From contig JAQURC010000003.1 in the NCBI GenBank assembly GCA_028715785.1, forward strand, positions 155,423-190,419: a DNA stretch of 34,997 nucleotides. Reading direction: 5' to 3'. Positions 1 through 34,997 of this stretch are shown one piece after another (the stretch's first letter is position 1; each line of letters starts with the position of its first letter). Made by a program: the position numbers and the translations under genes. The notes under the pieces are model-generated. The model was not told where the DNA came from. It saw nothing but the letters and a program-made list of their open reading frames with translations, and searched no databases. Source of the DNA: Candidatus Omnitrophota bacterium (GTDB taxonomy: Bacteria > Omnitrophota > Gorgyraeia > Gygaellales > Profunditerraquicolaceae).

Positions 1-278
1 TTGCCTTCTTTGACTAAATTTAAACCGATAACAATCGAAGAATTTCTTTTGCGCCGGACGCTGGTTGCCGCCGATTCGCTCATCTGGATTACTTCCGTGG
101 CATGCCGCACGCTGATCCTGTTGCCGGTATATTTAGCTTTCTTCAAAAGAGCCTCAATTTTTGGCTGGTCTCCAACCAAAATAACATCCACATCATACTC
201 TTTTACCGCAGCCAGACTGCCATCAATAACTACACCAGGGGCATAATCTCCGCCCATAGCATCAACGACTATCTTCAT
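1..278 (-). CDS. plsX: Phosphate acyltransferase PlsX, N-terminal part (runs off the left edge of the window)
   Basis: Minus-strand translation from the CAT at 276-278 begins MKIVVDAMGGDYAPGVVIDGSLAAVKEY..., the PlsX N-terminus; followed upstream by rpmF and the DUF177 gene, the usual neighbourhood. Confidence 0.9.
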   Translation of the reverse strand, partial: MKIVVDAMGGDYAPGVVIDGSLAAVKEYDVDVILVGDQPKIEALLKKAKYTGNRISVRHATEVIQMSESAATSVRRKRNSSIVIGLNLVKEG

Positions 279-294
279 CGGATTTTCCTCTTAA

Positions 295-498
295 TTAACG
301 GGATTTTTTCTTCTTCTCTTTTACTTTAATTTCCATGACCTGACGGCCGTCATAATAACCGCAGACCAAACATACCCGGTGCGCCAGCTTAAGCTGTTTG
401 CACTGCGGGCAGGAAATTAAACTGGTTGATTTGACCTTCCAATGCGTACGGCGTTTTCGGCCGCGCGCCGCTGAATGCCTTCGTTTAGGTAATGGCAC
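295..498 (-). CDS. rpmF: 50S ribosomal protein L32
   Basis: MPLPKRRHSAARGRKRRTHWK... with CPQC/CLVCGYY zinc-ribbon; adjacent to DUF177 and plsX. Confidence 0.95.
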   Translation of the reverse strand: MPLPKRRHSAARGRKRRTHWKVKSTSLISCPQCKQLKLAHRVCLVCGYYDGRQVMEIKVKEKKKKSR

Positions 499-898
499 AG
501 TTACATCCTCCTTCGTTTTTGTTTTTACCGCATTTTACACAAAGCCCTTTACAGGTTATTTTACATAAAGGCTTTATGGGGTAATCTAAGATTACCTCTT
601 CTCTTATACTGGGATTTAAATCAATAAAGGTGATATCGCTATCCAAGGGAAAACTCAATTGCGCATCTTTATTAAATTCCCATCCGAATTCTTCAAGGCA
701 GCGAGAACAATCCGCGCCAAGAGAGGCCCGGATATTCAATTTTACGGTCAGGGCATTGGTAATCCGGTAAACCTGCGCCTTTATCTTTAAATTAGAACGA
801 GACTTGATTAAATCTGTTTCCAGGTCCAGTTCCGCCGGATCAATCTCTTCTTCTAGATACAGGCCCTCTGCGGGAACCTGATTAACAATTATTTTCAC
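485..898 (-). CDS. DUF177 (YceD-like) protein
   Basis: Pattern LGADCSRCLEEF ... CKGLCVKCGKNKNEGGCNC and position upstream of rpmF. Confidence 0.85.
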   Translation of the reverse strand: MKIIVNQVPAEGLYLEEEIDPAELDLETDLIKSRSNLKIKAQVYRITNALTVKLNIRASLGADCSRCLEEFGWEFNKDAQLSFPLDSDITFIDLNPSIREEVILDYPIKPLCKITCKGLCVKCGKNKNEGGCNCAIT

Positions 899-1389
899 TA
901 TTTTCTGCGTACTGCGTATTTCTTCCGCAAAGCCGAACCGACAAAATCCGGGACAAAACTTGACAGGTCCGCCCCTAAAGCAGCCGCTTCTTTGATCAGT
1001 TTGGCCGATAAATAACTGTAAGATTCATGCGGCATGAGAAAAATCGTCTCAATATCGCTGGAAAGTTTGCGGTTGGTCAAAGCCATCTGGAACTCGTATT
1101 CAAAATCGGAAAGCATGCGCAACCCGCGCACCAGGACTTTTGCCTTCATTTTATGCGCGAAATCCACCACCAAACCGTCAAAATGCGTAACCGTTACCCC
1201 ATCCATGCCTTCAGTAGCTTTTTTAAGCATGGAAACTCTCTCGGCAACCGTAAAGATCGGCTTCTTATGCGGATTATGCGCCACTGCCACAATCACATCG
1301 TGAAAAATTTCATGCGCGCGGCAAATTAAATCAATATGGCCGTTAGTTACCGGATCAAATGTTCCTGGATATATGGCGGTCTGGCACAT
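898..1389 (-). CDS. coaD: Phosphopantetheine adenylyltransferase
   Basis: AIYPGTFDPVTNGHIDLI, VLVRGLRMLSDFEYEFQMALTNRKLS, PHESYSYLSAKLIKEAAALG motifs. Confidence 0.97.
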   Translation of the reverse strand: MCQTAIYPGTFDPVTNGHIDLICRAHEIFHDVIVAVAHNPHKKPIFTVAERVSMLKKATEGMDGVTVTHFDGLVVDFAHKMKAKVLVRGLRMLSDFEYEFQMALTNRKLSSDIETIFLMPHESYSYLSAKLIKEAAALGADLSSFVPDFVGSALRKKYAVRRK

Positions 1390-1391
1390 CT

Positions 1392-1934
1392 TTACTCTTT
1401 CTTCCTGAAAATTGAAAGCCAGGTATCTCCATACTTGGCTTCTTTGATTAAACTGAAATTCAGGCTGTTTTTTGGCAGTAATTCCGCCTTAAAATGCTGC
1501 ACTACTATCAAACCATGAGGCGACAATATATCATAACCCTCCAGGGTTTGCAAGATTTTTTTTGCCATATCCTTGTGGTAAGGCGGGTCAATAAATATGA
1601 TGTCAAAGCTCTTTTTATCCAAAGACAGCAGCTTAACTGCTTTATCTGCCTCCAAATGGTAGAGATTGCAGCCAGAAGCTTTAAGCAGCTCAATATTCTT
1701 CTTGATGGCGAGGATGGAATCCCGGTTACTCTCAACTATCGTCAGTTCACCGGCACCGCGGGAGAGCGCCTCAAGCCCAACCGCCCCTGAACCGGCAAAA
1801 ATCTCTAAAAATGTTAATCCGCTGATATCCCCCAGTATATCAAAAACCGCCTTACGCACCTTATCCTGGGTCGGCCGGATACCCTTAGGCATATAGACTT
1901 TACGGTTGCGGTATTTTCCTGTAGTTATTCTCAT
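1392..1934 (-). CDS. rsmD: 16S rRNA (guanine-N2)-methyltransferase RsmD
   Basis: MRITTGKYRNRKVYMP, RPTQDKVRKAVFDIL, FAGSGAVGLEALSRGA, DIIFIDPPY motifs; next to coaD. Confidence 0.95.
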   Translation of the reverse strand: MRITTGKYRNRKVYMPKGIRPTQDKVRKAVFDILGDISGLTFLEIFAGSGAVGLEALSRGAGELTIVESNRDSILAIKKNIELLKASGCNLYHLEADKAVKLLSLDKKSFDIIFIDPPYHKDMAKKILQTLEGYDILSPHGLIVVQHFKAELLPKNSLNFSLIKEAKYGDTWLSIFRKKE

Positions 1935-1935
1935 C

Positions 1936-4014
1936 TTAACCCACCAGCATCATTGATTCATACTCCGGAAATCGCTGTAAAAGTTTTTCTTTCAATAATT
2001 GATGCGCGCGGTCTTCCAGCCGGACATCTTGCTTAATCAAAGCAATAGCTTCTTCTCTGGCGGCTTTAAGCAAATGCATCTGGGTTAAGGGATTGGCAAT
2101 CTTTAATTCGGCCAAACCGTGCTGGCGGCTGCCAAAAAATTCACCCGGCCCTCTGATCTTTAAATCTTCTTCCGAGATCCGGAAACCGTCGGTTGAAGCC
2201 AGCATCGCTTCCAGGCGCGCCTTGGCCTCCTGGGTTTGGCCGTCAGAAATAAGCACACAGAAAGACTGCAAATTGCCCCTGCCGATCCTGCCGCGTAACT
2301 GATGCAGCTGGCTTAGGCCAAAACGCTCGGCAAAAGCAATAATCATACAGGTAGCATTGGGAATGTCAATACCTACTTCAAGAATAGAGGTTGAAACTAA
2401 AAGATCCAACTCCCGGTTTTTAAATTTAAGCATGGCCGCTTCCTGCGTTTTAGTTTTTAACTGGCCGTGGATTAAGCCCAGCCGAAAATCCTTAAACTCC
2501 CCCGCCTTAAGTTCGGCAAACATTTTTTTGGCTCCGGCAATGTCTAAAGCGTAAGACTCTTCGATTACCGGATAAATAATATAGGCCTGGCGCCGGTAAT
2601 TAAGCTCCTCTTTAGCAATGGCGTATGCTTTTTTGCTGCTCTGCTGGCTAAAAAGCAGGGTCTTGATCGGAAGGCGGCCGGCAGGCAGCTCATTAATTAC
2701 CGAAATATCCAGGTCCCCGTAAAGAGTGATTGCCAGGGTGCGCGGAATCGGAGTGGCGGTCATAATCAAAACATCCGGATTATTTCCTTTCTTGGGCAGA
2801 AGCGCTCTTTGCCCAACGCCAAATTTGTGCTGTTCATCGATGACAATAAAACCTAAATTCTTAAAACTTAATTCCTCTTGAAGCAAGGCGTGCGTGCCGA
2901 TAATCAGGTCGATTCTTCCCGCTTTTAAATCACGGTATATATTTTCCTTTTCTTTATCCTGGCCGACCAATAAACCGACGCGTAATTTGCGGCCGGCAAA
3001 AGTTAATCCTGCCAGCTGAGCTGATATTTTTTCATAATGCTGCCGGACAAGTATCTCGGTCGGGGCCATAAACGCCGCCTGATACCCGCCCTGAATGGCA
3101 GCTAAACAAGCTAAGGTGGCGACTACGGTTTTTCCTGACCCGACATCCCCCTGCAAAAGCCTCTGCATCGCCTGCGGAGATGCCATATCCTTTTTTATTT
3201 CCGCCAGAACCTTCTCCTGGGCGCCGGTTAATTTAAAAGGCAGCCCGGAAATAAAATCATCGACTAATTTTCCTTCGACAGAATGTTGGATTCCTTTTTT
3301 TTCTTTACGGCTTAACTTCCTTAAAACCAGCGGCAGTTGAAAAATAAAAAACTCCTCAAAACTTAAACGCCGGTGCGCCTGTTTCTGTAAATCCAAATCC
3401 TGCGGGAAATGGATATTTAACAGGCTCTGCGCCAAATTAAGCAGGTTATTGCGGGTGCGCAGGTCATAGGTCAGCGGGTCATTAATTTTGGGCAAATAGC
3501 CGTCCAGGGTATTCTTGATCAGCGAGCGCATACTGCGCTGGCTAAAACCTTGCGGCAAAATATAAACCGGCACGATCCTGCCGATATTTAAAGAGTCTTC
3601 ATCCTGGCTATCGATAACTTCAAACTCCGGATTATTCATCTGCAGCCGGCCATCATATCGCTCAACTTTTCCATAGAGGATCAGGGATGCGCCGACTTTA
3701 AGGTATTCCTTAAGATACGGTTGATTAAACCAAACGCAGGAAATTTTACCGGTGCCATCCTCAAGGGCTGCCTCGGTGATGCTAAAGCTGCGCCTGCGCC
3801 AGGAGTTGCGCTGGCCTCCGGCTAAAACCTGGGCTTTAATGGTATAAATCTGGCCCTCTTTAAGGGCGGATATACTGGCAAAATTGGTGCGGTCTTCGTA
3901 GCGGCGCGGAAAATAATACAACAGGTCTTCGATAGTCTTGACACCCCTGGCCTCAAAGCTTTTGGCGCGCTTTGGGCCGATACCCTTAAGATATTGGATG
4001 GCTGTAGTTTGCAT
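1936..4014 (-). CDS. recG: ATP-dependent DNA helicase RecG
   Basis: LLQGDVGSGKTVVA, DEQHKFGVGQR, TATPIPRTLAITLYGDLD, QLRGRIGRG motifs; full length 692 aa. Confidence 0.97.
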   Translation of the reverse strand: MQTTAIQYLKGIGPKRAKSFEARGVKTIEDLLYYFPRRYEDRTNFASISALKEGQIYTIKAQVLAGGQRNSWRRRSFSITEAALEDGTGKISCVWFNQPYLKEYLKVGASLILYGKVERYDGRLQMNNPEFEVIDSQDEDSLNIGRIVPVYILPQGFSQRSMRSLIKNTLDGYLPKINDPLTYDLRTRNNLLNLAQSLLNIHFPQDLDLQKQAHRRLSFEEFFIFQLPLVLRKLSRKEKKGIQHSVEGKLVDDFISGLPFKLTGAQEKVLAEIKKDMASPQAMQRLLQGDVGSGKTVVATLACLAAIQGGYQAAFMAPTEILVRQHYEKISAQLAGLTFAGRKLRVGLLVGQDKEKENIYRDLKAGRIDLIIGTHALLQEELSFKNLGFIVIDEQHKFGVGQRALLPKKGNNPDVLIMTATPIPRTLAITLYGDLDISVINELPAGRLPIKTLLFSQQSSKKAYAIAKEELNYRRQAYIIYPVIEESYALDIAGAKKMFAELKAGEFKDFRLGLIHGQLKTKTQEAAMLKFKNRELDLLVSTSILEVGIDIPNATCMIIAFAERFGLSQLHQLRGRIGRGNLQSFCVLISDGQTQEAKARLEAMLASTDGFRISEEDLKIRGPGEFFGSRQHGLAELKIANPLTQMHLLKAAREEAIALIKQDVRLEDRAHQLLKEKLLQRFPEYESMMLVG

Positions 4015-4053
4015 TCTGGGATTATTATACTATAAAATTTATTTTAGGGGGAC

Positions 4054-4082
4054 TTGAAATTTGGATATTTATGTGGCATACT
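4054..4082 (+). promoter_or_regulatory. Candidate sigma70 promoter driving the ncRNA candidate
   Basis: TTGAAA (4054-4059), 17-nt spacer, CATACT (4077-4082). Confidence 0.5.
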
Positions 4083-4088
4083 TATTTT

Positions 4089-4192
4089 AGAGAGGTGAGA
4101 GAAGTTAACGTAACAGGAGGCTCAGAAACGATAGCGAAGGCTATTAGGCCTATCACCTACAAGAAAACCCCGGTAACATTCGGGGCTTTTTT
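4089..4192 (+). ncRNA. Candidate stand-alone structured small RNA of ~100 nt, family not recognised
   Basis: Promoter-like TTGAAA-17-CATACT upstream; helices AGGTGA (4093-4098)/TCACCT (4153-4158), GTTA/TAAC (4104-4107/4111-4114), AGGCT/GGCCT (4118-4122/4147-4151), ATAGC-GAAG-GCTAT (4131-4144); then an intrinsic terminator. Confidence 0.45.
4164..4192 (+). terminator. Rho-independent terminator
   Basis: CCCCG GTAACATT CGGGG followed by CTTTTTT on the plus strand. Confidence 0.75.
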
Positions 4193-4199
4193 GTTTGTA

Positions 4200-4319
4200 G
4201 TTAAGCACAGTATCTTTCCCTAAAGATGGTATCACATTTTGTGATACCAAGCTTTTTACTTCTTCATCCGTAAGCTGAAATATAAAATCTTCTAGCCTCC
4301 TTCTAAAGAGGATCACCAA
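4200..4319 (-). pseudogene. Remnant of an ORF6N-domain gene
   Basis: RRLEDFIFQLTDEEVKSLVSQNVIPSLGKDT resembles the ERFPEDFMFxLxxEEhxxLxSQxVISS segment of the intact ORF6N gene at 5489-6049; N-terminal ~50 codons and the YAFTEQGVAMLSSVL core are missing. Confidence 0.6.
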
Positions 4320-4324
4320 AAATA

Positions 4325-4349
4325 AAAATCCCCGACAAAACGTCAGGGC
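4325..4349 (-). terminator. Intrinsic terminator downstream of the methyltransferase gene
   Basis: Minus-strand hairpin CCCTGAC GTTTT GTCGGGG followed by ATTTTTATT. Confidence 0.6.
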
Positions 4350-4437
4350 TGATTTATCATATCAAGGAGAAGTGTTGCCCTATTTTCCTTTTATCGCTTC
4401 ATTATATTTTAAAAAACCGAAATGTCCCTAGTTTTTT

Positions 4438-5175
4438 CTATTCATCCTTCCTTGCCTCAATAATCAAATGCCTGCCAAAAAGCAACTCTTTTGATAGCAA
4501 TATTTTATTTATTCTTCCATAATCTATCCCTCTCTTTTTAAGAGAGCGCTTTTCTTTCTGCCAAGCCTGAAAAAGCATCATCGGAAGGATAAAACCTAAA
4601 CCAAATCCTTCATAGATACTGGTAAAAATAGTGCTGATTTTAAATCCGCTTGCAGCCAAAAGATACTCCAGTTCTTGATACCTGTATGGCACAAGGTGCA
4701 AGTTAAAAATAACCTCTCTAGGATTCTTAGTTTGATCTAACGGAGGTTCTCTAAAATATTCATAAGCGCCCTCAAAAAGGAAACGGAACCTTGATTTAAG
4801 ACTCAAGATATTGGGTGCGGATAAAATAAGTGAGCCGCTGTTTTTAATAATGCGGTTTATTTCCGGGATTACCGCATAAGGATTCCTTAGATGTTCTACA
4901 ACTTCCATTAGCAAAACATAATCAAAACAATCATCGGAAAAAGGCATTACTTTTGTTATGTCGCAATGCTTAAATTCTATTTCATTTTTATATTTAAACC
5001 TTGCCGAATCAATATCTCCTGCCACAACATCAAATCCTAAGTCTTTCAGCCTTTTCCCGTAATCTCCATCTCCACAGCCTAAATCCAATACCTTGCCTTT
5101 TGGAAGATTAGTAAATAACGCACTAACGGCTTCAAGAAGGTAATTTTGTTTATTTTTCCTCACATTCGCTTTCAT
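4438..5175 (-). CDS. Class I SAM-dependent methyltransferase
   Basis: VLDLGCGDGDYGKRLKDLGFDVVAGDID, FDYVLLMEVVEHLRNPYAVIPEINRIIKNSGSLILSAPN motifs. Confidence 0.85.
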   Translation of the reverse strand: MKANVRKNKQNYLLEAVSALFTNLPKGKVLDLGCGDGDYGKRLKDLGFDVVAGDIDSARFKYKNEIEFKHCDITKVMPFSDDCFDYVLLMEVVEHLRNPYAVIPEINRIIKNSGSLILSAPNILSLKSRFRFLFEGAYEYFREPPLDQTKNPREVIFNLHLVPYRYQELEYLLAASGFKISTIFTSIYEGFGLGFILPMMLFQAWQKEKRSLKKRGIDYGRINKILLSKELLFGRHLIIEARKDE

Positions 5176-5188
5176 ATAATTAGGATCG

Positions 5189-5218
5189 ATTATACACCAT
5201 CATATGTGGGGGTGTCAA
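5189..5218 (-). promoter_or_regulatory. Consensus-like sigma70 promoter for the methyltransferase gene
   Basis: Minus strand TTGACA - 18 nt - TATAAT. Confidence 0.6.
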
Positions 5219-5248
5219 ATATTAAAATACCGTGTAGGATTATAAAGT

Positions 5249-5464
5249 ATGAATGCTTCAGCCGGAACACAATTGGGTAAGAGGATTAAAGAGTGGCGTA
5301 GGAAACGGGGGATTACGCAGGAACAACTAGCCGAACTTATAGAAACTAGCTATAAATACATTCAAAGAATCGAAGGGAAAAACCCTCCCGATATACGATT
5401 AACTACGATTTTAAGACTTGCCAAAGCATTAAAAATAAAACCTGCTGAGCTGTTGAGGTTTTGA
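5249..5464 (+). CDS. XRE-family helix-turn-helix regulator
   Basis: LGKRIKEWRRKRGITQEQLAELIETSYKYIQRIEGKNPPDIRLTTILRLAKALKI. Confidence 0.9.
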   Translation: MNASAGTQLGKRIKEWRRKRGITQEQLAELIETSYKYIQRIEGKNPPDIRLTTILRLAKALKIKPAELLRF

Positions 5465-5488
5465 CCCATCTCTAATACATAATATAAA

Positions 5489-6049
5489 CTATAGACCATT
5501 TCTATTTATCACTACCTCATCTTTTTTAAAACCCCGCCTTGGAGCGCGAAAACCTTCTACTACTCTTTCTTTCAATCTAGGCGGCTTCATCAGTTGACGG
5601 ATCGCTTCAAAAATATTCTGTATTGCTTCATCATGCTTTCCGACTCTCCGTTCCAGCTCTTCTAATTTATGTATTAACTCCTTATGTGAAGATAAAATCT
5701 GACGCAATTTCACAAATGCCCGCATAATGGCGATATTCACATGTATGGCCTTTTTGCTGCGTAAGACGCTTGAGAGCATTGCCACCCCTTGCTCGGTAAA
5801 AGCGTAAACGTTGGGAGCGTGTTTCAATTTAGAACTTATCACAAATTGTGATAAGTTCATAATTTCCTCCCTCTTCAATAAAAACATGAAATCTTCAGGA
5901 AATCTTTCAACATTACGCCTAACTGCTTGGGTCAATGCGCTAGTAGCAACTCCGTAAAGCTGAGCAAGATGGTTACTCAACATGACCTTGTGCCCGCGTA
6001 TCAAGAAAATCTTCCGCTCAATCACTTCATCCGGAATGATAATTTTCAT
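5489..6049 (-). CDS. ORF6N (KilA-N-associated) domain protein
   Basis: MLSNHLAQLYGVATSALTQAVRRNVERFPEDFMFLLKREEIMNLSQFVISS...YAFTEQGVAMLSSVLRSKKAIHVNIAIMRAFVKLR. Confidence 0.9.
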   Translation of the reverse strand: MKIIIPDEVIERKIFLIRGHKVMLSNHLAQLYGVATSALTQAVRRNVERFPEDFMFLLKREEIMNLSQFVISSKLKHAPNVYAFTEQGVAMLSSVLRSKKAIHVNIAIMRAFVKLRQILSSHKELIHKLEELERRVGKHDEAIQNIFEAIRQLMKPPRLKERVVEGFRAPRRGFKKDEVVINRNGL

Positions 6050-6101
6050 TCGTCACATCCTATCATAATAGACGTAGGAGATAACAAAATCTAACATCAA
6101 T

Positions 6102-6126
6102 AAAAATCCCCGACAAAATATCGGGG
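6102..6126 (-). terminator. Intrinsic terminator downstream of dusB
   Basis: CCCCGA CAAAATA TCGGGG with a T-rich tract on the minus strand. Confidence 0.65.
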
Positions 6127-6183
6127 CTAATTTAGGATATTAGAAACACTGACTATTTTATTATGGGAAAATGGTCGCTGTCC

Positions 6184-7143
6184 CTATTTTAACGCCTCAT
6201 GGATAATCTTTACCACTTCCTCTTTGGTTTTAACCCGCGAAGACCTTTCTCTTAAACGGCGCACCTTGCGCAATCCTTTGGTGTACCAGGTGTAAAACTT
6301 CCGGAAGATTACCACCCCGTTCCGCTCGCCGTAAAAATCGATACAAGCGTCTAGATGCTCCAGCATAACTTTAGCAATCTCTTTTTCCGCGGGCCGGCTG
6401 ACAACCTTGCCGCTTCCTAAGTATTCTTTTATTTCTTTAAATATCCAGGGGTTGCCCAAAGATCCCCGGGCAATTGCCAGGCCGGCGCATCCGGTTTCAT
6501 CCAGCATTTTCTTGGCTAGCAAACCGGAAAAAACATCTCCGCTGGCAATCAAAGGTATATCCAGAACCTTCCTGACCTCGCTAATGATATTATAGTCTAC
6601 CTGCCCGCTATAACCCTGGGTTTTGGTCCGGCCATGGATAAACAAAGCATTTACCCCGCAATCTTGCGCAAGCAAAGCAATCTCGCGGGCATTCACTGAA
6701 TCTTTATCCCAACCCAGTCGAATCTTTACGCTTACCGGAAGCCAGGATTCTTTGACCACTAATTTCAATAATTTAGCGAATTTTTTCGGTTCCTTTAACA
6801 ATCCTGAGCCTTCCCCCCGGCGCACCACTTTTTTTGCCGGGCAAGCCGCGTTAAAATCCAAAATATCAAATTTATAATTTTTTAAAACCTCCAAAGATTT
6901 TAAGATATATTGCTCTTCGCATCCCAATATCTGAACACCTAAAGGCTTATCCTTAGGCAGAGTTAAAAGCATTTGCTTGGTTCTCTTGCTTTTAAAGCTG
7001 ACCGAACGGCAATTGATCATCTCCACAAAAGCCAATTCCGCCCCGAATTTCCGGCAGAGCATACGATAAGGCAAATCCGTAATTCCGGCCATCGGCGCCA
7101 GAATTAAATTAGATTCGAGTTTTAATTTTCCGATTTTTAACAT
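6184..7143 (-). CDS. dusB: tRNA-dihydrouridine synthase (DusB-like)
   Basis: LILAPMAGITDLPYRMLCRKFGAELAFVEM, DFNAACPAKKVVRRGEGSGLL, VKIRLGWD, GRTKTQGYSG, IARGSLGNPWIF. Confidence 0.9.
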   Translation of the reverse strand: MLKIGKLKLESNLILAPMAGITDLPYRMLCRKFGAELAFVEMINCRSVSFKSKRTKQMLLTLPKDKPLGVQILGCEEQYILKSLEVLKNYKFDILDFNAACPAKKVVRRGEGSGLLKEPKKFAKLLKLVVKESWLPVSVKIRLGWDKDSVNAREIALLAQDCGVNALFIHGRTKTQGYSGQVDYNIISEVRKVLDIPLIASGDVFSGLLAKKMLDETGCAGLAIARGSLGNPWIFKEIKEYLGSGKVVSRPAEKEIAKVMLEHLDACIDFYGERNGVVIFRKFYTWYTKGLRKVRRLRERSSRVKTKEEVVKIIHEALK

Positions 7144-7152
7144 TTAAAAACT

Positions 7153-7205
7153 AGGGGACGGTTCTATTCTTCTTAATTTTAAAGAATAGAACCGTCCCCT
7201 TTTTT
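7153..7205. repeat. 19-bp perfect inverted repeat with U-tract; terminator and/or REP-like element
   Basis: GGGGACGGTTCTATTCTT (7154-7171) / AAGAATAGAACCGTCCCC (7182-7199), 10-nt loop, flanking A-T pair, then T6. Confidence 0.85.
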
Positions 7206-8602
7206 CAAAGTATATATTCAGGATTTTTAATTAGAGGCTTATTCTTGATCTCTTCGGCGACTGCCTGTGGAATTCCGGGCTTGCCTAATTTATAATACAT
7301 ATAATTCTTGTATCCTTCCACTCCCGGCTGATCAAAAGCATTTACCTTAAGCAGTTCTCCTTCAAAGGCGGTGGCTAACTCAAAGAAAAATAATAAGGCG
7401 CCCCAGTTATAGGCGTTAACTTCAGGCATAATAATCGTGCAATTCGGACGGCTGCGGCTGACTAAAGCCCACGCGCAAGCTTCCTGGGCTAAACGCATAA
7501 GTTCGCTGAAACTTTTACCGGATAAGAAATCATGCTTAGCGGGTATTTTTAACTCGGTTTTGAATTTTTCCACCCGGATAAATGTCACTACTTTATTATT
7601 TTCCCCCTCGACATTATTTTGCTGGATGGAATGCAAGTCATTGGTGCCGGAGGCGGATATCGGCGTGCGGCCCTGATTATTCTTGCCTAAGCTTTCCGCT
7701 AAAAGCTGGACGTACCAATCGGCGGTGGATTTAAGAGTTTGCGAAAACGGCATTAAAATCGCCAGTGATTTTGCTTTTTTACGATAAAGTATCGTGTGCA
7801 GCAAGGCGTACATATAAGCTGGGTTTTTTAAAATATCCTCACTACTGCATCTTTCAAACATTTCCTTGGCGCCGGCCAATACTTCTGCTATATCCACACC
7901 GGCTATTGCCAAATGGAGCAGGCCCATATTAAACTCCGAGAACCTGCCGCCAACACCTTTTAAAAGCGGCAAAGATTGAAAACTCAAAATATCTTTTTTC
8001 TGCTCAAGTTCAACCTTCTTACGTAAAGATCCTGATTCAGGATCGGTAATCGCCAAAACCTGCCTGCCGTATTTTGCCCCCGCTCCTTTTCTAAGCCAAA
8101 CCTCGACTAAAATAAAAGCTGCTTTGGTCTCGGTAGTCTCGCCGGACTTGGAAATAACCACCACAAATGTTTTTTTGGGATTAAGGTTTTTCAATAACGC
8201 GGTTAAAGTATCCGGGTCAAGGTTATTGCCTTCCAAATAAATCCGCGGTAATTTTTTGCGTAAAGATTTAAATTCATTATAATAAGGCGCGCGCAGGGCA
8301 TCCTGGGCGGCTTTTAAACCCAGGTATGAACCGCCGATTCCCAAAAATAACACGTTCTCATATTTTCTGGAAATCTGACGGGCAAAATTCTTGATTTTTA
8401 CAATATCCTCTTTTTTCTGTTCAGGTAATTTTACCCATTCCAAACTTAATTTTACCCTTTCCACAGGGTCAGCAATAATCTTTTTTAAATGCGCGTCAGC
8501 CTTTTGCGCTTCAGGTAAAATTTCATCGATATCCTGCCGGCTTACACCGTGCTCCTGCGCGTTAAAATCGAACATATTGTTAAAATCAAATTTTAAACCC
8601 AT
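7205..8602 (-). CDS. pgi: Glucose-6-phosphate isomerase
   Basis: VLFLGIGGSYLGLKAAQDAL, VVVISKSGETTETKAAF, GGRFSEFNMGLLHLAIAG, NAFDQPGVEGYKNYMYYKLG. Confidence 0.95.
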   Translation of the reverse strand: MGLKFDFNNMFDFNAQEHGVSRQDIDEILPEAQKADAHLKKIIADPVERVKLSLEWVKLPEQKKEDIVKIKNFARQISRKYENVLFLGIGGSYLGLKAAQDALRAPYYNEFKSLRKKLPRIYLEGNNLDPDTLTALLKNLNPKKTFVVVISKSGETTETKAAFILVEVWLRKGAGAKYGRQVLAITDPESGSLRKKVELEQKKDILSFQSLPLLKGVGGRFSEFNMGLLHLAIAGVDIAEVLAGAKEMFERCSSEDILKNPAYMYALLHTILYRKKAKSLAILMPFSQTLKSTADWYVQLLAESLGKNNQGRTPISASGTNDLHSIQQNNVEGENNKVVTFIRVEKFKTELKIPAKHDFLSGKSFSELMRLAQEACAWALVSRSRPNCTIIMPEVNAYNWGALLFFFELATAFEGELLKVNAFDQPGVEGYKNYMYYKLGKPGIPQAVAEEIKNKPLIKNPEYIL

Positions 8603-8618
8603 CTAATCTCCTATGTAA

Positions 8619-8942
8619 TTATTGCTGAATAATCTTTACGGTAATACGCTGGCCGTCCTGCCAGGGCCAGAGCATGGCAAAAATAGTATTTTTTCCTGAA
8701 TCTTTATAATATAGCGTCTGGCCGGGCATGATCCCGCCAAAGCCGTCCACTGTTGTCCGGACTTTATGCTCCAGCTTGTTTTTCGACGGATAAACCGGTT
8801 CCCCGAACAAGCTTTTCAATTGCAAATTAAGTTTATCCAGCTCCTGCCGGATAATCACCCCTTCGAAGAAATTATCGCAATCAGTACGCAGCGTCTCAAA
8901 ACTAAACAACTTCATAACATTTCTAACCGCGCTAAAATCCAT
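8619..8942 (-). CDS. Hypothetical protein, 107 aa
   Basis: ORF in line with neighbouring minus-strand genes; no family recognised. Confidence 0.55.
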   Translation of the reverse strand: MDFSAVRNVMKLFSFETLRTDCDNFFEGVIIRQELDKLNLQLKSLFGEPVYPSKNKLEHKVRTTVDGFGGIMPGQTLYYKDSGKNTIFAMLWPWQDGQRITVKIIQQ

Positions 8943-9000
8943 AGCTCATCCTTTTGGAATATTATAACATATCGGGAAAATATTCAAACTAAGTTTCAAA

Positions 9001-9438
9001 TTAAATAATTTTTAACAGGTTAAGCCCGGTTTTAGGATCAATATCTTTGCCGGCCCTCACCCCTTTTAACTCGATGATTACAGCTTCAACAACCAGAAAT
9101 ACCCTGGACTTGCCGCGCACGCATCCGGTTAAAACTTTATTCTTCTTGCCCATGCTGGCATGAATGTGTATTTGCGGGCCTTGGGAATTGGTAAAAATCG
9201 TGCCGATCCCCATTACCTCCCAGCCGTCCTTAAAGGCAAGTTTGTTGGGCTGCGGCGGGATAACCGGCTTTTTGGGCCCGGTAACTAAATCCCCCTGTTT
9301 AAGCGCGCCGACAAAAATCAGGGTTGCCGCCTTAATCCGCTCTTTCTTGGCCAGTCGGCTTAAATTATCAATTAAAACATCATCGTCTTCAAATTTTAAA
9401 AGAAAAACCCTGCCGATTGCCCCTTTAGTATATTTCAT
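9001..9438 (-). CDS. PPC/DUF296 domain protein
   Basis: Domain-length protein with FVGALKQGDLV...GPQIHIHASMGKKNKVLTGCVRGKSRVFLVVEAVIIEL. Confidence 0.85.
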   Translation of the reverse strand: MKYTKGAIGRVFLLKFEDDDVLIDNLSRLAKKERIKAATLIFVGALKQGDLVTGPKKPVIPPQPNKLAFKDGWEVMGIGTIFTNSQGPQIHIHASMGKKNKVLTGCVRGKSRVFLVVEAVIIELKGVRAGKDIDPKTGLNLLKII

Positions 9439-9463
9439 ATTTTTCCCTTGAGTGAAAATGAAG

Positions 9464-9661
9464 CTAAGAACGCATTATTAATATAATAAAACTCAATAAA
9501 ATCAGGATTGTCACTACTACCGCGATTACTTTTGGCTTAGAGTATTTTAGGCTGCTGATAAAACCTTTACTGCGCCCGAGGCTCTCCCCGCAGTAAAGGC
9601 ACAACAAGGCTTCATCATCAAAAATCGGATTTTTGCAATGCGGACAGATATATTCGGGCAT
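9464..9661 (-). CDS. Small zinc-ribbon membrane protein
   Basis: MPEYICPHCKNPIFDDEALLCLYCGESLG followed by one hydrophobic segment. Confidence 0.65.
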   Translation of the reverse strand: MPEYICPHCKNPIFDDEALLCLYCGESLGRSKGFISSLKYSKPKVIAVVVTILILLSFIILIMRS

Positions 9662-9676
9662 AAAACAAGTTCTGCT

Positions 9677-9907
9677 TTAGATCGAAAATGATTGATAATA
9701 AGCGTTTATCGTTTTTAATGATTTAAGAGAAACTACGACTAACAGGTACGTTAAAACAAGGATTCCCGCGGTGATAATTATTTTTGCTTTTTTATCAAGA
9801 TGAGGATTTGCCCAGACCAAAGGCAGCATGAATGGACCCACACAAAGAAAAGATATGACCAGCGACCAGTTCTTAAAATACCACTTTGGCTTATTTTCAT
9901 TCTCCAT
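9677..9907 (-). CDS. Small membrane protein, two predicted hydrophobic segments
   Basis: LVISFLCVGPFMLPLVWANP ... IIITAGILVLTYLLVVVSL. Confidence 0.6.
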   Translation of the reverse strand: MENENKPKWYFKNWSLVISFLCVGPFMLPLVWANPHLDKKAKIIITAGILVLTYLLVVVSLKSLKTINAYYQSFSI

Positions 9908-9909
9908 AT

Positions 9910-10296
9910 CTATTTTCTCCTGCGGGCTTTAGACCTCTTGATTTTAGATTTATGCGCGACGCAGAGCATTTTAGCAATCGGGGCGATTTTTTTGCCTTCA
10001 TAAGGGAATTCCTTGCAAGTTACCGGTTTAACGGCATAATCAACCTTATGGACTCTGCACAAACCATCGGCGTCCAAAAAAACGCATTGTTCATCTTCAT
10101 AGCTGGTGCCGACCTTATACCCGGAAGGAAAAGCTTTGTCTTTTTCTAAATGGAAAAAATCGCCTTTTATACCCAGCGATAATATCTTTTTGGCCTCCTC
10201 CAAATCAATCCAGGCCCCGAGCCTGCAGCAATCCGCCTGGTTTTTACATTCAAGGCAATCGATAATTATTTTCTGTTTTTTAGTCTTTTTCATCAA
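9910..10296 (-). CDS. YkgJ-like cysteine cluster protein
   Basis: CLECKNQADCCRLGAWIDLEEA ... CVFLDADGLCRVHKVDYAVKPVTCKEFPY. Confidence 0.8.
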   Translation of the reverse strand: MMKKTKKQKIIIDCLECKNQADCCRLGAWIDLEEAKKILSLGIKGDFFHLEKDKAFPSGYKVGTSYEDEQCVFLDADGLCRVHKVDYAVKPVTCKEFPYEGKKIAPIAKMLCVAHKSKIKRSKARRRK

Positions 10297-10360
10297 GCAT
10301 ATTATACACTTTTTATTATAAATCCCAAGCAGTTTTAAACAACCTGCGTAATTTTAAAAA

Positions 10361-10400
10361 AATAGCCTGACCTCTAGTTATAGAAGCCAGGCTATTTTGT
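10361..10400 (-). terminator. Terminator of the cold-shock gene (potentially bidirectional)
   Basis: AATAGCCTG...CAGGCTATT stem with A/T tracts on both sides. Confidence 0.8.
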
Positions 10401-10409
10401 TTTTTGGTT

Positions 10410-10610
10410 TTATAACTTGACTACATTCGTAGCCTGTTCGCCCTTGGGTCCTTTTTCGATGTTGAACTCGACTTCCTGACCCTCAGCCAAAGATTTATAA
10501 CCTTCACCCTGGATTGCGCTGTGATGAACAAATACATCGCTACCGGATTCAGGCGTGATAAACCCAAAACCTTTCTGGTCTGAAAACCACTTTACTTTTC
10601 CCTTTGCCAT
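10410..10610 (-). CDS. Cold-shock domain protein (CspA family)
   Basis: [66 protein letters not shown]. Confidence 0.97.
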
Positions 10611-10654
10611 TATTTACTACCCCCTCTCCTCTAAAATTTTAGTAAATAACGGCA
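10605..10654 (-). promoter_or_regulatory. Start-codon-sequestering hairpin in the cold-shock gene leader
   Basis: TGCCATTATTTACTA (10605-10619) pairs with TAGTAAATAACGGCA (10640-10654) at 14/15 positions plus one G.U in RNA; the SD-like AGGAGAGGGGG is in the 20-nt loop. Confidence 0.7.
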
Positions 10655-10659
10655 GAAAC

Positions 10660-10696
10660 AAAAAACCGCGAAGGTTAGTTTTCTAAACCTCGCGGT
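10660..10696 (-). terminator. Intrinsic terminator between pabB and the cold-shock gene
   Basis: Minus strand ACCGCGAGGTTTAG AAAA CTAACCTTCGCGGT then TTTTT. Confidence 0.8.
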
Positions 10697-10732
10697 CTAC
10701 AAACCTCTTATCCTTTATTCACTACGTTTATA

Positions 10733-10760
10733 AGTCTAACACATTTTTTGGATTTGTCCA
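10733..10760 (-). promoter_or_regulatory. Candidate promoter upstream of the cold-shock leader
   Basis: Minus strand TGGACA - 16 nt - TAGACT. Confidence 0.4.
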
Positions 10761-10778
10761 GCAGAAAATTGTTTATTT

Positions 10779-11897
10779 TTAAGCCGGGGCAAAAGGCGCC
10801 TTGGCAAGGTCCGTAAGGAATTTGGCTTTAAGCAGCCCCTCGCTCCATTCTCCGTCGGAGGTTGAATCCCAGACTATCCCCCCGCCGATACCCATCTCCC
10901 CCTGATTGCCTTGGATCAAAAGCGTGCGAATGGGAATATTAAAAAACATATCCCTAGCCGGGCTGATATAACCGATGGCTCCGGTATAGATCTTACGTTC
11001 TTCTCTTTCCAGCTCACTGACTATCTGCATGGCCCGGATTTTCGGAGCCCCGGTAACCGATCCGGAAGGAAAAATCGAAGAAAACAGCCTATAGACAGGT
11101 ATATTCTTCTCGATCCTGGCAGTTACGGTAGAGGTCATCTGGCAAAGAGTTTTATACCTGGCTACTTCAAAAAGAGTTGGCGCCTTAATATTGACCCCCA
11201 TCCTTCCCAAGTCATTCCTTAAGAGATCGGCGATCATTACGTTTTCCGCCCGGTTTTTGCGGTCATACTTAAGGCGCAGCGGAGCGATTAAATCCGGGAG
11301 CATGCCGTTGCCTCGCGGCCAAGTGCCTTTCATCGGTTTGGTTACCAAGTGCGCCGATTTTTTCTTAATGAACAACTCCGGAGACAGGGAAAGAATATGG
11401 AACCGGTCGGTTTGGATATAAGCCGGATACGGCACAGGCTGCTCCTTTAAAAGCTGATAATAAAGAAGCAGCGGATCGCCGCAATATTTAAAAAGCAGCT
11501 TAATACAATAAGTAACCTGATATACGTCGCCTTTGGCGATATAATCTCGGATCGCGCCTATATCCAAAGAATATTGTTTGCGGGTGATATTTAACCGCAG
11601 GCCCTGCGGACAATCCGCGGGAGCCTGCCTGGAAAAATTAATTTTGTTTTGTTGCGGCGCCTTATACGCACCTAAATAAATAACCGGAAAATCATACTGC
11701 TTATCTTTGCGTAATTTCTTTTCGAAATTATATCCGGCCTCATAAGAAAAAAACCCGGCTAAATAATAACCCTTATCCAGCGCTCCTTCAATTTTTTCAA
11801 AGGCTGCCGTAAATAAAGAGGGATCGGCGCAGGATATAATAAATTCCGGGTCCTGAAATAAAAGCGGTTTTCTTTCGAATTGAGTTAATACTTTCAC
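10779..11897 (-). CDS. pabB: Aminodeoxychorismate synthase component I (PabB; chorismate-binding)
   Basis: GDVYQVTYCIKLLF, LSLSPELFIKK, TKPMKGTWPRG, SSIFPSGSVTGAPKIRAMQIVSELE, GAIGYISPARDMFFNIPIRTL, GGGIVWDSTSDGEW. Confidence 0.92.
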   Translation of the reverse strand: MKVLTQFERKPLLFQDPEFIISCADPSLFTAAFEKIEGALDKGYYLAGFFSYEAGYNFEKKLRKDKQYDFPVIYLGAYKAPQQNKINFSRQAPADCPQGLRLNITRKQYSLDIGAIRDYIAKGDVYQVTYCIKLLFKYCGDPLLLYYQLLKEQPVPYPAYIQTDRFHILSLSPELFIKKKSAHLVTKPMKGTWPRGNGMLPDLIAPLRLKYDRKNRAENVMIADLLRNDLGRMGVNIKAPTLFEVARYKTLCQMTSTVTARIEKNIPVYRLFSSIFPSGSVTGAPKIRAMQIVSELEREERKIYTGAIGYISPARDMFFNIPIRTLLIQGNQGEMGIGGGIVWDSTSDGEWSEGLLKAKFLTDLAKAPFAPA

Positions 11898-11902
11898 GAT
11901 CT

Positions 11903-12199
11903 TTAGTAAGGGCCCTCTTCTAAATTCCAGGCAAAGGCCTTAAGGCCTTCTTTACCCAGTTTTTTACGCAATTCTTTAATAGAAGAAAGCAGTTGTTTTG
12001 CTTGAGCCTCCAGGCAGGCCGCGTATAAAATATTGTTCCTGCCCGGCCAAATATCATCCCCCAGATGGGTGCCTGATGCAGCGCCTCTGCCAAAAACTCC
12101 GTTTATTTTAGTGTAATTCTCCAAGGAACAATTTTCCAGGGCATCCATTACCTCATCATCAATCGCTTCATTATATGCAATCATTACCATCTTAAGCAT
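11903..12199 (-). CDS. PG0541-like transporter-associated small protein
   Basis: Start set at MLKMVMIAYNEAID, which overlaps the RND stop; EAIDDEVMDALENC...YTKINGVFGRG; last gene of an RND efflux operon. Confidence 0.65.
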   Translation of the reverse strand: MLKMVMIAYNEAIDDEVMDALENCSLENYTKINGVFGRGAASGTHLGDDIWPGRNNILYAACLEAQAKQLLSSIKELRKKLGKEGLKAFAWNLEEGPY

Positions 12200-15100
12200 T
12201 TTTTTTGCCTCCGTTCCTCTTAATTGCCGCTTCAAATACCGCATAGAGCGTGGGGACGAATAACATCGTAATTAAAGTCGACAGGGATAGCCCTCCGATC
12301 ATGGTAATGCCTAAAGGCTGCCAAATTTCCGAACCTTCGCCTGTTGAGAGGGCCAAAGGCAATAAGCCGGCCAGCGTAGTAATTGTGGTCATCAATACAG
12401 GCCTCAATCTATCCCTGCCTCCCTGGGTTACCGCTTCCAGCATCGTTAAGCCGCGGGCGCGTAAAATGTTGATGTAACTGACCAAAACAATGGCGTTATT
12501 CACAACGATCCCCATTAACATAACTATGCCTAGAAAAGTGATTACGCTTAAGGTTGTGCCGGTTAGGACAAAACCTAATATTACTCCGGTAAAAGTAAAA
12601 GGAATGGCAAACATGACAATAAAAGGATCCAACAAGGATTCGAATTGCGCAGCCATTACCATATAAACCAAAGACATGCCTAAAAGAAGCAATAGCGTCA
12701 AATCCATGAACGCCTTGCCTTGCTCCTCTGCTTCGCCGCCAAAGCTTATCATGATATCCGAAGGCACCGGAACCTTACCCAACCGGCTCTTAATATCTTC
12801 GATAACCTTGCCCATAGAGCGCTTATAAGTATTGCATTCGACCTTAACGATCCTTTCCCTGTTTTTACGTTCGATCTCAACCGGGCCGGAAACTTCATAA
12901 ACACGGGCAACGCTGCCCAGCTTGATTTGTTTTCCGCTAAAAGGCGAAACGATGGTCAAGTTTTCCACATCTTCCATTTCTGCGCGGAATTTATCTTCTA
13001 AGCGCACATATATATCGTAAGTCTGGCCTTTCTCGCGGTATCTGGTGGCGGTTGAGCCTTCAATGAAAGTCTTGACGCTATCGGCGATATTGAGCATACT
13101 AAGCCCAAGGCTGGAAGCCTTTTGGCGGTACACTTCTACCTTTAATTCCGGCCGGTTCAAATCCCGCGAAATTGTTACGTCTGCGGTCCCGGGAATATGC
13201 TCCATTATATCTTTTATTTTGTTAGCCAAAACATCGGTATCTTCAAAAGAATGGCCGATAATTTCTACCTGGATCTGCTTGCCCCCCATCCCCGTGATCA
13301 TCGAGCTCAAAGGATTGCCTGTTATAATATCTGTCTTGATCACCCCGGAAATCCGCTTGATCCTGCTTCTTACAACTTGAGCTATATCCTTTACGGAACG
13401 TTTCCTTTCAGTCTTTGGTATGAGCTTAACTCCGGCTGAAGTGATATGGCTTCCCGACTGCCTGCCCATCGATAAGCTCATTGCCGAACCCTGGCCGCTG
13501 GAAACATACATATACTTCTCCTCGGGGATATCCTGCTTAAAAATATCCTCAATCTTGGCGGCGACTTTGTCCGTCTCTTCTACACGCGTGCCCATAGGCA
13601 AAGAAATATTGGCCCGTAAATCCCCCGAATCTTCTTCGGGTAAAAATTCATTCCCTACAAACTTGACTAAAAACAGGCTGGCAATAAATGCCCCCAGGAA
13701 ACCAAAAATAACTATTTTTTTATGGCCCAGGCACCAGGCTAAAGATTTCGCATAGAATTCCTCCCAGCTCCTGAACCAGCGTTCGGATAAGTCATAGAAT
13801 TTAGAGAACAATTTACCCTTGCTTTTTGCAGCGCCATTATCGGCACGCATCCATTTTGAACAAAGCATCGGGCTAAAGGTTGCGGCGGTAAAAAGAGAAG
13901 CTAAAAGCGTAACCGTAATAATAATCGCCAGTTCCCCGAACATTATCCCCACTACGCCGGTTATAAAAAGCATCGGCAGGAATACAACCACGGTAGTAAG
14001 GGTGGAGGCCGCAATAGCTAAAAACATTTCCGATGTCCCGAAAATTGCCGCTTCCTTCGGGCGTTTGCCTCTTTCCAGGTGGCGGTAGACATTATCCACG
14101 ACTACAATCGCATTATCCACTACCATGCCGATAGCAATGGTCAGAGAAGAAAGGCTGATCGTATTGATAGTCTTGCCGCTTAAAAATAAATAAATGAACG
14201 CTACCAGCAAAGAAAAAGGAATGGTCAAGGCAATGATCAAGCTGGGCAAAAATTGCCTCAAGAAAAACCAGACGACTAAAATTACCAGAACCCCGCCTGT
14301 CCAGACAGTGGACTTTAAAGAATTAAGCGAATCAATAATATCCTTGGAAGAATCCATCATCGTGATAATTTTTACATCATGCGGTAATGTCGGCTTAAGC
14401 TGCTCAAGTTTTTTCTTGACCAGGTTGGCTACCGCCACTGTATTGGTCCCGGTTTGCTTTTGGACCATCATCATGATGCCTTGACGCCTATTTACACGGA
14501 CAATGCGCGTAATCTCCTTAAAACTATCTTCAACCCTGGCGACATCTTTCAGGTAGATCAGATTACCATTACGTTTGCCAAGGATAACCGAGTTTATTTC
14601 TTCGGGCACAACAAATTCGCCGGGGATGCGCAGGAGATAGTCGGTAAAGCCTGATTTTATATTTCCCGCCGGCTGCGTAACATTCTCTTTTTCTAAAATA
14701 TCCTCCACATCAAGGATGGAAAAACCATATCCTTGGAGCTTATCCCTGTCAACCCAGACATTGATCTGGCGCTCAAGGCCTCCGTTTAACTGCACTGTCC
14801 CTACCCCCGGCAGCTGCCTCAGCGGGTCCCCTACTCTTTTATCAATCAGATCGAAAAGCTCGGGATAACTCTGCTGGGCGGTTATGCCTATAAAAAGAAC
14901 GGGGACCATGGCGGTATTAAATTTGAATATGAAGGGGTTATCCATTTCATCGGGAATATCGGGCAGAAAACGCTTGGCTTGTTCGATGCGGTCGCGGATA
15001 TCGTTAGAAGCCTCATCAAGGTTAGTGCCCCAGACAAATTTCAGGCTGACTATTGAAGCCCCTTCTAAAGAACGCGAGGTAATTTTTTCTAAACCGGGAG

Positions 15101-15320
15101 TAGTGGCCAGCTGGTTCTCTAAAGGCTCGCTTACCCTTATCTCTACATCTTCCGGGCTGGCTCCGGGATATGTTGTGATTACCGAGATTATCGGCGGCTC
15201 GATCTCAGGCATTAAATCTATGCCTAAACGGCTTAAACTATACAGCGCTACAATAATGATCCCCAAAAAAATCATCAAATTCGTAACCGGCTTTTTTACG
15301 CCAAATTCAGGTAAGCCCAT
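12192..15320 (-). CDS. RND efflux transporter, HAE1/AcrB-type inner-membrane permease
   Basis: 1042 aa; FLGIIIVALYSLSRLGIDLMPEIEPPIISVITTYPGASPEDVE, AIGMVVDNAIVVVDNVYRHLERGK, duplicated RND halves. Confidence 0.95.
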   Translation of the reverse strand: MGLPEFGVKKPVTNLMIFLGIIIVALYSLSRLGIDLMPEIEPPIISVITTYPGASPEDVEIRVSEPLENQLATTPGLEKITSRSLEGASIVSLKFVWGTNLDEASNDIRDRIEQAKRFLPDIPDEMDNPFIFKFNTAMVPVLFIGITAQQSYPELFDLIDKRVGDPLRQLPGVGTVQLNGGLERQINVWVDRDKLQGYGFSILDVEDILEKENVTQPAGNIKSGFTDYLLRIPGEFVVPEEINSVILGKRNGNLIYLKDVARVEDSFKEITRIVRVNRRQGIMMMVQKQTGTNTVAVANLVKKKLEQLKPTLPHDVKIITMMDSSKDIIDSLNSLKSTVWTGGVLVILVVWFFLRQFLPSLIIALTIPFSLLVAFIYLFLSGKTINTISLSSLTIAIGMVVDNAIVVVDNVYRHLERGKRPKEAAIFGTSEMFLAIAASTLTTVVVFLPMLFITGVVGIMFGELAIIITVTLLASLFTAATFSPMLCSKWMRADNGAAKSKGKLFSKFYDLSERWFRSWEEFYAKSLAWCLGHKKIVIFGFLGAFIASLFLVKFVGNEFLPEEDSGDLRANISLPMGTRVEETDKVAAKIEDIFKQDIPEEKYMYVSSGQGSAMSLSMGRQSGSHITSAGVKLIPKTERKRSVKDIAQVVRSRIKRISGVIKTDIITGNPLSSMITGMGGKQIQVEIIGHSFEDTDVLANKIKDIMEHIPGTADVTISRDLNRPELKVEVYRQKASSLGLSMLNIADSVKTFIEGSTATRYREKGQTYDIYVRLEDKFRAEMEDVENLTIVSPFSGKQIKLGSVARVYEVSGPVEIERKNRERIVKVECNTYKRSMGKVIEDIKSRLGKVPVPSDIMISFGGEAEEQGKAFMDLTLLLLLGMSLVYMVMAAQFESLLDPFIVMFAIPFTFTGVILGFVLTGTTLSVITFLGIVMLMGIVVNNAIVLVSYINILRARGLTMLEAVTQGGRDRLRPVLMTTITTLAGLLPLALSTGEGSEIWQPLGITMIGGLSLSTLITMLFVPTLYAVFEAAIKRNGGKKNA

Positions 15321-15321
15321 G

Positions 15322-16209
15322 TTATCTCTCCTCCGCTATAACCGGTGCACCCTCATATAATCTTTGCTGGCCCATTACTGCCACCAGCTCTCCTGCCTTT
15401 AAGCCCTCCACGGCTTCATAATAGGCGCCCTGACGGATCCCCAATTTAATATTTCTCTGATGGGCAATATTGGCTTCAACAACATATACGTAAAATTCAG
15501 GCGCCCTGCCCATGATCGCTTCTTTTATAATCACCGGAACGTCTTTATGCTCCTCCAGGATCAATTGCACCTGCGCAAACATCCCGGATTTTAAACGATG
15601 GTCACTATTAGGAATAATTATCTCGATAGGAGCGGTACGCGTTTCTAAATCCAGGACCGGGCTGATCTTGGAAACTTCTCCGATAAACTTCTCGCCGGGA
15701 TACGCCTGAAGGCTTATTTGCGCCTCCTGGCCCAGGACAATCCCGGGCAAGTATTCTTCAGTAATATCTATTTTTATTTTCACCTTATCCATGTCTATTA
15801 CCAATGCTATGGGGCTTTGGGGAGTAACGCTGGTGCCCTTGTCCACATAGACCCTTCCGATAGTCCCGCTAAGCGGGCTCTCCACAGGCGCTTTTTCAAA
15901 TTTAAAACCAACTTCATCCCTGTCGATATAAGCGATAACATCGCCTTTACTCACACTGCTTCCTTCTTCCTTTATTTTCTCAATAATTTTACCATTTACC
16001 TTGGGGTAAATTATTGCCTCATCAAGCGCCTTGATATCATCCACATAATCGAGAGTTTTTCTAATTGACTGCTGCTGGACCTTAATTACCCTGACCGGGA
16101 TACTTTCCTTTTCAATGGCAGCCTTATTCTTCTCCTGGCAGCCCGTAAAAATTGACAATATAAAAAATACCGGCATAACATATAACATCGGTTTTATCAT
16201 TTTAGGCAT
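15322..16209 (-). CDS. RND efflux periplasmic adaptor (HlyD/MFP family)
   Basis: Lipobox-like ILSIFTGCQ; biotinyl-lipoyl-like EGSSVSKGDVIAYIDRDE and APVESPLSGTIGRVYVDKGTSVTPQSPIALVIDMD. Confidence 0.9.
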   Translation of the reverse strand: MPKMIKPMLYVMPVFFILSIFTGCQEKNKAAIEKESIPVRVIKVQQQSIRKTLDYVDDIKALDEAIIYPKVNGKIIEKIKEEGSSVSKGDVIAYIDRDEVGFKFEKAPVESPLSGTIGRVYVDKGTSVTPQSPIALVIDMDKVKIKIDITEEYLPGIVLGQEAQISLQAYPGEKFIGEVSKISPVLDLETRTAPIEIIIPNSDHRLKSGMFAQVQLILEEHKDVPVIIKEAIMGRAPEFYVYVVEANIAHQRNIKLGIRQGAYYEAVEGLKAGELVAVMGQQRLYEGAPVIAEER

Positions 16210-16212
16210 CTC

Positions 16213-17751
16213 TTACTCCTCTATTTTTATATTGTTTTTAACCAAAGTCAACCCCAGCGATTTATCTAAATTTACCAAGGCAACATTATAATCGATCAAT
16301 GCCTTAAAATAATCCAGCTCCGCCTGGGACAGCTTATCCTGATAATCAAGGATATCATGGGTAGAAACCTGTCCTGCGGCATAGCGCTCCTTTTGCGCTT
16401 CATAATTTTGCGCTTCCTTATCTTTAGAAACTCTTGCCGCCTCCACCTGGCGGTATTGGATCTTGGATAACCTCACCTTATCTCTTACGTCCAGGATAAT
16501 ATTCTGCTCTAATCTCTTAAAAGACAAAAGGGCCTGGGTTTTTTCCAGTTTTCTTTGATCATATTTTGCGCGCTCACCTGTCCCCCAAGGTAAGCTGAAT
16601 TTGACCCCTAAACCCCAATCAGGGTAGTCAGGATTAGTTTTCTCAATAGCCCCCTGATAATCCCTCCCAAGGCCGTTTAAACCTAAACTGCCGGTTAAAT
16701 CCACCGTCGGTAAAAGTGCGTTTTTGGCAACTTTTATTTTAATATCGCGGTTTTGCAGGTCAACCCTGGCAGACTGGTAATCCGGCCTGTAGACAAAAGC
16801 ATCCTGCAAACTCTTCAATAAATCCACATCTTCTTGTTTTAATTGCGGCGTATCGACCAGCTCAATCTTGGCGTTCCAGACCTCAGGGTCATCCACAAGA
16901 TTAGTGATAAGCTTTAAATCGTCCTCTGCCCTTTTAAGGGCCGCTTCCGAGGAAAGCAACGCCTTTTCTCTGACTGCGGAAGCGGCTTCTGTCTCCAGTA
17001 AATCCACGGAGCTGATCAGCCCTTTCTGATACCTGGCCTTATTTATCTCCAGTAAATCTTTGGCGCGCTGCAAAGAAAGCCTGTCTATGGAATATTTTTC
17101 AAGGTAAAATGTATAATTATAGTATGCGGTCTTGGCCTTACTGATACTATCCATAACCGTATCTTTGAAATTTTTTTCTGAAACCAGCCGGTTATTCCTG
17201 GCAATCATAATATCGGCCTTATTTACCAGGATGCCAGACCCTTTAAAAAGCGGCTGGGTTACGGTGATCTTGGGTTCGGTCGCGTAATAGGGATTATAAA
17301 GCTGATAGCTGGAATCGCTTTTATACCTTTGATTAAGAAACTCTACATTATATTCTGCGCCGGTTATTAGTTTTCCCGACACCCCCGCGTTAATATTGAC
17401 GTCCTGGGAATTAAATTTGTTCGCCCCCTGCAAGGCTGAAGCAGCAATTTCCGTATTGTCCTTGAGCGTAAAATCGGTATTAAAGGCCGGCTCAAAATCC
17501 GACTGCGCGATTTTTACATCATCCTCTTTTAATTTAGGCTCGATGCGCTTGATAAGGATTTCCGAATTACTCTTCAGGCAATAAATGATACAATCTACCA
17601 AACCGATTTTTAAAATCCTCTCCTGGACACCCGCGGCCATAAAAATGGCTTTATTCATTTCTATCTGCCTGGGGTCATTCTCAATAGCGGCAAGGCCTAG
17701 ATTGTTAAATAAGAATAGGACGGTTATAGCAATATAAACAACCCTGGTCAT
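16213..17751 (-). CDS. TolC-family outer-membrane efflux protein
   Basis: Signal peptide, repeated coiled-coil helices, [20 protein letters not shown]..., [33 protein letters not shown]. Confidence 0.9.
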
Positions 17752-18413
17752 TTTACCGCCGCTCCGTTTAAAAACATATCCAGAATGAAGCTGGACATAG
17801 AGCTTAAATTCTTTATGCCTTTAGATCCTTCTTTGAACCAGTTAAAAACTACGGACATAAAAATAGAGATAAGGATATCCGCTATTTGCTTGGCAGAAAA
17901 ATCACTCCGGATTATTTGCTGCTCCTGAGCCGACTTAATTAACTCCACGACAAATTCCTTGTGCTGAATAACCACAGACAACTTACGCAGCTTACCTACT
18001 TTAATTTCCTGGTTTTTATTCCTCTCGGAAACAAATATACGAAAAAAATTCTGATTTCGCTCAAAAAACGACAGTGTTTCATAGATAAATATCTCGATTT
18101 TTTCTTTTGCTGTCTTTGCCTTTACTGTCTCTTCCTTTAGGATAGCCAGCAGATCCCTGTATTTATGCTCAACCAAAGAAAGATACAACGCATCCTTATC
18201 CTTAAAATACAAATAGACGGTCCCGATAGCATATTGGGCCTCTTTGGCAATATCCTGCATGGTCGCTTCATGATATCCCTTTAAGGCAAAAACATGCTCG
18301 GCTGCCCTTAAGATATCCGCCTGCCGCAGCAGCCTGTCTCTTTCTCTGCGATTTAAGGATTGGCGCGGTTTTTCCATAATGAATTTATCTTCAATTAATG
18401 AATTTACGTTCAT
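17748..18413 (-). CDS. TetR-family transcriptional regulator
   Basis: [56 protein letters not shown]; start may instead be at MEKPRQ. Confidence 0.93.
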
Positions 18414-18419
18414 AATTAA

Positions 18420-18447
18420 AATATACAGCTTTTTTGTTATTTTACAA
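18420..18447 (-). promoter_or_regulatory. Candidate promoter of the tetR-RND operon
   Basis: Minus strand TTGTAA - 16 nt - TATATT. Confidence 0.45.
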
Positions 18448-18511
18448 GGAATATTTTAAGAAATTTAAAGATAGGACTTAGGTGGGAGTTTCATAGCTGA
18501 TCCTGGTAAAG

Positions 18512-19195
18512 CTACTTCTTCGCACAGCTGCATTCATCATTCTTCTTACCGCAGCCCTGGCATACCCCTTTTACTATTTTTCTTCCGCACTTACAGGGTG
18601 AACAACCGCAGGTTTTACACATCCTGGCCTCCTTTTTTTCGTTTTCCGCCGCTTCTCTCAACGCGCTTAAAACTTCTTCTTCGGAAGTTTGTTCGAAGTT
18701 CTCGTAAAACTCTCCAATTGCCCCCAGAAACCCCGGCACTCTCAATACTATCAGCTCATCGGCATAATCAGCCAATAAATCAATGGATTCTTTGGCGCCT
18801 ACCGGAATTGCGGCGATAACTTTTTTTGCCTTTTGCCGGCCGGCAGCCAAAAGCGCGGCCTGCATTGTCGCGCCGGTTGCCACTCCATCATCGATAATAA
18901 TAACTGTTTGCCCTTCTAAAGAAACCTTGGGCTTGACCTGCCTGCACTTTTTGATCCGATTTTTGATTTCGGCTAACTGGCGTATTCTTTCCGATTCGAT
19001 ATAATTCTTATCCGCGCCTACCCGCAAAGCCAGGCCTTCATTAAGAAAAAATTTTCCGTCTTCACCAATCGAGCCGATCGCCAGCTCAGGATTACCCGGA
19101 GCCCCTATTTTGCGGGAAAGCACTATATCCAATTTGGCGGCCAACACGCGGGCGACCTCGGCGGCGACAATAATACCTCCCCGCGGGATGCCCAA
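18512..19195 (-). CDS. Phosphoribosyltransferase-domain protein with Cys-rich C-terminal tail; true start probably upstream of 19195
   Basis: GIPRGGIIVAAEVARVLAAKLDIVLSRKIGAPGNPELAIGSIGEDG...VIIIDDGVATGATMQAAL; tail CKTCGCSPCKCGRKIVKGVCQGCGKKNDECSC. Confidence 0.85.
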   Translation of the reverse strand: MGIPRGGIIVAAEVARVLAAKLDIVLSRKIGAPGNPELAIGSIGEDGKFFLNEGLALRVGADKNYIESERIRQLAEIKNRIKKCRQVKPKVSLEGQTVIIIDDGVATGATMQAALLAAGRQKAKKVIAAIPVGAKESIDLLADYADELIVLRVPGFLGAIGEFYENFEQTSEEEVLSALREAAENEKKEARMCKTCGCSPCKCGRKIVKGVCQGCGKKNDECSCAKK

Positions 19196-19330
19196 TACTA
19201 CGACATTTTTTCCGGAGAGGTATTTTAATTCATTGGCCAGAAGCTCTCCGGCTTCTTTGCGATCTCTAAATGATTCACCACTGTGAGAGATGATGCGTAT
19301 AATATAGCCACCCCCATCATTTAAAGATAA

Positions 19331-19726
19331 CTACTTGACTTGTATATCTTTAGCGCCCTGCCATAATCCGTGTATATTACAGTAACTGGAGGCATAAACT
19401 GTTCCCGGCTTTTCGGTCTTGAAATTTAACACTACCTCAGGATGCGTATATACCGTGCTTGTATCCGGGCCCTTGGCAGATTCTCCATGAGCGCTAAATT
19501 CAGCTTTGGCGATCTGGTAAGGAAACTTTTCTCCTTCGGGCAAAAAATATACCGCTAGCCAGCGGATATGATGCTCCGTTTTATTCGGATGCGCAATTTC
19601 TTTGCCAACCACAACCGTAATCCTGAAGAACTCGCCCTTTTTTATGGTATCAGGCGTTTCAATTACCGGAACATGTTTCTCGGTTTTCCAGTCCGCAGTT
19701 TGCAGCAAATCCTTAAAGTCCGCCAT
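19331..19726 (-). CDS. Superoxide reductase (neelaredoxin/SorA-type desulfoferrodoxin)
   Basis: EKHVPVIETPD, HPNKTEHHIRWLAVYF, SSYCNIHGLW ligand motifs. Confidence 0.9.
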   Translation of the reverse strand: MADFKDLLQTADWKTEKHVPVIETPDTIKKGEFFRITVVVGKEIAHPNKTEHHIRWLAVYFLPEGEKFPYQIAKAEFSAHGESAKGPDTSTVYTHPEVVLNFKTEKPGTVYASSYCNIHGLWQGAKDIQVK

Positions 19727-19821
19727 CTTTATCCCTCCTTTCTATCCTTAGCTTAATCTTTGCTTCTATTTATTATATTTTACCATAAATAATAAATTTT
19801 TTAGCAATTTATAAAGAACTA

Positions 19822-20781
19822 TCAGCCTAATATCTTTTGCAATAAATTAAATAAATAACCCGTAAATATGATGCCTAACGTTGTTATGCCAAAAAAGATA
19901 AAGATCAACTTTGGCTTCATTGCCCTTCTGAGCATGATTGCTTCGGGGAGGCTTAAGGCAGCTACTGCCATCATAAACGCTAAAGCAGTGCCTAAAGGGA
20001 AACCCTTTTGGAACAAAACAACCGCGATAGGGACAATGGCCGCGCAGCTGCCATACATCGGCACGCCAATAACAGTCGCTAAAGGCACGGAAAAAAACCC
20101 TGTTTTATTTACGATCGCCTGGACCGCCGACTGGGGGACATAATTGTGGATAAGCGCGCCCAGCCCCACGCCCGCAAGGACCCAGGCCCATAATTTATTT
20201 ATAACGCATACTGCCTCATTTATCCCAAACATAATCCTCTGATTTATCCCCTTGGGCTTAATTTCACAGGCATCTTCAAGATTGGCGGTAAAAATATCTT
20301 TCTCAAGGTACTTTTCCAATTTCATTTTGCCTAAAATTATCCCCGTGGCAATCCCGATGGCCATCCCGCTGATCACATACGCCAATGTAATCCTCCAACC
20401 GAAGAACCCGATCATCAACACAACCAGGTACTCATTAATAAGCGGCGAGGTGACTAAAAAAGAGAAGGTTACGCCCAGGGGGATCCCGGCGGCCAAAAAG
20501 CTTATAAACAGCGGGATTGAAGAGCAGGAGCAAAATGGCGTTATCGCGCCGAAGAAGGAAGCAAAGAAATTACCCCATCCCTTAGTCCCCGTAATCCAGG
20601 CTTTGACTTTTTGCTGCGATAAAAAGCTCCGTAAGAACCCTATCACGGAAATCATTACGAATAAAAGCAGGATTATTTTTATGGAATCATAGATAAAAAA
20701 GTTAATAGCCGCGTTTATCCCGGAATTAGCGTCCAGCTTAAAAACAGAATACATCAACCAGTCAACGATTAACTGCAGCAT
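19822..20781 (-). CDS. Permease of the DUF318/ArsP-like family
   Basis: [96 protein letters not shown] before the start. Confidence 0.88.
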
Positions 20782-20803
20782 AAGTTATCCTCCGTTAAGA
20801 AAA

Positions 20804-21167
20804 TCAAATAAGCTTTTTCCTGAACCTCAAGGTACTTAAAGTAATGGCGGCCAGCCCAAAGATAACTAGCGGGATAAGCTGCTCCCAGAGAATTATCATT
20901 CTTATACCCGGTAAATATTCCGGGATCTTTCTTGGCCTGCGCCGTGGAAACAGCAACCGCTCCATTGCGCGTATAACCGGCATCAATATCCAGATGCGGC
21001 AGGAAATTACTGGTGGCTGCCAATATACCGGCTCCGGCGGCGGCGATCTCCTGCTCCTGTATCCGGATATCCTTGTTGTTTTTGTAGGCGATCTGGATTA
21101 CCCGGCTTAAGGTAAGCGGTTGATCTGCGGCGTATAAAAGCGGGACCGAGAATAAGAATATGATCAA
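20804..21167 (-). pseudogene. Deletion scar: tolC-like 5' end joined out of frame to an ABC-2-type permease 3' end
   Basis: Frame A: signal peptide + LTLSRVIQIAYKNNKDIRIQEQEIAAAGAGILAATSNFLPHLDIDAGYTRNG... (TolC N-terminus). Frame B, same DNA: WEQLIPLVIFGLAAITLSTLRFRKKLI-stop (ABC-2 permease-like C-terminus). Confidence 0.65.
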
Positions 21168-21424
21168 AAATTTTTGACCGATTTATCGATGATGCTCTTG
21201 AGCTCATTATAGATATAATAATTTTTATTGATCCTGAAGAACCTTGCATTGGCCTTATATTCGCTTAAAAGCAGACCGTCCTTATAAAGGTTGTTCAAAG
21301 TCCTTTGGAACACCCCGGGCTTCTTCCCCAACAGCCGGCCGATCTGCTGAATATAAAACTGGCTTTCAGGGTGCTTATAAAAAAGTTTAAGCAGCTTTAT
21401 CGTATTTTTATTCAGTATTTTCAT
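21164..21424 (-). CDS. Winged-helix transcriptional regulator
   Basis: NTIKLLKLFYKHPESQFYIQQIGRLLGKKPGVFQRTLNNLYKDGLLLSEYKANARFFRIN. Confidence 0.75.
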   Translation of the reverse strand: MKILNKNTIKLLKLFYKHPESQFYIQQIGRLLGKKPGVFQRTLNNLYKDGLLLSEYKANARFFRINKNYYIYNELKSIIDKSVKNF

Positions 21425-21460
21425 ATACTTTTTGCATACAATTATATGTAATTAGATATT

Positions 21461-21488
21461 ATTATATACAATTTGCATATATTGTCAA
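21461..21488 (-). promoter_or_regulatory. Perfect-consensus sigma70 promoter of the winged-helix regulator
   Basis: Minus strand TTGACA - 16 nt - TATAAT. Confidence 0.75.
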
Positions 21489-21507
21489 CAAAAAAATAAC
21501 CCGGTTC

Positions 21508-23733
21508 CTACATTTTTGGCTTATATCTATTCATCAATAAGGAATTGGACACAACGGAAACCGAACTAAAGGCCATCGCCGCCCCGGCCACCATGGGATT
21601 AAGCAGCAGGCCGTTAAATGGATAAAGAATCCCGGCGGCAATGGGGATCCCGATTATATTATAAAAGAACGCCCAGAAAAGATTCTGCCTTATCTTCCTC
21701 ATCGCATATCCCGATAGGTCTATAGCCATTGCTACATCAGCCAGGTCGTCTTTAATTAAAATAATATCTCCCGATTCAATGGCTACATCCGTGCCGCTTC
21801 CGATAGCTATACCCAAATCAGCTTGGGATAAGGCCGGAGCATCGTTGATCCCGTCCCCCACAAAAGCAACTTTAAAACCCTCGTTTTGTAATTTCTTAAT
21901 TTCATCTAATTTGTCTTTTGGCAAGACTTCCGACAAGACCTTTCCAATACCTATTTCTTTGGCAATTGCCGCCGCAGTCCGCTTATTGTCACCGGTGATC
22001 ATAACCACATCTTTACCCATTCCCTTTAATTTATCAATTAAAGTTTTAGAGAACTCTTTTAAAGTGTCCCTTACCGCCGCTAAACCAACAAGCTGATTAC
22101 CTTTGGCAACTAAAGTTATGGTCTTTCCCTGTTTCTCTAACCTGTCTAAATCGCCTGCGGCAATTTTTATGTCAATGGCCATCTCTTGCATAAGCCGGCG
22201 GTTGCCTGCCAAGATCGTAATACCCTCTTCAATTTTACCAACTACTCCCTGGCCAGATATGGTTTCAAACTGCTGCATCGGCTTTAAAGAAACGCCTCTT
22301 TCTTTAGCTGCGCCAACCATGGCATCGGAAAGGACGTGGCCGGATGGTTTCTCCAAAGACGCAACAAGCATTAAAACCTCTTCCTCATTTCCCGCATAAC
22401 TTACTATATCTGTAAGTTTAGGTTTGCCTTCAGTAAGCGTTCCGGTTTTATCAAAAATGATTTTGTCGATTTCCGCAGCTATCTGTAAAGAGGCCGCGTT
22501 CTTGATAATTATTCCGTTTTCCGCCGCCTTTCCGGTCCCCACCATAACCGCTGTAGGAGTAGCCAGGCCCAGAGAACAAGGACAGGCAATAATTAACACC
22601 GCGATAAAAGTAGTTAAACCGAAAACAAAACCTTTGCCTAATAAGATCCAAATAAAGAAAGAGGCAAAAGCGATGATTAAGACCGCGGGCACAAAAATAG
22701 CGGCGACCTTATCCGCTAATTCCTGTATGGGGGCCTTGGACCCTTGAGCATCCTCAACTAACTTGATTATCTGGGCTAAGGCAGTATCTTTGCCTACTTT
22801 TGTAGCTTTAAACTTAAAAGTTCCGTATTTGTTTATTGAACCGCCGATAACCTTGTCATTTAGTGTTTTCTCTACAGGAATGCTCTCTCCGGTGATCATC
22901 GATTCATCGACGCTGGAATATCCTTCTGTAATTTTGCCGTCAACCGGTATCCTCTGCCCCGGCTTGACCACCACGATATCCCCCACAAACAATTCTTCAA
23001 CGGGAATTTCTATTTCCTGCCCCTGACGGACCACCACCGCTGTCTTAGGGCGCAGGTTCAATAAACGCTTGATACTTTGAGAGGTTTTCCTTTTGGTAAG
23101 GGCCTCTAAATACTTGCCCAATAGGATAAAAGTAAGCAAAAACGCGGCCACCTCATAATAAAGGTTGCTCATCCCAAAAGCTTTATTGCCCAGCCAGATA
23201 TTAATACTGACAAATAAACTGTATAGGAAAGCGCTGCCTACGCCTATTGCTACCAAAGTATCCATATTGGCCCTATGGACCCTTACCAGCGAAAAGATCC
23301 CGCGGGCAAAAAACTGATACCCGCAGATTAAAACCCCGCTTGCCAACAATAATTGGATAAGAGCCATATTGTCCATGATGATCTTATGCATGCCCAGCCC
23401 CGCGCATGGCCCCATAGAAATACACATCAATATAGCGGATAAGATTATCGAAACTATAAATTTTCTTTTCAGCCCCCTCACCTCTCTATCCCTTACTTCC
23501 TTTTCCCTGTCCAGGGACAGTTCGGGTAAAAAGGCTTTATATCCGGCCTTTCCAACCGCGGCGATTAGATCCGCCGGCTTTAATTTTTGAGGCTCAAATT
23601 CAATATACGCCTTCTCTGTAGCAAAATTAACCCGGGCGCTAAAAACCCCGGGGAGCCTTTTTAAGGCAGCTTCGATATTACTTGCGCATGAAACACAATG
23701 CATACCGGAAATATTTAAAACAACCTTTTCCAT
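21508..23733 (-). CDS. copA: Cu(I)-type P1B ATPase
   Basis: N-terminal HMA motif GMHCVSCASNIEAAL; ACPCSLGLATPTAVMVGTGKAAENGIIIK; DKTGTLTEG; C-terminal MAFSSVSVVSNSL. Confidence 0.95.
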   Translation of the reverse strand: MEKVVLNISGMHCVSCASNIEAALKRLPGVFSARVNFATEKAYIEFEPQKLKPADLIAAVGKAGYKAFLPELSLDREKEVRDREVRGLKRKFIVSIILSAILMCISMGPCAGLGMHKIIMDNMALIQLLLASGVLICGYQFFARGIFSLVRVHRANMDTLVAIGVGSAFLYSLFVSINIWLGNKAFGMSNLYYEVAAFLLTFILLGKYLEALTKRKTSQSIKRLLNLRPKTAVVVRQGQEIEIPVEELFVGDIVVVKPGQRIPVDGKITEGYSSVDESMITGESIPVEKTLNDKVIGGSINKYGTFKFKATKVGKDTALAQIIKLVEDAQGSKAPIQELADKVAAIFVPAVLIIAFASFFIWILLGKGFVFGLTTFIAVLIIACPCSLGLATPTAVMVGTGKAAENGIIIKNAASLQIAAEIDKIIFDKTGTLTEGKPKLTDIVSYAGNEEEVLMLVASLEKPSGHVLSDAMVGAAKERGVSLKPMQQFETISGQGVVGKIEEGITILAGNRRLMQEMAIDIKIAAGDLDRLEKQGKTITLVAKGNQLVGLAAVRDTLKEFSKTLIDKLKGMGKDVVMITGDNKRTAAAIAKEIGIGKVLSEVLPKDKLDEIKKLQNEGFKVAFVGDGINDAPALSQADLGIAIGSGTDVAIESGDIILIKDDLADVAMAIDLSGYAMRKIRQNLFWAFFYNIIGIPIAAGILYPFNGLLLNPMVAGAAMAFSSVSVVSNSLLMNRYKPKM

Positions 23734-23744
23734 AATTTTTTTAA

Positions 23745-24458
23745 TTAGCCGCTTACTTCTGCTTCGATCCTAACTGAAGTTTCCGGATAGAGCGGGTCAT
23801 TGCTGCTGATAAAAACATCCCTGATCACCTTTCCGTTAGTTATCGATGGATGGGCTAGATCAAGGACAACCTCTAACTGGCCGCTTTTACCCGGGCCGAT
23901 AACCATCTGCCAGCCGGCTGGCGCTCCCTGGCTGCCGAAATAAGGGCTTTTATCTTTGCTTACGGTTAACGCGGCACTTACGCAGCTGCAGGAAACTTTT
24001 ATATTTTTAATGGCCAGATCCGCATTACCTTTGTTAAACAATTTGATATTCTTCGTAAGCTTGCCCTGCTTCTTGCTTGCTTTGCCGAAATTAAAGGAAG
24101 CGGCCTCTAAAATTATCTGCGGCCGTTTTTCTCCGGTTTCCTTAACCAATCTCTTCTCCACATCCTGCTTGATTTGTTCATCCAATATTGTATTCAGAGT
24201 GAATTTTTTCGCTACTTTGTAGAAAATCTCATCCTTGCTTGTGCCTGTTTCTATAAGGGCCTCGATATAAGCCTTCATCTCCCTTGCATCGGGACAATCG
24301 CATTTATCAAGGGTCATCGTAGTACAGCGCTTATCCCTGAGTTTAGGATAGATTTCCGCTTTTAAATCGGCGGCGGTTTGAGCCAACCCTATATGAGAAA
24401 AAAAAGTTAAACAAAAAAAAGACAAAATAATTACGCACATTTTACGATAAAACCGCAT
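23745..24458 (-). CDS. Exported protein with CcmH-like N-terminal region and DUF1573 C-terminal domain
   Basis: Signal peptide; KRCTTMTLDKCDCPDAREMKAYIEALIETGTSKDEIFYKVAKKF; then FNFGKASKKQGKLTKNIKLFNKGNADLAIKNIKVSCSCVSAAL. Confidence 0.75.
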   Translation of the reverse strand: MRFYRKMCVIILSFFCLTFFSHIGLAQTAADLKAEIYPKLRDKRCTTMTLDKCDCPDAREMKAYIEALIETGTSKDEIFYKVAKKFTLNTILDEQIKQDVEKRLVKETGEKRPQIILEAASFNFGKASKKQGKLTKNIKLFNKGNADLAIKNIKVSCSCVSAALTVSKDKSPYFGSQGAPAGWQMVIGPGKSGQLEVVLDLAHPSITNGKVIRDVFISSNDPLYPETSVRIEAEVSG

Positions 24459-24503
24459 TAGAAACCCTCCCTTTCCTGGTAGTTATAGATTCTATCCCTG
24501 ATT

Positions 24504-24923
24504 TCAATGATGGTGGCCTTCGTGCATACCGCTTGTGGCTTGCCCTGACATCTTTGCCTGTAATTCTTGTTCTACTTTTTTGATATACTTCTCGGGGTCT
24601 TTTTTAAACTCCTCGATACAGGAAGCACAGCAAAGATTATAGACTTTACCTTCATATTCATAGGTTACTTTTGTCTTTTCCTCGATTTTCTCCCCGCTTA
24701 CAGGACAGATTTTGTTGCCTACATTCACAGGTCCTCTTGCTGCCGCATCCTTTGTTGCTTCTGTTGCACCATGCTCATGCCCGCTATGGGCTTGCGCCAC
24801 CTGCTGGCCGCCGCTATGATCACCGCAGGTCATGCCGAAAGACAACGCGCTCATTCCAAAAACAAATAAACTTACAACTGTAACCAGCAATATTCTTCTT
24901 AGCATCTTTCCTCCCTTTTTCAT
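24504..24923 (-). CDS. Exported His-rich YHS/TRASH-like metal-binding protein
   Basis: Signal peptide; HSGHEHG; KICPVSGEKIEEKTKVTYEYEGKVYNLCCASCIEEFKKDPEKYIKKV; C-terminal HEGHHH. Confidence 0.8.
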   Translation of the reverse strand: MKKGGKMLRRILLVTVVSLFVFGMSALSFGMTCGDHSGGQQVAQAHSGHEHGATEATKDAAARGPVNVGNKICPVSGEKIEEKTKVTYEYEGKVYNLCCASCIEEFKKDPEKYIKKVEQELQAKMSGQATSGMHEGHHH

Positions 24924-24931
24924 TCTAAGCT

Positions 24932-25258
24932 CTAGATCCTCTTTAAATCTTTAGTTAAGAAATAACTCAGTATTGTCCTGATGACCACTATCGCCCCCAG
25001 AATACCCAACCCCTCCCAGGAAGGGGTAATAATTGTCTTAATGATATCGCTGGCAATAAAGAATTCCAATGCCAGCACCAGATAGCTGCCGAGTTTTATC
25101 CTGATAAGTTCATTGCGTTTGATGCAATCTTCCCTGCAGAATAACTCCTTTTTTATAAATTCAAGCAATACGATAATGATCCCCCAGATAGTAATCAAAG
25201 CGCCGGTTACATTTAGCGAAAAGCTGACCGCGTTTATAAAATTATGAAATGTATCCAT
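24932..25258 (-). CDS. DUF1622 family membrane protein
   Basis: LNVTGALITIWGIIIVLLEFIKKEL...IRIKLGSYLVLALEFFIASDIIKTIITPSWEGLGILGAIVVIRTILSYFL. Confidence 0.8.
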   Translation of the reverse strand: MDTFHNFINAVSFSLNVTGALITIWGIIIVLLEFIKKELFCREDCIKRNELIRIKLGSYLVLALEFFIASDIIKTIITPSWEGLGILGAIVVIRTILSYFLTKDLKRI

Positions 25259-27962
25259 CCCGGATAAACCCCCCTTTCTTATTTATTGCCTTTATCATCT
25301 CCATTGCCCAAAGAGGAAAAGAAGAAATCGCGATGACTAAAACCCAATCAAAAATCCCCAGCGGTTCGGTTTTGAATACTTTTTGTAAGAATGGAACATA
25401 GACTGCCGCCATCTGCAGGAAAAATGAGATACTCGCCGCAAGGATCAGCTTTTTATTGGTAAAAATCCCTATCTTAAATAAGGATTCGGTCATATTGCGG
25501 CAGTTAAAAGAATGGAATAACTGGCTGCAGGAGAGAACGATAAATGCGGCTGTCCTGGCACGTTCTATCCCTTCTTTTTCGATAAAGAGGACAAAGCTAA
25601 AAGCCAAGAGGCTGCAAGCGGCAATAAAGGCGCCCTGGGCCAGCATCAAAAATGCCCTCTGCTTGGTAACCACTGCTTCGTTAGCCTTACGCGGATGCCT
25701 TTTCATTATACCGGGGTCAACCGGGTCAACCCCTAAGGCAAGCGCGGGCAAGCCGTCTGTCACCAGGTTGACCCAGAGGATATGTATGGGTAATAACGGC
25801 ACCGGCAAACCGATCATCGAAGAAACAAACATCGTTAATATTTCTCCGGTATTACAAGAAAGCAAATAATGAATAAACTTTTTTATATTATCATAAATCC
25901 CCCTGCCCTCTTCAACCGCGGCCACAATAGAGGCGAAATTATCATCGGTAATCACCATATCCGAAACTTCTTTGGTAACATCTGTGCCGGTGATACCCAT
26001 AGCCACGCCGATATCCGCCTCTTTTACTGCCGGGGCGTCATTTACCCCGTCGCCGGTCATCGCCACAATCTGGCCCTTCTTTCGCCAGGCGCGCACAATC
26101 CTTAATTTATGCTCAGGCGAAACCCGGGCATAAACCGGAATTTTTTCTACCTCTTTGTAGAGCTCATCGTCGGTTAATTTATCCAGTTCTTCTCCGGTAA
26201 GCGCTAAAGAATCCTCTTTAAAAAACCCAAGCTCCCGGGCAATGGCTATGGCGGTATTCTTATGGTCCCCGGTTATCATTACGGTTTTTATACCCGCTTC
26301 ATAACACTCGATAATCGCCTTCTTAACCTCCTCCCTCGGCGGGTCAATCATGGCAATTAAGCCGGAAAAAACAAGGTCCTTTTCAATCAGCTCTGCTTCG
26401 TATTTATCGGGCGCTTTATCTAAAATTCTATAAGCCACAGCCAATACGCGCAAAGCCTTATTGGCTAAATCATTGTTTACTTTCAGGATCCTGCTCCTGT
26501 CGGCGCCGGTTAAAAGCCGGCTTTGCCCTTTATCTTCGATACCCACGCAATCATTTAACAATAAATCGGGGGCGCCCTTGACAAAAGCAATAAGTTTATT
26601 ATCTTGGGCCCTGCGCACAATAGTCATTTTCTTGCGCTCTGAATCAAAGGGGATCTCTTCCACAAAAGAAAATTTCCGCTCAAGTTCTTCTTTCCAAAAC
26701 CCAAGCTTCCCTGCGGCAGTCAAAATTGCCCCCTCCGTAGGATCTCCCACTATCTTAAAACTTGAATTATCTTTCACTAATTGCGCCCCATTGCAAAGGA
26801 CGCCGGCGTTAACCATCCTGACTAAATCCGGGTAATCATCTATAATAACCGGCTTCCCATCAACTAAAAACTCGCCTTTTGGTTCATATCCTACTCCGGT
26901 TACCTTAAATAAGGTATCCGAGGCGTAAACCGACTGCACAGTCATCTCATTTTTGGTTAAAGTCCCGGTCTTATCCGAACAAATTACCGTGGCACAACCC
27001 AGGGTTTCCACCGAAGGCAACTTCCTGATCAGCGCGTGGCGCTTGACCATCCGGTGCACGCCTAAAGCCAAAGCAATAGTCACCACCGCGGGAAGCCCTT
27101 CCGGTATGGCGGCAACGGCTAAACTAACGGCTGTTAAAAATACATCGATCATTTTTCCGCCGCGCAGCCATTCTAACAGGAATACCAATCCCACAAGAAT
27201 AAAACACAAGGCCACAATCCATTTGCCGAATTGCTCTAATTTCTTTTGCAAAGGCGTGGTTTCCTGTTCAATCTCCTGGACCATGCCGGCAATCTTGCCT
27301 AATTCTGTCTGCATGCCGGTTTCCGCAACTATGGCCCTGGCCTTTCCTGAAGCAACGGAAGTCCCCATATACACCATGTTTGCCCTATCGGCTAAAGGCA
27401 CCTCATTCTCTTTCAAGGCAAGGCTGGTTTTCATAACCGGGGTTGATTCTCCGGTCAAGCTTGCCTCCTGGACGCTAAAATTAGAAGTTCGCCAGATAAG
27501 CCGGGCATCGCCAGGCACGTTATCGCCGGCTTCCAATTCGATTAAATCTCCGGGGACTAACTCTTGGGAAGGTATAATATTATGTTGGCCGTCCCGGATA
27601 ACTTTTGAGGTAGGGCTGGATAGTTTCTTTAAGGCGGCTAAGGATTTTTCCGCGCGGTACTCCTGAATAAAACCTAAAATTGCATTCAGGATAACAATCG
27701 CAACTATGGCCAAAGCATCAACCCATTCTTTAAGGAAACCCGAAACCAATGCCGCTCCAATCAAAATCCAGACGATAAAATCCTGAAATTGCTCAAAAAA
27801 GATAGTCAACGGGCCGGCGCTTTTTTTTCCTTGAAGTTCGTTTAGGCCAAATTCTAATAAGCGTTTTTTAGCTTCTTGCCCGGGGAGGCCCAGATCAAGG
27901 CTGCTGTTCAACGCCTTTGCCGTTTCTTCTTCCGTTAAATTATAAAAATTTTTTTCTGGCAT
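25242..27962 (-). CDS. P2A-type (SERCA/PMCA-like) cation-transporting ATPase
   Basis: 906 aa; AAIPEGLPAVVTIALALGV, CSDKTGTLTKNEMTV, SCNTGEILTMFVSSMIGLP, WVNLVTDGLPALALGVDP. Confidence 0.93.
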   Translation of the reverse strand: MPEKNFYNLTEEETAKALNSSLDLGLPGQEAKKRLLEFGLNELQGKKSAGPLTIFFEQFQDFIVWILIGAALVSGFLKEWVDALAIVAIVILNAILGFIQEYRAEKSLAALKKLSSPTSKVIRDGQHNIIPSQELVPGDLIELEAGDNVPGDARLIWRTSNFSVQEASLTGESTPVMKTSLALKENEVPLADRANMVYMGTSVASGKARAIVAETGMQTELGKIAGMVQEIEQETTPLQKKLEQFGKWIVALCFILVGLVFLLEWLRGGKMIDVFLTAVSLAVAAIPEGLPAVVTIALALGVHRMVKRHALIRKLPSVETLGCATVICSDKTGTLTKNEMTVQSVYASDTLFKVTGVGYEPKGEFLVDGKPVIIDDYPDLVRMVNAGVLCNGAQLVKDNSSFKIVGDPTEGAILTAAGKLGFWKEELERKFSFVEEIPFDSERKKMTIVRRAQDNKLIAFVKGAPDLLLNDCVGIEDKGQSRLLTGADRSRILKVNNDLANKALRVLAVAYRILDKAPDKYEAELIEKDLVFSGLIAMIDPPREEVKKAIIECYEAGIKTVMITGDHKNTAIAIARELGFFKEDSLALTGEELDKLTDDELYKEVEKIPVYARVSPEHKLRIVRAWRKKGQIVAMTGDGVNDAPAVKEADIGVAMGITGTDVTKEVSDMVITDDNFASIVAAVEEGRGIYDNIKKFIHYLLSCNTGEILTMFVSSMIGLPVPLLPIHILWVNLVTDGLPALALGVDPVDPGIMKRHPRKANEAVVTKQRAFLMLAQGAFIAACSLLAFSFVLFIEKEGIERARTAAFIVLSCSQLFHSFNCRNMTESLFKIGIFTNKKLILAASISFFLQMAAVYVPFLQKVFKTEPLGIFDWVLVIAISSFPLWAMEMIKAINKKGGFIRDGYIS

Positions 27963-27982
27963 AATCAGGACATCTTACGGTT

Positions 27983-30900
27983 TTAATCTTTTGTTTTTTT
28001 GTCAGGGATCTCGATTAATCCCTTTTTGGCTTCTAAAGGAAGGCGTTTAATTTCAGAGTGATATTTCCAAATAGTATAAATTGCCGGTAAGACCACCAAT
28101 GTCAGGACCGTAGAAGAAGTCAGGCCGCCGATTAAAGGTGCGGCAATCCTTTTCATCACGTCCGCCCCTGTTCCTACGCTAAGCATTACAGGCATAAGCC
28201 CAAAGATATTGGCTCCCACAGTCATCAGCTTTGGCCTTAAGCGCTGCACTGCTCCCTCCATTACCGCATCATAAAGATCCGCAAGATTGTTCATTTTACC
28301 TTGCTGCTTTCTGCGGGAATACGCTTCATCCAGATAAACGATCATAATCGAGCCTGTTTCAGCGGCTACGCCCGCCAAGGCGATTAAACCGACCCAAACC
28401 GCAATGCTCATATTATAACCCAATAGAAATAAGTACCAGATACCGCCGATTAAAGCAAACGGCACAGACATCATCACGATGATCGTCTCAGTCACGGATT
28501 TAAAGGTAAAGAAATAAAGTATAAATATAATAAAAACAGTCAGAGGCACGAATATCTTCAATCTATTCTTGACTCTTTGCATATATTCATACTGGCCGCT
28601 CCAGGTAAGGGAATAACCGGTCGGCAGCTTTATTTGTTCTTTCACGGTTTTTTTAGCATCGGACACAAAACTGCCCACATCACGGCCGGCCATATCCACA
28701 TAGACATAACCGGAAAGCAGCCCATTTTCATCCCTAATCATCGAAGGGCCTAATTTTAAATTAATATCGGCAATTTGCGCCAAAGGAATATGCTTACCGT
28801 CCATTGTGGTAACCAATACGCGCTTGAGCCTGTCCACATTGTCCCTTAACTCCCGGCCATAGCGCACATTTATCGGGTAACGCTCCCTTCCTTCTATGGT
28901 CGTGGAAATATTTTCCCCGCCTATAGCAGACATAATAATATCTTCGGCATCTGCTACAGTTAACCCATAACGGGCAAGTTGTTTGCGTTTTAAATCAAAA
29001 TCTACGAAATAACCGCCGGCCACCCTTTCCGCGTAAACGCTGCGCGTGCCGGCAACGGTCTTTAAAACCTGTTCGATATGCTCTCCGATTTTTTCTATCT
29101 CGTCAAGGTTAGAGCCGTAAATTTTAATCCCTACGGGCGTGCGCACACCGGTAGTCAGCATATCAATCCTGGCTTTAATAGGCATGGTCCAGGCATTAGT
29201 TGTTCCCGGGATCTTCATCTTACTATCCATCTCGTCAATGAGCTTATCCCAGGTCATGCGAGGACGCCAATATTTCCTGTCCTTTAACACGACGGTTGTC
29301 TCCATCATGGAAAAAGGCGCCGGATCCGTTGAACTGGCAGCCCTGCCCGCCTTTCCGAATACACGTTCAACTTCAGGGAAGGATTTTAAAATTTTATCCT
29401 GCGTCTGTAATAATCTCGTGGCTTCTGTTATCGAAATCCCGGGCAAAGTCGTGGGCATGTAAAGTATTGTCCCTTCGTTAAGAGGCGGCATAAACTCCGA
29501 ACCCATCATCAAAAACGCAGGGACGGTAATTACCATGCTTAGCAGGGCTACGGCAACCACGGCATTCCTATGCTCAATCGCCCAATGGGCTATCGGCTGA
29601 TAAAGTTTGATTAAGAACTTACTGATGGGGTGATGGTCTTCAGAAACTATTTTTCCGCCGATAAAAAAATTGGCGATATGGGTTAAAAACTTATTTTTAA
29701 ACTTGTATTCCTTGCCCTTCACAAAGACCATGACTAATGCGGGGGTCAGGGTGATAGCAAGAAGCGCCGCAAAAAATATGGAATAATTTTTAGTAAAAGC
29801 CAGTGGCTTAAAGAGCCGGCCTTCTTGCGCCTCAAGAGTGAACACCGGCATAAAAGCAATTGCCATGACTATCAGAGAAGCAAATATCGGCGGCCCGACC
29901 TCTTTCATTGCGCCGATAACGATTTCATCGCGCGTCCCCTTTCGCAGGCCTTTTGCCCATTCGTCCAAACGCTTATGCACGTTTTCTACAAAGACGATGG
30001 ATGCATCCACCATATCACCGATAGCTACGACTATACCGCCTAAAGACATAATATTAGAAGTAAGATGCATCCAGCTCATCGGCATAAAAGCGATAATGGT
30101 AGCGATTGGCAACCCTATAATCGGTACCAATGCGGAACGAAAATGCAATAAGAAGAATATAAGCATTAAGCTGACGATAATGAGTTCCTGGATAAGGTTG
30201 TCTTTTACCGTATCAATAGAGGCCTTGATCAAATCCGAGCGGTCATAGACAGTAACGATCTTGACACCCTTGGGTAAAGAAGGCTCGATTTCTTTCAGCT
30301 TCTCCTTTACCTTATTAATAACATTAAGCGCATTTTCTTTGTGGCGCATGACCACAATGCCGCCAACCACTTCGCCTTTGCCGTCGAGTTCGGCAACGCC
30401 TCTCCTTATATCCGGCCCCAAAGAAACATTAGCAATCTGCCCTATGGTTACAGGAATGCCGTTCATCGATGAGCCCACCACAATATCTTTTATATCTTCT
30501 ATGGTTTTGATATAACCGCGCCCGCGCACCATATATTCTGCGCCGCTAAATTCGATAAGCCTCCCTCCGATGTCATTATTGCTCTTGCGGATATTCTCAA
30601 TTACCTGCATTAAGGGAATGTTATAGGCTAAGAGGGTATTAGGATTGATAGTAATCTGATACTGCCTGACAAACCCGCCTACGGTGGCTACTTCTGCGAC
30701 TCCCGGCACAGCCTGCAAATAATATCGTAAATACCAATCTTGAAAGCTGCGCAAGTCAGCTAAAGAATTTTTTCCGGTCTCATCTACAAGGGCATACTGG
30801 AATACCCAGCCTACTCCTGTTGCATCGGGGCCTAATTCAACTTGAACGCCTTCAGGCAGGCGGGGAATGATCTTGCTTAAATACTCCAATGTTCTTGAAC

Positions 30901-31225
30901 GCGCCCAATAGATATCCGTGCCGTCCTCAAAAATAATATATACGTAAGAGAACCCGAAGTCGGAAAATCCGCGGATGGCCTTAACCTTTGGCGCCCCTAA
31001 CATCGAAGTTACTATCGGGTAGGTCACTTGATCCTCGATGATATCCGGCGAGCGGTCCCAGCGGGAATAAATAATAACCTGCGTATCAGAAAGGTCCGGT
31101 ATGGCATCCAGAGGGACCTGGCGCATAGAATAAAGCCCGCCCAAGGTTACCACGCCAACCAGGAGAAATACGATAAATTTATTTTTGGCGCAAAACTCAA
31201 TTATATTTTCTACCAACTTCGTCAT
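27983..31225 (-). CDS. cusA: Heavy-metal RND efflux pump, CusA-like
   Basis: 1080 aa; GSEFMPPLNEGTILYMPTTLPGISITEA, MMETTVVLKDRKYWRPRMTWDKLIDEMDSKMKIPGTTNAWTMPIKARIDMLTTGVRTPVGIKIYG. Confidence 0.92.
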   Translation of the reverse strand: MTKLVENIIEFCAKNKFIVFLLVGVVTLGGLYSMRQVPLDAIPDLSDTQVIIYSRWDRSPDIIEDQVTYPIVTSMLGAPKVKAIRGFSDFGFSYVYIIFEDGTDIYWARSRTLEYLSKIIPRLPEGVQVELGPDATGVGWVFQYALVDETGKNSLADLRSFQDWYLRYYLQAVPGVAEVATVGGFVRQYQITINPNTLLAYNIPLMQVIENIRKSNNDIGGRLIEFSGAEYMVRGRGYIKTIEDIKDIVVGSSMNGIPVTIGQIANVSLGPDIRRGVAELDGKGEVVGGIVVMRHKENALNVINKVKEKLKEIEPSLPKGVKIVTVYDRSDLIKASIDTVKDNLIQELIIVSLMLIFFLLHFRSALVPIIGLPIATIIAFMPMSWMHLTSNIMSLGGIVVAIGDMVDASIVFVENVHKRLDEWAKGLRKGTRDEIVIGAMKEVGPPIFASLIVMAIAFMPVFTLEAQEGRLFKPLAFTKNYSIFFAALLAITLTPALVMVFVKGKEYKFKNKFLTHIANFFIGGKIVSEDHHPISKFLIKLYQPIAHWAIEHRNAVVAVALLSMVITVPAFLMMGSEFMPPLNEGTILYMPTTLPGISITEATRLLQTQDKILKSFPEVERVFGKAGRAASSTDPAPFSMMETTVVLKDRKYWRPRMTWDKLIDEMDSKMKIPGTTNAWTMPIKARIDMLTTGVRTPVGIKIYGSNLDEIEKIGEHIEQVLKTVAGTRSVYAERVAGGYFVDFDLKRKQLARYGLTVADAEDIIMSAIGGENISTTIEGRERYPINVRYGRELRDNVDRLKRVLVTTMDGKHIPLAQIADINLKLGPSMIRDENGLLSGYVYVDMAGRDVGSFVSDAKKTVKEQIKLPTGYSLTWSGQYEYMQRVKNRLKIFVPLTVFIIFILYFFTFKSVTETIIVMMSVPFALIGGIWYLFLLGYNMSIAVWVGLIALAGVAAETGSIMIVYLDEAYSRRKQQGKMNNLADLYDAVMEGAVQRLRPKLMTVGANIFGLMPVMLSVGTGADVMKRIAAPLIGGLTSSTVLTLVVLPAIYTIWKYHSEIKRLPLEAKKGLIEIPDKKTKD

Positions 31226-31227
31226 AT

Positions 31228-32442
31228 CTATTGTCCGTGCTTATGTTCGCTCCCGGAGATTGCGGATTGCAAACGCGATTCCGAATCAATTAAAAAGTTT
31301 CCGGATGTAACTATGTTTTCCCCTTCGCGCAAACCTTCCAGAACCTCATAAAAACCTTCGGCGCTCTGGCCCAACTTTACTTCCTTACTTAAGAAATTTC
31401 CCGAATCATCCGTAACCACGACCAATGTCCTTTTACCGGTATTAATAATCGCTTCCTCGGAAACAGCCAGTTTTTCTCCTAGATCTACATTAATCTTTAC
31501 GTTGACAAACATCTCGGGTTTAAGTTTATTGCCAGGATTATCAACCTCGGCCCATGCCTGGACAGAACGGGTCATCGGGTCTAAAACCGGGGTAATACTG
31601 GTTATCTTGCCGCTAAATTTTTCACCGGGGAAAGCAATTGACCCTATTTCAACAGGGATCCCTTCTTTAACCAGGCCTATCTCATATTCATATATAGTCA
31701 TGTAAACCCAAACGGTATTTCCTTCTGCAGGTAAATAGAGGTTTCCCTGCGGCTTATTCTGTTTCGCCAATTCCTTAACCTGCTCCTCAGTCATCCCCAA
31801 AAGAAGAAGCTTTCTTTCCGCTGCCTCCAATAAAGAGTTGGACTGTTCCGTAATGGATGAAGAAGCCAAGGCCTTTTGGGTCTTAAGCGCCTGAAGATAT
31901 TCCTGCTGAGCCACATATAGCTGCGGATTATAAGCAATTTTGCCAACAGTGAGAATTTGATGGGTTAACTTTCTTTGCCGGACTATTTCCTTTTTTACCC
32001 CTATAAATTGCTGCTTTTCCGGACTGATGTAAATACCTGATTTTCCATCGGCCTCTTGTTCATAGACGGGGACATAATCCATGCCCATTGGATCTTTCAT
32101 GGGCACAGGCGAAGTCACTTCGGGATTCATGGGATTACGGTAATAAATAACCCTGCGTTCTGCTGTTGCCGCGCCGGCAGTATGTCCTCCATGCCCTCCT
32201 GTTTCTTTTTTTATCAGCTTCATGCCGCATATTCCGCAGTCGCCGGGCTTATCAGAGGTAAAACCAGGATGCATTGGGCAATAGTAGATGTCTTTCTCTG
32301 CCTTTGTTGAGATTTTCGCCGCAGCTGAAAGCGTATGCCCTTTAAACACGTGGTAACGCGAAACCAAAAGAAATACGATCCCGGCTAAGACCAGGATAAT
32401 GACTAACATAACAACCACTAAAGGAATAATTCTTATCTTCAT
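31228..32442 (-). CDS. cusB: CusB-like RND adaptor with heavy-metal-binding N-terminal segments
   Basis: YYCPMHPGFTSDKPGDCGICGMKLIKKE, then YYRNPMNPEVTSPVPMKDPMGMDYVPVYEQE, then MFP core. Confidence 0.9.
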   Translation of the reverse strand: MKIRIIPLVVVMLVIILVLAGIVFLLVSRYHVFKGHTLSAAAKISTKAEKDIYYCPMHPGFTSDKPGDCGICGMKLIKKETGGHGGHTAGAATAERRVIYYRNPMNPEVTSPVPMKDPMGMDYVPVYEQEADGKSGIYISPEKQQFIGVKKEIVRQRKLTHQILTVGKIAYNPQLYVAQQEYLQALKTQKALASSSITEQSNSLLEAAERKLLLLGMTEEQVKELAKQNKPQGNLYLPAEGNTVWVYMTIYEYEIGLVKEGIPVEIGSIAFPGEKFSGKITSITPVLDPMTRSVQAWAEVDNPGNKLKPEMFVNVKINVDLGEKLAVSEEAIINTGKRTLVVVTDDSGNFLSKEVKLGQSAEGFYEVLEGLREGENIVTSGNFLIDSESRLQSAISGSEHKHGQ

Positions 32443-33713
32443 TTTTTCACCTCGGATTTTTCGTTAAAACTTAAGCCAACGGCGCGTTCCAGGTCTGCCA
32501 AAGCCATATTGTATTCAACCAGCGCTTTATAATAGTCCATCCTGGTCTCAATAAGCATTCTTTGGGTATCGATAAGCGCCATAAAATCACTTTTTCCGGA
32601 ACCAAAAGACGCCAGAGATACTTCAAAAGAATTTTCCAGTATAGGGATAAGATCGGTTTTATAGAGTTTTATTTTATTTTTGGCTATCTCTATTTTTGCA
32701 GCTAAATCCTTGACTTCGGCAAAAGCCCTATTCTGCATCACCTTATATGCCGCCTCTGCTTCTTCTAAATTAGCTATCGCTTCTTTTACCTGATAACGTT
32801 GTTTTGTCCAGAACCATAGCGGCACTGTAAATGCCAACATTAAATCCCACGGGCCGATAGTTCCTGTGGTAAAACCCCGCTCAACAATTTGGGCCATTAA
32901 ATCCGGGAAGAAACTTTTTTTTGCCAGGGATTTGGCATATTTATTTCTTTCTATGGCGGATGAAAAAATAAGCAGCTCCGGCTGGTTAAGCAAGGCGCTT
33001 TGATACAAAACACGGATATCTTTGCTAAAAGAAGCATCATTGCTTAATTCAGGAATCCCTAATGGGGCTTCCGGATCCCTGTTTAACAAGGCATTAAGGA
33101 TTGTTTGTTTGGCAAACTTGGTCTCTTGCAGGTTTTTGATTTTGTTTTTAAGGCTGGCTGCCTCCGAGTGAAGCTTATAAATTTCCTCCTGGGACATGTC
33201 GCCGACCGCATATTTTGCTTCGGCAACTTTTATCAGTCCTTCTAACAATACAAGGCTTTCCTGATTCAACCCGACCTCCTTATAGTTCATAAATAAATCG
33301 TAATAAGCATTTTTGATCCGATTGATCACTTCCAGTTCCTTATTTTTATATTCGGCGGCAAACATCCGGGATTCAACTACGGCGATTTTTCCTTTCAGGG
33401 ACAATTTGCCAAAGAGGGGCAAAAATTGGGAAAGAGACAGCATCCTGTCTTCGGACATTGTTTTGCTTAATTGGAAAGGGCTGCCGGGTGTTTTTTCGAA
33501 AGTAAAACTTAATACCGGATCATCCAGAGACTTTGCCTGCGGTATACGGGCATTGGAAGCCTCCCAGCGTTTCTTGGCTGCCAAAATGTCAGGATTATTT
33601 TTTCTGGCTTCTTCGATTAAAGGATCCAAAGATAGCCGGTCCACAGGATAAGCAAAGCCGTTATTGGATAGGCATACGCCAACCAAAATCAGGGCCAATG
33701 TCCTTTTAAACAT
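32439..33713 (-). CDS. cusC: TolC/CusC-like outer-membrane channel (start chosen at MFKRTLALILVG)
   Basis: Signal peptide; DPLIEEARKNNPDILAAKKRWEASNARIPQAKSLDDPVLSFTF; YKALVEYNMALADLERAVG. Confidence 0.85.
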   Translation of the reverse strand: MFKRTLALILVGVCLSNNGFAYPVDRLSLDPLIEEARKNNPDILAAKKRWEASNARIPQAKSLDDPVLSFTFEKTPGSPFQLSKTMSEDRMLSLSQFLPLFGKLSLKGKIAVVESRMFAAEYKNKELEVINRIKNAYYDLFMNYKEVGLNQESLVLLEGLIKVAEAKYAVGDMSQEEIYKLHSEAASLKNKIKNLQETKFAKQTILNALLNRDPEAPLGIPELSNDASFSKDIRVLYQSALLNQPELLIFSSAIERNKYAKSLAKKSFFPDLMAQIVERGFTTGTIGPWDLMLAFTVPLWFWTKQRYQVKEAIANLEEAEAAYKVMQNRAFAEVKDLAAKIEIAKNKIKLYKTDLIPILENSFEVSLASFGSGKSDFMALIDTQRMLIETRMDYYKALVEYNMALADLERAVGLSFNEKSEVKK

Positions 33714-33717
33714 ACGC

Positions 33718-34002
33718 TTAGAACGCCTTCCTGAACCTGGAAATAAGCTCGACAACTTCATTGATCTTTTTCTGTTTTTCGTTTTCTGATTTCCCTTTTA
33801 AGGCACCCACGACACAGCCGTCGATATGTTTCTTGAATATCTGGTCTTCTACCCTGTGCAGCGCCCCGATAATGGAATGGATCTGGGTAACTATATCCAC
33901 ACAATAACGTTTTTCTTCAATCATCTTCTGTATGCCGCGGACCTGCCCTTCGATTTTTTTCAAAAATTCCAATTGTCCTTCATGGGTAGTTGCCTGTTTC
34001 AT
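33718..34002 (-). CDS. csoR: CsoR/RcnR-family metal-sensing repressor, Cu(I)-type ligand set
   Basis: FLKKIEGQVRGIQKMIEEKRYCVDIVTQIHSIIGALHRVEDQIFKKHIDGCV; C...H...C pattern. Confidence 0.92.
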   Translation of the reverse strand: MKQATTHEGQLEFLKKIEGQVRGIQKMIEEKRYCVDIVTQIHSIIGALHRVEDQIFKKHIDGCVVGALKGKSENEKQKKINEVVELISRFRKAF

Positions 34003-34027
34003 CGCTTGTACCTGCCTTTCCAGGTTA

Positions 34028-34057
34028 ACTATACCATACCCCCCCTACCCTTGTCAA
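34028..34057 (-). promoter_or_regulatory. csoR operon promoter with embedded G7 tract (candidate CsoR operator)
   Basis: Minus strand TTGACA - AGGGTAGGGGGGGTATGG (18 nt) - TATAGT. Confidence 0.7.
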
Positions 34058-34093
34058 GTTTTTTTAAAAAAATATTTGGCGCAAGTAAATAAA

Positions 34094-34450
34094 TTACAGC
34101 AGTTCCTCTACGGCCTTTAATAACTCTTCCGGGGTTTTGCCTTTTAACAGGAACCTGTCCGCAGTCTGTGCGTATATTGATTTTTCATATCTTTGAAATC
34201 CGGTATAAATTATAATCTTGGATTTGGGACAAACAGTCTTAATGCTGAAAATGGTCTCGGTGCCGTCCTTCTCGGGCATCATTAAATCCAGGATTACAAT
34301 ATCAGGCGACTTCTTCTTCAGGTAATCATACAACTCGTAACCGTTATTGACTGTTTCGACAAAATAGCCCTTTTCGCTCAGGATATCCTTAAGGGTTTCG
34401 CGGATGCTCTGATTATCATCGGCTATGACTATACTGATCTCTTTTTGCAT
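34094..34450 (-). CDS. Receiver-only response regulator
   Basis: IVIADDNQSIRETLKDILSEKGY...DIVILDLMMPEKDG...IIIYTGF...DRFLLKGKTPEELLKAV; no output domain. Confidence 0.92.
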   Translation of the reverse strand: MQKEISIVIADDNQSIRETLKDILSEKGYFVETVNNGYELYDYLKKKSPDIVILDLMMPEKDGTETIFSIKTVCPKSKIIIYTGFQRYEKSIYAQTADRFLLKGKTPEELLKAVEELL

Positions 34451-34452
34451 GA

Positions 34453-34997
34453 TTACTTAGGCCTCCTGCCTTTGGCTTTCGATATCTCCAGGAATATCTT
34501 AACTATCTCCGGATCAAACTGCGTACCGGCGCCTTCCTGGATAATCTTTAACGCCTCTTTTTTGCTGTAAGCCTTGCGATACGGCCGGTCCGAAACCAGC
34601 GCCTGATAAACATCGGCCACCGCGATAATCCTTGCTCCCAGGAGTATATCTTTGCCCTTAAGGCCGCTGGAGTATCCCAGGCCGTCAAACCTCTCATGGT
34701 GATGAAGGACTATCGGGACCACTGCGCTCAAAAAATGCACGCTCCTGATAATCTCGGCCCCAATCTGGGGATGGGCCCTTATTTTCTTTAGTTCATTTTC
34801 ATTGAGTTTCCCTTTTTTGTGCAGGATTTTATCGGGAATGCCGATCTTGCCTAAATCATGCAATATCGCTGCGTGTTTGAGGTTTTCCAGTTCCTTCTCG
34901 GAAATGTTGAGCTTTTTACCGATCTCAACGGCTATAGAAACCATATTTTCACCGTGCTCACTGGTGTAATAATCTTTGGCTTCGATGGTCTTGGCAA
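34453..34997 (-). CDS. HD-GYP domain protein (N-terminus beyond the right edge)
   Basis: Frame stays open to the edge (AKTIEAKDYYTSEHGENMVSIAVEIG...); HAAILHDLGKIGIPDKIL, HHERFDGLGYSSGLKG, ADVYQALVSDRPYRKAYSKKEA. Confidence 0.92.
   Translation of the reverse strand, partial: AKTIEAKDYYTSEHGENMVSIAVEIGKKLNISEKELENLKHAAILHDLGKIGIPDKILHKKGKLNENELKKIRAHPQIGAEIIRSVHFLSAVVPIVLHHHERFDGLGYSSGLKGKDILLGARIIAVADVYQALVSDRPYRKAYSKKEALKIIQEGAGTQFDPEIVKIFLEISKAKGRRPK

Follow-up and report, generated by a model that had tools for sequence, protein, structure and literature searches.

The window analysed here, a 34,997-nt stretch of a Candidatus Omnitrophota genome, carries at positions 4054-4195 of the plus strand a stretch that, judging from its comparison with related genomes, is almost certainly a real and formerly uncatalogued small RNA gene, common to many Omnitrophota. 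The RNA very probably folds into a pseudoknot core, in which GAUA pairs into the loop of an AGG/CCU hairpin beside a GC-GNRA-GC tip. As the best explanation of the whole, we propose a stand-alone Omnitrophota sRNA gene acting as a trans decoy of the 30S subunit, with a probability of about 0.35. The original prediction, an orphan structured RNA that has a promoter and a terminator of its own, is strongly supported: the RNA is shared with related genomes and shows covariation, Rfam has no match and no co-directional gene accompanies it.

The promoter (4054-4082, plus strand) shows TTGAAA at 4054-4059, a 17-nt spacer, and TGTGG followed by CATACT at 4077-4082; an extended TG precedes CATACT and, according to a consensus scan, the boxes match the consensus at 9 of 12 positions. 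Transcription probably starts near 4089-4091. The predicted intrinsic terminator (4160-4195, plus strand), two-way by sequence, has a CCCCG/CGGGG stem with an A/U-pair extension and a T-run; the scan located the stem at 4168-4185 with the T-run after it. However, the same kind of scan found eight promoter-like sites in the region against 5.5 expected, and seven terminator-like sites against 2.7 expected, so that these scans alone are weak, near chance, and the case for the locus rests on conservation. In the alignment, almost all relatives within the genus retained TTGAAA/TTGAT..GGCATACT, whereas the next 30 nt or so varied; of 108 diverse members, 51 have GGCATA upstream. The score of a loose two-box promoter was little better in real than in shuffled sequences (9.2 vs 8.2), and therefore the support for the promoter comes from the aligned GGCATACT block. 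The plus-strand fold of 4080-4200 reached -34.3 kcal/mol compared to -24.5 +/- 3.0 in shuffles (z -3.3), and none of 200 shuffles was as good; the fold of the minus strand was weaker (z -1.9). The predicted combination of promoter, folded stretch and terminator on the plus strand is thus present at 4054-4195, and the transcript would extend from about 4090 to 4195, roughly 105 nt.

Searches with blastn gave one match in the own genome and relatives in 45 of 97 nearby genomes, within the genus mostly from the -35 box through the terminator. Conservation in relatives had been set as a check of the original prediction, and we consider these matches decisive for the observation. A first covariance model, built on 30 relatives, matched 113 of the 384 class genomes, and a second one, limited to the core and built from 107 diverse members, matched 111; scanning of the window with the core model showed a single copy with 66.4 bits (next-best, 15.8). 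The RNA was undetected in about 70% of the class, and therefore it is no general need of translation there. Nearly all genomes used in this analysis are metagenome assemblies, and every absence call hinges on their completeness. A pattern scan sampled one genome per GTDB species and, among the matches listed, every believable one with a named organism belonged to Omnitrophota. The matches outside the phylum (e.g., L164, L182, L190, and L204) lacked GGAGG and terminator, as did those on viral contigs; a viral or mobile origin was discarded, also because no direct repeat of the 3' end of the RNA was found elsewhere in the window. Rfam 15 showed no family at or above the gathering score in the whole window, and a loose threshold (E up to 10) yielded nothing beyond chance matches below that score.

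The own genome also contains a second, diverged copy on the minus strand of contig C4 (89874-89985), flanked by genes for a UvrD-like helicase and a cyclophilin. The 5' part of this copy, TTACTCTTTTTTGTTAACTGAAGCGGAGGA (loci L066-L071, L149, L172, L192, L203, L245, and L251), is distinct and conserved in its own right, so that there are two paralogs in the genus. In addition, many loci of the same family (L007, L008, L010, L013, L017, L018, L020, L024, and L025) show a cross-shaped repeat, roughly TTAATGAGCGGATAACTTACGGAG..CGACGTAAGTTATAGGC..GCCGTCCGCGAATTAAT, just after the terminator of the RNA; it is attC-like or REP-like.

Across the class, the order of the core is RGGAGG, 3-10 nt, GAUA, GC, GNRA, GC, 3-7 nt, NAGG, NN UAUC N, CCUN and the terminator. 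In the window, the putative 5' strand of the pseudoknot is GAUA (4130-4133, plus strand), which would pair with UAUC at 4151-4154 and is paired in 98% of the alignment cells. It is followed by the GC-tetraloop-GC tip (4134-4141, plus strand), whose loop is GNRA in nearly all relatives and GAAG here, and by a hairpin (4145-4159, plus strand) formed by UAGG and CCUA, whose loop CCUAUCA contains the UAUC strand. Core pairing was found in 95.7% of 1070 cells, compared to 26-51% when the partner was slid. Changes on both sides affected three pairs, in 44 cells compared to 15 in shuffles: 39 at the closing pair of the hairpin and five in the pseudoknot. The closing pair was AU in 29 members, GC in 22 and UA in 16, and unpaired in 38 of 107, while GAUA/UAUC changed from GC to UA or AU and from AU to GC; in seven members, mainly of one family, the first pseudoknot pair is an A-A mismatch. 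Covariation thus modestly supports the pseudoknot and the closing pair of the hairpin, being only modest because the core is nearly invariant. Part of this invariance is due to selection, since the members of the alignment were picked by a pattern that fixes TAGC, GC, AGG, TA, and CCT; only two model matches failed this pattern. The core also tolerates wobble (GC 114, GU 32), where the opposite strand would have C-A, and GNRA loops, G-U wobbles and the conserved plus-strand promoter indicate that the RNA is the plus strand.

This predicted core replaces the three-helix fold proposed originally. The two outer helices appear to be mostly lineage-specific: the AGGTGA of P1 was found in only five of 30 relatives and the P2 sequence in only two, and their strands lie in the variable, non-conserved 5' part of the RNA (4083-4115, plus strand). 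From P3, the GC-tetraloop-GC tip and the AGG/CCU pairing are kept class-wide, but AGG/CCU forms a separate hairpin. A local UAGC/GCUA hairpin seen at genus level was rejected, since it is lost across the class and has no covariation.

The RNA is surrounded by housekeeping genes of various kinds, which almost always run antisense to it. When genes were called with a simple ORF finder, antisense orientation was seen for the next gene downstream in 106 of 121 loci and for the one upstream in 116 of 123; these counts are not independent, as many of the loci come from close relatives or represent one contig counted twice. Neighbors include recG, a UvrD-like helicase gene, ychF, malQ, pyrG, msrBA, queA and a batD-like gene and, downstream, cyclophilin, zupT-like, pgi and rodA genes. 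A terminator that directly follows the fold and is two-way by sequence would suit a cis element, that is, a riboswitch or leader for a neighbor on either strand, or a two-way terminator with an antisense promoter. However, the variety and antisense orientation of the neighbors argue against a riboswitch or any other cis role, and conservation sits in the core rather than in the terminator alone, which makes a cis element very unlikely. The location in an accessory island was borne out only in part, by genes for ORF6N and HTH proteins, as recG, a Dus-type tRNA-dihydrouridine synthase gene and a phosphoglucose isomerase gene also surround the RNA. Between recG and the Dus-type gene, positions 5249-6049 of the window contain an HTH (Cro/C1 type) gene on the plus strand and an ORF6N-domain gene on the minus strand.

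Upstream of the folded core, at a distance of 3-10 nt, lies the Shine-Dalgarno-like GGAGG (4116-4120, plus strand). The SD-like ACAGGAGG had been pointed out before, and comparison confirms it: GGAGG is present in 100 of the 107 diverse members, with a variable distance to the core, compared to about 5% of shuffles. The spacing has a mode of 6 nt and resembles that between SD and start codon. The other seven members show purine-rich variants instead (GGAGA, GAGAGG, AGGGGG), which would pair less well with CCUCC. Many genes of the window carry SD-like motifs. A small ORF starting from AUA/AUG behind GGAGG was discarded by eye, as the linker varies between 3 and 7 nt, some loops contain TAA and no frame is conserved.

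On this basis we tentatively suggest that the RNA acts in trans and without Hfq. GGAGG would pair with the anti-Shine-Dalgarno end of the 16S rRNA, and the pseudoknot, placed in the position of the start codon, would block initiation there by the docked 30S subunit. By imitating an mRNA, the RNA would hold or tune free 30S subunits, and the pseudoknot and terminator may shield it from decay. A 30S-docking RNA acting in trans is favored because GGAGG is kept at SD-like spacing, Hfq was not detected and CsrA never occurs above the cut-off with the RNA. The Hfq model gave no match in 293 class genomes; in the control, it found Hfq in five of 14 known genomes. No CsrA was detected in the own genome; among the 384 class genomes, in counts that ignore kinship, CsrA was above the cut-off in 19, and in none of the 111 that bear the RNA.

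It is just as possible that GGAGG serves as a protein site or as a seed for C/U-rich targets. In the second case the RNA would be a base-pairing riboregulator independent of Hfq, whose unpaired 5' part pairs with C/U-rich mRNA sites and is stabilized by knot and terminator. A close likeness is RydC, an Hfq-dependent enterobacterial sRNA with an unpaired 5' part, a pseudoknot and a strong terminator (PMC4337610). The Omnitrophota RNA shares with it the order of exposed 5' part, pseudoknot (here predicted from covariation) and terminator, as well as a short stand-alone gene with its own promoter and terminator at the sequence level; moreover, its 5' parts differ between lineages and between both copies of one genome. 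RydC requires Hfq, however, and the Omnitrophota RNA has a sequence of its own, a GNRA-capped tip, a second hairpin whose loop pairs upstream and a conserved GGAGG, its most constant unpaired motif, rather than a longer specific seed. We regard this kind of riboregulator as rather improbable. Near-complements of one 16-nt core stretch, TTGTAGGTGATAGGCC, gave nothing useful in the own genome: the one site, with two mismatches, lies inside a coding region on the wrong strand.

The near-invariant letters of the core, conserved beyond the needs of pairing, together with the GNRA loop and the pseudoknot, would also be expected if the core were the binding site of an unknown protein and the RNA a sponge or a ribonucleoprotein scaffold. 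No conserved neighboring gene hints at such a partner, and the distribution of CsrA, a GGA-binding protein, goes against it; we judge this explanation doubtful as well.

With Hfq, CsrA, and Ffh undetected in the own genome, Hfq-dependent, CsrA-sponge and SRP readings fail. Ffh was not detected in the own genome and did not exceed the cut-off in any of 384 class genomes (controls, 14 of 14 positive), and neither the own genome nor 58 relatives gave a match to the Rfam models of SRP RNA. It is possible that the class lacks SRP or has a very diverged one. The Ffh search gave one near-full-length match (genome G260) and about a dozen SRP-GTPase-like matches. That no other SRP RNA was found by these models, and that the core has a short helix with a GNRA cap, would agree with a diverged SRP RNA; nevertheless, the missing Ffh, the absence of visible SRP domain IV loops and the absence of the RNA from most class genomes make this identity extremely unlikely.

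Other known RNAs share single traits with the Omnitrophota RNA. Pseudoknots in S15-type ribosomal protein mRNAs trap the 30S subunit and likewise have an SD-like motif beside the pseudoknot; the Omnitrophota RNA, in contrast, would act in trans, has no coding sequence and has no ribosomal protein gene among the neighbors examined. PreQ1-type and other small pseudoknot riboswitches also show a compact H-type pseudoknot near a terminator, whereas the RNA described here has no Rfam match and, as a rule, no downstream co-directional gene. CsrB/RsmZ-type sRNAs sequester CsrA through many GGA sites; an ACAAGGA-like motif is found upstream of the core, but only one GGA site (GGAGG) is conserved, not several in loops, and CsrA is absent where the RNA is present.

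A search of a library of papers found none linking Omnitrophota with SRP, a relevant small RNA or the pseudoknot RNA described here. The RNA represents an uncatalogued structured family, found in numerous genera of a large and uncultivated phylum, and its core of GGAGG and a GNRA-capped pseudoknot is open to searches and tests. With caution, we put forward the possibility that this family, specific to Omnitrophota, imitates an initiation site and acts in trans to control free 30S subunits, in hosts without detectable Hfq and, in this genome, also without detectable CsrA and Ffh. If so, bacteria that lack the usual RNA chaperone would have a dedicated initiation decoy acting in trans; even if the 30S reading is false, the family offers an entry point to RNA regulation in Omnitrophota.
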